From NCBI RefSeq assembly GCF_026559675.1, contig NZ_CP092891.1:2976001-3040000 (forward strand): DNA of 64,000 bases, written 5' to 3'. This stretch comes from Microbacterium oxydans (GTDB lineage: Bacteria; Actinomycetota; Actinomycetes; Actinomycetales; Microbacteriaceae). The notes under the pieces were generated by a model. It made no database searches. It worked only from the letters and a program-made list of their open reading frames with translations, and was not told the origin of the DNA. Position 1 is the first letter of the stretch. Each line of letters starts with the position of its first letter. Shown piece by piece: positions 1-64,000 of this stretch. The position numbers and the translations under genes were made by a program.

Positions 1-447
1 CCACTGCCCGGTGCGCACCACGATCGCCAGTCCCACGAGCGCAGCGAGCGCGAAGAAGACCAGTCCGATGACCAGGACGGTGCGCGGCTTCACCCGACCG
101 GACGCCGTCAGTCGCGCCGGGCCGACCCGGTGGGCGTCGGTGCCTCGGACGCCGTCGCTGTAGTCGTTCGTGAAGTTCACGCCGATCTGCAACAGGACCG
201 CGACGGCGAGGCAGGCGAGCGCGATGACCCAGTGGAACTCCGGCCCCGTGCTGCGCGCCGCGCCCGTGCCGATGATCACGGGTGCGATCGCCAGCGGCAA
301 CGTGCGCAGACGAGCGGCCCCGATCCAATCGGATACCGTCACCGGACCCGCTTCGATGACCGGACGCTTCGCCGGGTTGCCGCTGGTGCGGGCCGGGGTG
401 CGCTTGGCGCTGGGGGTCTTCTTCTTGCGCTGGGAGGATGCTGCCAC
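1..447 (-). CDS. menA: 1,4-dihydroxy-2-naphthoate polyprenyltransferase (5' part only)
   Basis: UbiA-superfamily membrane enzyme that attaches a polyprenyl chain to 1,4-dihydroxy-2-naphthoate in menaquinone synthesis. Only the first 149 residues are present; the rest lies beyond the left edge. A basic tail of about 30 residues is followed by SDWIGAARLRTLPLAIAPVI, typical of MenA. Then comes the Asp-rich prenyl-diphosphate motif NFTNDYSDGVRGTDAHRVGP, which is the diagnostic feature. The start is GTG at 447. A TAGGAT hexamer ends 7 nt upstream and there is no Shine-Dalgarno sequence, so the transcript is probably leaderless. Confidence 0.9.
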   Translation of the reverse strand, partial: MAASSQRKKKTPSAKRTPARTSGNPAKRPVIEAGPVTVSDWIGAARLRTLPLAIAPVIIGTGAARSTGPEFHWVIALACLAVAVLLQIGVNFTNDYSDGVRGTDAHRVGPARLTASGRVKPRTVLVIGLVFFALAALVGLAIVVRTGQW

Positions 448-498
448 GCAGGGAATCCTACTGGCCGAGCCGATGCCCGACCTCAGCGAGACCGACGA

Positions 499-789
499 TC
501 AGGCGTTCGGGTTGCTGTCCTTGCCGTCGAGCCAGAGCGTGTCGGATGCATCCGCGTGCGTGCCCTCCGTGCCGACGTGCTTGGCGCTGATCTGCGGGCC
601 CTTGGTGATCACGTGCACGAGGGCCATCGCGTGCCCCTGACCGAGCTGGTAGTCCTCCTTGAGCCACGCGACGATCGGGGCCGCCTTGGTCGTCTTGTCG
701 AACCCCTTCTCGGTGGCGAGCTCGATGAACTGCCGCGGGGTGAGACCGGTCTTGGTCTCGATGTTGTCGAGGTATGCCTGGAAGGACAC
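499..789 (-). CDS. DUF4287 domain protein
   Basis: Small 96-residue protein matching the DUF4287 pattern: a helical N-terminus (SFQAYLDNIETKTGLTPRQF), a central segment with KAAPIVAWLKEDYQLGQGHA, and then HVITKGPQISAKH. The function is not established. The family is often described as a small cytosolic protein, sometimes fused to DUF5655. The start is GTG at 789, preceded by CAGGAG at a normal distance. It stands alone between menA and the Lrp-type regulator, both on the same strand. The family call is from memory of the motif pattern. Confidence 0.8.
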   Translation of the reverse strand: MSFQAYLDNIETKTGLTPRQFIELATEKGFDKTTKAAPIVAWLKEDYQLGQGHAMALVHVITKGPQISAKHVGTEGTHADASDTLWLDGKDSNPNA

Positions 790-911
790 GGGTGCTCCTG
801 GTGCTCAGTCCTCGTCGAGGAACATCTGGATGAGGGGCCGGATCTGCATCGAAACGTAGCACCGGCCCCCGACGTCCGGGAGTCCCTCTCGCGGATTCCT
901 CCGCCGCTCCC

Positions 912-1370
912 CTACTCCGCCGAGGCCACCGGGATGATCGGACGGTGCTCGTAGTACGTCTGCAGCACCACGGTCGTGCGCGTGCTGACATTCGCCGCGA
1001 GCCGCACGTCGCGCACGAGCTCCTCCAGCGCTCGGGGCGACGGGACCCGGACGAACAGCATGTAGCTCGCGTCGCCCGCGATGGAGTGGCAGGCCTCGAT
1101 CGCATCGAGGTGCTCGAGCAGCTCTGGGGCGTTGTCGGGCTGGGCGGGGTCGAGGGGCGTGATCTCGATGAATGCCGAGAGCGGTGTGCCCACCTGCTCG
1201 GGGTCGAGGATCGCGCGATAGCCGGAGATCACTCCCCGGGTCTCCAACCGGCGCAGACGGGACTGGACGGCCGAGACCGACAGGCCGACGGCGTCCGAGA
1301 GCTGAGAGAGCGTGGCGCGGCCGTCACGGGAGATCGCGGCCAGGATCGCGCGGTCGACAGAATCATCCAT
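912..1370 (-). CDS. Lrp/AsnC family transcriptional regulator
   Basis: 152-residue Lrp/AsnC regulator. Residues 1-50 form the winged helix-turn-helix (LDAAI-type start, LSQLSDAVGLSVSAVQSRLR as recognition region, then GVISGYRAILD). Residues about 65-140 form the RAM/AsnC ligand-binding domain (GTPLSAFIEI, HSIAGDASYMLFVRV). Such proteins sense amino acids or related metabolites and usually control a divergent gene and themselves. Here the divergent gene is the DUF6421 gene at 1443, with a perfect palindrome in the 72-nt gap. The start ATG at 1370 has TAATCT ending 7 nt upstream, so it is probably leaderless. The open frame extends further upstream, but that part is antisense to the DUF6421 gene and is not credible. 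Confidence 0.92.
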   Translation of the reverse strand: MDDSVDRAILAAISRDGRATLSQLSDAVGLSVSAVQSRLRRLETRGVISGYRAILDPEQVGTPLSAFIEITPLDPAQPDNAPELLEHLDAIEACHSIAGDASYMLFVRVPSPRALEELVRDVRLAANVSTRTTVVLQTYYEHRPIIPVASAE

Positions 1371-1390
1371 GGCTGTAAGATTATCGTCAG

Positions 1391-1411
1391 GATTCCGTAT
1401 ATGCCGGAATC
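1391..1411. promoter_or_regulatory. Candidate Lrp/AsnC operator (7-7-7 palindrome)
   Basis: GATTCCG, a 7-nt AT-rich spacer TATATGC, then CGGAATC: a perfect inverted repeat of 21 nt. It lies midway in the 72-nt gap between the Lrp/AsnC regulator and the divergent DUF6421 gene. Lrp-family proteins bind short palindromes with AT-rich centres between divergent genes, so this is the natural autoregulatory site. Binding is inferred. Confidence 0.6.
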
Positions 1412-1442
1412 TTTCCGTTGATTTCCGCGATCGGAGGTTCCC

Positions 1443-2882
1443 ATGTCCCTCATTTCCGCCAACAGTTCCGCTGTGCAGGCCATCGTCGGCGAACCCGAGG
1501 TCGTCGAGGACGCGTCGATCGCCGAGCAGTCCGCCGCCTGGGCGCAGCTCAAGGACGCCGCGATCGCGCTCCGCGAGATGCAGATCAAGGACGGCTCGAT
1601 CCCGGACGCCGCGCACCACGCCGTGGCCCGCGAGCTCGTCGGCGCGATCACCGTGGCGATCCGCGCCCTGGCCCCCGCCTTCCCGCACGACGCCGAGTAC
1701 CTGGCCGCATCCGTCGCCGACTTCGACCGCTGGTCCGCCTCGGACTTCGGCGTGCCGGACTTCCTCGACTCGCTCATGGCCTTCCAGCCGCAGCAGCACC
1801 GCGTCGACGGCATCCGTCATCTCGTCGTGTTCCCGATGTACACGCAGAACGGCTCGAGCGAGCGCCTGGTCGAGGCGCTGATCGTCGAGACGATCTGGCC
1901 GGAGTTCATCGCGGCGCTCGAAGCGGGCGACTACGGCAACAAGCTGTTCGTCTCGCTGCGCCTCGTGGACTTCACCCCCGGCTACGACACCAACTCGGCC
2001 GTGCTGTTCCCCGAGACCGTCGCGATGCGTGAGATCCCGACCTTCACCTGGGGCGCGATCTTCCAGGACCGCGAGGCCGCCCGCTACCGGCGCGTCACCC
2101 GGGCCGCGGCCGAGATCACCAACCTCGACCTGCCCGAGCGCGCGGCCGCGATGCTCGACGACCAGCAGGTGGCCGAGAAGACCTTCGTCATGTGGGACAT
2201 CATCCACGACCGCACCCACATGCGCGGCGACCTGCCCTTCGACCCGTTCATGATCAAGCAGCGGATGCCGTTCTTCCTCTACTCGCTGGAGGAGATGCGC
2301 TGCGACATGACGGCGTTCCGCGAGTCGGTGAAGATCGAGCGTGCCCTCGCGGCCCGCATCGCCGCCGGTGAAGAGCTCACCACGACCGAGCAGGAGATGC
2401 ACGACTACGCGCACCTCGTGCAGTACGCGGTGATCTTCGACCGCATCTTCCGCTTCTCGATCACGGGCACCCGCACGCGCAACTACGACGCGGTCGGCGG
2501 GCAGCTCCTGTTCGCGTGGCTGCACCAGCGCGGCGTGCTGCACTGGACGGACACGGCCCTCACGTTCGACTGGGACGCCGTGCCGGATGCCGTGGTGGCC
2601 CTCGGCGACGCGATCGACGACCTGTACTGGCACTCGATCGACCGCCCGAAGGTCGCGCACTGGCTCGCCGCGTACGACCTCGTCCGCAGCACGCTCACCC
2701 CGCATCCCGCGTCGCAGTGGGCCCGCGGCCTGTCCGACGAGATCCTCGCCGGGGCGCCGAAGGGCTACACGGACGCCGTGATGGACGACGAGTTCCCGCT
2801 GTCGATGTTCTTCGAGACCCTCGACAAGAAGATGAAGCCGGTCATCGAGTCGACCGTCGGCATCCGGGGCACGGACGACTGA
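1443..2882 (+). CDS. DUF6421 family protein, probable metal-binding enzyme of unknown function
   Basis: 479-residue soluble protein with no signal peptide or membrane segment. I assign it to DUF6421 from memory of length and sequence. The most conserved-looking part is residues 250-340: WDIIHDRTHMRGDLPFD carries H255xxxH259, SLEEMRCDM carries E283/E284 and D288, and EMHDYAHLVQYAVIFDRIF carries H320 and H324. An HxxxH pair followed by acidic residues and further His residues looks like a metal site, but the reaction is unknown. The gene is divergent from an Lrp/AsnC regulator and followed after 131 nt by an SDR, which suggests a regulated metabolic unit. The start ATG at 1443 follows GGAGG (1433-1437). 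Confidence 0.75.
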   Translation: MSLISANSSAVQAIVGEPEVVEDASIAEQSAAWAQLKDAAIALREMQIKDGSIPDAAHHAVARELVGAITVAIRALAPAFPHDAEYLAASVADFDRWSASDFGVPDFLDSLMAFQPQQHRVDGIRHLVVFPMYTQNGSSERLVEALIVETIWPEFIAALEAGDYGNKLFVSLRLVDFTPGYDTNSAVLFPETVAMREIPTFTWGAIFQDREAARYRRVTRAAAEITNLDLPERAAAMLDDQQVAEKTFVMWDIIHDRTHMRGDLPFDPFMIKQRMPFFLYSLEEMRCDMTAFRESVKIERALAARIAAGEELTTTEQEMHDYAHLVQYAVIFDRIFRFSITGTRTRNYDAVGGQLLFAWLHQRGVLHWTDTALTFDWDAVPDAVVALGDAIDDLYWHSIDRPKVAHWLAAYDLVRSTLTPHPASQWARGLSDEILAGAPKGYTDAVMDDEFPLSMFFETLDKKMKPVIESTVGIRGTDD

Positions 2883-2934
2883 TGACCACGCGCGCACCGC
2901 GCGCGTTCCGAGTGTGACGCTGGGGCGCACCGCG

Positions 2935-2983
2935 CTGCGGCCGGAACCCGATCTGCGGATGTCTCCGCGGGTTCCGGCCGCAG
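2935..2983 (+). terminator. Strong stem-loop downstream of the DUF6421 gene
   Basis: A perfect 16-bp stem (arms 2935-2950 and 2968-2983, left arm CTGCGGCCGGAACCCG) with a 17-nt loop, 53 nt after the DUF6421 stop and 31 nt before the SDR start. There is no T-run after it, as is common for actinobacterial terminators. It may end the DUF6421 transcript or attenuate read-through into the SDR gene. Confidence 0.55.
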
Positions 2984-3013
2984 AAGCCCCTCCGACCCGG
3001 GAGAGTGGACCAC

Positions 3014-3673
3014 ATGGCTGAACACACCGACGCCGGATCCGCCGGCCGCACCGTCGTCCTGGCCGGAGCGACCAGCGCCGCTGGCCTCGCCGTGACGCGT
3101 GCCCTGATCGCCGCGGACGCCCGTGTCGTCGCCACCGGTCGTTCCGCAGAGCGCCTGCAGGAGCTGGCGGATGCCGGGGCGCAGGTCGAGGTCGCCGACG
3201 CGAGCTCCCTCGACGAGATGACCGTTCTCGCCGCACGCCTCGGGCCCGTGGACGCCGTCGTCCCGCTGGTCGGCGGCTGGCGCAGCGGAGGGGGCCTCGC
3301 CGGGCAGTCGGACGAGGACTTCGCCGCGCTGCTGCCCGCGCTCGAAGCCGTCCGCGCCACGAGCCGGGCGTTCGACGGCGCGCTGCGCGCGTCCACCGCC
3401 GGCCGCTTCGCGATCATCTCGTCCACCGCGGTCGCGCGACCGCTGGCCGGAGGCGCGAACTACGCCGCGATCAAGGCCGCGAGCGAGGCCTGGGCCCGCG
3501 CCGTCGCCCAGGGGTATGCCAAGGCCGCACGCGAGGCCGGAGAGCCGCTGCGCGCGGCATCGATCGTGTTCCGCGCGAAGGCGCTCGATCCTGAGGTGCT
3601 GGCCGCACGGATCATCGCGCTGTGGGGTGAGGACGCCACCGAGCTCAACGACCGGGTGTTCGACCTGGACTGA
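3014..3673 (+). CDS. SDR family oxidoreductase
   Basis: 219-residue short-chain dehydrogenase/reductase, slightly shorter than the classical 250. The nucleotide-binding loop is GATSAAG near residues 16-22, a variant of TGxxxGxG. The catalytic part shows IISSTAV followed by YAAIK (Tyr and Lys in the expected YxxxK spacing). The substrate is unknown. It follows the DUF6421 gene and could act on the same metabolite. The ATG at 3014 is preferred over an in-frame GTG at 3005 because CGGGAGAG ends 8 nt before the ATG and overlaps the GTG. Confidence 0.85.
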   Translation: MAEHTDAGSAGRTVVLAGATSAAGLAVTRALIAADARVVATGRSAERLQELADAGAQVEVADASSLDEMTVLAARLGPVDAVVPLVGGWRSGGGLAGQSDEDFAALLPALEAVRATSRAFDGALRASTAGRFAIISSTAVARPLAGGANYAAIKAASEAWARAVAQGYAKAAREAGEPLRAASIVFRAKALDPEVLAARIIALWGEDATELNDRVFDLD

Positions 3674-3698
3674 TCGGCGGCCGGTCACCGCTCGGTGA

Positions 3699-5156
3699 TC
3701 AGCGCGATTCGGGTGGCATCCCCGGCACGATGGGCGGCGCATCGGCGCGACGCGTCTCGACCGCGTCGCGGCTCCGGTCGGCGCTGTCGGCGACCTCGCC
3801 GGACGACACGTCGTCACCCTCGTCGCCGTGGTCGATCTCCTGCTCCGGCGCCTCGGCGTAGAGCTCGGTGAGCTTGCGGTACGACCGGGTGAAGAACGCG
3901 AGCGTGGCGGCCACCACCATGATCAGGCCGGCGAACAGGCAGATGAGGGCGATGCCGCGGGCCTCGCCCTCACCGAGCAGCCACCCCCATTGCCGCTGCC
4001 CCTCGGCGGTGTTCATGTACGGGATGATCAGGAACTCGGCGATGGGCGCGATCAGGAACGCGGTGACCGGAGCTGCGGCCGCCTCCATCGCCGCGGCCAC
4101 GCCGAACACCCGCCCCTGCCTCTCGAACGGCACGACCTTCTGGATCACGGTCTGCTCGGCGGCCTCGACCGGTGGCACCAGTGCCATGTACACCCACATG
4201 CCCACCACGTACAGCGGCCACCACTCGCGCAGCATGAACACCGCGCCGAGCAGTCCCATCGCGATGACCACGAGCAGCATCGTCCGCATGGGCCGGGGCC
4301 CGAGACCGAACTTCGCCACCAGTCCGCCGCCGATCAGGAAGCCGGTCGAGGCGAATGCCAGCGCGAACCCCCACGTCTGCGCGTTGAACAGCGTCAGCCC
4401 GTACGGGTCCATCAGCGCCATGTAGACGCCGCCGATGAGGTTGTTGAACGTGGAGAAGATGATCAGGGCGAACAGCCCGGGGGCGAGCCTGATCGCCTGC
4501 ACGCTGCCCCGGAAGTCGAGGGCGCTTGACGCGTTCGGGTCGTGTTCCGGAGTGCCCTCGGGGATGCGCACGAACAGCAGATGCGCGAACGTGAGTGCCA
4601 TCGCGGCGATCGCGATCACGAGCGTCCATCCCATGCCGAGGAAGCCGATCGAGAGACCCGAGAACACGCTCGTCACGAGGAACGCGATGCCCTGCACGGT
4701 GCCGACGAGACCGTTGGCGTTCGCGCGCTTCTCCGCGGGGACGAGCAGGGTGACGGTAGTCGACAGCGCGATGTTGCGCAGCTGCTCGATCACGCCGCCG
4801 AACAGGATGATGCCCGAGAACAGCCAGAACCAGGGGCCGCCCAGGTCGAGCAGCACCGCCTCCGGCTGCCAGAGGTAGAGCACTCCCGCCACCAGGAACG
4901 CGACCGCGGAGATCACGCTCGAGATCAGCATGACCGTGCGTTTGCGGTTCCGGTCGACGATCGTGCCGAACGCCATCGCGAAGAACGCGACGAAGAGCAT
5001 GTAGGCACCGCCGATGATCCCGGTGGCGAGCACGGACCGCGTCTCGATGTAGACCCAGAACGTGAGCGCGAACCACAGGAAGCTCGTCGTCACGTTCGCG
5101 ATGAGCGTGTTGACGAGGACGTTGGCGAAGGCCGTCTTCGCTGCGGTGCGCTCCAT
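3699..5156 (-). CDS. MFS transporter
   Basis: 485-residue major facilitator permease with about 12 hydrophobic segments. It has the loop 2-3 motif DRNRKRTVMLI and a long, acidic, low-complexity C-terminal tail (about 60 residues rich in D, E and S). The pattern resembles drug or metabolite efflux permeases of the MFS_3/enterobactin-exporter type, but the substrate cannot be read from the sequence. The ATG at 5156 is chosen over an upstream GTG because homologues start near MERTAAKTAFANVL and because TACCCT lies exactly 6 nt before it, suggesting leaderless transcription. It is divergent from the threonine aldolase gene. Confidence 0.88.
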   Translation of the reverse strand: MERTAAKTAFANVLVNTLIANVTTSFLWFALTFWVYIETRSVLATGIIGGAYMLFVAFFAMAFGTIVDRNRKRTVMLISSVISAVAFLVAGVLYLWQPEAVLLDLGGPWFWLFSGIILFGGVIEQLRNIALSTTVTLLVPAEKRANANGLVGTVQGIAFLVTSVFSGLSIGFLGMGWTLVIAIAAMALTFAHLLFVRIPEGTPEHDPNASSALDFRGSVQAIRLAPGLFALIIFSTFNNLIGGVYMALMDPYGLTLFNAQTWGFALAFASTGFLIGGGLVAKFGLGPRPMRTMLLVVIAMGLLGAVFMLREWWPLYVVGMWVYMALVPPVEAAEQTVIQKVVPFERQGRVFGVAAAMEAAAAPVTAFLIAPIAEFLIIPYMNTAEGQRQWGWLLGEGEARGIALICLFAGLIMVVAATLAFFTRSYRKLTELYAEAPEQEIDHGDEGDDVSSGEVADSADRSRDAVETRRADAPPIVPGMPPESR

Positions 5157-5238
5157 GCACTGAGGGTAGGACCGGTCTCCGACATCCGGAACCCCCTCTC
5201 CGGCCGGCAGGTGCCGATCGGCCAATTAGGCTGGAGAG

Positions 5239-6306
5239 GTGAGCATCCAGCATGACCCCGCGATCCGGGGCTTCGCCAGTGACAACTACTCCGGCATCCA
5301 CCCCGAGGTCCTCGCGGCGATCGCCGCGGCGAACGGGGGCCACCAGAGCGCCTACGGCGAGGACGCGTACACGGCCCGCCTGCAGGAGGTCTTCCAGGCG
5401 CACTTCGGCGAGGGCGTGGAGGCGTTCCCGGTCTTCAACGGCACCGGTGCGAACGTGACCGGCCTGCAGTCGATGCTGCCGCGCTGGGGCGCGGTGATCG
5501 CGGCGTCCACCGCCCACATCAACGTCGACGAGGCTGCGGCCCCGGAGAAGATCGGCGGCTTCAAGCTGCTCACGGTCCCCACCGACGACGGCAAGCTCAC
5601 GCCCGAGCTGATCGACCGCGAAGCCTGGGGCTGGGGCGACGAGCACCGTGCGCAGCCGCTGGTCGTCTCGATCACCCAGTCCACCGAGCTCGGCACCCTG
5701 TACACGGCCGACGAGATCCGCACCATCGCCGACCACGCGCACGAGCGCGGCATGAAGCTGCACCTCGACGGCGCCCGCATCTCGAACGCGGCCGCGGCCC
5801 TCGACCTGCCGCTGCGGGCCTTCACGCGCGATGCCGGCGTCGATGTGCTCACGTTCGGCGGCACCAAGAACGGCGCGATGCTGGGTGAGGCGATCGTGGT
5901 GCTGAACCCCGACGCCGCCGACGGACTGAAGTACTCCCGCAAGTTCAACATGCAGCTGTCGTCGAAGATGCGGTTCGTGTCGGCGCAGCTGATCGCCCTG
6001 CTCGAAGGCGACCTCTGGCTGCGCAACGCGCAGCACGCGAACGCCATGGCGGCGCGCCTGCGATCGGAGATCGAGACCGGCATCGCGGACGGGTCGATCC
6101 AGGGCGTGGGCTTCACGCAGCCCACCCAGGCGAACGGCGTGTTCGCCACGCTCCCCGACGGCGTCGCCGACCAGCTCCGCGACTCGTTCCGCTTCTACGA
6201 CTGGGATGCGGCCCGCAAGGAAGTGCGCTGGATGTGCGGCTTCGACACCGAGGAGGCCGACGTCGACGCCTTCGTCGCCGAGCTCTCCCGCCTCACCACG
6301 CGCTGA
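5239..6306 (+). CDS. ltaE: Low-specificity L-threonine aldolase
   Basis: 355-residue PLP enzyme of fold type I, beta-eliminating lyase family. It cleaves L-threonine and allo-threonine to glycine and acetaldehyde. Visible features are the substrate loop FASDNYSG near residue 12, the cofactor Asp at D177 in LHLDGAR, and the Schiff-base Lys at K210 in TFGGTKNGAM. The length fits the family. The start is GTG at 5239; TAGGCT (5227-5232) ends 6 nt before it, so a leaderless mRNA is likely even though a GGAG lies very close. It stands alone, divergent from the MFS gene. Confidence 0.9.
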   Translation: MSIQHDPAIRGFASDNYSGIHPEVLAAIAAANGGHQSAYGEDAYTARLQEVFQAHFGEGVEAFPVFNGTGANVTGLQSMLPRWGAVIAASTAHINVDEAAAPEKIGGFKLLTVPTDDGKLTPELIDREAWGWGDEHRAQPLVVSITQSTELGTLYTADEIRTIADHAHERGMKLHLDGARISNAAAALDLPLRAFTRDAGVDVLTFGGTKNGAMLGEAIVVLNPDAADGLKYSRKFNMQLSSKMRFVSAQLIALLEGDLWLRNAQHANAMAARLRSEIETGIADGSIQGVGFTQPTQANGVFATLPDGVADQLRDSFRFYDWDAARKEVRWMCGFDTEEADVDAFVAELSRLTTR

Positions 6307-6393
6307 CCCACCGGGCGCCCTCGGGCGTCGCCTCGAACCACACGGCCGTCGGTCGCGACGGTGGGGCCGAGGCGGGAGGCCGCGGGTCGGGTG

Positions 6394-8181
6394 TCAGTTC
6401 TTGGCCTTGCGGTAGCCGGCCTTGACCGCTGCCGCCTCGGTGGAGAAGCAATCCTCGGGGATGGTCACCTTGTAGGACCTCCCTGACGGCACGTGGTAGA
6501 TCATCGAGTTCGCGTTGCCCTTGATCGGCGCCCACGCCGGGCAGGTCTTCGAGATCGGCTTGGTGCGCGCCGGGTAGCTCACGACCCCGGTCTTGCCGGA
6601 CGTGCGGGCCGCGGCGATGTAGCCGCTCTTCGTGCCCGTGACCCGCACCGTGATGGTCCCCTTCACCATGGCCGCCGTGACGACCAGCGTCGAGCCCGTC
6701 GCCCGGCTGATGGCCTTGCCGTTGCGGTACCACTGATAGGTCAGCTTCGTGCCGCTCGTCCAGGTCTGCGGAACGGCCGTGAGCTTCGATCCGACGATCG
6801 TCGAGCCGGTGATCCGCGGAACCGGAGCGGTCAGGATGCCCTTCACCGCGGCCGTCGCCTTCGAGCGCTTGGCGGCCGTCGCGTAGCCCGCCTTGGTCCC
6901 GGTGACCACGACCGTGACGGGCTTCACCGCGGCGGCTGCCGGGAGCTTGAACGACGCGGCGGTGGCCTTCGCGACCGCGACGCCGTTGATGTACCACTGG
7001 TAGGTCAACCGGGTGCCGGCCGTCCAGGTCCCGGTCTTGACCTTGAGGGTCTGTCCGACCGTCGCGGTGCCGGTGATCGCGGGCACGGGCGCGACCAGCG
7101 GACGCACCACGGCGGCCGTCGCGGCGGAGGTGGCGGACGTCGGGAAGTACGACGTCTTGGTGCCGGTGACGCGCACCGTGATCCTCTTGCCGGCGACGGC
7201 GGCGGGGAGCACGAGCGATGACGCGGTGGCCTTCGCGATCGCCGCCCCGTTCGCGTACCACTGGTACGTGAAGGCGGTTCCGGCGGTCCATGCGCCCGGT
7301 GCGGCCTTGAGCGTCTGCCCGACCGTGGTGGTGCCGCTGATCGTCGGGACCGACGTGTCCATCAGACGCAGGGCCTCGAGCTTCGCATCCACGCCGGTGC
7401 GCGACTCGGTCGCCCCGAGCGGGAAGGACTTCGCCTTCGCGAAGCCGGGAGCGTTGTCCCACCACTCCGAGGCGGCGCCGGCGGCGGCCGAGACGAAGGC
7501 GACGCGGTAGTTCCCCGCCGGCAGACCGCCGACCGCGAAGGTTCCGGCATCCGTCACGTAGTTCGCCGCAGCGGCGGTGGCGCCGGTGCCGTCGGCCGGG
7601 TAGACCGCGACCGCGACCCGCTGGCCGCTGAGGGCGACGGGTGCCGTCACCGATCCCGCGACGAGGGCCGACCGGTCGAGCGTGACGTCGTACGACGCCC
7701 CGTCCGCACCCAGCGTGAGGCTGTCGGAGCTGCCCGCGGCGAGCGGACCGCCACGGTCGAACACCGCGCGTCCCTCGGAGAGCACGCCGAGGACGACGTC
7801 GCCGAGGGGCGCGTTCATCGCGTAGCTTCCGTCGGCGGCGACGGCGGCCGACGCGAGCGGCGAGAGCGGGTCGGCCCCCGGGGCGTAGGCCACGACGAAG
7901 GTGCGGCCCCGCGTCAGATCGGTGCCGCCCGGGAACGTGACCGTCCCCGCCACGACGGCCGTGCCCTCCCCCGGCTCCGGCGCCGCGACGGCGGCCGCCG
8001 CGGCGAGGGCGAGCGGGAGCCGGTCGGCGATGCCGGCATGCGCCGGGTCGGCGACGACAGCGGTCGGCACCGGCGATGCCACGGCGGGCGCGGCGACGGC
8101 GACGAACATCGAGGCCAGCAGCGCGACGGCGACAGCGCCGGCGGCAGCGCGGATCGAACGGATCGGGGCGGCGAACACCAT
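6394..8181 (-). CDS. Secreted multi-domain surface protein with Ig-like repeats and a C-terminal sunset-type domain
   Basis: 595 residues. The N-terminus (VFAAPIRSIRAAAGAVAVAL, then an Ala-rich core ending AVASP) is a Sec signal peptide. The next part has transthyretin-like beta-sandwich repeats (VAGTVTFPGG, VAGSVTAPVAL, GGLPAGNYRVAFV). Three tandem repeats of about 88 residues follow, each with TVGQTLK, a W-T-x-G-T stretch, YQWY-NG and VTGTK-GY. They resemble bacterial Ig-like repeats. The last 50 residues contain MIYHVPSGRSYKVTIPEDCF and end AGYRKAKN, matching the small domain called sunset in actinobacterial exported proteins. There is no LPXTG motif or C-terminal membrane anchor. ATG at 8181 has GAGAAGGA at good spacing; an in-frame ATG at 8256 would break the signal peptide. 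Likely an extracellular binding or adhesive protein. Confidence 0.8.
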   Translation of the reverse strand: MVFAAPIRSIRAAAGAVAVALLASMFVAVAAPAVASPVPTAVVADPAHAGIADRLPLALAAAAAVAAPEPGEGTAVVAGTVTFPGGTDLTRGRTFVVAYAPGADPLSPLASAAVAADGSYAMNAPLGDVVLGVLSEGRAVFDRGGPLAAGSSDSLTLGADGASYDVTLDRSALVAGSVTAPVALSGQRVAVAVYPADGTGATAAAANYVTDAGTFAVGGLPAGNYRVAFVSAAAGAASEWWDNAPGFAKAKSFPLGATESRTGVDAKLEALRLMDTSVPTISGTTTVGQTLKAAPGAWTAGTAFTYQWYANGAAIAKATASSLVLPAAVAGKRITVRVTGTKTSYFPTSATSAATAAVVRPLVAPVPAITGTATVGQTLKVKTGTWTAGTRLTYQWYINGVAVAKATAASFKLPAAAAVKPVTVVVTGTKAGYATAAKRSKATAAVKGILTAPVPRITGSTIVGSKLTAVPQTWTSGTKLTYQWYRNGKAISRATGSTLVVTAAMVKGTITVRVTGTKSGYIAAARTSGKTGVVSYPARTKPISKTCPAWAPIKGNANSMIYHVPSGRSYKVTIPEDCFSTEAAAVKAGYRKAKN

Positions 8182-8324
8182 GGAGCATCCTTCTCGGGCA
8201 GGACGCGGTCGGTGACCGCGAAAGTCGTGGCGCTCTGAGCAGATCACCTCCGTCATGAATACACGGGAAAGCGCTGCCGGGACAAGCTCGGCGGAGGATC
8301 TCCCGAGACGGCCGGGGCGCGACG

Positions 8325-9047
8325 TCAGGATTCGACGACGCGGGTGAACTCCTCGCGCGTGGTGCGCAGGTGCGCGCGCATCGCGGCGTCCGCCGCTGCG
8401 GCGTCGCCGAGGCGCACCGCCTCCAGGATCTGCTCGTGCGCGTGCCAGCTCGATTCCTTCACGAAGTCGAAGCTCATCAGGTCGACGGGCTCGAACATGC
8501 GCACCCGCGCCTCCTCGACGGCATCGCGGACGAAGGAGTTGCCCGAGGCCTCGGCGAGCGCGATGTGGAAGTCGGTGTCGGCGATGCGCGACTCCGCCTT
8601 GGTGACGGCCGCCGCGAGATCACGCTGCGCCTGCATCATGGCTTCGAGGTCGGCATCGCTGCGGCGCGCGGCGGCCAGTGCGGCTCCGCCGGACTCCACG
8701 ATCGAGCGAAACTCGGTGAGCTCGCCGATCTCGGCGGAGCGGGTGCGCACCTCCTCGCGGATGAGGCGCGGATCGAGCGCCGTGTCCTGCACGAACGCCC
8801 CGCCGGATGCACCGCGCGAGATGACGATCTGCCCGCTGCCCTCGAGGATGCGCAGAGCCTGGCGCAGGGTCTCCCGCGAGACGCCCAGCTGCTCGGCCAG
8901 CCGTCGCTCCGGCGGCAGCCGGTCTCCGGGTCGGATGCGGCCGAGCGCCATCTCGCGCCGCAGGAATCCGGCGACCGCCTGATATCCCGAGACGGGCTGG
9001 AGCACGGCACGGGAGAAGTCGTGCGGCGCGTCGTCACGCTCGCTCAT
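8325..9047 (-). CDS. FadR-subfamily GntR transcriptional regulator
   Basis: 240 residues. Residues about 20-90 are the GntR winged helix (PGDRLPPERRLAEQLGVSRE, then LRQALRILEGSGQIVISRG). Residues about 110-235 are an all-helical FCD effector domain with the metal-site pattern DTDFHIALAEASGN and HEQILEAV. It is the last gene of the amine-catabolism cluster on this strand, 14 nt below the aldehyde dehydrogenase gene, so it is the likely local repressor. The perfect inverted repeat upstream of the permease (14979-15009) is a candidate target. Confidence 0.9.
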   Translation of the reverse strand: MSERDDAPHDFSRAVLQPVSGYQAVAGFLRREMALGRIRPGDRLPPERRLAEQLGVSRETLRQALRILEGSGQIVISRGASGGAFVQDTALDPRLIREEVRTRSAEIGELTEFRSIVESGGAALAAARRSDADLEAMMQAQRDLAAAVTKAESRIADTDFHIALAEASGNSFVRDAVEEARVRMFEPVDLMSFDFVKESSWHAHEQILEAVRLGDAAAADAAMRAHLRTTREEFTRVVES

Positions 9048-9061
9048 CCTGGCTCCTCCGG

Positions 9062-10504
9062 TCAGAGGGGAAGCCCCGGGCGGTCGGAGCCGACGATCTG
9101 CTTCCCCACGAAGAAGTCAAGCACATCGTCGTCGCCGTGGCCGCCCAGACCGCTCGCGCCGAAGAAGCTCTGCGACGACTCCGGCGACATGTCGAGCACG
9201 CTCGTGCCGTTGACCTTGACCTCGCCCGCGACGAGTCTCGTGCCGAGCGCGGCCGCCGCGCCCTTATCATCGCCGAAGACGTAGCCGGCGAGCCCGACCT
9301 GACCCGTGTTCGCGAGGGCCACGGCCTCATCTTCGGTGTCGTATCCACCCACGAGCAGCATCGGGCCGAACACCTCGTCGGCGAGGCCGGGCCCGTCGAG
9401 CACGGCGACCGTCGGCTCGAAGAACCATCCCTGCGCCGGCACCGCCGCGACCCGCAGGATCTCGGCGCCGGCGCCGGCCAACCGCTCGCGCTGCGCGGTG
9501 AGCTCCTCGCGGCGCGCGGCGAACGCGACCGGGCCCACCTCGGTGTCCTCGTCCAGGCTCGACCCGATCGTCCGACGACCGAACTCGGCGATCAGGAGTC
9601 CGGCGAGCTCGTCACGTCGTCTCCGATCGACCAGCACCCGGCGCGGCGCCTCGCACCACTGACCGGAGAGCTTGAGCACACCGTCCGCCAGTACCTTCGC
9701 GGCGGCGGGCAGGTCGGCATCCGCGCGGACGATCGCGGCGTTGTTCGATCCCAGCTCCAGCTGCAGACGGGCGAACCGCGGAGCGGCGGTCGCGGCGATC
9801 GCACGGCCGGTCGGCGTGGAGCCGGTCATCGAGATCGCGGCGATGCGCTCATCCGCGACGAGGGCGCGCCCGACTCCGCCGCTGCCCTGCACCAGCCCGA
9901 CCACTCCATCCGGGATGCCGACCGCGTGCACGCCCTCCAGCAGGAGCTGCGCGCTCCATGGGGAGAAGGACGAGGGCTTGAGCACCACGGTCGCCCCTGC
10001 GGCGAGCGCGAACGCGGTCTTCTTGACGGCCATGGCCGACGGAGCGTTCCACGGCAGGATCAGCGCGGTCGGCCCCCACGGCACGCGATGCCCGCGCACA
10101 CCGCCCTGCGCGGAGGGGAGATCACGCACATCGCCGATCGCGACCGCACGCCGAGCGGCATCCCGCAGGGTTGCCCCGTTCGCCCCGCCGAACAGCCGTG
10201 TGACCGAGATCGGCACCCCGCTGTTGAGGGCGTCGAGGTGCGCGATCTCCTCGGCCCGGGCGTCGATCCAGTCCGCGAGGGCGGCCAGCCTCTCGGCACG
10301 GCTCTCGGGAGCGAGTCCCCGCCACCGACGGTCATCGTGCGCGTCCTGCGCCGCCGACACGGCCCGGCCGACCTGATCGAGCGAGCTCGACGCGGAAGCG
10401 ACCAGGGCCTCCCCGGTGTTGGGGTCGTGCAGCCAGGTGCCGTCGCTCTCCGGGCTCTCCTCGGCGACACCGCCGATCCAGGTGCGCAGGGCGGGGTAGG
10501 TCAT
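9062..10504 (-). CDS. NAD(P)-dependent aldehyde dehydrogenase
   Basis: 480-residue ALDH. The cofactor region has ILPWNAPSAMAVKKTAFALA (PWN at 151-153) and LKPSSFSP with K176. The general base is E250 in LQLELGSNN and the catalytic Cys is C284 in GQWCEAPRR. In a PuuC-like role it would oxidise a gamma-glutamyl-amino aldehyde to the acid. It lies 1 nt below the glutamine-synthetase-like gene and shares its direction. The exact substrate is inferred from context only. Length and motifs are complete, with no sign of damage. Confidence 0.9.
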   Translation of the reverse strand: MTYPALRTWIGGVAEESPESDGTWLHDPNTGEALVASASSSLDQVGRAVSAAQDAHDDRRWRGLAPESRAERLAALADWIDARAEEIAHLDALNSGVPISVTRLFGGANGATLRDAARRAVAIGDVRDLPSAQGGVRGHRVPWGPTALILPWNAPSAMAVKKTAFALAAGATVVLKPSSFSPWSAQLLLEGVHAVGIPDGVVGLVQGSGGVGRALVADERIAAISMTGSTPTGRAIAATAAPRFARLQLELGSNNAAIVRADADLPAAAKVLADGVLKLSGQWCEAPRRVLVDRRRRDELAGLLIAEFGRRTIGSSLDEDTEVGPVAFAARREELTAQRERLAGAGAEILRVAAVPAQGWFFEPTVAVLDGPGLADEVFGPMLLVGGYDTEDEAVALANTGQVGLAGYVFGDDKGAAAALGTRLVAGEVKVNGTSVLDMSPESSQSFFGASGLGGHGDDDVLDFFVGKQIVGSDRPGLPL

Positions 10505-10505
10505 G

Positions 10506-11879
10506 TCAGATCCGATCGAAGTAGCGGTGCAGGTCCCAGTCCGTGACGCGGGACATGAACGTCGACCACTCGTGGTCGAGCAGCACCTGCTGGTGCGAGA
10601 TGAGCTCGGGCGCGAGCAGGTCCTGCACGAGCGCGCTCTCGCCGAACAGGGCGCTCGCCTGACGCGGATCCGCGGGCATCGCGCCGTCGGCCGGGAGGTC
10701 GTAGGCGCTGCCCACCACGTGGTCCCCGAGCACGGACTGCCTCTCCATGCCGTCGCGCGCCGACGCCAGGACGCCGGTGAGGGTGAAGTACGGGTTGGTG
10801 TCGGCGCCGGGGAGGCGGAACTCGAAGCGCAGCGCCTTCGGGGAGTGCCCCACCACGCGCACGGTGGTGGTGCGGTTGTCGAAGCCCCAGGTGCGCCCGC
10901 TCCCCGCCACGTCGGAGGAGTTGCTGCGGCGGTAGGAGTTGACGGTCGGGGCGTACCAGGCCATCAGCGCCGGAGCGTGCTCCAGGGCGCCGGCGATGGC
11001 GGACCGCATCCGTCCGCTGAGGCGGTCGGCGGCCGACTCGTCCCAGAACACGGCCGTCCCCTCCTCGTCCACGAACGACACGTGCACGTGGCAGGAGGAT
11101 CCGGGCTGGTCGTTGAGCGGCCGGGCCATGAACGTCGCCGACATGCCGGCGCGCGCGGCCGTGTCGCGCACGGCCAGCTTGTAGAGGGCGTGGCGATCGG
11201 CCATCTCCAGCGGATCGCCGTACTCGAACGTCATCTCCCACTGTCCGAGCCCCCACTCGCTCTGGGCCGCCTCGACGAGGATGCCGCTGGCACGGAGGTC
11301 GGAGCGCAGCTTCTGGAAGAACGGCTCGTAGAGGTTCCCCTCGTGGATCATGAAGTCCGAGGGCGTGAGCGTCGTGGGGTCCAGGTCGCGGAAGCCCGAG
11401 CGACGCAGCTCCCGGGGGTCGTTGCGGAACAGGTAGAACTCCAGCTCGGTGCCCGCCAGCGGGGTGAGGCCCAGCTCCCGGATGCGCGCGAGCTCCTGCT
11501 TCAGGATCACGCGGGGCGAGATCGGCATCGGCGCGTGCGTGTGCACGTCCACCGGATCGGCGAGGCAGATCGCCACGCCCTCGAGCCAGGCCGCGGGGCG
11601 CAGCGTCTCGAGGTCGGGGATCAGCGTGACGTCGGGGACGCCGTTGTGCATGCCGCACAGGGCGAACCGGTTCGCGTCGATGAGCTCCAGCCCCTGGTCG
11701 ATGTCCCACGCCCATGCGCAGGTGCAGATGTCGACGCCGTTCTCCACCACGCGGCCGAAGCCCTCGACCGGGATGCGGCGGCCGACGAGCCGGCCCTGCA
11801 TGTCGGGCGTCGCGACGATCACGGTGCGGATGCCGGCCGCCTCCAACTCCTCCGGGGCGAGGCGCACGTCATCGATCAT
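10506..11879 (-). CDS. Glutamine-synthetase-like gamma-glutamyl-amine ligase
   Basis: 457-residue member of the GS-I fold, in the group of PuuA/GlnA4-like enzymes that join glutamate to an amine rather than to ammonia. Visible motifs are an N-terminal beta-grasp (DMQGRLVGRRIP), AGTELEFYLF with metal-binding Glu, ATFMARPLNDQPGSSCHVHV, NSYRRSNSSDVAGS, and the Arg-rich RFEFRLPGADTNPY. The C-terminal adenylylation Tyr segment of true GlnA is absent. The ATG at 11879 overlaps the stop of the upstream SDR as ATGA, so the two are translationally coupled. A hydrolase, SDR, ALDH and permease in the same set support an amine-catabolic role. Confidence 0.88.
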   Translation of the reverse strand: MIDDVRLAPEELEAAGIRTVIVATPDMQGRLVGRRIPVEGFGRVVENGVDICTCAWAWDIDQGLELIDANRFALCGMHNGVPDVTLIPDLETLRPAAWLEGVAICLADPVDVHTHAPMPISPRVILKQELARIRELGLTPLAGTELEFYLFRNDPRELRRSGFRDLDPTTLTPSDFMIHEGNLYEPFFQKLRSDLRASGILVEAAQSEWGLGQWEMTFEYGDPLEMADRHALYKLAVRDTAARAGMSATFMARPLNDQPGSSCHVHVSFVDEEGTAVFWDESAADRLSGRMRSAIAGALEHAPALMAWYAPTVNSYRRSNSSDVAGSGRTWGFDNRTTTVRVVGHSPKALRFEFRLPGADTNPYFTLTGVLASARDGMERQSVLGDHVVGSAYDLPADGAMPADPRQASALFGESALVQDLLAPELISHQQVLLDHEWSTFMSRVTDWDLHRYFDRI

Positions 11880-12640
11880 CGCGTCAGCCACCCTCCGTCG
11901 ACGGGGAGCTGGATGCCGTCGATCCAGGAGGCCTCGTCGCTGAGCAGCCAGGAGACCGCGGAGGCGATGTCGGCCGGCACACCCACCCGCGGCACCAGCA
12001 GGCGCTGCTTCATGAACTCCAGGGCCTCCGGGCTCGTGACGCTCTCGTAGTCGAAGAAGTCCGTCGCGATGGGGCCGGGTGCCACGCAGTTGACGCGGAT
12101 GTTCTTGGCGGCGAGCTCCACTGCGAGCGCCTTGGTGAGCATGGGCACGCCGCCCTTGCTGGCGTTGTAGTGCGGCTGCGCGGTTCCGGTGCTGGTGACG
12201 ACGACGAGGGCCTCGACGGTCGAGAGGTTCACGATCGCGCCGCCGCCGGACTCGGCGATGAGCGGGGCGACCTCCTGTGCCACGAGGAACTGCCCCTTGA
12301 GGTTGATGTCGAACACGAAGTCCCACGCCTCCTCGGTCAGCGTCTCGAAGGAGTGCTCCGTGACGACACCGGCGTTGTTCACCAGGAGGTGCAGCGTTCC
12401 CCAGGCCTCGCGGGCGACGTCGACGGCCGCGCGGATCTGCTCGCGCGAGCGTACGTCGACCACGGCCGCGAGCGCGGTGCCGCCGGCCTCCTCGATGAGG
12501 CGCACCGTCTCGGCCGCACCCTCCGCCGAGACGTCGGTCACGAGGACGCGCGCCCCCTCCCCGGCGAGGCGGAGGGCCGTCTCGCGTCCGATCCCGGAAC
12601 CCGCGCCCGTGAGGAAGGCGTTCTTGTCTGCGTGTCGCAT
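11876..12640 (-). CDS. SDR family oxidoreductase of the amine cluster
   Basis: 254-residue classical SDR: TGAGSGIG at 11-18, NNAG at 88-91, catalytic S140, Y158 and K162 (YNASK), and the C-terminal DGIQLPVDGGW. It probably oxidises an alcohol with NAD(P). Its position between the gamma-glutamyl ligase and hydrolase genes suggests it turns a gamma-glutamyl-amino alcohol into the aldehyde for the neighbouring ALDH; this is inference. The ATG at 12640 is preceded by AAGGAGAAGAA. The open frame continues upstream, but that part overlaps the hydrolase gene and was rejected. Confidence 0.88.
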   Translation of the reverse strand: MRHADKNAFLTGAGSGIGRETALRLAGEGARVLVTDVSAEGAAETVRLIEEAGGTALAAVVDVRSREQIRAAVDVAREAWGTLHLLVNNAGVVTEHSFETLTEEAWDFVFDINLKGQFLVAQEVAPLIAESGGGAIVNLSTVEALVVVTSTGTAQPHYNASKGGVPMLTKALAVELAAKNIRVNCVAPGPIATDFFDYESVTSPEALEFMKQRLLVPRVGVPADIASAVSWLLSDEASWIDGIQLPVDGGWLTR

Positions 12641-12663
12641 TTCTTCTCCTTGTTCGATGACGC

Positions 12664-13437
12664 CTAGGCGACATTCTGCGTTTCGGGCGCGGCGCTCAGC
12701 GTCGCACGGGCGGCGGCCTGCGCGACCAGCCAGCCGAAGATCGGGTCGGCGTCGAAGGTCTCCGGGTGCCACTGGACACCGACGACGGGGAGCCCTTCGA
12801 GCTCGATGGCCTCGACGACCCCGTCGGGCGCCCAGCCGGTCACGACGATCCCGCGCCCCGGCACGTCGACCGCCTGATGGTGGAACGAGTTGACGCGGGT
12901 GGTCTCGCCGTAGAGGGCATGCGTCACGCTGCCCGGGGCGATGCGCACCTCGTGCACGCGGTGCGCCCGCGGGTAGGCGTAGGAGCCGTGGGACTCCCCC
13001 TCGCCGTGCGCCAGGTGCTGGTGGAGCGTTCCGCCGCGGACCACGTTGAGGAGCTGGGCGCCCCGGCACACGCCGAGCAGCGGCACGCCGCCGTCGATCG
13101 CGGCCTGGATGAGCCCCGACTCGAACTCGTCGCGCTGCGGGTCGACCAGGGCGGTGAACGGCCCCGGCGCCTGGCCGTAGCGACGCGGGTCGACGTCGTC
13201 ACCGCCCACGATCACGACACCGTCGAGGCGCTCGACGAGCTCCGCGGGCGCGGCGTCCATCGGCAGGTGCACGGGCAGTCCGCCGGCACCGAGCACGGAC
13301 GTCGCGTACTCGCTGAGATACGCCTCGAGCGGGGCGTCGGCGAAGCCGTGCGGCGCGCCCATGGCGGCGGCGCGCAGGCGTCGTCCGGAGATGCCGATCA
13401 GGGGGCGGGTCGGGGCGGGAGTGCTGATGATGTCCAT
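12664..13437 (-). CDS. Gamma-glutamyl-gamma-aminobutyrate hydrolase family protein (class I GATase)
   Basis: 257-residue peptidase C26 / PuuD-type hydrolase. The nucleophile is C124 in LGVCRGAQLLN, and the His-Glu pair is H224 and E226 in VGVQWHPETF. It would release glutamate and a free amino acid from the gamma-glutamyl intermediate made by the neighbouring ligase. The oxyanion region GGDDVDPRRYG is typical of the family. The ATG at 13437 lies 30 nt below the permease stop, and the SDR start is 23 nt further on, so one operon is likely. Confidence 0.9.
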   Translation of the reverse strand: MDIISTPAPTRPLIGISGRRLRAAAMGAPHGFADAPLEAYLSEYATSVLGAGGLPVHLPMDAAPAELVERLDGVVIVGGDDVDPRRYGQAPGPFTALVDPQRDEFESGLIQAAIDGGVPLLGVCRGAQLLNVVRGGTLHQHLAHGEGESHGSYAYPRAHRVHEVRIAPGSVTHALYGETTRVNSFHHQAVDVPGRGIVVTGWAPDGVVEAIELEGLPVVGVQWHPETFDADPIFGWLVAQAAARATLSAAPETQNVA

Positions 13438-13467
13438 CCTTCGTGTGCGGCGGGCGGGTGTCGAGCG

Positions 13468-14955
13468 TCAGGCGTTCTCGTCGAAGCGGCGCACGATCTG
13501 CGCGTAGGCCTCGGGAGCCTTCGCCCGCATGATCGCGGCCTGCACGAGGCTGATCACCGGCGCGATCACGACCACGCCGACCAGGGTGATGCTGATCGGC
13601 CCCCAGGCGGGGTTCCCCTCCGCGTCGACGTCGCTCACGAGCAGGGGGAAGTTCGCCGCGATCAGCACGGCGGACACGGCGAGGCCGAGGAAGCCGAGGA
13701 TGGGGGCGATGGTGGTGTGCCAGGGGCTGCGCAGCACGCGGGTGCGGGCGAAGTAGACGACGACCGACAGGCAGGTGACCGCCATCAGGATCACGATCGC
13801 GAGGGTGCCGATGCCGGCGAACCAGGAGAAGATGTTCTCCGGCGCGAAGCCGATGAGCGCGAGGACGATGATCGCGACGCCGGACGTGGCCACCTGCACG
13901 ATCGAGGCGATGTGCGGTGAGCCGTGATGCGCATGCACCGTGCCGACCCGGTCGGGCAGCACCCGGGCGTTGGCCATCGCGTGGTGGTAGCGGGTGAGCA
14001 CGTTGTGCAGCGACAGCACCGCGGCGAACATGCTCCCGAGGAACAGCACGGCGACCGCGATGGAGCCGATCGGGCCGAGGTACTGCTCGGTCACGCGCGT
14101 GATCAGCGTGGTCGGGTCGGCCGCCGCCTCATCGATGACGTTCCCCTCGCCGACGCCGACCACGATCGCCCAGGCGGCGAAGGCGTAGAAGACGCCGATC
14201 ACGATGGCGGACGCGTAGGTGGCGCGCGGGATCGTGCGCTCGGGGGTGCGCACCTCGTCCCGGTAGACGACGGTCGACTCGAAGCCGATGAAGCTCGCGA
14301 TCGCGAACATGAGGCCGAGCGCGGGGGCGCCGGAGAGGACGTTCTGCAGCAGGAACGACCCGAAGGTCACGCCCTCCGCGCCGCCCGTGACGAGGATCAC
14401 GATCCCCAGGAGCACGACGATGCCGATCTCGGCGAGCAGCACCACGACGAGCACGCGGGAGCTGAGCTCGATCTGCCGGTAGCCCAGAGCACCCACGAGC
14501 GCGACCGAGGCGAGGGTGAGCAGCCACCAGGGGATCTCGGGCCCGCCGAGGAGGACGATGCTCGAGCTGATCGTCGCGCCCAGATAGGAGAACACCGCGA
14601 TCTGCACGGTCGTGTAGCAGACGAGGGCGAGGTAGGCGGTGGCGAGGCCGGGCGTGCGACCGAGCCCGTGGGTCGCGAACACGAAGAAGGAGCCGGCCTT
14701 CGGGAGGAAGCGGCTCATCGCCGTGAGCCCGACCGAGAAGAGCAGCAGGATCACGGTCGCTACGAGGAACATGACCGGGAAGCCGATGCCGTTGCCCACC
14801 AGGTAGCCGATCGGCACGAGGCCGCCGACCACCGTGAGCGGGGCCGCGGCCGCGATCACCATGAAGGTGACCGACACCGCCCCGAGATTCCCGCGGAGAT
14901 TGCGCTCCGGAGGAGTTGCTGCTGCGCTGCGCGACGTCGTTGTCGAAGCATCCAT
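13468..14955 (-). CDS. APC-superfamily amino acid/amine permease
   Basis: 495 residues with about 12-13 membrane segments and the APC signature GIGFPVMFLVATVI near the first helices (GNLGAVSVTFMVIAAAAPLT). GFESTVVYRDEVRTPERTIP is the conserved loop after helix 6. It is the first gene of the amine cluster and presumably imports the substrate, as PuuP does. The ATG at 14955 is preceded by AAAGGATG. A 13-nt direct repeat spans the start codon. A perfect 9-bp inverted repeat lies 24 nt upstream and is a likely operator. Confidence 0.9.
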   Translation of the reverse strand: MDASTTTSRSAAATPPERNLRGNLGAVSVTFMVIAAAAPLTVVGGLVPIGYLVGNGIGFPVMFLVATVILLLFSVGLTAMSRFLPKAGSFFVFATHGLGRTPGLATAYLALVCYTTVQIAVFSYLGATISSSIVLLGGPEIPWWLLTLASVALVGALGYRQIELSSRVLVVVLLAEIGIVVLLGIVILVTGGAEGVTFGSFLLQNVLSGAPALGLMFAIASFIGFESTVVYRDEVRTPERTIPRATYASAIVIGVFYAFAAWAIVVGVGEGNVIDEAAADPTTLITRVTEQYLGPIGSIAVAVLFLGSMFAAVLSLHNVLTRYHHAMANARVLPDRVGTVHAHHGSPHIASIVQVATSGVAIIVLALIGFAPENIFSWFAGIGTLAIVILMAVTCLSVVVYFARTRVLRSPWHTTIAPILGFLGLAVSAVLIAANFPLLVSDVDAEGNPAWGPISITLVGVVVIAPVISLVQAAIMRAKAPEAYAQIVRRFDENA

Positions 14956-14967
14956 GTCGAAGCATCC
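14941..14967. repeat. 13-nt direct repeat spanning the permease start codon
   Basis: TGTCGAAGCATCC occurs at 14941-14953 and again at 14955-14967, one nt apart. On the coding strand this repeats the first codons (ATGGATGCTTCGACA) and provides the sequence before the start. It looks like a recent small duplication that also carries an out-of-frame upstream ATG at 14965. Confidence 0.75.
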
Positions 14968-14978
14968 TTTGCCGATTG

Positions 14979-15009
14979 GACTAATGGTCTACTTTCTAGC
15001 CCATTAGTC
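14979..15009. promoter_or_regulatory. Candidate operator upstream of the amine-cluster permease
   Basis: GACTAATGG (14979-14987) and CCATTAGTC (15001-15009) form a perfect 9-bp inverted repeat with a 13-nt spacer. The half-sites are centred 22 nt apart, about two helical turns. The AT-rich block stands out from the surrounding GC-rich sequence and sits 24-54 nt before the start of the first gene of the cluster. The FadR-type regulator at 8325 is the obvious candidate ligand. Confidence 0.6.
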
Positions 15010-15058
15010 GGATCGACGCAAGAGTCGCCCTCGCGACCCGGGGTCCGACGTCACGTCG

Positions 15059-15106
15059 AGACCCGCGCCCGTGCAGACCCGCGGCCGTGCAGACCCGCGG
15101 CCGTCG
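15059..15106. repeat. Three tandem 16-bp repeats between the permease and the NUDIX gene
   Basis: The unit AGACCCGCGGCCGTGC is repeated three times (15059-15074, 15075-15090, 15091-15106) with one or two substitutions. It lies in the 226-nt gap between the NUDIX-like gene and the amine-cluster promoter. A short stem (CGACGG-AGT-CCGTCG, 15160-15174) close to the NUDIX stop may be its terminator. I see no gene in this gap. Confidence 0.7.
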
Positions 15107-15181
15107 AGAGCCGCACCGGCTCGCCCAGGCGCCCGGGGTCGACGCGATGGTCGACGTCGCGACGGAGTCCGTCGGTCGACG

Positions 15182-15787
15182 TCAGCGCAGCAGGCCGAGA
15201 CTGGCGAGAGCCTGGCGGATGAGCGTGCCGCGACCGTTCTCCATCTCGGCGGCGACCGCGTCGGATCCGGCCGCCTCCGGCGAGAACCAGGTCACCTCCA
15301 GAGCGTCCTGGCGGGGCTCGCACGTGCCGGTCACCGGCACGACGAAGGCGAGCGACACGGCGTGCTGCCGGTCGTCGTGGAACGCGCTGACACCCGGGAT
15401 CGGGAAGTACTCGGCCACCGTGAACGGCAGCGGCTGCGGCGGGAGCAGCGGGAACGCCATCGGACCGAGGTCGTTCTCGACGTGGCGGAACAGGGCGTCG
15501 CGGATGGTCTCGCCGAAGCGGACGCGGCCGGACACGATCGTGCGGGTCATCTCGCCCATGGGCGTGGAGCGCAGCAGGATGCCGATCTCGGTCACCTGGC
15601 CGGAGCCGTCGGTGCGCACGGGGATCGCCTCGACGTAGAGCATCGGCAGTCGGCGCCGTGCCTCTTCGAGCTCGAACTCGCTCAGCCAGCCGGGATTCGC
15701 GTCGGGCGCCGGCGGATTCGCATCGCGGAAGCCTCCGAGACCGTCGTCTTCGGGCTCCGGATCGGGATCAGGTGTGCGGACCGCCAT
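15182..15787 (-). CDS. NUDIX-fold protein (DUF4916-like)
   Basis: 201 residues. An acidic, Pro-rich N-terminal tail (about 30 residues) precedes a NUDIX-like fold: LYVEAIPVRTDGSGQVTEIG, then ILLRSTPMGEMTRTIVSGRV, and RFGETIRDALFRHVENDLGP where a Nudix box would be. The classical GX5EX7REUXEEXGU box is not intact, so hydrolase activity is doubtful. The pattern matches actinobacterial proteins annotated as NUDIX hydrolase family / DUF4916. The start ATG at 15787 follows AGAAAGGACAC. It is divergent from the esterase gene. Confidence 0.8.
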   Translation of the reverse strand: MAVRTPDPDPEPEDDGLGGFRDANPPAPDANPGWLSEFELEEARRRLPMLYVEAIPVRTDGSGQVTEIGILLRSTPMGEMTRTIVSGRVRFGETIRDALFRHVENDLGPMAFPLLPPQPLPFTVAEYFPIPGVSAFHDDRQHAVSLAFVVPVTGTCEPRQDALEVTWFSPEAAGSDAVAAEMENGRGTLIRQALASLGLLR

Positions 15788-15859
15788 GTGTCCTTTCTAC
15801 CAGCCGCCCTCTCCGGCCGACACCGGGTGCACGTCGGTCGTGCCTGGCAGGATGACGGT

Positions 15860-16516
15860 GTGAGCGAGAACCTGACGATCGACGACACCGCGACCCGATG
15901 GTCGTCCGCCGACCGCGACGGGAAGCCGTTGCTGGTGCTGCTGCACGGCTACGGGGCCGACGAGCACGACCTGTTCGGCCTCATCCCCTATCTCCCCGAG
16001 GGCATCGCCGTAGCGTCCGTCGCCGCGCCCCTCGCACCTCCGTGGCCGATGCCGGGCCGGTCCTGGTACCCCATCGACGGGCTCGACGGCCGCAGCCCCG
16101 AGGCCGTGACCATCGCCGCCGAGGCGTTCCTGCGCTGGCTCGACGCCACCGCCGGAGACGCCCCCTCGATCGCGCTGCTCGGCTTCTCGCAGGGCGCGGC
16201 GGTGTCGCTGCAGGCACTGCGGCTCGCGCCGGACCGCTTCGGAGCGGTCGTGGCGCTGAGCGGCTACGCGGCACCGGGCGAGCTGCCGAACGACGACGCC
16301 CTGGCCGAGCTGCGCCCGCCGGTGTTCTGGGGCCGCGGCACGCACGACGAGGTCATCCCGCCCGCACTGGTCGCGCACACCGCGCAGTGGCTGCCCGGGC
16401 ACTCCGACCTGTCCGGCCGGGTCTACACCGGGCTGACGCACAGCATCTCGGAGGAGGAGCTGACCGACGTGCACCGGTTCCTCACGAAGTGGCTCGACGG
16501 GATCGCCGCGAGCTGA
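15860..16516 (+). CDS. Alpha/beta hydrolase, phospholipase/carboxylesterase family
   Basis: 218-residue serine hydrolase of the carboxylesterase type (abhydrolase_2). The oxyanion region is VLLHGYGADEHDLFGL; the nucleophile is S110 in LGFSQGAAV; the acid is D163 in GTHDEVIP; and the His is H194 in GLTHSIS. Such enzymes hydrolyse short acyl esters in the cytosol. The natural substrate is unknown. The start GTG at 15860 has CAGGAT (15848-15853) exactly 6 nt upstream and no Shine-Dalgarno, so it is probably leaderless. It is convergent with the siderophore-reductase gene, 11 nt between stops. Confidence 0.9.
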   Translation: MSENLTIDDTATRWSSADRDGKPLLVLLHGYGADEHDLFGLIPYLPEGIAVASVAAPLAPPWPMPGRSWYPIDGLDGRSPEAVTIAAEAFLRWLDATAGDAPSIALLGFSQGAAVSLQALRLAPDRFGAVVALSGYAAPGELPNDDALAELRPPVFWGRGTHDEVIPPALVAHTAQWLPGHSDLSGRVYTGLTHSISEEELTDVHRFLTKWLDGIAAS

Positions 16517-16527
16517 TCAGCGGACGA

Positions 16528-18279
16528 TCACGCCCGGACGAGGAAGGTCGCCTCCACTCCCCAGCCCAACGGCAGCACCTGCTCCGTCGACCAGCCCGCC
16601 GCCGCGGCGAGTTCACCGAGCGCCGTGGCGGAGCGGAACGGGGCACCCGTCATCGCGAAGCCGACGATCTGATGCTCCTCGGCACCCGGGCTGAGGGCGT
16701 CCGGCCGACTCGATTCGAGGAGGATCAGGCGCTCCGTGTGCGGCGCGATCTCGTCCAGGAGCGCGACCGCTTCGACGTCCGTCCGATGGGCGAGTGCGAG
16801 CGCGAGGACGGCGACATCGACCAGTCGACCGTCCCAGCCGAGGGGCACGTCCCGCCCGACGGCCTCGACGACGGCGTCTCGCACCTCGCCGTGCTCGTGG
16901 ACGGCGATGCCGATCCCCTCCCGTCCGCCGTCCTCGAAGGCGCCGACGACCGCGGGGGCGCCGGGGCCGACCACGAGCACGCTGGCGACGTCATCCCACA
17001 TCCGGCTCGCCACGAACCCGTCGAGGAGGTAGGCCAGTCGCCCCGCGTCCTCCACGAGCTCCTCGACGTGGACGGCATCCGCCTGTGCCTGTGCCGCGAG
17101 GGTGTCGCCGTGCGCACGCTGCCAAGGGGAGACGCCATCGCGCAGGGCATGGTCCAGTTCGCGGAGGGCCAGCACGGCCTCCGCCTCGAGGCCGTCGAAC
17201 TCCTCGCGGTGATGCTCTTCGAGAAGGTCCTCCCCGAAGCGGCCGAGCGCCAGCGCCCCGACGTCGCCGGCGACCACCTCGGTGGTCGTGAGGATGCCGA
17301 GCAACGCCTCGATCGATCTCTCGGCCACCCCGAGCCTCGCCGCGAGCTCCGGCAGGGGAAGGGGGCCGTCCGCCAGGGCGTCGACCACGCCGAGCCGGAC
17401 GGCGGCACGCACGACGAGCCACGACACGGGAGAAGCGGGTTCGACCACCGGCGGCAGCTCCGGCGCCGCGTCCTCGCCCGACGGGACTGCCTCCGCGTGC
17501 CAATAGCCGGTGATGTTGATCCGGTCCTTGGCGAGTCCGCGCTCCCGCTGCAGGTAGCGGCGCACGGGCAGGAGGGCGCGGCTCTCCGCGGCCGCCCACG
17601 CGTATCCCTCCCCCTCCGGGAGCGCGAGAGCACGCACGGCGCCCTCCAGGGCCGCCGCATCGCCGGCCGCCGCCGTCACCCACGTCACGGTGTCACCCCG
17701 GCGGAGGTTCAGCTCCTGTCGCGCATCGTCGTGCTCGACCACCAGAAGCACGTGCGCCGGGGCGTCGACAGGACGCTCGTCGAGGAACCGACCGACCGCG
17801 GGCAGGCCTGTCTCGTCGGCGATCAGCACGATCCAGTCGAGGCTCTCCGGAAGGCGCAGCGACGACTTCGGCCCGACGAAGCAGAGCTCGTCGCCCGCAG
17901 CCGCGGTCTGCGCCCACGATGCGGCCGGACCGTCCCCGTGCAGCACGAAGTCGAGCGCCAGCTCTCCGGCCTCGGCATCCACCCAGCGCGGCGTGTAGTC
18001 GCGCGCCAGTCGGTTCTCGGCGGCGGTCCACTCGATGCCGTGCGGCAGCTGGACGGGCAGCGCCGACTCCAGATCGCCGTCGGCGGCGAAGATCAGCTTG
18101 AGGTGGTCGTCGAAGCCCGGTGCCGCGAACGCGCGGTGGGTGTGCCCGTCGACGACGGTCTCCCCGAGCCCTTCCCCGCCGACGACGATGCGCCGCATGC
18201 GAGGAGTGACGTCCTCGATGCGGCGCACCGTCACGCGGCGCACGACCAGCGGATGCGAGGTGAATGCGCGATGTGCCAT
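16528..18279 (-). CDS. Siderophore-interacting FAD reductase fused to an O-methyltransferase-like domain
   Basis: 583 residues, about twice the usual SIP length. Residues 1-270 are a ViuB/SIP-type ferric-siderophore reductase: VRRIEDVTPRMRRIVVGG, the FAD motif RDYTPR, the NAD(P)H-side stretch WIVLIADETGLPAVGRFL, and the family end ERGLAKDRINITGYWHAE. Residues about 290-583 resemble a family-2 O-methyltransferase: a winged-helix dimerisation part (VRLGVVDALADGPLPLPELA) and a Rossmann-like part. The SAM loop is degenerate (VLVVGPGAPAVVG instead of DxGxGxG), so this half may be non-catalytic. The ATG at 18279 is 1 nt from the stop of the binding-protein gene, so the pair is translationally coupled. 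Confidence 0.88.
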   Translation of the reverse strand: MAHRAFTSHPLVVRRVTVRRIEDVTPRMRRIVVGGEGLGETVVDGHTHRAFAAPGFDDHLKLIFAADGDLESALPVQLPHGIEWTAAENRLARDYTPRWVDAEAGELALDFVLHGDGPAASWAQTAAAGDELCFVGPKSSLRLPESLDWIVLIADETGLPAVGRFLDERPVDAPAHVLLVVEHDDARQELNLRRGDTVTWVTAAAGDAAALEGAVRALALPEGEGYAWAAAESRALLPVRRYLQRERGLAKDRINITGYWHAEAVPSGEDAAPELPPVVEPASPVSWLVVRAAVRLGVVDALADGPLPLPELAARLGVAERSIEALLGILTTTEVVAGDVGALALGRFGEDLLEEHHREEFDGLEAEAVLALRELDHALRDGVSPWQRAHGDTLAAQAQADAVHVEELVEDAGRLAYLLDGFVASRMWDDVASVLVVGPGAPAVVGAFEDGGREGIGIAVHEHGEVRDAVVEAVGRDVPLGWDGRLVDVAVLALALAHRTDVEAVALLDEIAPHTERLILLESSRPDALSPGAEEHQIVGFAMTGAPFRSATALGELAAAAGWSTEQVLPLGWGVEATFLVRA

Positions 18280-18280
18280 C

Positions 18281-19273
18281 TCAGCCGAACAGCTCCTCGA
18301 TGATGTCGAGCAGGGCGAGCGCCTCGTCGTAGTCACCACGGGCCACCCAGTACGGGAGCACGTAGGCGGAGTCGTTCTGGAACGCGGGCAGCGCGGCGAG
18401 AACCGGGTTCTCGGACAGGGTGTCGACGTCGCCGATGTCGGTGTTGAAGCCGGTGATGAACACCGTGGGCTGGGTGATGACCTGTCCGACCTGCTCGGTC
18501 GACAGCTCGAAGGAGTCGCCGCCCGGCGTGTACGGCTCGTAGTCGCCCTCGGCGAAGAGCGGTGCCGACTCGATGCCGACGGCGTCGAAGACCACGGGAA
18601 GACCCATGTCCTCGCGAGCGACGTAGACCGTGCCGTCGGGGAGGATCGACAGGAATGCGGACGGCGCGGTCGGCACGGTGATGTTCTCGGCGACCTCGGC
18701 GACGCGGTCCTCATAGGCGGCGAGCGCCTCGTCGTAGACCTCGCCCTTGTCGAAGACGTCGTCGGCGAGGAACGAGTACTGGTCCTGCCAGGTCGCCTTG
18801 TCGCCGCTGACGAGGACGGTCGGCGCGATGTCGCTCAGGTCGTCGTAGGCGTCGGTCGCGAGGAACAGGGGGAAGCCGACGCCGCCGCCGATGATCAGGT
18901 CGGGCTCGAGCGCGAGGATCGCCTCGAGGTCGAAGCCGTCTCCGCTCCAGGTGATGAACTCCGTGCCCTGCTTCTCGGCGTCCTCCGCCCAGAAGTCGGA
19001 GAACGACGCCTCGTATCCGAAGTCCTCCGAGGTGAGCGCCGCGACGGGGACGTCGAGGTCGTACAGGTAGCCGGCGAGCGCGTAGTTCAGCACGACGACC
19101 TTCTGGGGGTCGGCCGGGATCGTGACGTCACCCTGCTCGGTGGCGACGACGCGGGTCGCCGCCTCGTCGGTGGCGCCGGCTCCCGATTCGGGGGCGGGTT
19201 CGGCCGAGCACGACGCCAGGGCGAACAGGGCGACCACGGGAAGGGCAGCGAGAAGGCGGACGGATCTGGACAT
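18281..19273 (-). CDS. Ferric-siderophore ABC transporter binding lipoprotein
   Basis: 330 residues. The signal peptide ends in a lipobox (FALASCSAE, Cys lipidation expected). A periplasmic-binding-protein fold of the FecB/FepB type follows: VVATEQGDVTIPADPQKVVV near the start, then VVLNYALAGYLYDL and the long helix region. It captures ferric siderophores outside the membrane for the FecCD permeases encoded at 20251-23113. It is the first gene of the minus-strand unit with the reductase, and an IdeR/DtxR-like box lies 67-85 nt upstream. Confidence 0.92.
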   Translation of the reverse strand: MSRSVRLLAALPVVALFALASCSAEPAPESGAGATDEAATRVVATEQGDVTIPADPQKVVVLNYALAGYLYDLDVPVAALTSEDFGYEASFSDFWAEDAEKQGTEFITWSGDGFDLEAILALEPDLIIGGGVGFPLFLATDAYDDLSDIAPTVLVSGDKATWQDQYSFLADDVFDKGEVYDEALAAYEDRVAEVAENITVPTAPSAFLSILPDGTVYVAREDMGLPVVFDAVGIESAPLFAEGDYEPYTPGGDSFELSTEQVGQVITQPTVFITGFNTDIGDVDTLSENPVLAALPAFQNDSAYVLPYWVARGDYDEALALLDIIEELFG

Positions 19274-19339
19274 GGAGACCTCTGTGTTCGACGGATGCGG
19301 GATGACCCGACGGGCACACGGCGGACGGCGCAGCTCGGG

Positions 19340-19358
19340 TAAGGTAAGGCTATTCTCA
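19340..19358. promoter_or_regulatory. IdeR/DtxR-like iron box
   Basis: TAAGGTAAGGCTATTCTCA matches the actinobacterial IdeR/DtxR consensus TTAGGTTAGGCTAACCTAA at 14 of 19 positions by my count. It lies between the divergent binding-lipoprotein and AraC-regulator genes, so iron-loaded repressor could silence both sides of the locus. The right half-site is weaker than the left. Confidence 0.65.
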
Positions 19359-19428
19359 CTAACCGGTCGAATCGTGACGCATGCGACATCGACGTTGACG
19401 GATACGACATGTCTCGGAGGGGAGCAGC

Positions 19429-20172
19429 GTGCGATCCACCACTCTCGCCGGCACCGTCCCGGAGAACTCGATCCGCTTCCTCGGGCACGACACCCACGAG
19501 CACGACGAACCCCACGTCGTCTACGTGGTGACCGGCTCGGCCGTGCTCACCGCCGACGGTGTCGACATCCCCCTCCGTCGGCACGAGGCCGTCTGGCTGC
19601 AGCCGCACGTCCCCCACGCCGTCCGCGTCCGTGACGGCGGAACGGTGCTCGGTCCGATCCTGGAGGACGAAGCCGCGCCCTCGGTGCGCGTGCGCGTCCT
19701 CGGAGTGGTGCCGGCGCTCGTCGATGTCATGACCACCGCCCTCGTCGCCGCCCCCAGCACCGACGAGCAGATCCTGCCGTTCCGCCGCGCGATCGCGCGG
19801 GTACTGCACACCGTGTCGCGCCCGTACTTCCCCGTCGTCTATCCCGAGCATCCGGCCGCGCGTCGGCTCGCGAAGGATGCCGTCCGCCTGCCCCTCCCCC
19901 TCGACGAGCTGGCCACCCGCCACCGCATGAGCGCTCGCCAGGTGCAGCGCATCTTCGTGACCGAGACCGGCTGGTCGTTCTCCCGCTGGCGCGGCCGCGC
20001 GCGCATGAACGCGGCCGTCGCCCATCTGATCGGCGGCGGCGATCTGACCGCGGCGGCACGGCTCTCCGGGTACGGCACCAGGGCCGGGCTGGTGAAGGCG
20101 CTGAGCCGGGAGACCGGGATCGCCGCCGATCGCCTGACCGCCGACCCGCGCAGCGCCCTCGCCGACACCTGA
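19429..20172 (+). CDS. AraC family transcriptional regulator of the siderophore locus
   Basis: 247 residues. The N-terminal half is a cupin-type sensor (HEHDEPHVVYVVTGSAVLTA, then HEAVWLQPHVPHAVRV). Residues about 160-240 hold two helix-turn-helix units (PLDELATRHRMSARQVQRIF, then LTAAARLSGYGTRAGLVKAL). AraC proteins next to iron-uptake genes commonly sense the ferric siderophore and activate transport, which fits here. The start GTG at 19429 follows CGGAGGGG. The permease genes begin 78 nt downstream in the same direction. Confidence 0.88.
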   Translation: MRSTTLAGTVPENSIRFLGHDTHEHDEPHVVYVVTGSAVLTADGVDIPLRRHEAVWLQPHVPHAVRVRDGGTVLGPILEDEAAPSVRVRVLGVVPALVDVMTTALVAAPSTDEQILPFRRAIARVLHTVSRPYFPVVYPEHPAARRLAKDAVRLPLPLDELATRHRMSARQVQRIFVTETGWSFSRWRGRARMNAAVAHLIGGGDLTAAARLSGYGTRAGLVKALSRETGIAADRLTADPRSALADT

Positions 20173-20250
20173 GACGCACCGCCGAGACGGATGCCGACGC
20201 GCGGAGCGACCGCCGGAAGCTGTTAGCGTTTCGGCGTCCCGAGGAGCCCC

Positions 20251-21297
20251 ATGACCACCGCCACGCGCACCGAACCGCCCACCGGCATCGTCCGGCGGCC
20301 GCGGACCCGGCGCCGGGTCCTCGGACTCCTCGCGTCACTGCTGCTCCTCGCGGTGCTCTGCGTGCTCAGCGTGGCCGTCGGCTCGGCCGCGCTGCCGCTC
20401 GACGTGGTCTGGCAGGCGTTCGTGGCTCCGGACGGATCGGTGAGCCACGTCACGGTCACCGCGGCACGCGTCGACCGCACGGTGCTCGGCATCCTCGTGG
20501 GCGCCGCGCTGGGCGTCTCGGGTGCGCTCATCCAGGCCCTGACCCGCAACCCTCTCGCCGACCCCGGCATCCTCGGCGTGAACGCGGGGGCGGGTTTCGC
20601 GGTCACCCTCGCCGTAGCGTTCCTCGGCATCACCCGGATCGACCAGTACCTCCCGTTCGCTTTCGTCGGCGCCATCACCGCATCCGCGCTCGTGTATCTC
20701 GCCGCCGGCGCAGGTCGCGGCGCCGGATCCCCGGTGCGCCTGACGCTGGTCGGTGTGGCGTTCGCGGCCGTGCTCACCGGGTTCTCGCACACCCTCGCAC
20801 TCATCGATACCGAGACGTTCGACCGGATGCGGTTCTGGGGCGCCGGCACGCTCGCCGATCGCCCCGCGGGAACGGTCGACGCGATCCTCGTGCCGATCGC
20901 GGTCGGGCTGCTGATCGCCGCGTTCTGCGTGCGCCCGCTCAATGCGCTGGCCCTCGGCGAGGACACAGCCAGGGCGGTGGGCGTGCGGCTCGGCACCGCG
21001 CGGGTCGGGATCATCCTGGCCGTCGCCCTGCTGTGCGGAGCGGCCACGGCCGCCGTCGGACCGCTCGTCTTCGTCGGGCTCGTGGTGCCGCATGCCGTGC
21101 GCTGGATCACCGGTCCCGACTGGATCTGGATCACGGTGTACTCCGCCGTGCTCGCTCCGGCGCTGGTGCTCGGCGCCGACATCCTCGGCCGGATCGTCGT
21201 GATCCCCGCGGAGCTGCAGGTCGGCGTGATGCTGCCACTGATCGGTGCACCGGTGCTGATCGCGCTGGTCCGCGGCCGGAAGGCGAAAGCACTGTGA
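20251..21297 (+). CDS. FecCD-type iron-siderophore ABC permease (first subunit)
   Basis: 348 residues, about 9-10 membrane segments. Family features are DRTVLGILVGAALGVSGALI, QALTRNPLADPGILGVNAGA, and ALGEDTARAVGVRLGTARVG, the cytoplasmic loop that contacts the ATPase. It forms the channel with the next gene product. The GTGA overlap with the following gene indicates coupling. The ATG at 20251 follows CCGAGGAGCCCC. Confidence 0.93.
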   Translation: MTTATRTEPPTGIVRRPRTRRRVLGLLASLLLLAVLCVLSVAVGSAALPLDVVWQAFVAPDGSVSHVTVTAARVDRTVLGILVGAALGVSGALIQALTRNPLADPGILGVNAGAGFAVTLAVAFLGITRIDQYLPFAFVGAITASALVYLAAGAGRGAGSPVRLTLVGVAFAAVLTGFSHTLALIDTETFDRMRFWGAGTLADRPAGTVDAILVPIAVGLLIAAFCVRPLNALALGEDTARAVGVRLGTARVGIILAVALLCGAATAAVGPLVFVGLVVPHAVRWITGPDWIWITVYSAVLAPALVLGADILGRIVVIPAELQVGVMLPLIGAPVLIALVRGRKAKAL

Positions 21298-22343
21298 GCG
21301 CGGTGCTCGTCCTCCGCGCCGGCCCGCTCTCGGTGCGCACCACGCGCCGGATGCTCCTGGTGTGCACGGCGCTCGTCGCGATCGCCCTCTGCCTGGCCGT
21401 CTGGGCGATGACGCTCGGAAGCTACGGCCTGAGCGCCGGCGAGGTGATCGGCGCGCTCCTCGGTCGCGACGACGGCGTCGTGCGCAAGGTCGTCATCGAG
21501 TGGCGTGCACCCCGGGTCGTCGCGGCGCTGCTGTTCGGCGCGGCTCTGGGCATCTCGGGCAGCATCTTCCAATCGCTCACCCGCAACCCGCTCGGAAGCC
21601 CCGACGTGATCGGCTTCAGCACCGGCTCCTACACCGGCGTGATCCTGATGATGCTCACCGGAGCGACCGGGTACGCGGCCTACGCGACCGGAGCGCTGAT
21701 CGGCGGGGTACTGACGGCGACGATCGTCTACCTCCTGGCGTTCCGCCGCGGCGTGCAGGGATTCCGGCTCATCATCGTGGGCATCGCGATGGGCGCACTC
21801 CTCGGCTCCCTGAACACGTGGTTCAGCACGCAGGCCGACGTCGACCTCGCCCTGCGTGCCGCCGTCTGGGGGGCGGGTTCGCTCGCGGCGGTCGATTGGC
21901 CGACGCTCGGAATCGCCTCGATCGCGGTCGTCGTCGTGCTGCTGTGCGCACCGGCGGCCCAGCGTCGGATGCGCCGGCTCGAGCTCGGCGACGACGCCGC
22001 GGCGATGCTCGGCATCCCCCGCGAGCGCACCAGGGCGATGCTCATGCTGCTCGGTGTGGCCGCGGTCGCCGCGGTCACCGCCGCTGCGGGGCCGATCGCG
22101 TTCGTAGCCCTCGCCGCCCCGCAGATCGGACAGCGCCTCACCGGACGCGGCACCTCGGTCGACGTCGTCGGCGCCGCGTTGACCGGGTCGGTGCTGCTGC
22201 TGGTCGCCGACGTGATCGCCCAGCACGCGATCCCGGACGTGACCCTGCCGACCGGTGCCGTGACCATCTGCATCGGCGGCATCTACCTGCTCGCACTGCT
22301 CGTGCGCGAGAGCAGGCGCTTCACCGGAGGAGGACGACGATGA
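21294..22343 (+). CDS. FecCD-type iron-siderophore ABC permease (second subunit)
   Basis: 349-residue partner permease. Features are EWRAPRVVAALLFGAALGIS, FQSLTRNPLGSPDVIGFSTG and LELGDDAAAMLGIPRERTRA as the coupling loop. The start GTG at 21294 overlaps the stop of the first permease gene (GTGA), and its own stop overlaps the ATPase start (ATGA). The three genes are therefore one translational unit that imports ferric siderophore delivered by the lipoprotein at 18281. Confidence 0.93.
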   Translation: MSAVLVLRAGPLSVRTTRRMLLVCTALVAIALCLAVWAMTLGSYGLSAGEVIGALLGRDDGVVRKVVIEWRAPRVVAALLFGAALGISGSIFQSLTRNPLGSPDVIGFSTGSYTGVILMMLTGATGYAAYATGALIGGVLTATIVYLLAFRRGVQGFRLIIVGIAMGALLGSLNTWFSTQADVDLALRAAVWGAGSLAAVDWPTLGIASIAVVVVLLCAPAAQRRMRRLELGDDAAAMLGIPRERTRAMLMLLGVAAVAAVTAAAGPIAFVALAAPQIGQRLTGRGTSVDVVGAALTGSVLLLVADVIAQHAIPDVTLPTGAVTICIGGIYLLALLVRESRRFTGGGRR

Positions 22344-23113
22344 CCCGATTGGCGACCGAGGACCTGCGCGCCGGCTACGGAGGCCGCGGCGTGCTGGACG
22401 GCCTCGACGTGCGCATCCCCGACGCGGAGCTGACGGTGATCGTGGGCCCGAACGCCTGCGGCAAGTCGACGCTGCTCCGCGCACTCGCCCGGCTGCTCCC
22501 CGCGACGGGCGGGCGGGTGCTCCTCGACGGCGGCGACATCACCCGGCTGTCCACCAAGGAGGTGGCTCGGCGGATGGGGCTGCTGCCGCAGAGCCCCCTC
22601 GCGCCGGAGGGGATCACCGTGTCCGACCTGGTCGGTCGCGGTCGCTACCCGCATCAGAGCGTGCTGTCGAGCTGGTCCGTGGAGGACGAGCGCGCCGTTG
22701 CCGATGCCATGGCCGCCACGAACGTCACCGACCTCGCGGATCGGAACGTGGACGAGCTCTCAGGGGGTCAGCGTCAGCGCGCCTGGATCGCGATGGCCCT
22801 GGCCCAGGAGACCCCGATCCTGCTGCTCGACGAGCCGACGACCTTCCTCGACATCGGCCACCAGATCGAGGTGCTCGAGCTCGTCACGCGGCTGTATCAG
22901 GAGGGTCGCACGGTCGTGGTCGTGCTGCACGACATCAACCAGGCGGCCCGGTACGCCTCGCACCTCATCGCGATGAAGGACGGGCGCATCGTCGCCGAGG
23001 GCGCACCTCGCGACATCGTGGACGCCGCGCTGCTCACCGAGCTGTTCGATCTCGAGGCCCGCGTCATCGCCGACCCGGACACGGGCGCACCCGTCGTACT
23101 GCCCGGTCGCTGA
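22340..23113 (+). CDS. Iron-siderophore ABC transporter ATP-binding protein
   Basis: 257 residues: Walker A GPNACGKST at 36-44 (A-C in place of the more common G-S-G), signature LSGGQRQRAWIAMALAQ, Walker B ILLLDEPTTFLD, and the switch His in VLHDINQAARY. The length and the ARMGLLPQSPLAPEGITVSD Q-loop region are typical of FepC/FhuC ATPases. It completes the divergent siderophore uptake system with the two upstream permeases. Confidence 0.93.
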   Translation: MTRLATEDLRAGYGGRGVLDGLDVRIPDAELTVIVGPNACGKSTLLRALARLLPATGGRVLLDGGDITRLSTKEVARRMGLLPQSPLAPEGITVSDLVGRGRYPHQSVLSSWSVEDERAVADAMAATNVTDLADRNVDELSGGQRQRAWIAMALAQETPILLLDEPTTFLDIGHQIEVLELVTRLYQEGRTVVVVLHDINQAARYASHLIAMKDGRIVAEGAPRDIVDAALLTELFDLEARVIADPDTGAPVVLPGR

Positions 23114-23116
23114 CCG

Positions 23117-23154
23117 CGACACGCCCGGGGTTGCGGAACGCCGACACGCCCGGG
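23117..23154. repeat. 13-nt direct repeat after the siderophore ATPase gene
   Basis: CGACACGCCCGGG occurs at 23117-23129 and 23142-23154, period 25. It lies just after the ATPase stop, in the 241-nt gap before the ABC-F gene. The function is unknown; it may be part of a transcript end. Confidence 0.6.
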
Positions 23155-23299
23155 TATCGTCGGGGAGTCCTGTCCGCCGTGTCTGGAAGTCCTTTGATCT
23201 GATCCGTCGCCTCCGCGCTTCTCTTTCCGCGCGCTGACCCGACGATCGCCGACTCCACGGCTGACCTCCCTCCTCCCGCGACGCTTCCGCATCCGGTCG

Positions 23300-23354
23300 A
23301 GGACCCGGCAGAGGTCCGGTGTCAGTGCACCCTCGCACTCGACAGGAGACACTC
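23300..23354 (+). promoter_or_regulatory. Possible attenuating leader of the ABC-F gene
   Basis: The 55 nt before the ABC-F start contain short inverted repeats (GGACC/GGTCC; GTGC/GCAC) and an in-frame upstream GTG at 23319 (VSVHPRTRQETL, then the ABC-F start). The Shine-Dalgarno ACAGGAGAC (23342-23350) follows. ABC-F genes are often controlled by ribosome-stalling leaders. This is suggestive only, and no terminator hairpin is obvious. The rest of the 241-nt gap shows nothing else I can name. Confidence 0.25.
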
Positions 23355-24959
23355 ATGTCAACTCCCACCACCCTGCACGCAGCGGTCGTCCTCGACCGCC
23401 TCACGTTCACCTGGCCCGACGGCTCGACTGCGCTCGACGGCATCTCCGGGGCGTTCGGCTCCGGTCGCACCGGCCTGGTCGGCCGCAACGGCGCCGGCAA
23501 GTCCACCCTGCTGCGACTGATGGCCGGCGAGCTCGACCCCTCGTCGGGCGGCGTGACCGCTTCCGGCGAGGTCGCCTACCTCCCGCAGCAGCTCACGCTC
23601 GACGTCGACCGTCGGGTCGCCGAGCTGCTGGGGGTGTCCGCGGCACTCGACGCGGTGCGCGCCATCGCCGCCGGCGACGTCGACCCCGCCCGCTTCGATG
23701 CGGTCGGCGACGACTGGGACATCGAGGCCCGCGCCGAGGCGTCGCTCGCCGAGGCCGGCCTCGATCCGGAGTTCCTCGACCGCAGCGTCGGGGAGCTGTC
23801 CGGCGGCGAGGCCGTGCTCGTCGCGATCGCCGGCATCCGCCTGCGCCGTGCACCGATCACGCTCCTCGACGAGCCGACCAACAACCTCGACCGCGACGCC
23901 AGGGCGAAGCTCGCGGCGATGGTGCGCGCCTGGAAGGGCACGCTCATCGTCGTGAGTCACGATCTGTCGCTGCTCGAGCTGATGGACGAGACCGCCGAGC
24001 TCTACGCCCAGGATCTGAGCGTGTTCGGTGGGCCGTACTCGGAATGGCGTGCCTGGCTGGATGCCGAGCAGGATGCGGCGAAGCAGGCCGAGGCCACCGC
24101 GGCGCAGGCGCTCCGCAAGGAGAAGCGGCAGCGGATCGAAGCCGAGGTCAAGCTCGCCCACCGCAGCCGCACGGCGAAGAAGGCCGAGATCGAGAAGAGA
24201 GTGCCGAAGATCGTCGCGCACGGTCGCAAGATGGCCGCCGAGGTGTCGGCTGGAAAGCTCCGCACCGAGGTCGGGGCGAAGGAGGTCGCGGCGCACGCCG
24301 CGCGGGAAGAGGCCGGACGCCGCGTGCGCTCGGATGCCTCGATGAAGATCGAGCTGCCCGACCCGCAGGTGTCCCGCAGCCGCCGCATCGCGACGATCGG
24401 CGACGAAGAACGGTCCTGGGTGATCCAGGGGCCGGAGCGCGTCGCCCTGATCGGCCGGAACGGCGCCGGGAAGACGACGCTGCTGGAACGCCTGGTCACG
24501 GACGGCGGCACCATCGGCGCACTGTCCGCCGAGGCGCACACCGACCTGATCGGCTACCTGCCGCAGCGGGTCGACGGTCTCGACGAGACGCGCTCGGTGT
24601 TCGAGAACATCGCCGCCGCGGCGCCCCAGGTTCCGGAGAAGGAGCTGCGAAACCGGCTCGCCCGATTCCTGATCCGCGGGGCGACCGCCGAGCGTCCGGT
24701 GGCGGCGCTCTCGGGCGGCGAGCGCTTCCGGGTCGCCCTCGCGAAGCTGCTGCTGTCCGACCCCGCTCCGCACCTCGTGGTGCTCGACGAGCCGACGAAC
24801 AACCTCGACCTCGACACGGTCGACCAGCTCGTCGAAGCTCTGCGCGCGTACCGCGGTGCGGTGCTCGTGGTGAGCCACGACGACGCGTTCCTGCGCCGGC
24901 TCGACCTCGACCTCACCCTCGAGATCGACGGCGAGGGCGCGCTGCACGAGGTCGGGTGA
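23355..24959 (+). CDS. ABC-F family ATP-binding protein
   Basis: 534 residues, two nucleotide-binding domains on one chain and no membrane segments, the ABC-F layout. Domain 1: GLVGRNGAGKSTLLRLMAGE, signature LSGGE, Walker B TLLDEPTNNLD. A charged linker follows near residues 230-330 (RIEAEVKLAHRSRTAKKAEI). Domain 2: ALIGRNGAGKTTLLERLV, LSGGE, LDEPTNNLD. Members act on the ribosome as translation factors or antibiotic-target protection factors. Which applies cannot be told from sequence alone. The ATG at 23355 has AGGAGAC at good spacing. Confidence 0.9.
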   Translation: MSTPTTLHAAVVLDRLTFTWPDGSTALDGISGAFGSGRTGLVGRNGAGKSTLLRLMAGELDPSSGGVTASGEVAYLPQQLTLDVDRRVAELLGVSAALDAVRAIAAGDVDPARFDAVGDDWDIEARAEASLAEAGLDPEFLDRSVGELSGGEAVLVAIAGIRLRRAPITLLDEPTNNLDRDARAKLAAMVRAWKGTLIVVSHDLSLLELMDETAELYAQDLSVFGGPYSEWRAWLDAEQDAAKQAEATAAQALRKEKRQRIEAEVKLAHRSRTAKKAEIEKRVPKIVAHGRKMAAEVSAGKLRTEVGAKEVAAHAAREEAGRRVRSDASMKIELPDPQVSRSRRIATIGDEERSWVIQGPERVALIGRNGAGKTTLLERLVTDGGTIGALSAEAHTDLIGYLPQRVDGLDETRSVFENIAAAAPQVPEKELRNRLARFLIRGATAERPVAALSGGERFRVALAKLLLSDPAPHLVVLDEPTNNLDLDTVDQLVEALRAYRGAVLVVSHDDAFLRRLDLDLTLEIDGEGALHEVG

Positions 24960-25081
24960 CGTCGCAGCCGCACGATCGAGTCACGCCTGCCCGGCCGAAT
25001 CACCGTTCGACCCGTGCAGGCGTGGCCTCGTCGCGGCCGATGTCCGACCCCGATGTCGGTGCCGTCGACGAAGATGGAGGG

Positions 25082-28000
25082 ATGAGCGACGTGCTCGACC
25101 GCTTCACCCCCGCGACGCAGGACTGGTTCCGGGGTGCGTTCCCCGCGCCCACGCCCGCGCAGGCGGGGGCCTGGAACGCGATCTCCGCGGGCAAGCACGC
25201 GCTCGTGGTGGCCCCGACCGGCTCGGGCAAGACGCTGTCGGCGTTCCTGTGGGCGATCGACAGCGTGTTCCGTGAGCGCATGGGTGAGACCACCCCTCCC
25301 GCGAAGGGCGAGCCGCGCACGCGCATCCTCTACATCTCGCCGCTCAAGGCGCTCGGCGTCGATGTCGAGCGCAACCTCCGCTCCCCGCTCATCGGCATCG
25401 GGCAGTCGGCCCGGCGGCTCGGAATCCCCGCCCCCGCGGTGACGGTCGGCGTGCGCTCGGGCGACACCACGTCGAGCGACCGACGCAAGCTCGTCTCCGA
25501 TCCGCCCGACATCCTGATCACGACCCCCGAGTCGCTGTACCTCATGCTCACGAGCCGCGCGGGCGAGACGCTGCGCGGCGTGCACACCGTGATCATCGAC
25601 GAGGTGCACGCCGTCGCCGCCACCAAGCGCGGCGCGCACCTGGCGGTCAGTCTGGAGCGGCTCGACGCCCTGCGCCGCGCCGATGGCACCGAGACGCCGG
25701 CCCAGCGGATCGGCCTCTCGGCCACGGTCCGCCCGATCGACGAGGTCGCGCGGTTCCTCGGAGGATCGGCACCTGTCGAGATCGTCGCACCGCCCGCGTC
25801 AAAGACCTTCGAGCTCGGCGTGGTCGTGCCGATGGACGACATGACCAACCCGCCACCCCCTCCCGGCGTGCCAGGGGATGCGGAAGACGCCGAGTACTCC
25901 GAGGTCACCGGGTCGGTCTGGCCACACGTCGAGGAGGCGATCGTCGACCGCATCCTGCAGAACAACTCGACCATCGTGTTCGCCAACTCGCGTCGCCTGG
26001 CCGAGCGCCTCACCGGTCGCCTGAACGAGATCTACTCCGAGCGGATCGGCGTCGAGCTACCGGCCGCGACCGTGCCCGCGGCGATGATGGCGCAGGCCGG
26101 AGCCACCGCCGGGGCCGATCCGGTGCTCGCCAAGGCGCACCACGGCTCGGTGTCGAAGGAGCAGCGCGCGCAGGTCGAGGAGGAGCTCAAGTCGGGGGTG
26201 CTGCGCTGCGTCGTCGCGACGAGCAGCCTCGAGCTCGGCATCGACATGGGCGCGGTCGACCTGGTGATCCAGGTCGAGGCCCCGCCGTCCGCGGCGTCCG
26301 GTCTGCAGCGCGTTGGCCGCGCCGGGCACCAGGTGGGCGAGATCAGCCGCGCCGCGCTCTTCCCGAAGCACCGCGGCGACGTGCTGCACACGGCGATCGT
26401 CACCGAGCGGATGCTGGCGGGCAAGATCGAGGCGATCCAGGTGCCGCGCAACCCGCTCGACATCCTCGCCCAGCAGACCGTGGCGGCGAGCGCGCTCGGC
26501 GCCATCAGCGTGGAGGAGTGGTTCGAGACGGTCCGCCGTTCCGCGCCGTTCCAGTCGCTCCCCCGTTCGGCCTACGAGGCGACGCTCGACCTGCTGGCCG
26601 GGCGCTTCCCCTCCGACGAGTTCGCCGAGCTGCGGCCGCGACTCGTGTGGGACCGCGATGCGGGCACGCTGACCGGACGCCCGGGGGCACAGCGCATCGC
26701 GGTGACCAGCGGCGGCACCATCCCCGACCGCGGCCTGTTCGGCGTCTTCGTGGCCGGCGAGACGACCGGCGCCCGGGTCGGCGAGCTCGACGAGGAGATG
26801 GTCTACGAGTCGCGGGTGGGCGACGTGTTCACGCTCGGCACGACGAGCTGGCGGATCGCCGAGATCACCCACGACCGCGTCAACGTGATCCCCGCCTACG
26901 GCCAGCCGGGCAAGGTGCCGTTCTGGCACGGCGACGGCATCGGCCGCCCGTTCGAACTCGGCGAGGCCCTCGGCGCCTTCTCCCGCGAGGTGTCCGCCGC
27001 GTCGCCCGAGAAGGCCGCCCAGCGCCTGATCGATGCGGGTCTCGACGAGCAGGCACGGGCGAACCTCATGGCGCATCTCACCGAGCAGCGCGAGGCGACG
27101 GGCACGCTCCCGACCGACCGCACCCTCACGGTCGAGCGCGGCCGCGACGAGGTCGGCGACTGGCGCGTGATCCTCCATTCCCCGTACGGCATGAAGGTGC
27201 ACGCTCCGTGGGCGCTGGCGATCAACGCCCGGGTGCGCGAGCGCCTCGGCGTCGAGGGATCGGCCGTCGCGAGCGACGACGGCATCATCGTCCGCATCCC
27301 CGATGCCGAGGCCGAGCCGCCCGGCGCCGAGCTGTTCGTGTTCGACCCCGACGAGCTGGAGCACCTGGTCACCGAGGAGGTGGGCGGCTCCGCCCTGTTC
27401 GCCTCCCGCTTCCGCGAGTGCGCGGCACGGGCGCTGCTCATGCCCCGCATGAACCCGAACAAGCGCACGCCCCTGTGGCAGCAGCGGCAGCGGTCGGCCC
27501 AGCTGCTCGAGGTGGCACGGCGGCACCCGACGTTCCCGGTGATCCTGGAGACGCTGCGCGAGGTGCTGCAGGACGTCTACGACCTGCCCTCGCTGCGCAA
27601 GCTCGCGACGTCGATCGCCGATCGCCGCATCCGCCTGGTCGAGACCGAGCCCGGACAGCCGTCGCCCTTCGCCCGCGATCTGCTGTTCGGCTACGTGGGC
27701 GCGTTCATGTACGAGGGCGACTCGCCCCTCGCCGAGCGCCGGGCGGCCGCGCTGTCGGTCGACCCCGCGCTGCTCGGCGAGCTGCTGGGCACGGTCGAGC
27801 TCCGCGAGCTGCTCGACCCCGAGGTCATCGCCCAGTTCGAGCGGGAGGCACAGCGCCTCGATCCCGAGCGCCGCGCCCGTGGGCTCGAGGGCGTCGCCGA
27901 CCTGCTGCGGATGCTCGGCCCCCTCGACCCCGAGGAGGTCGCGGCCCGCCTCGATCCGGAATCGATCGACGGCACCTCGGCGGCCGCCCTGCTCGACGAC

Positions 28001-29662
28001 CTCATCACCGCGCGTCGGGCGATCCCCGTCACGATCGCGGGTGCTCCCCGCGTGGCCGCGATCGAGGATGCGGGTCGACTGCGCGATGCGCTCGGCGCCG
28101 CGCTGCCCACCGGCATCCCGGTCGCCTTCCTCGAGCCGGTCGCCGATCCGCTCGGCGACCTCGTCGCCCGCCACGCGCGCACCCACGTGCCCTTCACAAC
28201 GGACGCGATCGCCTCCCGGTTCGGACTCGGCGCCGCCGTCGCCCGGCACACGCTTCAGCGCCTGGAGACCACGGGCCGGCTCACCAGCGGCTACTTCCTC
28301 CCCGAGGCCGCGGGCAGCGGGGACGCGATCGAATGGTGCGACACGGAGGTGCTGCGGCGGCTGCGGATGCGCTCGCTCGCGGCCATCCGCGGGTCGGTCG
28401 AGCCGGTCTCCCCCGAGGCGTACGCACGCTTCCTCCCCGACTGGCAGCACCTCGGCCGGCCGCTGGAGGGCGTCGACGGCGTGCTCACCGTGATCGAGCA
28501 GTTCGCCGGGGTGCCGATCCCCGCGAGCGCCTGGGAGTCGCTGGTCCTGCCCTCTCGGGTGCGCGACTACTCCCCCGCGATGCTCGACGAGCTCACGGCG
28601 GCGGGCGAGGTGATCTGGTCGGGTCACGGCACGCTCCCCGGGCGCGACGGCTGGGTGTCGCTGCATCCGGTCGATCTCGCGCCGTTCACCCTCCCGGAGC
28701 GTGACGCCGAGATCGCATCGGACTCGCTCGAGTCGCGCATCCTCATCGCGCTCGACGTCGGCGGCGCCTACTTCGCCGCGCAGCTGAAGGACATGGCCGC
28801 GGCCGAGAACGAGCAGTCCGTGCTCGAGGCGCTGTGGTCGCTGACCTGGTCGGGCTATGTGACCAACGACACGTTCGCCCCCATCCGGTCGCTGCTCGCC
28901 GGCGGCTCGCAGGCGCACAAGGTCAAGCGCCGCGCACCCCGCGCCCGCACCTACCGCGGCGTGTCCTTCACCGGCTCCGCCGCCCCGCGGCCTCCGTCGA
29001 TCGGGGGGCGCTGGTCGCTGCTGCCGACGCTCGAGACGGATGCCGCCCGCCGCGCGACCGTCACCGCCGGTCTCCTGCTCGACCGTTACGGCGTCGTCAC
29101 CCGCGGTGCCGTGCAGGCGGAGGGGGTGCCCGGCGGCTTCGCCCAGGCGTATCGGGTGCTGGCCGGTTTCGAGGAGGCGGGGCACTGCCGACGCGGCTAT
29201 GTGATCGAGAAGCTCGGCGCCGCGCAGTTCGCCGCCTCGGCCACGGTCGACCGGCTGCGCACCTACGCCGGGCTCGCCGACCCCGCGCCGCGGAAGGCCG
29301 TGACCCTCGCCGCGACCGACCCCGCCAACTCCTACGGCGCAGCGCTCGGCTGGCCCAAGCTCGACGGCGTCTCCCACCGTCCGGGTCGCAAGGCGGGCGG
29401 TCTGGTCGTGCTCGTCGACGGCGCCCTCGTGCTCTCCCTCGAACGCGGGGGGCGCACGGTGCTGTCGTTCAGCGACGACGGCGAGACCTTGCGCGCCGCC
29501 GCGTCCGACCTCGCGGCCACCGCGCGCGCCCGTCGCCTGGACACCCTGACGGTCGAGAAGGTCAACGGCGACGGCGTCTACGGCACCGAACTGGCGCTGG
29601 CCCTCCAGGAGGCCGGATTCGTGGCGACCCCGCGGGGCTACACCCTCCGCAAGGCGGTCTGA
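25082..29662 (+). CDS. lhr: Lhr-family ATP-dependent DNA helicase
   Basis: 1526-residue superfamily 2 helicase, the usual length for actinobacterial Lhr. The core shows motif I APTGSGKT (44-51), motif II IIDEVHAV, motif III GLSATV, and motif VI QRVGRAGH with LELGIDMGAVDLVIQ before it. The long C-terminal part (residues about 860-1520) is the Lhr-CTD of winged-helix and oligomer-forming modules. Lhr is a 3'-5' translocase that unwinds RNA:DNA hybrids and is DNA-damage-linked in mycobacteria. A GGAGG lies only 1 nt before ATG 25082, and an in-frame ATG at 25040 lacks a site, so the exact start is not settled. Confidence 0.92.
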   Translation: MSDVLDRFTPATQDWFRGAFPAPTPAQAGAWNAISAGKHALVVAPTGSGKTLSAFLWAIDSVFRERMGETTPPAKGEPRTRILYISPLKALGVDVERNLRSPLIGIGQSARRLGIPAPAVTVGVRSGDTTSSDRRKLVSDPPDILITTPESLYLMLTSRAGETLRGVHTVIIDEVHAVAATKRGAHLAVSLERLDALRRADGTETPAQRIGLSATVRPIDEVARFLGGSAPVEIVAPPASKTFELGVVVPMDDMTNPPPPPGVPGDAEDAEYSEVTGSVWPHVEEAIVDRILQNNSTIVFANSRRLAERLTGRLNEIYSERIGVELPAATVPAAMMAQAGATAGADPVLAKAHHGSVSKEQRAQVEEELKSGVLRCVVATSSLELGIDMGAVDLVIQVEAPPSAASGLQRVGRAGHQVGEISRAALFPKHRGDVLHTAIVTERMLAGKIEAIQVPRNPLDILAQQTVAASALGAISVEEWFETVRRSAPFQSLPRSAYEATLDLLAGRFPSDEFAELRPRLVWDRDAGTLTGRPGAQRIAVTSGGTIPDRGLFGVFVAGETTGARVGELDEEMVYESRVGDVFTLGTTSWRIAEITHDRVNVIPAYGQPGKVPFWHGDGIGRPFELGEALGAFSREVSAASPEKAAQRLIDAGLDEQARANLMAHLTEQREATGTLPTDRTLTVERGRDEVGDWRVILHSPYGMKVHAPWALAINARVRERLGVEGSAVASDDGIIVRIPDAEAEPPGAELFVFDPDELEHLVTEEVGGSALFASRFRECAARALLMPRMNPNKRTPLWQQRQRSAQLLEVARRHPTFPVILETLREVLQDVYDLPSLRKLATSIADRRIRLVETEPGQPSPFARDLLFGYVGAFMYEGDSPLAERRAAALSVDPALLGELLGTVELRELLDPEVIAQFEREAQRLDPERRARGLEGVADLLRMLGPLDPEEVAARLDPESIDGTSAAALLDDLITARRAIPVTIAGAPRVAAIEDAGRLRDALGAALPTGIPVAFLEPVADPLGDLVARHARTHVPFTTDAIASRFGLGAAVARHTLQRLETTGRLTSGYFLPEAAGSGDAIEWCDTEVLRRLRMRSLAAIRGSVEPVSPEAYARFLPDWQHLGRPLEGVDGVLTVIEQFAGVPIPASAWESLVLPSRVRDYSPAMLDELTAAGEVIWSGHGTLPGRDGWVSLHPVDLAPFTLPERDAEIASDSLESRILIALDVGGAYFAAQLKDMAAAENEQSVLEALWSLTWSGYVTNDTFAPIRSLLAGGSQAHKVKRRAPRARTYRGVSFTGSAAPRPPSIGGRWSLLPTLETDAARRATVTAGLLLDRYGVVTRGAVQAEGVPGGFAQAYRVLAGFEEAGHCRRGYVIEKLGAAQFAASATVDRLRTYAGLADPAPRKAVTLAATDPANSYGAALGWPKLDGVSHRPGRKAGGLVVLVDGALVLSLERGGRTVLSFSDDGETLRAAASDLAATARARRLDTLTVEKVNGDGVYGTELALALQEAGFVATPRGYTLRKAV

Positions 29663-29684
29663 CGATGCGCCTACGCTGGAAGCC

Positions 29685-30542
29685 ATGATCCGAGAGTTCG
29701 CCACCGGCATCCGCACGCTGCTGCGCGGATTCGGCCTGTGGCGAACCCGCCCCGGCCTCATGGTGCTCGGTCTCATCCCCGCGCTCATCGCCCTCGTGGT
29801 CCTCGCCGCCGCGCTCGTGCCGCTGGTGATCGGCATGCCCTCGGTCTCCGCCTGGCTGACCCCGTTCGCCGAGGGATGGTTCGAGCCGTGGAAGGGTCTG
29901 CTGCGCGCCGCGGTGGGCTTCGTGGTCGTGGCAGCCGCACTCGCGCTCGCGAGCGTCGTCTTCAGCGCGCTCACGCTGACCATCGGCGACCCGTTCTACC
30001 AGCGCATCTGGCACGCGGTCGAGGCCGACCTCGGCGAGGCTCCCCCGGCCGACGGCGGCAGCTTCTGGACGACTCTCGGCGAGGGGCTGCGACTGGTGCT
30101 GCTCGGCATCCTGATCGCGATCCTCGTCCTGCTGATCGGCCTCATCCCGGCCGTCGGAGGTTTCCTCGGCCCGATCGCCGGTGTCGTCCTGACCGGCCGC
30201 CTGCTCGCCCGCGAGCTCACCGGGCGCGCGTTCGACGCGCGCGAGCTCAGTCCCGCCGATCGGGCTGCGCTCTTCTCCGGGAGCCGCGCCCGCGTGCTCG
30301 GCTTCGGTGTCGCGACCCAGCTCTGCTTCCTGATCCCCGGTGGTGCGGTCGCGATCATGCCCGCAGCGGTCGCCGGCAGCACGATGCTCGCCCGCGACAT
30401 GCTCGCACGCACCGGTGCCCCGAGCGTCGCGAGCCCTTCGACCGGTGCGATGACTCCGGGCTCCGGCTCCTGGGCGCCACCGCCGGCGCCCCCGGCACCC
30501 CCGGCATCCCCGGCATCCTCGGCACCCCGCGAGGCTCCCTGA
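29685..30542 (+). CDS. EI24/CysZ-like membrane protein
   Basis: 285 residues with four to six membrane segments. The EI24 fold is recognised from GFGLWRTRPGLMVLGLIPAL near the start, the re-entrant stretch TLTIGDPFYQRIWHAVEADL and LIPAVGGFLGPIAGVVLTGR. The C-terminus is a Pro/Ala/Ser-rich cytosolic tail of about 45 residues. The family includes CysZ sulfate uptake proteins, but actinobacterial members are uncharacterised. The start ATG at 29685 has TACGCT ending 7 nt upstream. Its stop overlaps the glycosylase start (TGATG). Confidence 0.85.
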   Translation: MIREFATGIRTLLRGFGLWRTRPGLMVLGLIPALIALVVLAAALVPLVIGMPSVSAWLTPFAEGWFEPWKGLLRAAVGFVVVAAALALASVVFSALTLTIGDPFYQRIWHAVEADLGEAPPADGGSFWTTLGEGLRLVLLGILIAILVLLIGLIPAVGGFLGPIAGVVLTGRLLARELTGRAFDARELSPADRAALFSGSRARVLGFGVATQLCFLIPGGAVAIMPAAVAGSTMLARDMLARTGAPSVASPSTGAMTPGSGSWAPPPAPPAPPASPASSAPREAP

Positions 30543-31315
30543 TGCCCGAGGGCGACACCGTCTTCCGCACCGCGCGGCGCCTGGACGAGGCGCTGGCCGG
30601 TGCCGACGTCACGCGGTTCGACCTGCGGGTGCCTCAGGCCGCGACGGTCGATCTGACCGGGCAGACCGTGCACGGGGTCGCCCCGCGCGGCAAGCACCTG
30701 CTGATGCGCATCGGCGACAGCACACTGCATTCGCATCTGCGCATGGACGGTGTCTGGTTCGTCTACCGGGCCGGCGAGAGGTGGCGGCATCCGGCCTTCA
30801 AGGTCCGCGCGATCGTCGGCACCGCCGAACGGGAGGCCGTGGGCGTCGACATCGCCGAGATCGAGGTCGTGCCCACCCGCGACGAAGCTCAGCTCGTCGG
30901 CCACCTGGGTCCCGATCCCCTCGCCGACGACTGGGACGCAGCGGAGGCCGTGCGGCGGCTCGGAGCCGACAGCCGCAGCATCCACGTGGCGCTCCTCGAC
31001 CAGCGCAATGTCGCCGGCTTCGGCAACGAGTACGCCGCAGAACTCCTGTTCCTGCGCGGTATCCTGCCGACCACGCCCACACCTGAGGTCGACGTCGCCG
31101 CGCTCCTCGACCTCGGCGTGCGCACGATCCGCGCCAACCGCGACCGCCGCAATCGGACCTTCACCGGCATCGATCGCCCCGGCCAGGCGACGTGGGTGTA
31201 CGGCCGTTCCGGGCGCCCGTGCCGCCGCTGCGGCACCCTCATCCGACGGGGTGAGCAGGGCGCGGATCCGACTCGCGAACGCCTCACCTTCTGGTGCCCG
31301 TCCTGCCAGCGGTGA
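30542..31315 (+). CDS. Fpg/Nei family DNA glycosylase
   Basis: 257-residue base-excision repair enzyme. After Met removal the catalytic Pro and Glu are present (PEGDTVFRTARRL, P2 and E3), as in Nei-type proteins. The H2TH part is LLDQRNVAGFGNEYAAELLF. The C-terminal zinc finger is C-x2-C then C-x2-C (CRRCGTLI and WCPSCQR). It removes oxidised bases and nicks the strand. The start codon overlaps the EI24 stop, so the two are coupled. Nei2 of mycobacteria is the closest named relative I can suggest. Confidence 0.9.
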   Translation: MPEGDTVFRTARRLDEALAGADVTRFDLRVPQAATVDLTGQTVHGVAPRGKHLLMRIGDSTLHSHLRMDGVWFVYRAGERWRHPAFKVRAIVGTAEREAVGVDIAEIEVVPTRDEAQLVGHLGPDPLADDWDAAEAVRRLGADSRSIHVALLDQRNVAGFGNEYAAELLFLRGILPTTPTPEVDVAALLDLGVRTIRANRDRRNRTFTGIDRPGQATWVYGRSGRPCRRCGTLIRRGEQGADPTRERLTFWCPSCQR

Positions 31316-31365
31316 CCACATCCATCCGAGGGAATGAATCCGCCCCACCCGTGGTTGTTGATATA

Positions 31366-31381
31366 TCCGGAGAACTCCGGA
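31366..31381. promoter_or_regulatory. Perfect 7-bp inverted repeat before the beta-helix gene
   Basis: TCCGGAG-AA-CTCCGGA sits 14 nt before the GTG start, directly after an AT-rich GATATAT that could be a -10 element. It is either an operator overlapping the promoter or a tight hairpin at the 5' end of the mRNA. Both readings are inference. Confidence 0.4.
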
Positions 31382-31395
31382 GCACGGGAGGAATC

Positions 31396-31803
31396 GTGGG
31401 TAAGAACTACGTCGACATCGAGAACGACCAGGGAGCGACGCTGCGTTACCGCAAGCACGCGAACGGTCGAGGTCTCGTCGCGCATGGCGCGAAGGTGCAT
31501 CCGAAGGCGCACATCGAGGCGGGTGCCTATATCGAACCGGGCGCGCGCGTCGGCGCCGGGGCGACCATCGCCCGCGGCGCCTGGATCGACGAAGACGCCG
31601 TGATCGGCGAGGGCGCGTTCGTCGACGCGCACGCGCACATCGGCCAGGGTGCCGCGATCGGCGATCACGCCTACGTCGGCGTCCGCACCGACGTCGGCGC
31701 CGGAGCGCGCATCGTCCGCGGCGCACGCATCGGCGACGACGAGACCGTCGCCGCCGGGCTCACCATCGCGACGGATCAGAAGGGTCTGTGGCTCGCGGCC
31801 TGA
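31396..31803 (+). CDS. Left-handed beta-helix (hexapeptide repeat) protein
   Basis: 135 residues made mostly of imperfect hexapeptides (VHPKAHIEAGAYIEPGARVG, then AGATIARGAWIDEDAVIGEG), as in transferases and gamma-carbonic anhydrases. It has no acetyltransferase-specific C-terminal helix and no clear set of zinc-binding His residues, so an enzymatic role is not supported. The start GTG at 31396 has GGGAGGA 5 nt before it. An upstream in-frame start at 31294 would overlap the glycosylase gene and lacks a ribosome site. It is preceded by a perfect palindrome. Confidence 0.75.
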   Translation: MGKNYVDIENDQGATLRYRKHANGRGLVAHGAKVHPKAHIEAGAYIEPGARVGAGATIARGAWIDEDAVIGEGAFVDAHAHIGQGAAIGDHAYVGVRTDVGAGARIVRGARIGDDETVAAGLTIATDQKGLWLAA

Positions 31804-31825
31804 CCGCAGCCACCCCTCGCACCGG

Positions 31826-32485
31826 TTACAGCAGGCGTCGCTCCGACGCCCAGGCGGTCAGCTCATGCCGCGACGACAGCTGCAGCTTGCGCAGCACGGA
31901 TGACACGTGCGTCTCGACCGTCTTGATCGAGATGAACAGCTCGGACGCGACCTCCTTGTAGGCGTAGCCGCGGGCGATGAGGCGCATCACCTCCTGCTCG
32001 CGCGCCGACAGCCGGTCGAGCTCGTCCGTCGCCGTCGCGGTCTCCCCGGCGACCGCGCCGAACGCATCGAGCACGAAACCGGCGAGCCGCGGCGAGAACA
32101 CCGCATCCCCCTCGGCCACGGCGTGCACGGCCCTGCTCACCTCGACGCCGGACGAGCCCTTGGTGATGTATCCCCTCGCGCCGGCGCGGATCACCCGGAC
32201 GACATCCGCCGCGGCATCCGACACGCTCAGCGCCAGGAACCGGGCCGTCGTGGGCGCAGACCCGCGGATCACGTCCTCCCCGCCGGTGGCGTCCTCACCG
32301 CTCCCACCCGGCAGGTGCACGTCGAGCAGCACCACATCCGGCTGCGTCTGCGCGATCACGGCGATCGCGGACGGCACGTCGGGCGCTTCCCCCACCACCT
32401 CGACGCTCGCGTCCAGATCGGCACGCAGGCCGGAGCGGAAGATCGAGTGGTCGTCGACGATCACGACCCGGATGCTCTCAGCCAC
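31826..32485 (-). CDS. LuxR/NarL-type response regulator (partner of the PspC kinase)
   Basis: 219 residues. The receiver domain has the acidic pair DD at 11-12 and phospho-acceptor D55 in VVLLDVHLPGG. The C-terminal GerE helix-turn-helix is LSAREQEVMRLIARGYAYKE, then KTVETHVSSVLRKLQL. It overlaps the 3' end of the kinase gene by 8 nt, so they are one unit. PspC-linked systems of this build (LiaR/VraR-like) respond to envelope stress. The start is GTG at 32485, with GGGAGGAGAACC before it. Confidence 0.92.
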   Translation of the reverse strand: MAESIRVVIVDDHSIFRSGLRADLDASVEVVGEAPDVPSAIAVIAQTQPDVVLLDVHLPGGSGEDATGGEDVIRGSAPTTARFLALSVSDAAADVVRVIRAGARGYITKGSSGVEVSRAVHAVAEGDAVFSPRLAGFVLDAFGAVAGETATATDELDRLSAREQEVMRLIARGYAYKEVASELFISIKTVETHVSSVLRKLQLSSRHELTAWASERRLL

Positions 32486-33725
32486 GGTTCTCCTCCCGTG
32501 CGGATGCCGGTCGCCCGGCGGTACGGTCGTGCGGAAGCCCCGTCGTGATGCGGAGGTGCACCTCGGTGCCGTTCTCATCGCTGCGGACCGCGCCCGTGCC
32601 GCCGGCCCGGCGCATCCGGCCGATGATCGACTCGCGGACGCCCAGACGGTCGCTGGGCACGTCGTCGAGCTGGAAGCCCGCGCCCCGATCGCGGATGAAG
32701 ACGTCGACACCGGATGCGCTGCCCTCGATGTAGACGGAGATCTCGCCACCCGCATGACGAGCGGCGTTCAGGATCGCCTCCCTCGCCGCCGCCGCGAGCT
32801 CTCCGCTCGCGCGCTCGGCCGACAGCCCGGCGGACACGACATCGATCCGCACCGGGTAGTCGAGCTCCAGCGCACCGGCATAGTCGCGCAGATCGGTCGG
32901 CAGGTCGCTGTCGGCCGGTGCGTCGCCGTCGTACAGCCAGGCGCGCAGCTCGCGCTCCTGCGCCCTCGCGAGTCGCGCGGCCTCGCTGGAGGCGCCCGCG
33001 CGGTTCTGGATCAGCGCGAGCGTCTGCAGCACCGAGTCGTGCAGGTGGGCCGCCATCTGGCTGCGCTGCTCCTCGCGGATGCGGCGGATGCGCTCACCGG
33101 AGAGCTCGCGCCACCGAGGGATCAGCGTGGACGAAATCACCGCGGCCAACCCGGCGAGCGGGACCAGCACGAGCGCCACTCCGGATCGGGCGACGGGCCA
33201 CGACAGCAGGACCGAGAAGAGCAGGGCGAGCAGCAGGATCGAGAGGATCCGGATGCTCATCGTGTGCCGCGGGCCGCGGGCGGTGTCGGTGCGGTCGATC
33301 AGCGTCGCCCACAGTCCGGCGCCCGTCGCGCACGCCACCGTGCCCGCCACGACCAGGGCGGCGGGGCCGGGCGGGATCGATCCGCTCAGCCAGTCGCTGC
33401 CGCCACGCCAGACGAGCACCACCAGCATCCCGACGGCGGCCGGTGCGAGCAGAAGCCAGGCGACCGGGACCCGTCGCGTCGGCGCATCCTCTCCCTCCGC
33501 CCACGGGGTGAACATCCAGCACCAGGCGTAGAGGAGGATGCCGGCGCCGCCGCACAGGGTCAGGGCGACGAAGAGCGCTCGCACCACCCACACCCGCGCG
33601 CCCAGGTGCCGTGCGAGGCCCGCGCTGACGCCCGCCACCAGACAGTCGCGGTCGCGGGTCAGCGGGGGGCGCGGCGGAGCAGCCACGCGCGGGGGTCGCG
33701 CGGAAGCGTGCGCCGAAGAGGACAT
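32478..33725 (-). CDS. Sensor histidine kinase with N-terminal PspC domain
   Basis: 415 residues. An N-terminal PspC domain (residues about 20-75: RDRDCLVAGVSAGLARHLGA, YAWCWMFTPW) is followed by about four more membrane segments. A HisKA_3 dimerisation helix has the phospho-His at H229 in HLHDSVLQTL, and an HATPase domain has AREAILNAARHAGG and DRGAGF. It probably senses membrane state. An in-frame ATG at 33737 is also possible; 33725 is preferred for GGATGG at better spacing. It is divergent from the PspC membrane protein at 33840, the likely regulated gene. Confidence 0.9.
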   Translation of the reverse strand: MSSSAHASARPPRVAAPPRPPLTRDRDCLVAGVSAGLARHLGARVWVVRALFVALTLCGGAGILLYAWCWMFTPWAEGEDAPTRRVPVAWLLLAPAAVGMLVVLVWRGGSDWLSGSIPPGPAALVVAGTVACATGAGLWATLIDRTDTARGPRHTMSIRILSILLLALLFSVLLSWPVARSGVALVLVPLAGLAAVISSTLIPRWRELSGERIRRIREEQRSQMAAHLHDSVLQTLALIQNRAGASSEAARLARAQERELRAWLYDGDAPADSDLPTDLRDYAGALELDYPVRIDVVSAGLSAERASGELAAAAREAILNAARHAGGEISVYIEGSASGVDVFIRDRGAGFQLDDVPSDRLGVRESIIGRMRRAGGTGAVRSDENGTEVHLRITTGLPHDRTAGRPASAREENRG

Positions 33726-33776
33726 GTCGCCATCCAATCATCCGCACGGGTCATCCGGGTCCTCCCCGGCCCGGAA

Positions 33777-33795
33777 TCAGGGGTCGCTCAGGGGT
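33777..33795. promoter_or_regulatory. Direct repeat in the divergent PspC promoter region
   Basis: TCAGGGGT occurs at 33777-33784 and 33788-33795, repeating every 11 nt, one helical turn. It lies in the 114-nt gap between the kinase and the PspC protein genes. This spacing suits a dimeric LuxR-type response regulator, here the one encoded at 31826. Confidence 0.4.
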
Positions 33796-33839
33796 TCCCC
33801 CCATGGCAGGGCACCGGCGGATGCCGCCAGGATCGAAGC

Positions 33840-35450
33840 ATGACGATTCCGACTGCGCCACCGCCCCCCGCCGATCACGCCGCTCCGGCCGTCGGCACCC
33901 CCGGCGCCGACATCCCCCGCGGCGCCGATCGATTCCTGCTCTGGGTCGCCGGACTCGGCGTCGCACGGTCCGAGGGATGGCTGGGCGGCGTCGCCGCGGG
34001 CATCGCCGCACGTCTGCGCATCGACCCCCTGATCGTGCGCGGCGTGCTCGTGGTCGCCGCGCTGTTCGGGCTGCCGGTGATCTTCCTCTACGCCGCGGCC
34101 TGGGCGCTGCTGCCCGATGTCGACGGACGCGTCCACGTCCGCGACCTGCTGCGCCGCGACTACCAGCCGGTGCAGTGGGGCATCCTCGCGATGGCCGTCA
34201 TCGGACTGTTCCCGACCGCCCCGCTCGCCGGCCGCCTGTTCGGCCTCGGCTACGACGGCTGGTCGGCCCTGTCGCTCACCAGCTGGGTCGTCGGGCTCGT
34301 CCTCGTCGCCGGCCTGCTCTTCCTGATCGTGCGTGCTGCGAGCCGCACCCCGGGTGCTTCCGCGTCGGACCTGCCGATGGCTTCCGCAGTTCCGACGGCC
34401 CCGGCCGCGTCCGCTCCCCTCGGTGATTCGGGTACCGCCGAGGGGGCGGACGCCACACTCTCGCAGCAGGCCTCCACGGATGCCGAGACGGTCGTGTCCG
34501 AGAGCCCGGAGGCGTCGAGCTTCTATCCGCCGGCGCCCGCCGCCCCCGCGACGCTCACCGCCACGCCCCCAGCCCCGCCGGCTCCGCTGCCGCCCGGGTC
34601 GCAGGATCCCGCCGCTCTCGAAGCGTGGCGCGCCCAGCACGCGGCCTGGAAGGAGCAGGACCAGGCCTGGCGCCGCCAGCAGCAGGATGTCGAGCGCGCC
34701 GCCCGTGAGCAGCTGCGCCGTGAGCGCCAGGCCGAAGCGGCCGTGTTCGCCGCGGAAGCGGCCGAGCGTCGGCGCATCCGTCGCTCATCGAACCCGCGAG
34801 CGGGCTTCGCCTTCGCCGCGACCTTCCTGGGCCTGGCGATCATCACGGGCGCCGCCGTCGGACTCACCAGTGGCGGAGACGCGCTCGCCGGTGCCCTCGG
34901 CCTCCTCGCGGCAGCGCTCATCCTCGCACTCGGGATGATCGTGGCCGGAGCGTTCCGGCGCCGCAGCGGCTTCCTGGCCTTCGCCACCGTGCTGACGCTG
35001 ATCGGCGGACTCGTGGCGGGCGGATTCTCGACCCTCCAGGGCTTCACGCTGGGCTGGGCATCCATCGAGAACAACCAGGCCGCGCACATCCGTCAACCGT
35101 TCGGGGACCTCTCGATGACGCTCTATCCGCATGAGGACGGACCGCGACCGATCGTCGTCGAGAAGGGGACGGGCACGACGTACATCTACGTGAACGCCGG
35201 CGTCGAGCTGCAGCTGCGCGCCACGGTGGACACCGCGAACGTGGACTGGACGCGCGTCGCGGAGGGCGACGGCGAGGTCCTCGACTCCGGCGTCCTGCAG
35301 GGCACGCGCCGAGGAGGCGAATCGGTCATCGTCGAGGACATCTCCGCGGAGACCGGCTCCCCGAAGACCATCCAGCCCGTCACCATCGATCAGGACAGCG
35401 GCGACATCTCGATCACCGTCGTCGAACCCGCGAAGGAAGAACAGCGATGA
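33840..35450 (+). CDS. PspC domain-containing membrane protein
   Basis: 536 residues. After a Pro/Ala-rich start, a PspC domain covers residues about 40-100 (SEGWLGGVAAGIAARLRIDP, FLYAAAWALLPD). Two further membrane segments follow. A long disordered Ala/Pro linker then leads to a charged coiled-coil stretch (AWRRQQQDVERAAREQLRRE), three membrane segments and an exported C-terminal beta domain like those of LiaF/DUF4097 proteins. It is probably the sensor partner or effector of the divergent PspC kinase system. CAGGAT ends 6 nt before ATG 33840, suggesting a leaderless transcript. The stop overlaps the next start (ATGA). Confidence 0.88.
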   Translation: MTIPTAPPPPADHAAPAVGTPGADIPRGADRFLLWVAGLGVARSEGWLGGVAAGIAARLRIDPLIVRGVLVVAALFGLPVIFLYAAAWALLPDVDGRVHVRDLLRRDYQPVQWGILAMAVIGLFPTAPLAGRLFGLGYDGWSALSLTSWVVGLVLVAGLLFLIVRAASRTPGASASDLPMASAVPTAPAASAPLGDSGTAEGADATLSQQASTDAETVVSESPEASSFYPPAPAAPATLTATPPAPPAPLPPGSQDPAALEAWRAQHAAWKEQDQAWRRQQQDVERAAREQLRRERQAEAAVFAAEAAERRRIRRSSNPRAGFAFAATFLGLAIITGAAVGLTSGGDALAGALGLLAAALILALGMIVAGAFRRRSGFLAFATVLTLIGGLVAGGFSTLQGFTLGWASIENNQAAHIRQPFGDLSMTLYPHEDGPRPIVVEKGTGTTYIYVNAGVELQLRATVDTANVDWTRVAEGDGEVLDSGVLQGTRRGGESVIVEDISAETGSPKTIQPVTIDQDSGDISITVVEPAKEEQR

Positions 35451-35773
35451 GCACTCCGACGATCACCGAGACGACCACCACTCCTCGCACGCGTTGGGCA
35501 GGCATCATCTGGGGCCTCCTGTTCGCTGCGACCGCCGCGACCGCCCTCTGGATGCTCAGCGATGCCGACCGGCGGGCCACGATCGGAGACGGGCTGCTGG
35601 CCCTGACGCCGACGACCATCGTCACGATCATCCTGCTGACCATCGGCGTGCTGCTCCTCGCGAACGGCGCCGTGGGCCTCGTCCGCCGGGTGCAGCGGAA
35701 GCTCGCGTCCACGGACACCCGGCAGGACGGTGTCGTGCCCCGGGTCGAGGTGCCCGGCTCTCTCGCCGAGTAG
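35447..35773 (+). CDS. Small membrane protein coupled to the PspC gene
   Basis: 108 residues with two clear membrane segments (WAGIIWGLLFAATAATALWM and TTIVTIILLTIGVLLLANGA) and a short charged C-terminus. I recognise no domain. The ATGA overlap with the PspC gene means translational coupling, so it likely works in the same envelope-stress module. Confidence 0.8.
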   Translation: MSTPTITETTTTPRTRWAGIIWGLLFAATAATALWMLSDADRRATIGDGLLALTPTTIVTIILLTIGVLLLANGAVGLVRRVQRKLASTDTRQDGVVPRVEVPGSLAE

Positions 35774-35783
35774 CCTGGATCCC

Positions 35784-36524
35784 ATGGCGAATCAGGGAAG
35801 ACGGCCCGCGAAGGGCGCAGGGCGCGGCACACCGGTGCGCCGGAACAAGGCCGCTCCCGCCGAGAGGTTCCCGCCGCAGAAGCCCAAGAAGAAGACGGCC
35901 AAGGTCGTGTTCGACGCCCCGGCCCCCGAGTCGGAGGAGCCGCGCACGTTCCGCCTCGGCGCCGTGCCCGGTGCAACCCCGGGCAAGTGGATCAGCGCCT
36001 GGAAGCAGCGGATGCCGCGGGTGCCGCTCGAGCTCGTCCCGATCGAGGCCGCGACACAGCGCGCCGCACTCGACGAGGTCGACGCGGCACTCGTGCGACT
36101 GCCCCTCGCCGACGATTCGCTGCACATCATCGCCCTCTACGACGAGGTGCCCGTCGTCGTCGCCGCCGTCGACTCGCACCTGATGGCGGCCGAGAACCTC
36201 ACCGCCGCGGATCTGGAGGGCGAGGTCGTGATCGGTCTGACCGACGACGTGCTCGGCACGTTCGACCTCCCCGGCACGGTCCCGGCGGCGTTCGCCGCAC
36301 TGCCGACGGAAGAGGCGATCGCCACGGCGGCCTCCGGCGTCGGCATCGTGATCGTCCCCATGTCGCTGGCCCGCCTGCACCACCGCAAGGATGCCGATCA
36401 CCGCGTGCTCGACGGTGGCCCGGAGTCGACGGTCGCCCTCGTCTGGCCGCGGGACCGCACGACGCCCGATGTCGAGACGTTCGTGGGCATCGTCCGCGGC
36501 CGCACGGCGAACTCCTCGCGGTGA
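35784..36524 (+). CDS. LysR-type effector-binding domain protein without a DNA-binding domain
   Basis: 246 residues. Residues about 60-235 have the fold pattern of a LysR substrate-binding domain: FRLGAVPGATPGKWISAWKQ, DAALVRLPLADDSLHIIALY, DEVPVVVAAVDSHLMA and TAASGVGIVIVPMSLARLHH. The expected N-terminal winged helix is absent and is replaced by a basic, Pro-rich tail (KKKTAKVVF). It may bind a small molecule and work through another protein, or be a decayed regulator. The start ATG at 35784 has TAGCCT 7 nt upstream. It is transcribed after the PspC pair, 10 nt from its stop. Confidence 0.8.
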   Translation: MANQGRRPAKGAGRGTPVRRNKAAPAERFPPQKPKKKTAKVVFDAPAPESEEPRTFRLGAVPGATPGKWISAWKQRMPRVPLELVPIEAATQRAALDEVDAALVRLPLADDSLHIIALYDEVPVVVAAVDSHLMAAENLTAADLEGEVVIGLTDDVLGTFDLPGTVPAAFAALPTEEAIATAASGVGIVIVPMSLARLHHRKDADHRVLDGGPESTVALVWPRDRTTPDVETFVGIVRGRTANSSR

Positions 36525-36564
36525 CCGCGTCGGACAGCCGCCGCACGCTCGTTAGAATCTCCTG

Positions 36565-37281
36565 ATGGCCTCGCTTCTCTACGTCTGCGTGCGGCCCGAG
36601 ATCGGGGCGGCGGATGCCGAGCATGCCTCCTTCCGGCGGGCGCTCGGCGTCGACGTGGTCGACCGGCTCGACCTCCTGGAGACGCCGCTGCACATCGAGC
36701 GCCTGCGGGGCTACCGCGGTGTCGTCGTCGGCGGTTCGCCCTTCAACGTCTCGGACACCGTGAAGTCCGCGGAGCAGCTGCGCGTGGAGGCCGATCTGCG
36801 CACGCTCGCCGACGCCGCGATGGCCGCCGAGATCGCGGTGTTCTTCACCTGCTTCAGCATCGGCGTCGTCACCCGGATGCTGGGCGGCGAGGTCGTGACG
36901 GACACCCCCGAGCCCGCGAGCGCCACCGTGATCACGACGACCGCGGAGGGCGCGGCCGACCCGGTGTTCGGCCCCAGCGGCTCCGCACTGACGGTGTTCA
37001 CGGCCCACAAGGAGAGCGCGGCGGACACCCCGCCCGGCGCCGTGCTGCTCGCGACCAACGAGGTCTGCCCGGTGCAGGCCTACCGCGTGGGCACGCACCT
37101 GTACGCCGCGCAGTTCCACCCCGAGCCGACGCCCCGCGACTTCGCCGACCGGATGACGTTCTACCGCACCACCGGCTACTTCGATCCGGACGAGTTCGAC
37201 GAGGTTCAGCAGCAGGTGCTCGCGGCATCCGTCACCGAGGGCGCCGCGCTGCTCCGCCGGTTCGCGGAGACCTTCGCCTGA
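36565..37281 (+). CDS. Class I glutamine amidotransferase-like protein
   Basis: 238 residues with the triad of a type 1 GATase: nucleophile C96 in FFTCFSIGV, and H185 and E187 in AAQFHPEPT. It resembles stand-alone GuaA-like amidotransferases whose partner and substrate are unknown. The GGSPFNVSD segment supplies the oxyanion loop. TAGAAT (36553-36558) ends exactly 6 nt before ATG 36565 with no Shine-Dalgarno, so the mRNA is probably leaderless and the gene has its own promoter. Confidence 0.85.
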   Translation: MASLLYVCVRPEIGAADAEHASFRRALGVDVVDRLDLLETPLHIERLRGYRGVVVGGSPFNVSDTVKSAEQLRVEADLRTLADAAMAAEIAVFFTCFSIGVVTRMLGGEVVTDTPEPASATVITTTAEGAADPVFGPSGSALTVFTAHKESAADTPPGAVLLATNEVCPVQAYRVGTHLYAAQFHPEPTPRDFADRMTFYRTTGYFDPDEFDEVQQQVLAASVTEGAALLRRFAETFA

Positions 37282-37297
37282 GTCGGATCACCTGAGC

Positions 37298-37768
37298 TCA
37301 GCTGTCGGCCGAGCCCCGCAGCAGCGCCACCCGCTCGCGCAGATATGCCTCCAGGGGCATGTAACCGCCGGCCGTGCTCCAGCGCACCGACGGAACGCCG
37401 TCGATCAGGGCCAGCGGACCCGACGCGCCCCCGGCATCCACCGCATCCACGTCGATCACGCTCCACCCCACGTGCACGACGTCGCCCTCGTCGAAGCCGC
37501 CGCGCAGCGCCTCCGCGCGACGCTCGGCACGCTCCCTGGCCGACTCGGCCGTGTACCCCCGACGCCCGGGATCGGCGGCGCGCAGCACCTCGGCCGTGGC
37601 CAGCGCATGCGTGTCGGTGAGCAGCAGCACGCCCAGGTGCCAGGCCTCGCCGACCCGCACGATGCGTCGCCCGCGCCACCGCGAATCCCGCTGCTCCCCC
37701 AGCCCCTCCTTCGGGGCGTCGGCGAGGTCGCGCACGGCCTGGGTCAGCAGATCGGATGCGGTGGTCAC
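37298..37768 (-). CDS. Conserved-type hypothetical protein coupled to the antiporter gene
   Basis: 156 residues, soluble, with no signal or membrane segment. A helical N-terminus (LLTQAVRDLADAP) is followed by RGRRIVRVGEAWHLGVLLLT and a charged helix (RERAERRAEALRG). I do not recognise the family. The start GTG at 37768 overlaps the stop of the cation/proton antiporter gene (GTGA), so it is made together with that transporter. It may be an accessory protein, but the sequence does not show how. Confidence 0.75.
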   Translation of the reverse strand: MTTASDLLTQAVRDLADAPKEGLGEQRDSRWRGRRIVRVGEAWHLGVLLLTDTHALATAEVLRAADPGRRGYTAESARERAERRAEALRGGFDEGDVVHVGWSVIDVDAVDAGGASGPLALIDGVPSVRWSTAGGYMPLEAYLRERVALLRGSADS

Positions 37769-38979
37769 AGCTCTCCCTGGGTCGTTCGGATCGCACGGGC
37801 GGGACCCGCGACCTCCTCGCGGTCGCCGCGCAGGGTCATGCCGATGAGCGGATACAGCAGCACCGACAGCATGCCGGCACCGACGAGCGCGGCGGCCGTG
37901 CCGGTGTCGAGCATCTTCTGGTCGACGCCGATCGCGGTGACCGCGACGATGATCGGGAGGCCGGTCGCGGCGAGGAGCCCCAGGGCCGCGCGGTCGCGGA
38001 CGCTCATCCCGGCCGGGGCCGAGAGCTGCGCGGCCGAGCCGCGGATCACGAGCAGCGCGATCAGGAAGATCGGCACCAGGGCCAGTGCCGCCGGCGAGGT
38101 GAGGAGGGCCTGCAGGTCGAAGGTGACCCCCGTGTAGAGGAAGAAGATCGGCACGAGGAAACCGAACGCGATCGCCTCGATCTTGCTCTCCACCTCCTCC
38201 GCATCCTTCTTCGGCGCACGCGACATGATGATGCGCCAGATCGCCCCGGCCACGAACGCCCCGAGCAGCATGTCGAGGTCGAGCATCACGCTGAGCCCGA
38301 CGAGCGCGGCGATCAGGAGGATCACGAACCGCACGCCGAACTGATCCGAGGTGTGCAGGGTGGCCCGGACGATGCGGTGCAGCCGGCCATGCGGCACGCG
38401 ATGCGCCAACAGCACGGCGAGGCCCGCCAGCACCACGAAGGTGAGCAGGACGGCGGTCGCGATCGGCGTGGTCCGGGTGCTGAGGAAGATCGAGATCGCG
38501 ATCAGCGGCAGGAACTCCCCGACGGCGCCGATCGCGCTGATCGCGCGGCCGAACGGCGTATCCAGTTCGCGCGCATCGCGCAGGATCGGCATCAGCGTCC
38601 CGAGCGCCGTGGAGCTCAGCGCGATGCCGATCACGACCATGCCCTCGCCCGGGGCGAAGAAGAAGCCCAGGCCGATGCCCAGGAGCACGCTGAGGAGCCA
38701 TCCGAGCGAGGCGCGCGCCAGCGGCTTGCCCGCCACCGTCTTGAAGTCGATCTCGGTGCCCGCGACGAAGAACAGCAGCGCCAGGCCGAAGTCGCTGAGC
38801 TTCTCCAGCAGCGGACCGGGCTCGACCCAGCCGAGCACGGCAGGACCGACGAGGATGCCGAGGACCAGCTCGAACACCACGATCGGCACGCGCACCACGG
38901 GGCGCACCCCACGGGCGAGCAGGGGCGCGGCGACGGCCAGCAGGGGGATCAGCACCAGGCCGAGGTCGCTCGCTTCCAC
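37765..38979 (-). CDS. Cation:proton antiporter (CPA2-type)
   Basis: 404 residues with about 12 membrane segments. It shows the CPA2 pattern FFVAGTEIDFKTVAGKP near helix 4 and APGEGMVVIGIALSSTALGT with downstream acidic residues in GAFVAGAIWRIIM. It would exchange Na+ or K+ for protons across the membrane. It lacks the RCK/TrkA-N domain found on KefB/C. The GTG at 38979 is used because GAGAGTC and TACTCT lie just upstream. Longer in-frame starts add a Cys/Arg-rich non-membrane stretch. It is divergent from purU. Confidence 0.87.
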   Translation of the reverse strand: MEASDLGLVLIPLLAVAAPLLARGVRPVVRVPIVVFELVLGILVGPAVLGWVEPGPLLEKLSDFGLALLFFVAGTEIDFKTVAGKPLARASLGWLLSVLLGIGLGFFFAPGEGMVVIGIALSSTALGTLMPILRDARELDTPFGRAISAIGAVGEFLPLIAISIFLSTRTTPIATAVLLTFVVLAGLAVLLAHRVPHGRLHRIVRATLHTSDQFGVRFVILLIAALVGLSVMLDLDMLLGAFVAGAIWRIIMSRAPKKDAEEVESKIEAIAFGFLVPIFFLYTGVTFDLQALLTSPAALALVPIFLIALLVIRGSAAQLSAPAGMSVRDRAALGLLAATGLPIIVAVTAIGVDQKMLDTGTAAALVGAGMLSVLLYPLIGMTLRGDREEVAGPARAIRTTQGEL

Positions 38980-39065
38980 GACTCTCAGAGTAGCGACTGC
39001 GCCCGCGCGATTCGCCCGCTCGTCGCATCCACGGCAGAATCGATGCACACCCTCGAGGAGCCCCC

Positions 39066-39906
<841 letters not shown>

Positions 39907-39917
<11 letters not shown>

Positions 39918-41013
39918 CGGCCGGCTCCTCCCCGGCGTTCCGGTTCTCGTCGCTCCGGGCGTCGCTCGGGGCCGCATCGGGGACCCCCGCCGCCAGCTCG
40001 GCGAACACCTCGGCGGCGGTGTCGTACTCCACCAGCGGCGCGGCCTGCCCCATCCACAGGGACTGCAGCGCGCCGAGGTTCTGCTCCCCCGCCGCCGTGC
40101 GGAATCGTCCGGTGAGCCAGTTCTGCATCGGGAACGGCGCGATCGTGCCGCTCGCCTCGATCGCCCGCACCACGCGGTTGCGCGCGCCGCGGGCGAGACG
40201 TCCGCTCATCGCACGCGTGAGCACGGTCTCGTCGGCCGCCGTCGTGCGGATCGCGTCGCGGTGCGCCTGGTTGGCTGCCGACTCCGAGGTCGCGAGGAAG
40301 GCGGTCCCCACCTGCACCCCGGAGGCGCCCAGGGCGAACGCGGCGGCCACGCCTCGTCGGTCGGCGATGCCTCCGGCCGCGATCACGGGCACGTCGACCG
40401 CATCGACGACCTGCGGGACCAGAGCGAACGTCCCGACCAGCGACTCCTCGGCGGGGCGCAGGAACGACACCCGGTGGCCGGCCGCCTCCGCCCCGGTCGC
40501 GACGAGCGCATCGACCCCTCCCTCGGCGAGCGCGACCGCCTCCGCCACGGTGGTCGCGGTGCCGACGACCCGGATACCGCGACGATGCGCCTCTTCGACG
40601 AGGGCGGCGGACGGCACGCCGAACACCACGCTCAGCACCGCGGGCTCGACCTCCCAGATCGCGTCGAGCTGCTCCTCGAGCGAGGGGTTGTATCGCTCAG
40701 GGCGGGCGGGGACGTCGACGCCGACCGCCTCGTAGAACGGCTGCAGCGCCTGCGCGAACACCGTGTGCTGCGGATTCGGCTCGACCTCGTCACCCATCGG
40801 GAGCCAGATGTTCACCGCGATCGGTCGGTCGGTCAACGCACGCAGCTCCGCCCCGGTGGCGCGGATGCGGTCGCCGTCATAGCCGTACAGGCCGAAGGAG
40901 CCGAGCCCGCCCGCCTCGCTCACCGCCGCGGTGAGCGTCGTGGACGAGAGCCCGCCGAAGGGGCCGAGGATGATCGGATGCTCGATCCCGAGCAGGGCGC
41001 GGAGGTCACTCAT
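39907..41013 (-). CDS. Nitronate monooxygenase / NAD(P)H-dependent flavin oxidoreductase
   Basis: 368-residue TIM-barrel flavoprotein of the 2-nitropropane dioxygenase family. Features are an N-terminal PIILGPFGGLSS, the FMN-phosphate region ATGAEAAGHRVS, PVIAAGGIADRRGVAAAFAL and LGASGVQVGTAFLATSES. It oxidises alkyl nitronates such as propionate-3-nitronate, or acts as an NADH:quinone reductase in some members. TAACGT lies 6 nt before ATG 41013, so it is probably leaderless. The 3' end overlaps purU on the other strand. Confidence 0.88.
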
Positions 41014-41110
41014 GCTTCGACGTTACGCCCGCGGCGTACCCGCGAGGCCACCCGTGACGGAGGGAGCCCCGGGTCCCGGTGCTACCCTCGCTGGAGAAGG
41101 GAGCGCGCAC

Positions 41111-41383
41111 ATGAGCGAGTGGTTCGGGCAGATGCTGACCTTCGTCGCGACCGCGCTCGGCCTCGTCTCGATGCCGGACGCCGCGGCCCTCGGCCTCGCG
41201 ATCGCGCTCCTCGCCGTGACCGCCCTCACGCTCGCCATCGTGCTGAGCGTGCGCCCGGAGGCCTCGTCCGACTCCCCGCATCCGTTGCGGGCGATCGACG
41301 TCGGCACCATCCTCACACAGAGCGATCCTGATGCCGCCGGGCATCCGCGCCCTCGGGCGCCGGGAGTCGCGACCGCCGCGTAG
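41111..41383 (+). CDS. Small membrane protein (DUF6412-like)
   Basis: 90 residues with two adjacent hydrophobic segments (MLTFVATALGLVSMPDAAAL and LAIALLAVTALTLAIVLSVR) and a polar tail. I connect it with DUF6412 by its length and its place before a YidC-type gene, from memory. The function is unknown. AAGGGAG precedes ATG 41111. The insertase gene starts 63 nt downstream in the same direction. Confidence 0.75.
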   Translation: MSEWFGQMLTFVATALGLVSMPDAAALGLAIALLAVTALTLAIVLSVRPEASSDSPHPLRAIDVGTILTQSDPDAAGHPRPRAPGVATAA

Positions 41384-41446
41384 TCCGTTCCGACGGGACG
41401 ACGCGGCTTTCGCCGACCCTTCCCGACGCCACGAACGGACACTTCC

Positions 41447-42226
41447 ATGGACCCCTTTGCCTTTCCCCCACTCACCGCCCTCCTCGACGCCGCCTACGGC
41501 GCCCTGACCGGACTCTCCGATCTCCTCACCCCGATCGCCGGGGCCTCCGCCGCCGCCCTCGCCGTCGTGCTGGTCACGCTGCTGGTGCGGGCGCTCCTCA
41601 TCCCCGTCGGCATCTCCCAGGCCAAGGCCGAGCAGACCAGGGCACGCCTCGCCCCGAAGCTGCGCGAGCTGCAGCGCCGCCACAAGAAGAACCCCGAGCG
41701 CCTGCAGAAGGAGATGATGGCGCTCTACAAGGCCGAGAACACCTCGCCGTTCGCGGGGATGCTCCCGGTGCTGGCGCAGGCCCCGGTCGTCGGCCTCCTC
41801 TACACGCTGTTCCTCCGCCCGGAGATCGCCGGACACCCGAACGCCCTGCTCGCGCACGACCTGTTCGGCGCTCCGCTGGGCACGAGTCTGGTCTCGGCGC
41901 TCTTCGGCGGCACGGCCACCCCGGCGACGTTCCTGGTCTTCGGGGTGCTGCTCGCCGTGATGATCGCGGTCGCCGAGGTCACCCGCCGCGTGTTCCGCCC
42001 GACTCCCGTCGAGGGCGACGACTCGCCCCTGAACTCGCCCACGATGATGCGCGTCATGTCGGCGATGCACTACCTGACGGCGGTGTTCGCCGCGTTCGTG
42101 CCGCTCGCCGCCGCGCTGTACCTCACCGTCACGGTGGTGTGGACGCTCGTGCAGCGGGTCATCCTGCGCCGCCGGTACCCCCTGCCCGTCCCGGCGGTCA
42201 GTCGGGCAGCGGTATCGGCGCGGTGA
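41447..42226 (+). CDS. YidC/Oxa1 family membrane insertase (second-type, short)
   Basis: 259 residues with five membrane segments. The conserved Arg of the hydrophilic groove is in VRALLIPVGISQAKAEQTRA. The cytosolic hairpin is KLRELQRRHKKNPERLQKEM, with AQAPVVGLLYTLFL after it. It inserts small membrane proteins. It is shorter than a typical actinobacterial housekeeping YidC and lacks the rpmH/rnpA neighbours, so it is probably a specialised paralogue working with the small membrane protein encoded before it. The 3' end overlaps the EamA gene by 29 nt. Confidence 0.88.
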   Translation: MDPFAFPPLTALLDAAYGALTGLSDLLTPIAGASAAALAVVLVTLLVRALLIPVGISQAKAEQTRARLAPKLRELQRRHKKNPERLQKEMMALYKAENTSPFAGMLPVLAQAPVVGLLYTLFLRPEIAGHPNALLAHDLFGAPLGTSLVSALFGGTATPATFLVFGVLLAVMIAVAEVTRRVFRPTPVEGDDSPLNSPTMMRVMSAMHYLTAVFAAFVPLAAALYLTVTVVWTLVQRVILRRRYPLPVPAVSRAAVSAR

Positions 42227-43115
42227 AGGGCCCGGAGGGGCCGCCGTCGCGGCGGTCCCTCCGCACACCGAGCGTGGTCCCGACGCTCGCGGCGATCACG
42301 AGGCCCACGGCCAGCATGCGCAGCGGGGTCGCGTCCTGCCCGAGGATCAGCCAGCCGGCCAGGGTCGCGAACGCCGGTTCGAGGCTCAGCAGCACCCCGA
42401 ACACGCGCTGCGGCAGACGGCGCAGCGCCGCGAGCTCGAAGGTGTACGGGATGACCGACGACAGCACCGCGGTGATCGCCGCGAGCAGCAGGAGCTGCGG
42501 GTCCATCGCCACGGTCGAGACCGCCGGGATGCCGACAGGGATGAGCAGCACGGCCGCGACCACGAGTCCCATCGCCAACCCGCTGTTCCCGGGGATGAGC
42601 GCGCCGACGCGGGCGCTCATCCGGATGTACATGATCCAGAAGCCGGCGGCGATGAGGATGAAGACCACGCCGAGCGGGTCGAGGGGCTCGGCGCCGATCA
42701 GGCCGTCGATGCCGAGCACCACCATGCCGAGGAGGGCCACGCCGACCCACGCGGCATCCGCGAGCCGACGCGTGAGCACGGCCGCGAGCACGAGGGGTCC
42801 GAGGAACTCGATCGCGACCGCGGGGCCCAGCGGGATGCGGTCGATCGCGGCGTAGAAGAAGCCGTTCATCGCGGCCAAGGAGACACCGAAGAGCACCGCG
42901 GCGAGCCACTGCGCGCGCGTCCACTTCCCCGGTCGCGGCCGCACGAGCACCACGAGGAGGATGGCGGCGATCGCCACGCGCAACGAGGTCACGCCCCAGG
43001 GGCCGAGCACCGGGAACAGCTGCGCCGCGACCGCCGCGCCGAACGGCAGCGACAGGCACGATCCGATGACGAGTGCCACCCCGACGAGGGGGCCGGAGGC
43101 GGCGGGCTTCTGCAC
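42198..43115 (-). CDS. EamA/DMT family exporter
   Basis: 305 residues with ten membrane segments in two EamA repeats. The pattern (FPVLGPWGVTSLRVAIAAIL, FLGPLVLAAVLTRRLADAAW, SLEPAFATLAGWLILGQ) is close to RhtA-type amino acid/homoserine exporters. The start GTG at 43115 has TAAGCT exactly 6 nt upstream and no Shine-Dalgarno, so it is probably leaderless. The substrate is not certain. Confidence 0.88.
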   Translation of the reverse strand: MQKPAASGPLVGVALVIGSCLSLPFGAAVAAQLFPVLGPWGVTSLRVAIAAILLVVLVRPRPGKWTRAQWLAAVLFGVSLAAMNGFFYAAIDRIPLGPAVAIEFLGPLVLAAVLTRRLADAAWVGVALLGMVVLGIDGLIGAEPLDPLGVVFILIAAGFWIMYIRMSARVGALIPGNSGLAMGLVVAAVLLIPVGIPAVSTVAMDPQLLLLAAITAVLSSVIPYTFELAALRRLPQRVFGVLLSLEPAFATLAGWLILGQDATPLRMLAVGLVIAASVGTTLGVRRDRRDGGPSGPFTAPIPLPD

Positions 43116-43174
43116 CAGACAAGCTTAGGCGGCGGCCCCCGGGGGAACCGCCGCCTCCGCGCGAAGCGTCCGGG

Positions 43175-44059
43175 TCAGAGCGCCTTGCCGCCCGTGACCG
43201 CGATGACCGATCCGGAGGTGTACGACGACTCCGCCGATGCCAGGTACACGTAGGCGCCCGCGAGTTCGGCCGGCTGCCCCGCCCGGCCCAGCGGGGTGTC
43301 CGCACCGAAGGTCGCCAGTCGCTCGGCGTCCCATCCGGTCGCGGGGATCAGCGGCGTCCAGATCGGGCCGGGGGCGACGGCGTTGACCCGGATGCCGCGG
43401 GGGCCCGCCTCCTCGGCGAGCGCCTTCACAAACGCGACCTGGGCGGCCTTCGTCATGGCGTAGTCGATCAGGCCCGGCGAGGGGTTGTACGCCTGGACGG
43501 ACGCCGTGACGATGATGCTCGCGCCCGGTTCGAGGTCGGGATAGGCCGCCCGTGCCGAGAACAGCAACCCCGCGAGGTTCGTGTCGAACACCCGGCGCAT
43601 CCGCTCGGTCTCGAGGCTCTCGAACCCGTCGATGTCGTGCTGGTAGCCGGCGTTGAGCACGAGGACGTCGAGTCCTCCCAGCTCGCGGCGCGTGCCGGCG
43701 ACGATCTCGGTCGCGAACGCCTCGTCGCGCAGGTCGCCCGCGAAGCCCACGCCGGTGCGCCCGGTCTCGCGGACCAGGGCGAGCGTGTCCTCCGCGTCGT
43801 CCTGCTCCTCGGGCATGTGCGCGATCGCGATGTCGGCTCCCTCCCGGGCGAACGCGATCGCGACGGCGCGGCCGATGCCGGAGTCGCCACCCGTGATGAG
43901 GGCGCGGCGTCCCTCCAGCCGGCCGTGACCGGCATAGGTCTGCTCGCCGTGGTCGGGTTCGGGGCGGGTCTTCTCGGTCAGTCCCGGCTGGTCCTGGTGC
44001 TGGGCGGGGAAGCCCTCCTCGCGGTGCGCGTGCCGGGGGTCGGGTGTGTCGTCGGTCAT
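43175..44059 (-). CDS. SDR family oxidoreductase (YghA/GsiB-adjacent stress type)
   Basis: 294 residues. A polar 45-residue N-terminal extension (HREEGFPAQHQDQPG) comes first, then TGGDSGIG at 56-63, LNAGYQ, ASVQAYN and YAMTK. SDRs with this extension (YghA, YhdF and similar) are usually general-stress proteins of uncertain substrate. The ATG at 44059 has GGAGGA upstream; the longer frame to 44134 is not needed. A tandem 14-bp repeat lies in the leader. Confidence 0.9.
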   Translation of the reverse strand: MTDDTPDPRHAHREEGFPAQHQDQPGLTEKTRPEPDHGEQTYAGHGRLEGRRALITGGDSGIGRAVAIAFAREGADIAIAHMPEEQDDAEDTLALVRETGRTGVGFAGDLRDEAFATEIVAGTRRELGGLDVLVLNAGYQHDIDGFESLETERMRRVFDTNLAGLLFSARAAYPDLEPGASIIVTASVQAYNPSPGLIDYAMTKAAQVAFVKALAEEAGPRGIRVNAVAPGPIWTPLIPATGWDAERLATFGADTPLGRAGQPAELAGAYVYLASAESSYTSGSVIAVTGGKAL

Positions 44060-44071
44060 GGCCGGTCCTCC

Positions 44072-44099
44072 TCGTCTGGTCGAACTCGTCTGGTCGAAC
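44072..44099. repeat. Tandem 14-bp repeat in the SDR leader
   Basis: TCGTCTGGTCGAAC is repeated exactly twice, head to tail, 13 nt before the SDR start. It could be a duplication or a double operator half-site. Confidence 0.7.
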
Positions 44100-44191
44100 A
44101 GGACCCAGCCTCCCCGATGCCCCTCGCCTGGCATCAGGGGGTTGACATCCCTCCGCTCCGACCCGGAAGGCGGTCGAGGCCCCGGGGTACG

Positions 44192-44233
44192 CCGAGACCC
44201 ACCGGCGGAGGCGTCTCCACGGGTGGGTCTCGG
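44192..44233 (-). terminator. Stem-loop after the DUF7882 gene
   Basis: A perfect 12-bp stem (CCGAGACCCACC at 44192-44203 with GGTGGGTCTCGG at 44222-44233) with an inner GGAG/CTCC stem in its 18-nt loop. It lies 35 nt beyond the DUF7882 stop on the minus strand, in the 209-nt gap before the SDR gene. No T-run follows. Confidence 0.55.
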
Positions 44234-44268
44234 TGGTGCCGACGGGTGTCGGCTTCAGGTGTTCGGGG

Positions 44269-44616
44269 TCAGAGCGGAGGCGTGACCGGGACCTCTCCGC
44301 CGCCGGGCTCGTCGCCCGCCTCGGCGGGTTCCGGCACGAGGTACAGCCCGCTCGGGGCGTTCGCGGTGAAGGCGAGCGCCTCGATCCATGCGCGGTTGAT
44401 GGAGGGCTGACGGCTGCCGAAGTACTTGAAGACGAGGGAGCTGCCGGGCTGGATCCACACCGTCGTGCGCCCGCCGCCGACGCTCGCGTCCTCGCGCCAG
44501 CTGAACGGGAACGGCTCACCTCGGCGCAGCTTCGCGGTGATGACGAGCTGCAGATGAGTCAGAGCGCGATCCTCGATCTCGGTCTTGACTCCGCCTTCGT
44601 AGACGAACTTTCCCAT
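44269..44616 (-). CDS. DUF7882 family small protein
   Basis: 115 residues. The pattern is MGKFVYEG, then LTHLQLVITAKLRRGEPFPF, TTVWIQPGSSLVFKYFGSRQ and INRAWIEALAFTANAPSGLY. It is a small family common in Microbacteriaceae and often mislabelled as ATP-dependent DNA ligase in databases. It contains no ligase motif (no KxDG). The function is unknown. The ATG at 44616 has CAAGGAGC at good spacing. Confidence 0.82.
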   Translation of the reverse strand: MGKFVYEGGVKTEIEDRALTHLQLVITAKLRRGEPFPFSWREDASVGGGRTTVWIQPGSSLVFKYFGSRQPSINRAWIEALAFTANAPSGLYLVPEPAEAGDEPGGGEVPVTPPL

Positions 44617-44768
44617 TCCATGCTCCTTGGTTCTCTGTCGCACCGGGACAGGGGCTTGCCCCCATTCTCGCGCATGCGGGGTCGAACCATCGACGGCGGA
44701 AGTCAACCCCCTCGGCGGAACCTGACGCGGGTCCTAACGTCGGAGTCCCAGCTCGAGGAGGCACTGCC

Positions 44769-45248
44769 ATGAACGCACGACACATCGACGACCGTCCCGA
44801 CGAGGGCTACACCCCGACCACCACGCACGCCCAGTGGGGCGCGGGCAATCCGCGACTGCGGATCACGCGCGACGACGAGCGCACCGAGTTCGCGCTCGAG
44901 GCCGACGTGGTGCGGATCGGCTCCGCCGACGGCAACGAGCTCCGTCTGCCCGAGACCGACCCCGTGCACGCCACGATCACGCACGACGACCGAGACGAGT
45001 ACGTGCTCACGCTGCACGGCGAGGGTGAGACGAATGCCAGCCTGGGGGCGGATGCGACCCACCCCGGCGACGACTCCGAGACGCTCCGCACCGGCGCGCA
45101 CTTCACGGCGGGCCCGTGGACGCTCGTGTTCGCCCGCGACGAGTTCGCCGATCACGGACGGCCCTTCGGAGGCCGATCGGGCGGCGAGTACTCCGACCAG
45201 CCGCTGCAGCCTCCGCGCCCGGACTACGACGAAGGCGAAGAGCGATGA
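44769..45248 (+). CDS. FHA-like domain protein
   Basis: 159 residues. The middle part resembles an FHA phosphothreonine-binding fold: FALEADVVRIGSADGNELRL, then HATITHDDRDEYVLTLHG. The canonical SxxH and the final N are altered, so phosphopeptide binding is uncertain. The C-terminus is acidic and Pro-rich. The gene is followed with an ATGA overlap by a CBS protein and then a CinA-type gene. GAGGAGG precedes ATG 44769. Confidence 0.7.
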   Translation: MNARHIDDRPDEGYTPTTTHAQWGAGNPRLRITRDDERTEFALEADVVRIGSADGNELRLPETDPVHATITHDDRDEYVLTLHGEGETNASLGADATHPGDDSETLRTGAHFTAGPWTLVFARDEFADHGRPFGGRSGGEYSDQPLQPPRPDYDEGEER

Positions 45249-45658
45249 CGACCACGCGCGACCTCATGACCCCGAGCCCGCGCTGCATCGGTGTGAACGA
45301 CTCGCTGCGCATCGCGGCGTCGGTCATGGCCGACCTCGATGTCGGCGCGCTGCCCATCTGCGGCGAGGACAGCCGACTCAAGGGCATGCTCACGGATCGC
45401 GACATCGTGGTCGGGGCCATCGCCCTGGGGATGGATCCGGAGACGACCCCGGCGGAGGCGCTCGCGAAGGGCAAGCCGATCACCGTGGACGCCGACGACG
45501 ACATCCACGTGGCGCTCGACCGGATGCAGGAGAACCAGATACGTCGGCTCCCCGTGATCGACGACCATCGGCTGGTCGGCATCGTCAGCCAGGCCGACAT
45601 CGCCCGCTCGCTGTCCGCCGCCACGACCGGCAAGACCGTGGAGAGCATCTCGCGGTGA
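45245..45658 (+). CDS. CBS domain pair protein
   Basis: 137 residues consisting of one Bateman module: CBS1 (LMTPSPRCIGVNDSLRIAAS to LTDRDIVVGAIAL) and CBS2 (ITVDADDDIHVALDRMQENQ, RRLPVIDDHRLVGIVSQADI). Such proteins bind adenosyl nucleotides and sense energy or redox state. The start overlaps the FHA-like gene (ATGA), and the stop overlaps the CinA start (GTGA), so the three are one coupled set. Confidence 0.92.
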   Translation: MTTTRDLMTPSPRCIGVNDSLRIAASVMADLDVGALPICGEDSRLKGMLTDRDIVVGAIALGMDPETTPAEALAKGKPITVDADDDIHVALDRMQENQIRRLPVIDDHRLVGIVSQADIARSLSAATTGKTVESISR

Positions 45659-46197
45659 CCGGGCAGGACGACCACTCTCAGCCGCCCGGGCCCGACGGCC
45701 CGAGTGCCCTCGAGCACCTGAGCCGGCTCGCGGTCGAGCGACGCGTGCGCGTGGGCGTCGCGGAGTCCCTCACGTCCGGCCGTCTCGCGAGCACGGTCGG
45801 CGCCGGCGACGCCGCGTCCGACTGGTTCGCCGGGGGCATCGTGGCCTATCTGACCGACGTGAAGGAGCGCGTCCTCGGCATGGCGCCCGGGACCGATCCC
45901 TGCTCCGCCGAGTGCGCCGAGCAGCTCGCCCGGGGCGCACTCCGCCTCTTCGACGCCGACCTCTGCGTGTCGACCACCGGGGTCGGCGGCCCCGGTGGTC
46001 AGGGCGGCCACCCCGCCGGGACCGTGTACCTGGGATGGGCGACCGCGGACGGCGTCGGCCATCGACGGCTGGCGCTGGTCGGGGAACCGGAGGAGGTCCT
46101 GGTCGCGAGCGTCGACGCCGCCGTCCGACTGCTCGCCTTCCACGCGGAGGGCCTGCGTCCGCTCGGACCCCGCCGTGGAGCGCGGAGCCCCGAGTAG
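45655..46197 (+). CDS. CinA family protein (nicotinamide-nucleotide amidohydrolase domain)
   Basis: 180 residues corresponding to the C-terminal PncC-type domain of CinA: RVRVGVAESLTSGRLASTVG, GGIVAYLTDVKERVLG, CVSTTGVGGPGGQGGHPAGT. It would deamidate NMN to nicotinate mononucleotide in NAD recycling. The N-terminal MoCF-like domain of full CinA is absent, as in stand-alone PncC. The start is GTG with a GTGA overlap to the CBS gene. Confidence 0.88.
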   Translation: MTGQDDHSQPPGPDGPSALEHLSRLAVERRVRVGVAESLTSGRLASTVGAGDAASDWFAGGIVAYLTDVKERVLGMAPGTDPCSAECAEQLARGALRLFDADLCVSTTGVGGPGGQGGHPAGTVYLGWATADGVGHRRLALVGEPEEVLVASVDAAVRLLAFHAEGLRPLGPRRGARSPE

Positions 46198-46205
46198 AGC
46201 GGTCG

Positions 46206-47294
46206 TCAGGAGCCGGGCAGCAGCCCGATCCGCAGCGGAGCTCCCGGCGCCGCCGCCTCCCCGAGCGCCGCGTCGATGTCGGAGAGGGCGCGGACGGCGC
46301 CGACCGCATCGCCGAAGGGGTACGCCCGCCCGCGCCCGGCGAGGAACGCGACCGCCTCGGCCAGCTCGGCCCCCGTGTAGTTGTGGATGCCGGCGACCGT
46401 GACCAGGCGCCGCACGATGCTCTCCGCGTCGAACGGGACCGGGTCGGCCGGGAACACGCTGCCGACGAGCACGACCGTCCCGCCGACCGCCACCCCCGCG
46501 AGGGCCTCACCCACCGCGTGCCCCGACGCCTCGATCACGACGTCCGGGTCGCGGTCGAGACTCGTCGCGCCGAACCGTGCCGCGAGCGCGCGCCGCTCCG
46601 CGTTCGGATCGAGCACCTCGACCGTCGCACCCTGCTCCGCGGCGATGGCCGCGGCGGAGAGTCCGACCAGCCCCGCGCCGTGGATCCGCACGGCCGCACC
46701 GTCGAGGTCGCGGTCCTTCGCCGCCCGCGCCACCGCGGCCCAGGCGGTCGCGGTCGCGCACCCCGCGGGCGCGAGGACGGATGCCGGCAGCGCCTCGGGC
46801 ACGCGCACGATGGTCGTCCCCTCCCGCAGCTGCACGTGGCTCGCGAACGCCCCGGTGAGATCGCCGTGCGCGCCGACCCGATCGTGGCCGTACTTGCCCA
46901 GGGCGCGGCACTTCTGCGGCATCCCCTGCAGGCAGCGGTCACAGCTCGCGCACGAGATCGTCACCGACCACACCACACGATCGCCGATGCGCAGCGGGGT
47001 CCCGTCGACCGTGTGCGCGCCGGTGTCCCCGGTCGCGATCACGCGCCCGACGCTCTCGTGACCGAGCACGAGCGGCGTCGGAGCCGGGCGACGCCCCTGC
47101 ACGGTGTGCACGTCCGAACCGCAGATGGTCGACATCTCGACCGCGACGAGCACGTCGCCGTCGGCGAGCGCGACCCCCGGGACGGCGATCGTCTCGTGCG
47201 GGTGGCCTTCGCCGATCCACACCATCGCGGTCGCCGCCGGGCGCAGGGCGACGTCTCGGCGGTGGCCGGGAGGACGGATCAGCAGGGTTCCCAT
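46206..47294 (-). CDS. Zinc-binding alcohol dehydrogenase of the phosphonate locus (HpnZ-like)
   Basis: 362-residue medium-chain dehydrogenase. The catalytic zinc site is TICGSDVHT and LGHESVGRV. The structural zinc part has clustered Cys residues (SCASCDRCLQGMPQKCRAL). A Rossmann fold follows (IHGAGLVGLSAAAIAAEQGA). It matches the phosphonate-catabolism-associated dehydrogenases known from TIGR03366. It is last in the phosphonate operon and may dispose of acetaldehyde released by the HAD enzyme. The ATG at 47294 lies 10 nt below the HAD stop. Confidence 0.85.
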   Translation of the reverse strand: MGTLLIRPPGHRRDVALRPAATAMVWIGEGHPHETIAVPGVALADGDVLVAVEMSTICGSDVHTVQGRRPAPTPLVLGHESVGRVIATGDTGAHTVDGTPLRIGDRVVWSVTISCASCDRCLQGMPQKCRALGKYGHDRVGAHGDLTGAFASHVQLREGTTIVRVPEALPASVLAPAGCATATAWAAVARAAKDRDLDGAAVRIHGAGLVGLSAAAIAAEQGATVEVLDPNAERRALAARFGATSLDRDPDVVIEASGHAVGEALAGVAVGGTVVLVGSVFPADPVPFDAESIVRRLVTVAGIHNYTGAELAEAVAFLAGRGRAYPFGDAVGAVRALSDIDAALGEAAAPGAPLRIGLLPGS

Positions 47295-47304
47295 GTCGGC
47301 CCGC

Positions 47305-48012
47305 TCAGGAGGCCGCGACGAGCGGGAGCAGCTCGCGCTGGACGAGCACGTCGCGCAGGGCGGTGATGTCGCTGAGCACGGCATCGGCACCCGCGCCGCT
47401 GAGGGCAGGACGGTCGTGGGCACCGGTGAGCACACCCGCGACGAAGCCCGCACCGGCCCGACGCCCCGACTCGACATCGCTCACGGTGTCTCCGACGACC
47501 GCGACGGCCGCGACGGAGGAGGTCTGCGTGCGCAGCAGCGCGCTGAGCACGAGGTCGGGCGCGGGGCGTCCGCGACCGGCGTCGATCGGCGACAGCGCCA
47601 GGTCGATGAGTCCGTGCCAGCCGAGGCCGTCGAGGAGCGCCTCGCGCGTGACCGGCGCGAAGCCCGTGGTGAGCACGACCTTCAGCCCGGCATCCTTCAG
47701 TCCCTGGATCGCGTCGGCCGCGCCGGGGATCTCCGAGACGCCCTGCTCCGCGACGATCTCGGCGTAGGCGCCCTCGAAGGCGGCGGTCGCGCGCTCGGCC
47801 GCGACGACGTCGCCGCCGGCGAGATGCGTGAAGACGTCGATCTTCGACTGCCCCATGGTCACGCGCACGTAGTCGAGCGCTTCGGCCCACGGCATCCGGT
47901 CGGCGACGCCGGTGCGCTCGGCGGCGCGCTGGAACGCCTGCTCCACGACGCCGTCGTCGAGCACCGTGGTTCCCGCCATGTCGAGGACGACGAGTTCGAG
48001 AGGAGTGGTCAT
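47305..48012 (-). CDS. Phosphonatase-like HAD hydrolase (PhnX-related)
   Basis: 235 residues. HAD motif 1 is VVLDMAGTT with nucleophile D11 and the PhnX-like AGT. The cap has MGQSKIDVF, where K57 aligns with the Schiff-base Lys of phosphonoacetaldehyde hydrolase (LLKIDH in PhnX). Motifs 3-4 are GRPAPD and VVGDTVSDVESG. This supports C-P bond cleavage of phosphonoacetaldehyde to acetaldehyde and phosphate. The family corresponds to TIGR03351. The ATG at 48012 overlaps the stop of the flavoprotein gene (ATGA), with GGAAGGAAC as ribosome site. Confidence 0.88.
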   Translation of the reverse strand: MTTPLELVVLDMAGTTVLDDGVVEQAFQRAAERTGVADRMPWAEALDYVRVTMGQSKIDVFTHLAGGDVVAAERATAAFEGAYAEIVAEQGVSEIPGAADAIQGLKDAGLKVVLTTGFAPVTREALLDGLGWHGLIDLALSPIDAGRGRPAPDLVLSALLRTQTSSVAAVAVVGDTVSDVESGRRAGAGFVAGVLTGAHDRPALSGAGADAVLSDITALRDVLVQRELLPLVAAS

Positions 48013-49148
48013 GATGTTCCTTCCATTGCTGCCGCCCACCCGAAGGCGGCGGTGAGATTCTGTTCGGCCAGGCCCAACCCCGTGGTCATCCCGATGCCGG
48101 TGGTCGCGGCGAGCACGAGCACGCCGTCGTCGCCCCGGTCGATCAGGAACTCCTGCCGGCCCTTCGCGTACACGCCCTGCCAGCGCTCGAGCACGCGGGG
48201 TGCCGGCGCATCGAACAGCGCCTCCGCCTCGGTGAGGAACGCGGAGAAGGCGGCCTCGGGCTGGAACGGCGCCGGCGCTACGGCCGTGGTGTGCGAGTCG
48301 CCGATGATGAGCGTGCCGTCGGGCAGCTGCGTGTACATCTGGTTGAGGTCGATCGCGGCGAGGTCGGGGCGCTCGGCGTGCAGACGCTCCCGCAGCGCGG
48401 TGGCCTCCGGTCCGTCCGAGAACCGGCCGTAGCGGACGAGCGACCAGCCGGTGAGCAGCGGTGCGGCGAGCGGATGCCGGAACGACACCGCCGCCCGCAT
48501 CATGTCGAGGGCGCAGCGCACGACCCCGTGGCGTTCGGCGACGTCGGGCAGCAGCTGATCGATGTCGTGGTTCACGGCGACGACGACGCTCGCGCAGCCG
48601 ATCGGACCGCGGGTGGTGTCCACACGGCCCTCCCCCACCGCGGTGACGGCGGTGCGGAAGCGGAACTCCACGCCCCGCTCCGCCAGGTGACGGACGATCG
48701 CGTCGGCCGCCGTGCGCGGATCGGTCTGCAGGTCGGTCTCGATGTGCGCGCCGCCGACGAGCCCCTCGGCACGGAGCGGTGCGAGGCGCAGGAGCTCGGC
48801 GGCCTCCAGCATCCGGATGCCGCCGTCACTGGCCGCGGCCTCGAGCACGGCGAGCTCGTCGTCGTGGCGGGCCGCGACGAGTGTGCCCGACTCGCGCAGC
48901 CAGAAGCCCGCATCCTGGGAGAGACGCAGCCACAGGTCGCGCGAGGCGTCGGCGTAGCGTCGCGCCTCCCCTCCCTGCGCACCGATGCAGAGGTGCCCGA
49001 AGTTGCGGATCGTGGCGCCGATCGGCGCCTCGGTGCGGTCGACCACGATCACGCGCAGACCGCGCCGCACCGCCGCGTAGGCCGCACCGAGACCGACGAT
49101 GCCGGAGCCGACCACGACGAGGTCGGCCGTGTCGAGGGGACGATTCAT
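48009..49148 (-). CDS. FAD-dependent amine oxidase-like protein of the phosphonate locus (HpnW-like)
   Basis: 379-residue flavoprotein of the glycine oxidase/DAO fold: VVVGSGIVGLGAAYAAVRRG at the N-terminus and the FAD/C-terminal motif AATTGIGMTTGLGLAEQNLT. It matches the TIGR03364 group that occurs in phosphonate operons. No PhnW transaminase gene is present, so it probably converts 2-aminoethylphosphonate or an N-alkyl form to phosphonoacetaldehyde; this is inference. Its ATG overlaps the stop of phnE, and its stop overlaps the HAD start. Confidence 0.85.
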   Translation of the reverse strand: MNRPLDTADLVVVGSGIVGLGAAYAAVRRGLRVIVVDRTEAPIGATIRNFGHLCIGAQGGEARRYADASRDLWLRLSQDAGFWLRESGTLVAARHDDELAVLEAAASDGGIRMLEAAELLRLAPLRAEGLVGGAHIETDLQTDPRTAADAIVRHLAERGVEFRFRTAVTAVGEGRVDTTRGPIGCASVVVAVNHDIDQLLPDVAERHGVVRCALDMMRAAVSFRHPLAAPLLTGWSLVRYGRFSDGPEATALRERLHAERPDLAAIDLNQMYTQLPDGTLIIGDSHTTAVAPAPFQPEAAFSAFLTEAEALFDAPAPRVLERWQGVYAKGRQEFLIDRGDDGVLVLAATTGIGMTTGLGLAEQNLTAAFGWAAAMEGTS

Positions 49149-50902
49149 CGGAACACCTTCCGCATCCACATGGCCAGCCCTTCGACGACGAGCACGGTGG
49201 CGAGGATCATCAGCACGATCGCCGTCACGGTCTCGTAGCGCGAGCCCTGGCTGGCGTTGAGCAGGTAGTAGCCGACACCTCCGCCGCCGACGATGCCGAG
49301 GATCGTCGCCGCGCGGATGTTCGTGTCGAGCATGTAGAAGCTGTGGCCGATGAGCGCCTGCATGCCCTGCGGCACGGTGGCCGAGGTGTAGGTCTGCAGA
49401 CGTGTCGCCCCCACGGCGCGCAGCGCGCGCTCGGGGCCGCGGTCCACCTCTTCGAACGAGTCGGCGATGAGCTTGCCGAGCAGGCCGATGCCGCCGATCG
49501 CGAGGGCGATGACGCCGGCCTGCGCACCGAGGCCGGTGATGACCACGAGCACGATCGCGAGGATCAGCTCCGGGATGCCGCGGATGCCGACGAGCAGCAG
49601 TCGCGCCGTGCCCCGCGCCCCCGAGCTCGGAGCGACGTTGCGGGCCGCGAGCGAGCCGAGCACGAGCGACGGGAGCAGGGTGAGCACGGTCGCGGCGAGG
49701 GCGATGGCGACGGTGTCGCGCATGGCCTGGAACATGGTGCTCGCGTCGTAGTTGCCGAACGACGGCGGCCAGAACTTCGCGGCGACCTCGGGCAGTTTGG
49801 CCCAGAAGGTGAGAAGGTCCATCCAGTTGATCTGGCTCACCACGACGCTGCCGATCACCACGAGCACGGCGACGACGCCGGCGATCGTGTGTCGCACGCG
49901 CTGCGCGGTCCAGGGCCGACGCACGGCCGACTCCGGACTGGCCGCCCAGGCCGGGCGCCCCGCGGGAGCTGCGGCGGCGCTCGCTCCGAGACGCGGGTGC
50001 AGGAGGCGGTCCATCCACGAGCGGGTGTGCTTCTGCTCGCCGAGCATCGCCCCTCGGACCATGCTGGAGACGATCTCCATGACGATGCAGAGGAGGAAGA
50101 TGACCAGCGCGATGCCGAGGCCCTTGCCGTAGTTGAGCGACTTGAAGGCGTACGACATCTCGAGGCCGAGGCCGGCGACGCCGACGTAGCCGAGCACGAC
50201 GCTGCCGCGCAGGTTGATGTCGTTGCGGTGCAGCACGGTGGCCACCCAGCTGGGCAGCACCTGCGGCAGGATGCCGGACGTGAACTCCTGCATCTTCGAA
50301 CCGCCGGCCGCCCGGATGGCGAGACGGGGGCCTTCGTCGATCTGCTCGATCGCGTCGGCGAACATCTTCGAGATCATGCCGATCGAGTGGATGCCGATGG
50401 CGAGGATGCCGGGAAGCGTGCCGAGCGAGAACATCAGCACGAACGCCATCGCGAGCACGACGTCGGGGAGGGCGCGCGTGAGGACGCCGACGAAGCGGGC
50501 AGCGGCGCGCCACCCGTTCCCCGGCGTCGTGTTCGAGGCGGCGAGGTAGGCGATCGGCACCGACAGCACGGCGGCGAGCAGCGTGCCCACGAGCACCAGG
50601 CCCACCGTGAGCGCGATCAGCCAGGCGAGGTCGCCGGGCTCGGGGAATGTGAGGCCGCCGACGCGCGCCATGAAGTTCTCGGCGTTGCCCCAGCTCTGCA
50701 CCATCGCCGGGATCGAGATGTCGACGTCGCGGACGGCGAGGATGCCGAGCACCACGAGGGCTACGAGCGTGAGGGATGCCGCGATCCGCTCCGGCGAGAT
50801 CGGGCGCTTCGGGGCGCGCTCCGCGACACCGCGTCCGCCGCCCTGAGGTGCCGATCCGCCACCGTGGATCGCGGAGTCCGTCGAGGCGTCCAGAGCCGTC
50901 AT
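49145..50902 (-). CDS. phnE: Phosphonate ABC permease, two PhnE units fused
   Basis: 585 residues, about twice a normal PhnE. The first unit (residues about 35-310) has ALPDVVLAMAFVLMFSLGTL and EQIDEGPRLAIRAAGGSKMQ as the EAA coupling loop. The second (residues about 335-585) has GIRGIPELILAIVLVVITGL and EEVDRGPERALRAVGATRLQ. One chain can therefore form the whole membrane channel. The stop overlaps the flavoprotein start and the start overlaps the phnC stop (ATGA), so the operon is tightly coupled. Confidence 0.92.
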   Translation of the reverse strand: MTALDASTDSAIHGGGSAPQGGGRGVAERAPKRPISPERIAASLTLVALVVLGILAVRDVDISIPAMVQSWGNAENFMARVGGLTFPEPGDLAWLIALTVGLVLVGTLLAAVLSVPIAYLAASNTTPGNGWRAAARFVGVLTRALPDVVLAMAFVLMFSLGTLPGILAIGIHSIGMISKMFADAIEQIDEGPRLAIRAAGGSKMQEFTSGILPQVLPSWVATVLHRNDINLRGSVVLGYVGVAGLGLEMSYAFKSLNYGKGLGIALVIFLLCIVMEIVSSMVRGAMLGEQKHTRSWMDRLLHPRLGASAAAAPAGRPAWAASPESAVRRPWTAQRVRHTIAGVVAVLVVIGSVVVSQINWMDLLTFWAKLPEVAAKFWPPSFGNYDASTMFQAMRDTVAIALAATVLTLLPSLVLGSLAARNVAPSSGARGTARLLLVGIRGIPELILAIVLVVITGLGAQAGVIALAIGGIGLLGKLIADSFEEVDRGPERALRAVGATRLQTYTSATVPQGMQALIGHSFYMLDTNIRAATILGIVGGGGVGYYLLNASQGSRYETVTAIVLMILATVLVVEGLAMWMRKVFR

Positions 50903-51723
50903 GATGCCGCCACCTGGGCCGCGGCTTCCACGAGCTCCTCCTGCACGGCACGGATCTCGGCGGTCGTGGTCGCGACGCGTCCGTAGATCTCCATGACCTC
51001 GGCCTTGGTGAGGTCACCGGTCGGGGTGTCCAGCACGACCTCGCCGTGACGCAGGCCGACGATGCGGTCGGCCCACGAGATGGCGAGGTCGACCTGGTGC
51101 AGGCTGCACACCACGGTGAGGCCCTCGTCGGCGGCGATCTCGCGGATCAGCGCCATGACCTGCTCGCTCGACTCGGGGTCGAGCGACGCGACCGGCTCGT
51201 CCGCGAGCAGGATCGCCGGCTTCTGCATGAGGGCGCGGGCGATGGCCACCCGCTGCTGCTGTCCGCCCGAGAGCGTGTCGCTGCGCTGGTAGGCGCGGTC
51301 GAGCAGCCCGACGCGGTCGAGGTGCTCGAGCGCGGTGAGCTTCGAGGCCCGCGAGTAGCCCCAGAGGCCGAGACGCGGTCCGCGCACACCGGACAGGGAG
51401 CCGGTGAGTACGTTCTCGAGCACCGTGAGCGACGGCACGAGCTCGAACTGCTGGAAGATGAAGCCGACGCGGCTGCGGAGATCGCGCAGCGCCCTCCCCT
51501 TGAGCGCGGGGACCTGGGACCCGAGCACCTCGACGGAGCCGGACGTGGGGATCTCGAGGCCGTCGAGATGCCGCAGCAGGGTGGACTTCCCCGAGCCGGA
51601 CAGCCCGAGGAGCACGACGATCTCCCCGCGGGAGACCTCCAGCGAGGCGTCCTTCAGGGCGGTCGTCGTCCCGAAGGTCTTCGTCACGCCGTCGAGACGG
51701 ATGAGGGCGTCGGATGCAGTCAT
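50899..51723 (-). CDS. phnC: Phosphonate ABC transporter ATP-binding protein
   Basis: 274 residues: Walker A GLSGSGKST near residue 39, signature LSGGQQQRVAIARALMQKPA, Walker B ILLADEPVASLDPES, and switch His in SLHQVDLA. LRDLRSRVGFIFQQFELVPS is the Q-loop region typical of PhnC. It powers the fused PhnE channel. It is separated from phnD by 144 nt containing repeats and a strong hairpin. Confidence 0.93.
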   Translation of the reverse strand: MTASDALIRLDGVTKTFGTTTALKDASLEVSRGEIVVLLGLSGSGKSTLLRHLDGLEIPTSGSVEVLGSQVPALKGRALRDLRSRVGFIFQQFELVPSLTVLENVLTGSLSGVRGPRLGLWGYSRASKLTALEHLDRVGLLDRAYQRSDTLSGGQQQRVAIARALMQKPAILLADEPVASLDPESSEQVMALIREIAADEGLTVVCSLHQVDLAISWADRIVGLRHGEVVLDTPTGDLTKAEVMEIYGRVATTTAEIRAVQEELVEAAAQVAAS

Positions 51724-51743
51724 GTCAGTTTCCTGTCGGTCTT

Positions 51744-51826
51744 CCGGTCGTGGAGCGAGCGAAGCTTCCCGGTCGTGGAGCGAGCGGCGCTCCCCGGTCG
51801 TTGAGCGAGCGAAGCGAGTCGAAACG
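51744..51826. repeat. Three 25-bp repeats ending in a GGTCGTTGAGCGAGCGAAG-type element
   Basis: CCGGTCGTGGAGCGAGCG starts at 51744, 51769 and (with one T change) 51794, an exact 25-nt period. The third copy continues as AAGCGAGTCGAAACG and runs into the hairpin at 51825. Sequences of the GGTCGTTGAGCGAGCG type recur between genes in Microbacteriaceae genomes (from memory), so this is probably a dispersed intergenic repeat that has been duplicated in tandem. Confidence 0.75.
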
Positions 51827-51857
51827 CCCCACCCGGCGCGAGACGCCGGGTGGGGCG
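51825..51857 (-). terminator. 14-bp perfect stem-loop between phnD and phnC
   Basis: Arms 51825-51838 (CGCCCCACCCGGCG) and 51844-51857, loop CGAGA, only 10 nt after the phnD stop in the minus direction, followed by GTTTCG. It is terminator-like. Partial termination or 3'-end protection would give more PhnD binding protein than PhnC/E, as is usual in ABC operons. Confidence 0.65.
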
Positions 51858-51867
51858 GTTCAGCGGG

Positions 51868-52797
51868 TCAGGCCTTGCACTGCTCCGCTTCGGTCTCCTT
51901 GCAGATGTCGCGGATCAGGTCGTAGTACGCGTCGTCGACGGGCTTCGTGGCGTAGAACACGCTGCGGAAGGCGTCGGAGTCGGCGCTGTCGATGCCGGCG
52001 GCGATGATGTCGTCGATCGTGATCTCGGAGAGGCCGTCGATGAGCTTCTTCGACACGTCGTCGGGAAGCGTGGACGAGTAGACGAGCGGCGCACCGGGGA
52101 CCATCGTCTCGTCGATGACCTTGACCTTGTCGGACTTGGCGACCTCGGAGTCCTCGGCGAAGCCCGCCTCGCACTCGACGCCTTCGCCGACCTTGGTGAC
52201 GCTCACGTCGTGCTTGCCCGCGAACACCGGGGTGATGTCGGTCTTGGGGTCGACGCCCGCCTTGAGGAGGTTGTACGACGGGAAGAGGTAGCCGGAGGTC
52301 GAGGACGGGTCGACGAAGCAGACCTTCTTGCCCTTGAAGTCCTCGAGGCTCTTGATGTCGCTGTCCGCGGGGACGATCGCCTGCGAGTAGTAGCCCGGCT
52401 CCTGGCCCTCGGCGGTGACGATCGAGGAGATCGGGGTGAGCTTGGCGCCGTTGTTGGTGGCGGTGACGTACGTGAAGCCGGAGAACGACGCGACGTCGAC
52501 CTTGCCGGCGACGGCGGCCTCGATGAGGGCGGCGTAGTCGGTCGACTCGTGGTACTCGACCGTCTTGCCGGTGATCTCGGCGATGTAGTCCATGAGGGGC
52601 TGGTAGTTCGTCTCGGTGTCGACCGAGTCGGGGACGACGCCGAAGACGAGCGTGTTCTCGTCGACCGCGAACCCGCTGGTGGAGGACGACTCGTCGGCGC
52701 CGGGGGTGCCGGACGCGTCAGCCGAGCCGGAACACGCGGCGAGGCCGAGGGCGAGGAGCGCGACGCCGGCGAGGGCGGGGAGAGCGCGAAGCTTCAT
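51868..52797 (-). CDS. phnD: Phosphonate ABC transporter binding lipoprotein
   Basis: 309 residues. A signal peptide with lipobox (LGLAACSGS) is followed by a PhnD/TauT-type binding fold: NTLVFGVVPDSVDTETNYQP, then ALIEAAVAGKVDVASFSGFT, CFVDPSSTSGYLFPSYNLLK and DDVSKKLIDGLSEI. It binds phosphonates outside the membrane. It is the promoter-proximal gene of the operon. A TGTACCTA element, also found at the divergent GntR gene, lies 63 nt upstream. Confidence 0.92.
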   Translation of the reverse strand: MKLRALPALAGVALLALGLAACSGSADASGTPGADESSSTSGFAVDENTLVFGVVPDSVDTETNYQPLMDYIAEITGKTVEYHESTDYAALIEAAVAGKVDVASFSGFTYVTATNNGAKLTPISSIVTAEGQEPGYYSQAIVPADSDIKSLEDFKGKKVCFVDPSSTSGYLFPSYNLLKAGVDPKTDITPVFAGKHDVSVTKVGEGVECEAGFAEDSEVAKSDKVKVIDETMVPGAPLVYSSTLPDDVSKKLIDGLSEITIDDIIAAGIDSADSDAFRSVFYATKPVDDAYYDLIRDICKETEAEQCKA

Positions 52798-52859
52798 GAG
52801 GACCTTTCAGGGTGTGAGGGGTGATCCACGGAAGACTCTCGCAGGTGCCGAGCCGAGAT

Positions 52860-52868
52860 ATGTACCTA
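52860..52868. promoter_or_regulatory. Candidate GntR operator, phnD side
   Basis: ATGTACCTA with a GTAC core, 63 nt before the phnD start; an identical copy lies at 52957-52965. A shared 9-mer at both ends of a 169-nt divergent gap is the expected arrangement for sites of the HutC-type regulator encoded at 52967. Confidence 0.5.
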
Positions 52869-52956
52869 ACTCGAAAGAGTTCAGGGCTCGTTTACCCAGC
52901 ATTAGCCTGGATGAACACTCCTGTAACGTGCTCACGCCGGACGGGCTGACGAAGTA

Positions 52957-52965
52957 ATGTACCTA
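52957..52965. promoter_or_regulatory. Candidate GntR operator, regulator side
   Basis: Second copy of ATGTACCTA, ending 1 nt before the GTG start of the GntR gene and overlapping its putative -10 element TAATGT (52955-52960). Binding here would block the regulator's own, probably leaderless, transcription. Confidence 0.5.
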
Positions 52966-52966
52966 T

Positions 52967-53710
52967 GTGGCCGAAGCTGTGTACACCCAGATCGCTGACG
53001 ACCTCCGCGCGCAGATCGCGGCCGGAACGCTCCGCCCCGGCGATGACGTGCCCACCGAGGCCGAGCTCGCCGAGAGGTGGCGCACATCGCGCGGCCCGAT
53101 CCGCAACGCCCTGGCCGCCCTGCGCGGCGAGGGTCTGCTCGAGACGAGCCGAGGGCGCCCGGCGCGGGTCGTCGCCCGCAAGGCCAACCAGGCCGTGGAC
53201 GTGTCCGTCCCGTTCACCCGCTGGGCGCGCGAACTCGGCGTCGCGCCCGGCGCGCAGACGCAGGAGTTGAGCCTGAGGCGCGCCGGCGACATGGCGGCGG
53301 CCCTCGGCGTCGAGCCGACCGACACGATCGTGAGCGTGGTGCGGCTGCGCCTGCTCGACGGCCGGCCGACCATGCTCGAGCGCCTCAACTACACGGAGGC
53401 CGTCGGTCGCCGACTGTTCGAGGTGAACCTCGACGAGATCTCCATCACGGAGTACCTGTCGTCGGTCGGCCACCCGATCGTCACACTGCAGCACGTCATC
53501 GACGCGGTCGCTGCCGATGAGCAGGACGCCGCGCTGCTGCGGGTGCCGCGCGGGACTCCCATCCTGCGGCTCAACCGCACCTCCCGCGATGCCGAGGGGA
53601 GGATCTTCGAGGCCTCCGAGGATCGCTACCTGAGCGAGGTGGTGCGCTTCACGGTCGCCGCATCCGGCATCTCGACCGACGGCCACTACATGCGGGCGGT
53701 CGGCGCGTAG
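52967..53710 (+). CDS. HutC-subfamily GntR regulator of the phosphonate operon
   Basis: 247 residues. The N-terminal winged helix is YTQIADDLRAQIAAGTLRPG, then LAERWRTSRGPIRNALAALR. The C-terminal UTRA domain (residues about 95-240) has ALGVEPTDTIVSVVRLRLLD, ERLNYTEA and a final FEASEDRYLSEVVRFTV. It is divergent from phnD and is the likely phosphonate-responsive repressor (PhnF/PhnR role). The start GTG at 52967 has TAATGT 6 nt upstream and no Shine-Dalgarno. Confidence 0.9.
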   Translation: MAEAVYTQIADDLRAQIAAGTLRPGDDVPTEAELAERWRTSRGPIRNALAALRGEGLLETSRGRPARVVARKANQAVDVSVPFTRWARELGVAPGAQTQELSLRRAGDMAAALGVEPTDTIVSVVRLRLLDGRPTMLERLNYTEAVGRRLFEVNLDEISITEYLSSVGHPIVTLQHVIDAVAADEQDAALLRVPRGTPILRLNRTSRDAEGRIFEASEDRYLSEVVRFTVAASGISTDGHYMRAVGA

Positions 53711-53763
53711 CGAGCGGGAGAGCCGCCGCGGAGAGCCGGAGAATCGGCCCGTTAACGCAGAAG

Positions 53764-53924
53764 GCGATCGCGAGCGCGCAAGTGTTTCAGAAGCCAGAAA
53801 GACCGCGCCCGCGATCGCAGCGCTGGGGACGCTTTATCTGGGGAGCCTCCAGATTACGGGGGCGGGCAAGCGCTTCTGAAGAGTCGAACGTCGAGACTCT
53901 CCTAGACTTTCGTCCAGGGTCTCG
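53764..53924. ncRNA. Possible structured RNA or long 3' UTR between convergent genes
   Basis: The 251-nt gap between the GntR and kinase stops holds unusually dense inverted repeats. There is a 15-bp arm pair with one mismatch (53764-53778 / 53804-53818, GCGATCGC ends) and a 9-bp pair TTCAGAAGC/GCTTCTGAA (53786-53794 / 53872-53880), whose left arm lies in the loop of the first. There is also ATCTGG/CCAGAT (53836-53841 / 53849-53854). Last is CGAGAC/GTCTCG (53892-53897 / 53919-53924) enclosing CCTGGAC-GAAA-GTCTAGG, a GNRA-capped stem when read on the minus strand. Strand and function are unknown. It could be a kinase 3' UTR or a small RNA. No protein is credible here. Confidence 0.35.
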
Positions 53925-53961
53925 GAGACGGAGAAAAAGCGCGCCTCCACACTCTAGGGCA

Positions 53962-55104
53962 TCACACGACCGGAAGACGTGCCGACACGACCCAATGTCC
54001 CTCGACCTCTCCGGCGCTGAACTCGCCGCTCGCGCCCATGACGCGCTCGGCCATGCGGCCGAGGCCGGTACGGCTGGAGGAGAGCTCGCGGCGCGGTGTC
54101 GTCGGGAGCGGGCTGCGCAACGTGAGGTGCGCCACCTCGTCGTCGACGTGGAGAAGGATCTCCACCTGGCCCGGACCTGCGTACTTGAGGATGTTGGTCG
54201 CGGACTCGCGCACGATGCGCGCGAGGACGATCTCGACCGCCCGCGGGATCCGCTCGTCGGCGGGGTCGCCTTCTCGGACCACGGTGTGGCCGGCCGACTG
54301 GAATTCTCCCTGCGCCTCGTCGATCGCCTCGGCGAGGTCGCCGGTCTGCACACTCGACGACTGCGGTCCGTCGTCGGCGAGCTCGATCACGAAGCGGAGA
54401 TCGGTCATGGCCTTGCGGGCCGCGACGCGGATCGCCTCTTGCGAGTCGCTGCTCGTCTGCGGGTCTTCGAGCATCTGCACGTGCAGCGACACCACCGTGA
54501 GGTGGTGCGCGATGCTGTCGTGCAGTTCGCCGGCGATCCATCGTCGCTCGGCGAGTACGGCCTGACGCTCCTGCTCGGCCGCCGCTTCGAGTTCACCTTC
54601 CAGTCGGCGTCCGCGAGCGAACGCCAGTCGCAGAGCGAGCCCGACTGCTCCCGCCACTGTCGCGAAGATGAGGTAGATGCCCACGTTCACAGGAACCTCG
54701 GAATCGCCGTAGGCGATGACGCCGGTGGCGACGAGGAACCCTGCTGTGTAGGACAGGATCAAGGATGTCCACCCGAGCCGCATGACCAAGGCAGCAGCGA
54801 ATGCCGCCGTGATCAACACCTGGGTCTCCGTTCCGGTGAGGAAGGAGAGCCCCAAGGCCGCCCCCAGCGCGCATGTCGCGATGAGTGGGGACCACAGGTA
54901 GAGGGCGAACACGGCCGATGAGGCGATGCTCACCGCGGAGGTGAACGGGTTGACGTTCGGATCGGTGAAGAGTCCGATGACGTCGACGGCGATCATCACG
55001 CAGATGATCGCGAGGATGACGATGCGTTCCACACGGCTGAGCCGCTCGCCTCGACCGAGTCGGAAGATATCGGGCGTTGCCCGAGTCGACTGGTCAAAGG
55101 CCAT
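53962..55104 (-). CDS. NarL-family sensor histidine kinase
   Basis: 380 residues. Residues about 25-165 contain five to six membrane segments with short loops (VERIVILAIICVMIAVDVIG, LYLWSPLIATCALGAALGLS), so it senses at or within the membrane. HisKA_3 has the phospho-His H195 in GELHDSIAHHL. The HATPase part has RIVRESATNILKYAG and GLGRMAERV. It is preceded on the same strand by a 15-codon micro-ORF and faces the LuxR-type response regulator at 55331. Its start ATG at 55104 has AGGAGATAG at good spacing. Confidence 0.92.
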   Translation of the reverse strand: MAFDQSTRATPDIFRLGRGERLSRVERIVILAIICVMIAVDVIGLFTDPNVNPFTSAVSIASSAVFALYLWSPLIATCALGAALGLSFLTGTETQVLITAAFAAALVMRLGWTSLILSYTAGFLVATGVIAYGDSEVPVNVGIYLIFATVAGAVGLALRLAFARGRRLEGELEAAAEQERQAVLAERRWIAGELHDSIAHHLTVVSLHVQMLEDPQTSSDSQEAIRVAARKAMTDLRFVIELADDGPQSSSVQTGDLAEAIDEAQGEFQSAGHTVVREGDPADERIPRAVEIVLARIVRESATNILKYAGPGQVEILLHVDDEVAHLTLRSPLPTTPRRELSSSRTGLGRMAERVMGASGEFSAGEVEGHWVVSARLPVV

Positions 55105-55133
55105 GGTGCACTATCTCCTATATGCCAGCTATC

Positions 55134-55181
55134 CTAGCGGTAGAGACCAAAAAGCTTGCCAACCTGCTGCCAGAAAGACAT
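55134..55181 (-). CDS. Micro-ORF encoding a 15-residue peptide before the sensor kinase gene
   Basis: The ORF reads MSFWQQVGKLFGLYR and stops at TAG, 29 nt before the kinase start. It is preceded by GGAGGTGA with a 5-nt spacer, the best Shine-Dalgarno in the whole window, so translation is very likely. The peptide is amphipathic with net charge +2 and aromatic residues F, W, F and Y. An in-frame ATG at 55196 would give five more residues but lacks a ribosome site. No family is recognised. It could be a signal peptide for the kinase, a membrane-active peptide, or a coupling/leader peptide. The local sequence is less GC-rich than its surroundings. Confidence 0.6.
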   Translation of the reverse strand: MSFWQQVGKLFGLYR

Positions 55182-55267
55182 AGGATTCACCTCCATTTAC
55201 TAGCCGTTCGTTGATGTCTGTATTCATCTTCTCGGCGAATCCCCGCGGGCACATCGGACTCTGGTCC

Positions 55268-55289
55268 AGACCTTTTTGGCCAAAGGTCT
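55268..55289. promoter_or_regulatory. Inverted repeat in the kinase/response regulator divergent gap
   Basis: AGACCTTT-TTGGCC-AAAGGTCT, a perfect 8-bp inverted repeat with a 6-nt spacer; the centre TTTGGCCAAA is itself a palindrome. It is 41 nt before the response regulator start and about 86 nt before the micro-ORF. It is a good candidate binding site for the regulator encoded at 55331, controlling both directions. Confidence 0.6.
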
Positions 55290-55330
55290 ACATCGCTCTC
55301 GCGCGTCGCGCGCGCCGTTAGGCTTCCCCC

Positions 55331-55987
55331 ATGCAGGAAATCCGTGTCGTGATCGTCGATGACGATCCCCTCGTGCGCTCAGCGCTGTCGCACTTCGTCT
55401 CCCGCGACCCCGAGATCTCCGTGATCGCGCAGGCGGAGGACGGGATCGAGGCGATCGCGACCGTCGAGAGAGAGCAGCCCGACGTCGTGATGATGGACGT
55501 CCAGATGCCCGAGATGGACGGCATCGAGGCCACCGGCGTGATCGCCGAGCGCTGGCCGCACGTCCGCGTCCTCGCGGTCACCACCCTCGACGGCAGTGAC
55601 ACCGTGCTCCCGATGCTGAGCGCCGGCGCCTCCGGCTACCTGCTCAAGGACTCCAGCGCGGAGGAGATCGTCACCGGCGTGCGGGAGGTGCACAGCGGGG
55701 CGAGCTCGCTGTCCCCGCGCATCGCGTCGATGCTCATCAAGCACGTGCGCGACTCCACCCCGGTCGCGGCCGACGTGGATGCCCTCGAACCGCTCACCGA
55801 GCGCGAGGCCGAGGTGCTGCAGTGTCTCGCCCAGGGGATGTCCAACGCGGAGATCGCCAAGGCGCTGATCGTCTCGGAGGGCACCGTGAAGGCGCACCTC
55901 GGTCGCATGATGTCGAAGTGGCACCTGCGCGACCGCGTGCAGATCCTGGTCACGGCCGCGCACGCCGGACTGGTCAGCTTCCGCTGA
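55331..55987 (+). CDS. LuxR/NarL-type response regulator
   Basis: 218 residues. Receiver domain: acidic DDD at 10-12, phospho-acceptor D56 in VVMMDVQMPEMDG, and K in YLLKDSS. C-terminal GerE domain: LTEREAEVLQCLAQGMSNAE, then TVKAHLGRMMSKWHL. It is the evident partner of the divergent kinase. TAGGCT (55319-55324) lies exactly 6 nt before ATG with no Shine-Dalgarno, so it is probably leaderless. secA2 starts 20 nt after its stop in the same direction. Confidence 0.93.
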   Translation: MQEIRVVIVDDDPLVRSALSHFVSRDPEISVIAQAEDGIEAIATVEREQPDVVMMDVQMPEMDGIEATGVIAERWPHVRVLAVTTLDGSDTVLPMLSAGASGYLLKDSSAEEIVTGVREVHSGASSLSPRIASMLIKHVRDSTPVAADVDALEPLTEREAEVLQCLAQGMSNAEIAKALIVSEGTVKAHLGRMMSKWHLRDRVQILVTAAHAGLVSFR

Positions 55988-56007
55988 GACGCGGTTCGGA
56001 CACGACG

Positions 56008-58344
56008 ATGAGCCCGCCCGTTCCCGGATGGGCCGCTCATCTCCTCGGGCTCCCGGGGGCGGTGTCGTTCCGCCGATACCTGCCGATCGTCCGCGCCGCG
56101 GGCACGCTCGGAGAGCGGATGCGGGCGCTGGACGACGCTGCTCTCCGGGCTGAGGCCGGATCGCTCGACCTCCGCACCGGCGTCCGGCAGCTGCCGCCGG
56201 ACGCGACCGCCCGGTATCTCGCGATCGCGCGCGAAGCGGCCGATCGCACACTCGGCCTGCGGGCGTTCGACGAGCAGCTCCTCGCGTGCTGCGCGTTGCT
56301 GTCCGGCCACGCCGTGGAGATGGACACCGGCGAGGGCAAGACCCTGGTCGGCGCTCTCGCGGCCGCGGGGTTCGCGACCGCGGGCAGACGGGTGCACGTG
56401 ATCTCGGTCAACGACTATCTCGCCGAACGCGACGCCACCTGGATGGGTGCCTTCTTCGGTCTGGTCGGGGTGAGCGTGGGCTGGGTCGGCCAGCACACCC
56501 CTCCGGAGGATCGGCGCACCGCCTATCGATCTGACGTCGTCTACGCGCCCGTGAGCGAGATCGGGTTCGACGTGCTCCGCGATCGCTTCGCCGTCGCCGA
56601 CGACGAACGGGTCGGACCGGTGTTCGACGCGGCGATCGTCGACGAGGTGGATGCGGTGATGATCGACGAGGCGATGGTCCCCCTCGTCCTCGCGGGCGCC
56701 ACGGACGATCAGGCGGACCCGTTCGAGGAGGCCACGGCGCTCGTGGAGAGCCTCGTGCCGGACGCGGACTTCACGGTGGACGGCGAACAGGCGACCGTGA
56801 GCCTGACCGACGACGGGCTCGACCGGGTGGAGGAGCGGCTCGGCGGGATCAACCTCTACAACCTGGAGCATCTCGGCATGCTCACCCGCATCAACCTCGC
56901 CCTGCACGCGCGGGTCCTCGTCCACCGCGACGTGGACTATCTGGTGACGGACGGCAGGATCACCCTGATCAACACCACGCGAGGGCGGACAGCGCATCTG
57001 CAGCGCTGGCCCGACGGGCTCCACGCCGCGCTCGAGGCGAAGGAGCACCTCGCCGCGTCCGCTCCCGGCGCGATCCTCGACCAGATCACGGTCCAGGACC
57101 TCCTCCTCCGCTACGAGACCCGATCGGGGATGAGCGGCACGGTCACCCCGGTGGCGGAGGACCTCCTCGAGTTCTACCGCCTGCCGGCGGGCAGGGTCGA
57201 ACGCCACGAGCCGAACCGCCGGGTCGACGGACCGGATGTCATCGTCATGAGCGAGGACGAGAAGACCGCGGCCGTGATCGAGGAGATCGCCGCACGCCAC
57301 CGCTCGGGACAACCGGTGCTGGTCGGCACCCAGAGTGTCGCCGAATCCGAGACGCTCGCCGATCGCCTCCGCGCGACGGGCATCCCGGTGCGGGTGCTCA
57401 ACGCGAAGAACGATGCGGAGGAAGCGGCCATCATCGCCCGCGCGGGCGAGTACGCGGCCGTGACGATCTCGACGCAGATGTCCGGGCGCGGCACGGACAT
57501 CAGGCTCGGCGGGCCCGACGAGGAGGACCGCGACCGCACGGTGGGAGCCGGGGGTCTCGCCGTGATCGCGACCGGCAGATACCCCTCACGCCGTCTCGAC
57601 GCACAGCTCCGCGGGCGCGCGGGTCGGCAGGGTGACCCCGGCGTCAGCCGCACCTTCCTCAGCCTCGACGACGACCTCGTGCGGATGCATGCGACCGCCG
57701 AGATGCTCGCCCGCATCGACCGTCAGCGGGACGCCCTGCCCGCCCTCGAGCGTCGGCGCATCGCCGACCAGTGCCAGTCGATCGCCGAGAGCATGCGCAC
57801 CGACCGTCATCGTGCGACCTGGGTCTACAACCGCGCCATCGCGGCACAGCGCGACGCCGTGCTGCGGCACCGGAGCGACGTCGTCGACGGAGATGTCTCC
57901 GACGCCCGGATCCGCGAACTCGTCCCCGAGCAGTGGCGCCGACTCGTGGCGGCCCGGGGCGCGGATGCCGTGTCCGAGACCGCGCGCGCCGTCGCGGTGC
58001 ACTTCCTGGACGAGCAGTGGGTCACGCACCTCATGGTCCTCCAGGAGCTGCGCGACGGCATCCACCTCCGCGCCCTCGGTGGCGAGAAACCGGCCGACGA
58101 GTTCCACCGGCTCGCGCTCCGCGAGTTCCAGGGCTTCTTCGACGGCGCGTACGGCAGCACCGCGGACTTCCTCCGCGAACTCACCCCGGACGACGTCGGA
58201 CGCGACCTCGTGGATCTGGGCCTCCGCCGGCCGTCGGCCACCTGGACCTACATGGTCACCGATGACCCCTACGGCTCCCCCGGCGACCGCTTCGTCCGCC
58301 GAATCGGGAAGTTCGTCCGCTCCCGACTCCTCGACCTGGAGTAG
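56008..58344 (+). CDS. secA2: Accessory preprotein translocase ATPase SecA2
   Basis: 778 residues, shorter than SecA1 (about 930). Features are Walker A MDTGEGKT (105-112), the DEAD-type IVDEVDAVMIDEA, the preprotein cross-linking region GINLYNLEHL, QVS-type GMSGTVTPVAEDLLEFYRLP, and TISTQMSGRGTDIRLGG with LRGRAGRQGDPG in the second ATPase half. The C-terminal zinc/SecB-binding tail of SecA1 is missing, as in SecA2 proteins. It exports a subset of proteins. It lies 20 nt after the response regulator, so it is probably co-transcribed. Its last 759 nt overlap the HNH ORF on the other strand. Confidence 0.93.
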   Translation: MSPPVPGWAAHLLGLPGAVSFRRYLPIVRAAGTLGERMRALDDAALRAEAGSLDLRTGVRQLPPDATARYLAIAREAADRTLGLRAFDEQLLACCALLSGHAVEMDTGEGKTLVGALAAAGFATAGRRVHVISVNDYLAERDATWMGAFFGLVGVSVGWVGQHTPPEDRRTAYRSDVVYAPVSEIGFDVLRDRFAVADDERVGPVFDAAIVDEVDAVMIDEAMVPLVLAGATDDQADPFEEATALVESLVPDADFTVDGEQATVSLTDDGLDRVEERLGGINLYNLEHLGMLTRINLALHARVLVHRDVDYLVTDGRITLINTTRGRTAHLQRWPDGLHAALEAKEHLAASAPGAILDQITVQDLLLRYETRSGMSGTVTPVAEDLLEFYRLPAGRVERHEPNRRVDGPDVIVMSEDEKTAAVIEEIAARHRSGQPVLVGTQSVAESETLADRLRATGIPVRVLNAKNDAEEAAIIARAGEYAAVTISTQMSGRGTDIRLGGPDEEDRDRTVGAGGLAVIATGRYPSRRLDAQLRGRAGRQGDPGVSRTFLSLDDDLVRMHATAEMLARIDRQRDALPALERRRIADQCQSIAESMRTDRHRATWVYNRAIAAQRDAVLRHRSDVVDGDVSDARIRELVPEQWRRLVAARGADAVSETARAVAVHFLDEQWVTHLMVLQELRDGIHLRALGGEKPADEFHRLALREFQGFFDGAYGSTADFLRELTPDDVGRDLVDLGLRRPSATWTYMVTDDPYGSPGDRFVRRIGKFVRSRLLDLE

Positions 58345-59784
58345 CCGGAGGGAGCGCTGCGGCGCGCGCCAGCGACGGTCCGGGTCCCACCATGCGGGTC
58401 CGCGGATCTGCGGGATGCCCCTGTCCATCCGGATCTCCCATCCCGACCGGTCCAGCGAGCGGTGGTGCCACCAGCACAACGGCACACCGTTGTCGGTGTG
58501 CGTCTCGCCACCCCTGGCGTGCTCGATCACATGATGGATCTCGCACCAGGAAGCGGGAACATGGCACCCGGGTATCAGGCATTCACGATCACGGGCGACG
58601 ATGGCACGCCGCTGATGAACCGTGAAAACCCGGTCGGTCACGGACACACCGATGATGCGTCCCGCATCGAGGAGCACACGCTGGATCGCCCCGCCGCACG
58701 CGGCCTGTCTCGCCACCCCGAGGGGGACAGGAGCCTGCGAGCCGGCGATCGTCGACCACCCTGCTCCTGTCGCGATGTCCTTCACATCCGCCTGCACCAC
58801 CAGAGTGGGTGCGGCGCCGGCCAGCTTCGGCATCTCATCGTGACGAGCTGCGATCCCCATCGCCGCGGCCAGCGCATCGTGACGCTTCTGCGCCGCGGTG
58901 CGGGCATCGATCACGGCGCGCGGATCGGCGTTCCACGGATCTGTGTTCCCAGGATCGGTGTTCCCGGGATCGCCTTCGGCCGCCACGGCGTCGGAATCTC
59001 GGAACACGACGCCCGGATGCGGCGGACCGTCGGTCTTCGGATTGCACTGCGCGTCGATGATGAGTTGCAGCTGCGCCGCGGCATCCGGCAGCAGATTCCC
59101 TCGGAGCGGGTGCACGCCGTCGCGCAACCGCCCGACCGTCACGAACCGCTGCTGTTGCGCCCGGAGGTCGGAGGGCTCCGCACCATCAGGGTCGAGGGCC
59201 ATCGCCAAGGCCTGCGCGAACTGACGGATGTCGTCCGGCGTCGCCGGCGGCGCCGTACCAGCATCGGCATCGGCATCGGCATCGGCATCGGCATCGGCAG
59301 GACACCCGCGCGCGAACGCGGCGAGCGCGGCATCCGCCGTCAACCGGTCGGTGACGCCGATCCGATCCCCGGCCTGATCGATCGGTCCGGTCGCCGCGAG
59401 AACCCCGGCCACCCCGATCGCACCGTCGAGGAGTGCCTCACGAACCTCGGGGTAGCGTGCAGGAAGCCGCTCCCCCGACGACAACGCCACCTCACGTCGC
59501 ACGGCGGATGCCGCCTTGAGCATCTTCGATGCACCGGGAGCGTCGACCCGCGCCACCCGCTGCAGAAGCTCGTTCGTCGAGCGGCAGCCGAAGCCGTCGG
59601 AGAACCGCGGCTCGGCCGAGGCCACCGTCGCCACGATCACCGCCTCCACGCGGCGGAGCGCGTCACCCGCAGCGCGCAGGGCGTCCATCCGCTCGGCATC
59701 CGTGAGCGCGGTGAACACATCGACGGACAGCACGCGATCGAGATCGGCGACGACCTGATCCACAGCATCCGCGAGGGAGTTCAT
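57586..59784 (-). CDS. DUF222/HNH endonuclease (13E12-type) with an ORF that runs antisense into secA2
   Basis: 732 codons. Residues about 1-250 are DUF222 (LRRVEAVIVATVASAEPRFS). Residues about 390-450 are the HNH site (CLIPGCHVPASWCEIHHVIE, then NGVPLCWWHHRSLDRSGWEI). Normal family members end soon after the RRWRAPQRSLR-type segment near residue 470. Here no stop occurs until 57586, so residues about 481-732 are encoded opposite secA2 and look like a shadow frame. Either the native stop was lost or the extra part is translated by default. An (Asp-Ala) run comes from a hexanucleotide repeat, and GNTDP repeats follow. These genes are multi-copy in many actinobacteria. Confidence 0.8.
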   Translation of the reverse strand: MNSLADAVDQVVADLDRVLSVDVFTALTDAERMDALRAAGDALRRVEAVIVATVASAEPRFSDGFGCRSTNELLQRVARVDAPGASKMLKAASAVRREVALSSGERLPARYPEVREALLDGAIGVAGVLAATGPIDQAGDRIGVTDRLTADAALAAFARGCPADADADADADADAGTAPPATPDDIRQFAQALAMALDPDGAEPSDLRAQQQRFVTVGRLRDGVHPLRGNLLPDAAAQLQLIIDAQCNPKTDGPPHPGVVFRDSDAVAAEGDPGNTDPGNTDPWNADPRAVIDARTAAQKRHDALAAAMGIAARHDEMPKLAGAAPTLVVQADVKDIATGAGWSTIAGSQAPVPLGVARQAACGGAIQRVLLDAGRIIGVSVTDRVFTVHQRRAIVARDRECLIPGCHVPASWCEIHHVIEHARGGETHTDNGVPLCWWHHRSLDRSGWEIRMDRGIPQIRGPAWWDPDRRWRAPQRSLRLLQVEESGADELPDSADEAVAGGAVGVIGDHVGPGGRRPAEAQIHEVASDVVRGEFAEEVRGAAVRAVEEALELAEREPVELVGRFLATEGAEVDAVAQLLEDHEVRDPLLVQEVHRDGARGLGHGIRAPGRHESAPLLGDEFADPGVGDISVDDVAPVPQHGVALCRDGAVVDPGRTMTVGAHALGDRLALVGDAPTLEGGQGVPLTVDAGEHLGGRMHPHEVVVEAEEGAADAGVTLPTRAPAELCVETA
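59261..59296. repeat. Hexanucleotide microsatellite (GCATCG x6)
   Basis: Six perfect copies of GCATCG inside the HNH gene, encoding alternating Asp-Ala on the minus strand near residue 170. Copy changes keep the frame, so the protein can vary in length without inactivation. Confidence 0.85.
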
Positions 59785-59893
59785 ACCCTCGATTCAACGC
59801 CGGGCCACGGACATTCCGCCCCCGAAACAGCCCTGTTCAGCAGCCCTTTTGCGGAATATCGGAATGCAGTCGAACAGAGCCGGCGCCCCACGC

Positions 59894-60757
59894 TCACAGC
59901 GCGAGCAGCACGATCCCCGCGACCACCACGAGGGACGCGCCGATCCGCCACCACGGCTTCGACTCCCGCAGGACGAACACCCCGAACAGACTCACCAGCA
60001 CGACACTCACCTCGCGCAGCGGCGCGACCAGCGCGACCGGCGCGATCTGGATCGCCGTCAGCACCAGGATGTAGGACAGCGGCGACAGGATGCCGAACAC
60101 GACGATGCGGCGCCACTGCGTGCGGCCCAGCGCCCAGACCGCTCCCCACCGGCGCCGGACCGCGATGGAGTAGAAGGGGATCTGCAGCAGCGTGGTGCCG
60201 ACCATGAACGCGACCGGCGAGAGGTTCCAGGTGCGCACCGCGTGCGCATCCCAGATCGTGTAGATCGCGATCGTGACGCCGGTGAGCAGACCGAAGAGGA
60301 TGCCGGGGTCGATGCGGCGGGCGCCGCCACCGCGTCCGCGGTCGACGAGTCCGATGGCCACGACACCGACGATCACGGCGGCGACGCCGATCAGCGCGAT
60401 GAACGAGGGCCTCTCGCCGAGCAGCAGCACCGCCACGATCACGGACAGGAAGGGTCCGGTGCCGCGCGCGGTGGCGTACACCGTGGAGAGGTTGCCCTCC
60501 CGGTATCCACGCTGGAGCACCGCCATGTAGCCGACGTGCAGCACCGAGGACACGACGACCCCGAGGGCGAACGACCAGAGATCGTCGGTGCCGAGGCCGC
60601 CGGTGAACGGGACGACCCCGACCCACACGAGGGTGCTGCCGACGGCGCCCCACCAGAGGAACGGCACCCCGGCCCTGCTGATGCCGTGAGCGATGATGTT
60701 CCACGCGGCGTGGGCGACCGCCGCCCCGAAGACGAGGACGAACGCGAGTGCCGACAC
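59894..60757 (-). CDS. EamA/DMT family transporter under a ykkC-type riboswitch
   Basis: 287 residues with about ten membrane segments: ALAFVLVFGAAVAHAAWNII, YATARGTGPFLSVIVAVLLL, then PLSYILVLTAIQIAPVALVA and PLREVSVVLVSLFGVFVLRE. This is the EamA duplication. The start is GTG at 60757, with GGAAGGG upstream. The leader carries a ykkC/guanidine-I-type riboswitch, which suggests the protein exports guanidine or a related compound. Guanidine exporters known so far are mainly small SMR proteins, so this is an inference from the control element. Confidence 0.88.
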   Translation of the reverse strand: MSALAFVLVFGAAVAHAAWNIIAHGISRAGVPFLWWGAVGSTLVWVGVVPFTGGLGTDDLWSFALGVVVSSVLHVGYMAVLQRGYREGNLSTVYATARGTGPFLSVIVAVLLLGERPSFIALIGVAAVIVGVVAIGLVDRGRGGGARRIDPGILFGLLTGVTIAIYTIWDAHAVRTWNLSPVAFMVGTTLLQIPFYSIAVRRRWGAVWALGRTQWRRIVVFGILSPLSYILVLTAIQIAPVALVAPLREVSVVLVSLFGVFVLRESKPWWRIGASLVVVAGIVLLAL

Positions 60758-60794
60758 GATGAGACCCTTCCGTTCGGCGCGGGCGCGACGAACA

Positions 60795-60898
60795 GGGTCC
60801 TCCGGGCTTTTGTCCTGTCAGATGACGGCCCTCCTGCGGAGGAGGACCGTGGCGCCGCTCGGACCAGGCGGGTGCGAGACCCCGGAACCCTAGGCGCT
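60795..60898 (-). promoter_or_regulatory. ykkC/guanidine-I type riboswitch
   Basis: Read on the minus strand, the 268-nt leader contains the ykkC core blocks in order: CCTAGGGTTCCGG, GCCTGGTCCGAG, CCACGG, a hairpin CCTCCT-CCGC-AGGAGG, and ACAGGACAAAAGCCCGGAGG. GGTCCTCC (60841-60848) is fully complementary to GGAGGACC (60796-60803) further on, which could form an alternative switching stem. The start codon is 38 nt downstream. The subclass (guanidine-I rather than ppGpp or PRPP) is inferred from the exporter context. Confidence 0.8.
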
Positions 60899-61025
60899 AT
60901 CGAGAGCAACCCTAACGCGCGCGGATGAACGGACGGGAAACGGCCGCGCCGCGTTCTCCGGGCGGGGGAGGGATCCCAGCGCCGCGAGTACGCTCGAAGC
61001 AAGCCCGTCTCCAGGAAGGCACTCC

Positions 61026-62309
61026 ATGCCCGTCACCCCGGTCGCCCTCTCGCACGCCGAGGATCTCGCCGACTTCGTCGCCGCCTCGCCCTCCAGCTAC
61101 CACGCGGCCGCCGAGGTCGCCCGCCGCCTGGAGGCCGCCGGCTTCGCCCGGCTGCAGGAGGAGGACGCCTGGCCGACTCCTGCCGGAGGACGGTACGTCG
61201 TCGTCCGTGACGGTGCGACGATCGCCTGGACGGTCCCCGAGGATGCGACCGCCACGACGCCGGTGCAGATCTTCGGCGCGCACACCGACTCCCCCGGTTT
61301 CAAGCTCAAGCCGCAGCCGACCACCGGATCCCGCGGGTGGCTGCAGGCCGCCGTCGAGGTCTACGGCGGGCCGCTGCTGAACTCCTGGCTGGACCGCGAG
61401 CTGCGCCTGGCCGGACGCCTCGCCCTCGCCGACGGCCGCGTCGTGCTCGCCGACACCGGCCCCCTGCTGCGCCTGCCCCAGCTCGCGATCCACCTCGACC
61501 GCGGCGTCAACAACGGCCTCGCGCTCGACAAGCAGGTCGAGACGCAGCCGGTGTGGGGCCTGGGCGATGCGAGCGAGGCCGACATCCTCGCCGAGCTCGC
61601 CGCGTCCGCCGACGTCGCAGCATCCGACATCCGCGGCTACGACGTCGTGATCGCCGACTCGGCCCGGGGTGCGGTGTTCGGCAAGGACAGTGCCTTCTTC
61701 GCCTCGGGTCGCCTCGACGACCTCGCCTCCGTACACGCCGGCGTGGTCGCCCTCGAAGCGCACGAGCCGGCAGCGGGAGGGCCGATCGCCGTGCTCGCGG
61801 CCTTCGACCACGAGGAGCTCGGATCGGAGTCGCGCTCCGGCGCGGCCGGACCGTTCCTGGAGGACGTGCTCGAGCGTCTCTACGCCGGGCTCGGGGCCGA
61901 CGCCTCCGAGCGTCGCCAGGCCTATGCCTCGTCGTGGTGCCTGTCGAGCGACGTCGGTCACTCGGTGCACCCGAACTACGCCGCCAAGCACGACCCGGTG
62001 GTGCAGCCGGTCCTCGGTTCCGGTCCGATCCTCAAGATCAACGCCAACCAGCGGTATGCGACGGATGCGGTCGGAACCGCGTCCTGGCTGGCCTGGTGCG
62101 AGCGGGCGGGCGTGGCCACGCAGGAGTTCGTGTCGAACAACAGCGTGCCGTGCGGATCGACCATCGGCCCGATCACCGCGACCAGGCTCGGCATCCGCAC
62201 GGTCGACGTCGGCATCCCGATCCTGTCGATGCACTCGGCGCGCGAGCTCGCGGGGGTCTCCGACCTGCATGACCTGACCCGCACCGCGCAGTCGTTCTTC
62301 GCCGGCTGA
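61026..62309 (+). CDS. M18 family aminopeptidase
   Basis: 427-residue zinc metallopeptidase: SPSSYHAAAEVARRLEAAGF at the start, metal ligands in FGAHTDSPGFKLKP (H86, D88), FDHEELGSESRSGAAGPFLE with the catalytic Glu-Glu, and SSDVGHSVHPNYAAKHDPV. The last ligand is the His in PILSMHSARELAG. It removes acidic or other N-terminal residues from peptides in the cytosol. The CCAGGAAGG site precedes ATG 61026. It is divergent from the EamA gene. Confidence 0.93.
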   Translation: MPVTPVALSHAEDLADFVAASPSSYHAAAEVARRLEAAGFARLQEEDAWPTPAGGRYVVVRDGATIAWTVPEDATATTPVQIFGAHTDSPGFKLKPQPTTGSRGWLQAAVEVYGGPLLNSWLDRELRLAGRLALADGRVVLADTGPLLRLPQLAIHLDRGVNNGLALDKQVETQPVWGLGDASEADILAELAASADVAASDIRGYDVVIADSARGAVFGKDSAFFASGRLDDLASVHAGVVALEAHEPAAGGPIAVLAAFDHEELGSESRSGAAGPFLEDVLERLYAGLGADASERRQAYASSWCLSSDVGHSVHPNYAAKHDPVVQPVLGSGPILKINANQRYATDAVGTASWLAWCERAGVATQEFVSNNSVPCGSTIGPITATRLGIRTVDVGIPILSMHSARELAGVSDLHDLTRTAQSFFAG

Positions 62310-62370
62310 GTCGGTCGTCCCGCGGCGGCACATCCGCCCACCGGGGCCCCGGCAGTGCCAGGATGTCACC

Positions 62371-63813
62371 ATGACGGACATCAAGCCGGCTCTCATCGAG
62401 CGCGCGGGCATCGAGATCATCCCCGAGTCCGAGCGGACCGCGAAGCCCCGCGACCTGTTCTGGCCCTGGTTCGCCGCGAACGTGTCGGTGTTCGGCATGT
62501 CCTACGGATCGTTCGTGCTGGGCTTCGGGATCTCGTTCTGGCAGGCGACCCTGGTGTCGGTCATCGGCATCGTGGTGTCGTTCCTGCTGTGCGGGCTGAT
62601 CGCGATCGCCGGCAAACGCGGCTCCGCCCCCACCATGGTGCTCTCCCGCGCGGCCTTCGGGGTGCAGGGCCAGAAGATCCCCGGCATCGTCTCGTGGCTC
62701 ACCTCGATCGGGTGGGAGACGTTCCTCGCGATCATGGCCGTGCTCGCCACCGCGACGATCATCACGCAGCTCGGCGGCGACGGCGACAGCATCGCACTGA
62801 AGATCATCGCCACCGTGATCGTCGCCGCCCTCATCGTCACGGCCTCCGTGCTCGGCTATCACACGATCATGAAGCTGCAGTCGGTGCTGACGTGGGTCAC
62901 CGGCGTCGTGACCGTGCTCTACATCATCCTGGCCGCACCGACCATCGACCTGAGCGCCGTGCTCGCCCGCCCCGACGGCGGCATCGGACAGGTGATCGGC
63001 GCGCTCGTCATGGTCATGACCGGGTTCGGGCTCGGATGGATCAACATCGCCGCCGACTGGTCGCGGTACCAGAAGCGCACGGCATCCGACGGCGCGATCG
63101 TCGCCTGGAACACGATCGGCGGCTCGGTCGCCCCGGTGATCCTCGTGGTGTTCGGTCTGCTGCTCGCCGGGTCGAACGACGCGCTCCTCGCCGCAGTCCG
63201 GGACGACCCGATCGGCGCGCTCGCCTCGATCCTTCCTCCCTGGGTGCTCGTGCCGTTCCTGCTCACGGCCGTGCTCGCGCTCGTCTCGGGCGCGGTGCTG
63301 GGCATCTACTCCTCCGGGCTGACGCTGCTGAGCCTCGGCATCCGCATCCCCCGCCCCTCGGCCGCCGCGATCGACGGCGTGATCCTCACGATCGGCACGA
63401 TCTTCGTGGTGTTCTTCGCGACCGACTTCCTCGGCCCGTTCCAGAGCTTCCTGATCACGCTCGGGGTGCCGCTGGCCTCCTGGGCCGGCATCCTGATCGC
63501 CGACATCCTCCGCCGCCGCAAGGACTACGACGAGGCGGCACTGTTCGACAGCCGCGGCCGCTACGGCGCCTGGGACTGGACCTCGATCGGCACCATGGTC
63601 GTCACCACGGTGATCGGCTGGGGACTGGTCGTGAACGGCTTCGCCGAAGACGCGCCCTGGAACAACTGGCAGGGCTACCTGCTCTTCCTCATCGGCGGAC
63701 GCGACGGCGCCTGGGCGTTCGCGAACCTCGGAGTCTTCTTCGCGCTGGTCCTCTCGTTCCTCGTGACGTACTTCGCGCGCGCGGGGAAGATCCGTCGCCA
63801 GGAGAGCGCGTGA
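62371..63813 (+). CDS. NCS1-type purine/cytosine permease
   Basis: 480 residues with about 12 membrane segments. The NCS1 pattern is PRDLFWPWFAANVSVFGMSY, then GSAPTMVLSRAAFGVQGQKI, GFGLGWINIAADWSRYQKR and ILIADILRRRKDYDEAALFD. It imports nucleobases or related compounds with cations. CAGGAT (62359-62364) lies 6 nt before ATG 62371, suggesting leaderless transcription. Its stop overlaps the next gene start (GTGA), and the pair may serve uptake and hydrolysis of the same compound. Confidence 0.9.
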   Translation: MTDIKPALIERAGIEIIPESERTAKPRDLFWPWFAANVSVFGMSYGSFVLGFGISFWQATLVSVIGIVVSFLLCGLIAIAGKRGSAPTMVLSRAAFGVQGQKIPGIVSWLTSIGWETFLAIMAVLATATIITQLGGDGDSIALKIIATVIVAALIVTASVLGYHTIMKLQSVLTWVTGVVTVLYIILAAPTIDLSAVLARPDGGIGQVIGALVMVMTGFGLGWINIAADWSRYQKRTASDGAIVAWNTIGGSVAPVILVVFGLLLAGSNDALLAAVRDDPIGALASILPPWVLVPFLLTAVLALVSGAVLGIYSSGLTLLSLGIRIPRPSAAAIDGVILTIGTIFVVFFATDFLGPFQSFLITLGVPLASWAGILIADILRRRKDYDEAALFDSRGRYGAWDWTSIGTMVVTTVIGWGLVVNGFAEDAPWNNWQGYLLFLIGGRDGAWAFANLGVFFALVLSFLVTYFARAGKIRRQESA

Positions 63814-64000
63814 CCTCTTCGACCGTCTCGGGAACCCCCGCTTCGGCAACCACGGCCCCCTGGCTCGTGGTGATCGATCCGCAGGCGATCTTCGCGTCCT
63901 CCGACTCCGCATGGGGGTCGCCGTTCTTCGCGGAGGCGATGCCGCGCATCCACGCCCTGGCCGCGACCTTCGGCGAGCGCGTGCTCGTGACCCGGTGGAT
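63810..64000 (+). CDS. Cysteine hydrolase / isochorismatase family protein (5' part)
   Basis: The first 63 residues are in the window; the right edge cuts the gene. After a Ser/Thr/Ala-rich start comes WLVVIDPQAIFASSDSAWGS with D23, the acid of the Asp-Lys-Cys triad in this family, then RIHALAATFGERVLVTRW, the beginning of the next strand. Such hydrolases act on amides such as nicotinamide or ureas. The start GTG overlaps the permease stop (GTGA), so it is co-translated with the NCS1 permease. Confidence 0.75.
   Translation, partial: MTSSTVSGTPASATTAPWLVVIDPQAIFASSDSAWGSPFFAEAMPRIHALAATFGERVLVTRW

Follow-up and report, generated by a model that had tools for sequence, protein, structure and literature searches.

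A conserved 15-codon gene next to a DesK-like sensor kinase in Microbacterium: a candidate peptide ligand in a proposed peptide-kinase-regulator circuit

A 15-codon gene that precedes a DesK-like sensor kinase gene in Microbacterium oxydans encodes, with a probability of roughly 0.6, a dedicated peptide ligand of that kinase. Peptide, kinase, and a divergently encoded NarL-type regulator would together form a circuit that is likely autoinducing. We favor this reading because it explains the linkage of the genes, the selection on the peptide at the protein level, the codivergence of the peptide with kinase membrane helices 1 to 4 (TM1-4), and the longer relatives of the peptide. The gene lies in a 64,000-nt stretch of DNA analyzed as a whole (the window). 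The initial annotation of the locus, made from the window alone, had likened it to a peptide signaling circuit. The gene proved to be real, selected, and linked to the kinase and the regulator, and it tracks the membrane sensor, whereas the proposed operon, the involvement of secA2, and the cationic, amphipathic character of the peptide were not supported.

By direct reading of the minus strand, the peptide ATG is at 55181-55179 and the TAG stop is at 55136-55134, with the kinase ATG (55104, same strand) 29 nt after the stop. Frame, strand, GGAGGTGA, and the 5-nt spacing of that sequence before the peptide ATG, all in front of the kinase gene, are as originally described (Table 1). The claim that this is the best ribosome site in the window is nearly right but not strictly so: an 8- to 9-nt Shine-Dalgarno match occurs at 3 of 4105 start triplets in the window, and one of the three, at 22574, is longer. 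The site had also been called hard to explain as chance. However, the window contains GGAGGTGA 5 times against 2.58 expected, and 8 of 100 shuffles gave at least as many. Taken within the window alone, the ribosome site is no better than chance, so this argument fails by itself; it is conservation across orthologous loci that places the peptide frame far above chance. The peptide had also been described as amphipathic, but its helical moment is not exceptional: when its residues were shuffled, the moment was at least as high in 1399 of 5000 cases.

Table 1. Coordinates of the peptide gene, its neighbors, and putative control elements in the window
Feature	Position	Strand	Basis
15-codon peptide gene MSFWQQVGKLFGLYR	55134..55181	-	Read directly; intact in 112/113 orthologous loci; pN/pS 0.48
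Shine-Dalgarno GGAGGTGA	55187..55194	-	5 nt between GGAGGTGA and peptide ATG
Sensor kinase, 380 aa	53962..55104	-	PF07730 at 4.2e-10
Divergent NarL/LuxR-type response regulator, 218 aa	55331..55987	+	PF00072, PF00196
Candidate peptide -10 GAAGAT	55226..55231	-	Conserved blocks in intergenic alignment; putative role
Candidate regulator operator TAGACCTTTGGCCAAAAAGGTCTGG	55266..55290	-	Conserved in intergenic alignment; putative
Candidate kinase -10 GATAGT (leaderless)	55110..55115	-	5 nt before kinase ATG; putative activity
Candidate regulator -10 TAGGCT (leaderless)	55319..55324	+	6 nt before regulator ATG; conserved in alignment; putative

A first scan of named genomes yielded 21 orthologous loci, all from Microbacterium, and the 15-codon frame and its ribosome site were present in all 21. 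Among 366 Microbacterium genomes searched, 145 had a kinase match at 1e-30 and 92, by our own row count, had a close kinase orthologue (at least 54% identity; all were fetched, including one partial and one broken copy). The peptide frame was intact in 91 of these 92 genomes. Genomes from the genus search and the named loci together gave 113 loci, with some strains repeated; the 112 intact loci, from which L140 is excluded by name, fall into 64 DNA versions that encode 49 different peptides. A match to GGAGGTGA extended over 8 letters in 90 of the 112 loci and over 7 letters in the other 22. By the initial annotation, absence or breakage of the frame in orthologues would have counted against the peptide gene; in that comparison the frame survives in 112 of 113 loci.

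Conservation within this clade is of the encoded peptide. With six shortened peptides padded for position counts, W4 is present in 49 of 49 distinct peptides and G12 in 48 of 49, and residues close to the stop are conserved. The ratio pN/pS, calculated pairwise and without a tree for the 58 of 64 distinct versions that have 15 codons, was 0.48 in the peptide frame versus 0.76 and 1.52 in the other two frames. All 49 peptides carry a net charge of +1 or +2, a uniformity limited to the clade. A longer overlapping frame starting at -123 was rejected as the coding frame, being missing or cut short in many rows, with higher pN/pS in the frames other than that of the peptide. The single exception, G106 (L140), has frameshifts in the regulator, peptide, and kinase genes. 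Joint decay of the circuit was considered for this genome, but the adjoining phnE and phnD are shifted too, which makes assembly errors the likelier cause. Sampling 398 genomes across the family gave a close kinase (1e-40) in 3, all Microbacterium: the source genome of the window and 2 of 8 sampled congeneric relatives. Two scans detected no peptide copy ahead of any of the six remaining HisKA_3 kinases in the source genome, one of which (L004) has an upstream end that is not visible.

The kinase that follows the peptide gene appears to sense from within the membrane. Its AlphaFold2 model (mean pLDDT, 82.2; pTM, 0.50) has helices at residues 24-47, 53-68, 73-90, 93-110, 113-133, and 137 onward. 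In this model, we read the six as membrane helices that enter a HisKA_3/DesK-like core, with no outer domain; four of the six exceed a hydropathy cutoff of 1.6. The best PDB fold matches are to DesK (Foldseek, 1.2e-09 to 7ssj), and a phmmer search (2e-04 to 3gig) likewise indicates a DesK-like core. HisKA_3 was the sole Pfam match, and the kinase was not assigned to the AgrC type. Since the kinase core is cytosolic and the number of helices is even, the turn between TM3 and TM4 is assigned to the outside.

Divergence of the peptide was compared with that of the kinase in 87 unique kinases of the window's clade, each of at least 350 residues. Peptide distance correlated at 0.78 with distance in the membrane helices (TM distance) and at 0.63 with distance in the catalytic domain. 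The partial correlation of peptide with TM distance, given catalytic distance, was 0.59 (0 of 2000 permutations), while that of peptide with catalytic distance, given TM distance, was 0.07 (113 of 2000 permutations). When control stretches replaced the peptide, the same TM partial was 0.32 for the intergenic region, 0.21 for the downstream spacer, and 0.20 for the regulator; with all three held fixed, the peptide retained 0.54 (0 of 1000). In a rate-controlled comparison with the fastest 60 catalytic columns and intergenic distance, TM1-4 kept 0.62 and helices 5 and 6 kept 0.26, while the catalytic columns given TM1-4 fell to -0.03. Evolutionary rate is therefore not the explanation. The top 8-residue window of the kinase was 90-97 (0.54), at the predicted outer TM3-TM4 turn. 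Windows 26-33, 50-57, 74-81, 98-105, and 114-121, the last at the edge of TM1-4, gave 0.31 to 0.35; the third predicted outer turn (130-137) was unremarkable at 0.14, and the predicted cytoplasmic turns were low (0.10 for 66-73 and 0.14 for 106-113). Peptide divergence tracks kinase membrane helices 1 to 4 and not the catalytic domain, a correlation of distances among related sequences of one clade that cannot prove contact.

The regulator has VraR as its nearest solved structure (7.1e-40), and its divergent position is retained through most of the family. Between the regulator and peptide genes, at 55268-55289 inside TAGACCTTTGGCCAAAAAGGTCTGG, is the inverted repeat AGACCT-N10-AGGTCT. At up to 1 mismatch, this palindrome occurs at a single place in its own genome, and a longer form (up to 3 mismatches) occurs at one place per genome, always this locus, in 8 of 8 genomes searched. 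Because the palindrome is single in each genome, the regulator looks dedicated to this locus, with degenerate sites possible elsewhere. In an alignment of 91 intergenic regions, the blocks CCGAGAaGAT and CaGATGTG are conserved, and a conserved GATGTG lies 18 bp upstream of the candidate peptide -10, where a -35 element would sit.

The peptide and kinase genes had been described as fused in an operon. A -10-like hexamer 5 to 8 nt before the kinase start is present in 114 of 133 divergent loci versus 11 of 55 same-strand controls and, at equal spacing, 32 of 1619 other start triplets, where true starts and controls were tried at several nearby start codons and the 1619 triplets at one each. From this element, it is probable that the kinase has its own leaderless promoter, with read-through from the peptide gene possible, and an operon as the only arrangement was rejected. 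Of 15 loci folded, 5 were predicted to have a strong hairpin (z, -2.1 to -3.7) between the peptide stop and the kinase start, and the other 10, including the window (z, +1.0), had none. Together, the hexamer before the kinase and the hairpins in 5 of 15 loci suggest that the peptide gene is probably its own transcription unit. An Rfam search found no match near the gathering score at the locus.

Gene neighborhoods were compared in 21 wide loci, that is, 20 fetched loci and the window. The only clusters present in at least 3 of the 21 were the kinase, the regulator, and a generic ABC-ATPase (9 loci), which in the window and G106 is a phosphonate ATPase. No fixed exporter or conserved immunity gene was found among the neighbors in these loci. 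ABC ATPase genes lie near the regulator or kinase in L210, L221, L226, and L228, the last two of which also have ABC-2 permeases; it is possible that they represent an exporter or a target in some lineages. In the window, the circuit adjoins a phosphonate-use cluster (47305-53710) with a phosphonate-binding protein (PF12974), an ABC ATPase, a double permease, a flavin adenine dinucleotide (FAD) oxidoreductase, a HAD hydrolase, and a GntR/UTRA regulator. In G106 (L224), the circuit likewise has genes for the binding protein, ATPase, permease, and GntR regulator next to it. On the other side, the regulator gene adjoins a gene for a mycobacterial-type SecA2 (TIGR04221, 846.7 bits; 56008-58344), and a DUF222/HNH-type protein is encoded at 58300-59784 on the minus strand. 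SecA2 had been counted as part of the circuit. In a search run with a positive control, it matched in 0 of 130 related loci, a 91%-identical relative included, of which 127 hold at least 1400 nt on the relevant side; it is an accidental neighbor.

Related peptides are encoded beyond the window's clade. Distant kinases (30 to 46% identity) have a peptide with a Cys pair in the same position, for example, GIWDSLCRLLGLCS and LWTTICEMLGLCK, and in a further clade the peptides have 13 residues, as in MWYWLGQLIGIWK. With the peptides aligned at their stops, a typical core reads W-x2-[LVI]-[CGA]-x2-[LFI]-[GR]-[LIVF]-[CYWF]-[RKSN]. All 49 peptides of the window's clade have W at -12, as do 22 of 34 outside it, whereas a Cys at both -8 and -2 is present in 24 of those 34 and in none of the 49; the outside counts omit one peptide of 35 (L162, C-x6-C) and have one trailing residue cut from CSK and CQG endings. 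The net charge of the 34 core peptides outside the clade ranges from -2 to +2, with six negative, and the cationic character claimed for the window's peptide does not extend to the family. Outside the genus, the five best matches (L181 to L185, from four other genera of the family) all have such a peptide. Several W- and Cys-type loci among L162 to L167 and L170 share a recurring ACGAAAGT(C)G-like block, seen by eye ahead of the peptide gene, that is perhaps the counterpart of the window's palindrome.

An automatic scan with a motif composed after most of these peptides had been seen was applied to 228 loci, from which 193 kinases with distinct C-terminal 200 residues were counted. Where the regulator is divergent and NarL-type, a motif peptide was scored for 124 of 131 unique kinases; of these 124, 84 belong to the window's clade, and the other 40 come from 47 kinases outside it. 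In comparison, positives numbered 2 of 55 for kinases with a same-strand downstream regulator, 31 of 1310 for shuffled upstream regions, and 1 of 7 for kinases with no nearby regulator, a group in which L155 does have a regulator that the scan missed. The scan chose a spurious frame in L178, a locus that does encode a peptide, and a start in L146 and L183 that is longer than our preferred one. Seven kinases were missed: L137, L149, and L254 do have a peptide, which the scan rejected; L140 is G106; and the peptide frame of L177 continues without its stop. In the remaining two, L161 and L236, a divergent regulator is present and no peptide was found upstream of the kinase.

A quick kinase tree was built with 115 rows: the window, 10 random rows of its clade, L137, and the other unique kinases of more than 300 residues, with L138, L140, L148, L154, L240, and L245 omitted by name. 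On this tree, the 58 divergent-regulator kinases need 3 changes versus a shuffled mean of 38.5, and the same-strand group falls on one side of a branch with weak support (65). The Cys pair is scattered over the divergent half of the tree and is missing from the window's clade and the W clade, so it was likely lost at least twice. L161 and L168 are sister kinases, both without a peptide by the scan, and L168 also lacks an adjacent regulator; they offer natural tests of peptide-independent kinase function.

Longer frames occupy the peptide position outside the family. Searches at the order and class levels gave five extrafamily relatives with a divergent regulator among the loci returned and fetched. 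Four of them (L235, L237, L254, and L291) have a frame of 51 to 69 residues in the peptide position, with a Sec-like N-terminal stretch, as judged by eye, and a C-terminal C-x5-C or C-x6-C; no such frame was found in that position in the fifth, L236. Eight longer relatives had no match above the cutoff among Pfam and NCBIfam models, a negative that covers the longer relatives, as the 15-mer is below the 20-residue limit of the scan. From their shared position and the Cys pair, in sequences that are not alignable, we infer that the short peptides are homologous to the longer precursors.

In the proposed circuit of peptide, DesK-like membrane kinase, and divergent NarL-type regulator, the last probably binds the intergenic palindrome and drives the peptide promoter, which has a weak -10 and no good -35, so that the circuit would likely be autoinducing. 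The peptide itself probably leaves the cell and would act on the external side of the membrane, close to the kinase TM3-TM4 turn; such binding, the direction of the signal, and the output are predictions of the model. The window's peptide contains no signal sequence and no exporter is fixed at the locus, both of which count against this reading. Across lineages, a Sec-like precursor outside the family may have been reduced to 12 to 38 residues in the Microbacteriaceae and then to a bare 13- to 15-residue core, with no Cys pair, in the window's clade. More tentatively, and at somewhat less than even odds in our estimate, this would be an undescribed actinobacterial pheromone lineage in which a Sec-exported Cys-loop precursor was miniaturized to a bare 12- to 15-residue primary product that is read by the TM3-TM4 hairpin of a DesK-type kinase, with matched ligand and receptor specificity groups across Microbacterium. 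The peptide signaling circuit itself may be undescribed.

Absence of a signal sequence and of a fixed exporter would also be expected if the peptide were a membrane-bound intracellular partner that sets kinase activity in the same cell and is never exported. A length of 13 to 15 residues with a hydrophobic core and a kinase sensor that is apparently wholly within the membrane are in keeping with such a partner, and the codivergence with TM1-4 fits it equally well. Where on the kinase the correlation peaks argues otherwise: the top window (90-97) is at a predicted outer turn, while both predicted cytoplasmic turns score low. The precursor with a Sec-like signal in 4 of 5 divergent-regulator relatives outside the family also counts against such a partner, and we consider an intracellular partner unlikely, with perhaps one chance in several.

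Two further explanations were considered. The frame could be a cis-acting leader whose translation controls the kinase by attenuation, coupling, or ribosome arrest, as might be guessed from its shortness, its strong ribosome site just before another gene, the closeness of its stop to the kinase ATG (29 nt), and the conserved residues near that stop. However, 114 of 133 loci have a -10-like element ahead of the kinase, so that the kinase's transcript probably does not include the frame; the spacer is unstructured in the window, with hairpins in just 5 of 15 folded loci; and neither codivergence with kinase TM residues nor longer Sec-like precursors in other lineages would be expected of a leader, making it very improbable. 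Only slightly better placed is a membrane-active antimicrobial or toxin peptide under the control of the adjacent two-component system. The peptide is small and aromatic, it has a positive net charge in 49 of 49 clade members, and ABC-2 transporter genes occur near L226 and L228. Nevertheless, the core charge elsewhere runs down to -2, the helical moment is unexceptional, no immunity or export gene is conserved, and the codivergence with the kinase is specific. The conserved charge and amphipathicity that define cationic antimicrobial peptides were not found, and this explanation, too, is improbable. These comparisons favor a dedicated ligand of the kinase.

Peptide signaling is well worked out in Bacillota and thinly described in Actinomycetota. 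The three-part unit, present in 92 of 366 Microbacterium genomes searched, would supply a ready natural set of ligand and receptor variants for testing how a peptide is read by a kinase with no outer domain. Further, genes of 12 to 15 codons, which ordinary annotation often misses, can be found through their regulator.

The locus shares features with several known systems. DesK of Bacillus is known as a lipid and temperature sensor; it has five membrane helices and is not known to be accompanied by a peptide gene. The phosphotransfer and catalytic core described here is DesK-like and the sensor is apparently membrane-only, as in DesK-DesR; unlike DesK, this kinase has six predicted helices and a peptide gene fixed beside it. 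LiaFSR and VraTSR are envelope stress systems with a third membrane protein (LiaF or VraT). The regulator here is closest in the PDB to VraR and the kinase is of the intramembrane-sensing sort, but the peptide gene occupies the third place, and no recurrent third membrane protein was found among the neighbor clusters of the 21 wide loci. Phenol-soluble modulins and SHP pheromones are tiny peptides with no cleavable Sec signal, as is the window's peptide, which differs from them in sequence, in having a DesK-like kinase as its sensor, if any, and in having no linked exporter.

Parallels are also found among systems with peptide-sensing kinases. Agr- and Fsr-type systems use short thiolactone or lactone peptides, with a cysteine in the C-terminal region, and a membrane kinase with no large outer domain. 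A short peptide, a near-C-terminal Cys in many relatives, and a kinase with no large outer domain are found here as well. In contrast, this kinase is HisKA_3/DesK-like and not of the AgrC type, the window's peptide has no cysteine, and no AgrB-like recurrent neighbor was found among the neighbor clusters of the 21 wide loci. The ComX-ComP-ComA system (ComQXPA) of Bacillus combines a peptide with an important Trp that is isoprenylated in the mature form, a multihelix HisKA_3 kinase, a NarL/LuxR-type regulator, and codiverging peptide and sensor. No ComQ-type prenyltransferase is encoded at the locus; a PF00348 search of the source genome gave three genes, all outside the window, the nearest about 90 kb from it. 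Because this defining enzyme is not at the locus, the system is not a member of ComQXPA. It also differs in having no long precursor at the window's locus, a divergent instead of a downstream regulator, and a Cys pair in most relatives outside the window's clade. By analogy, the circuit logic nonetheless resembles that of ComX-ComP-ComA, with a multihelix HisKA_3 kinase and a NarL/LuxR regulator, a Trp in the peptide (W4), and a peptide and kinase sensor that diverge together.
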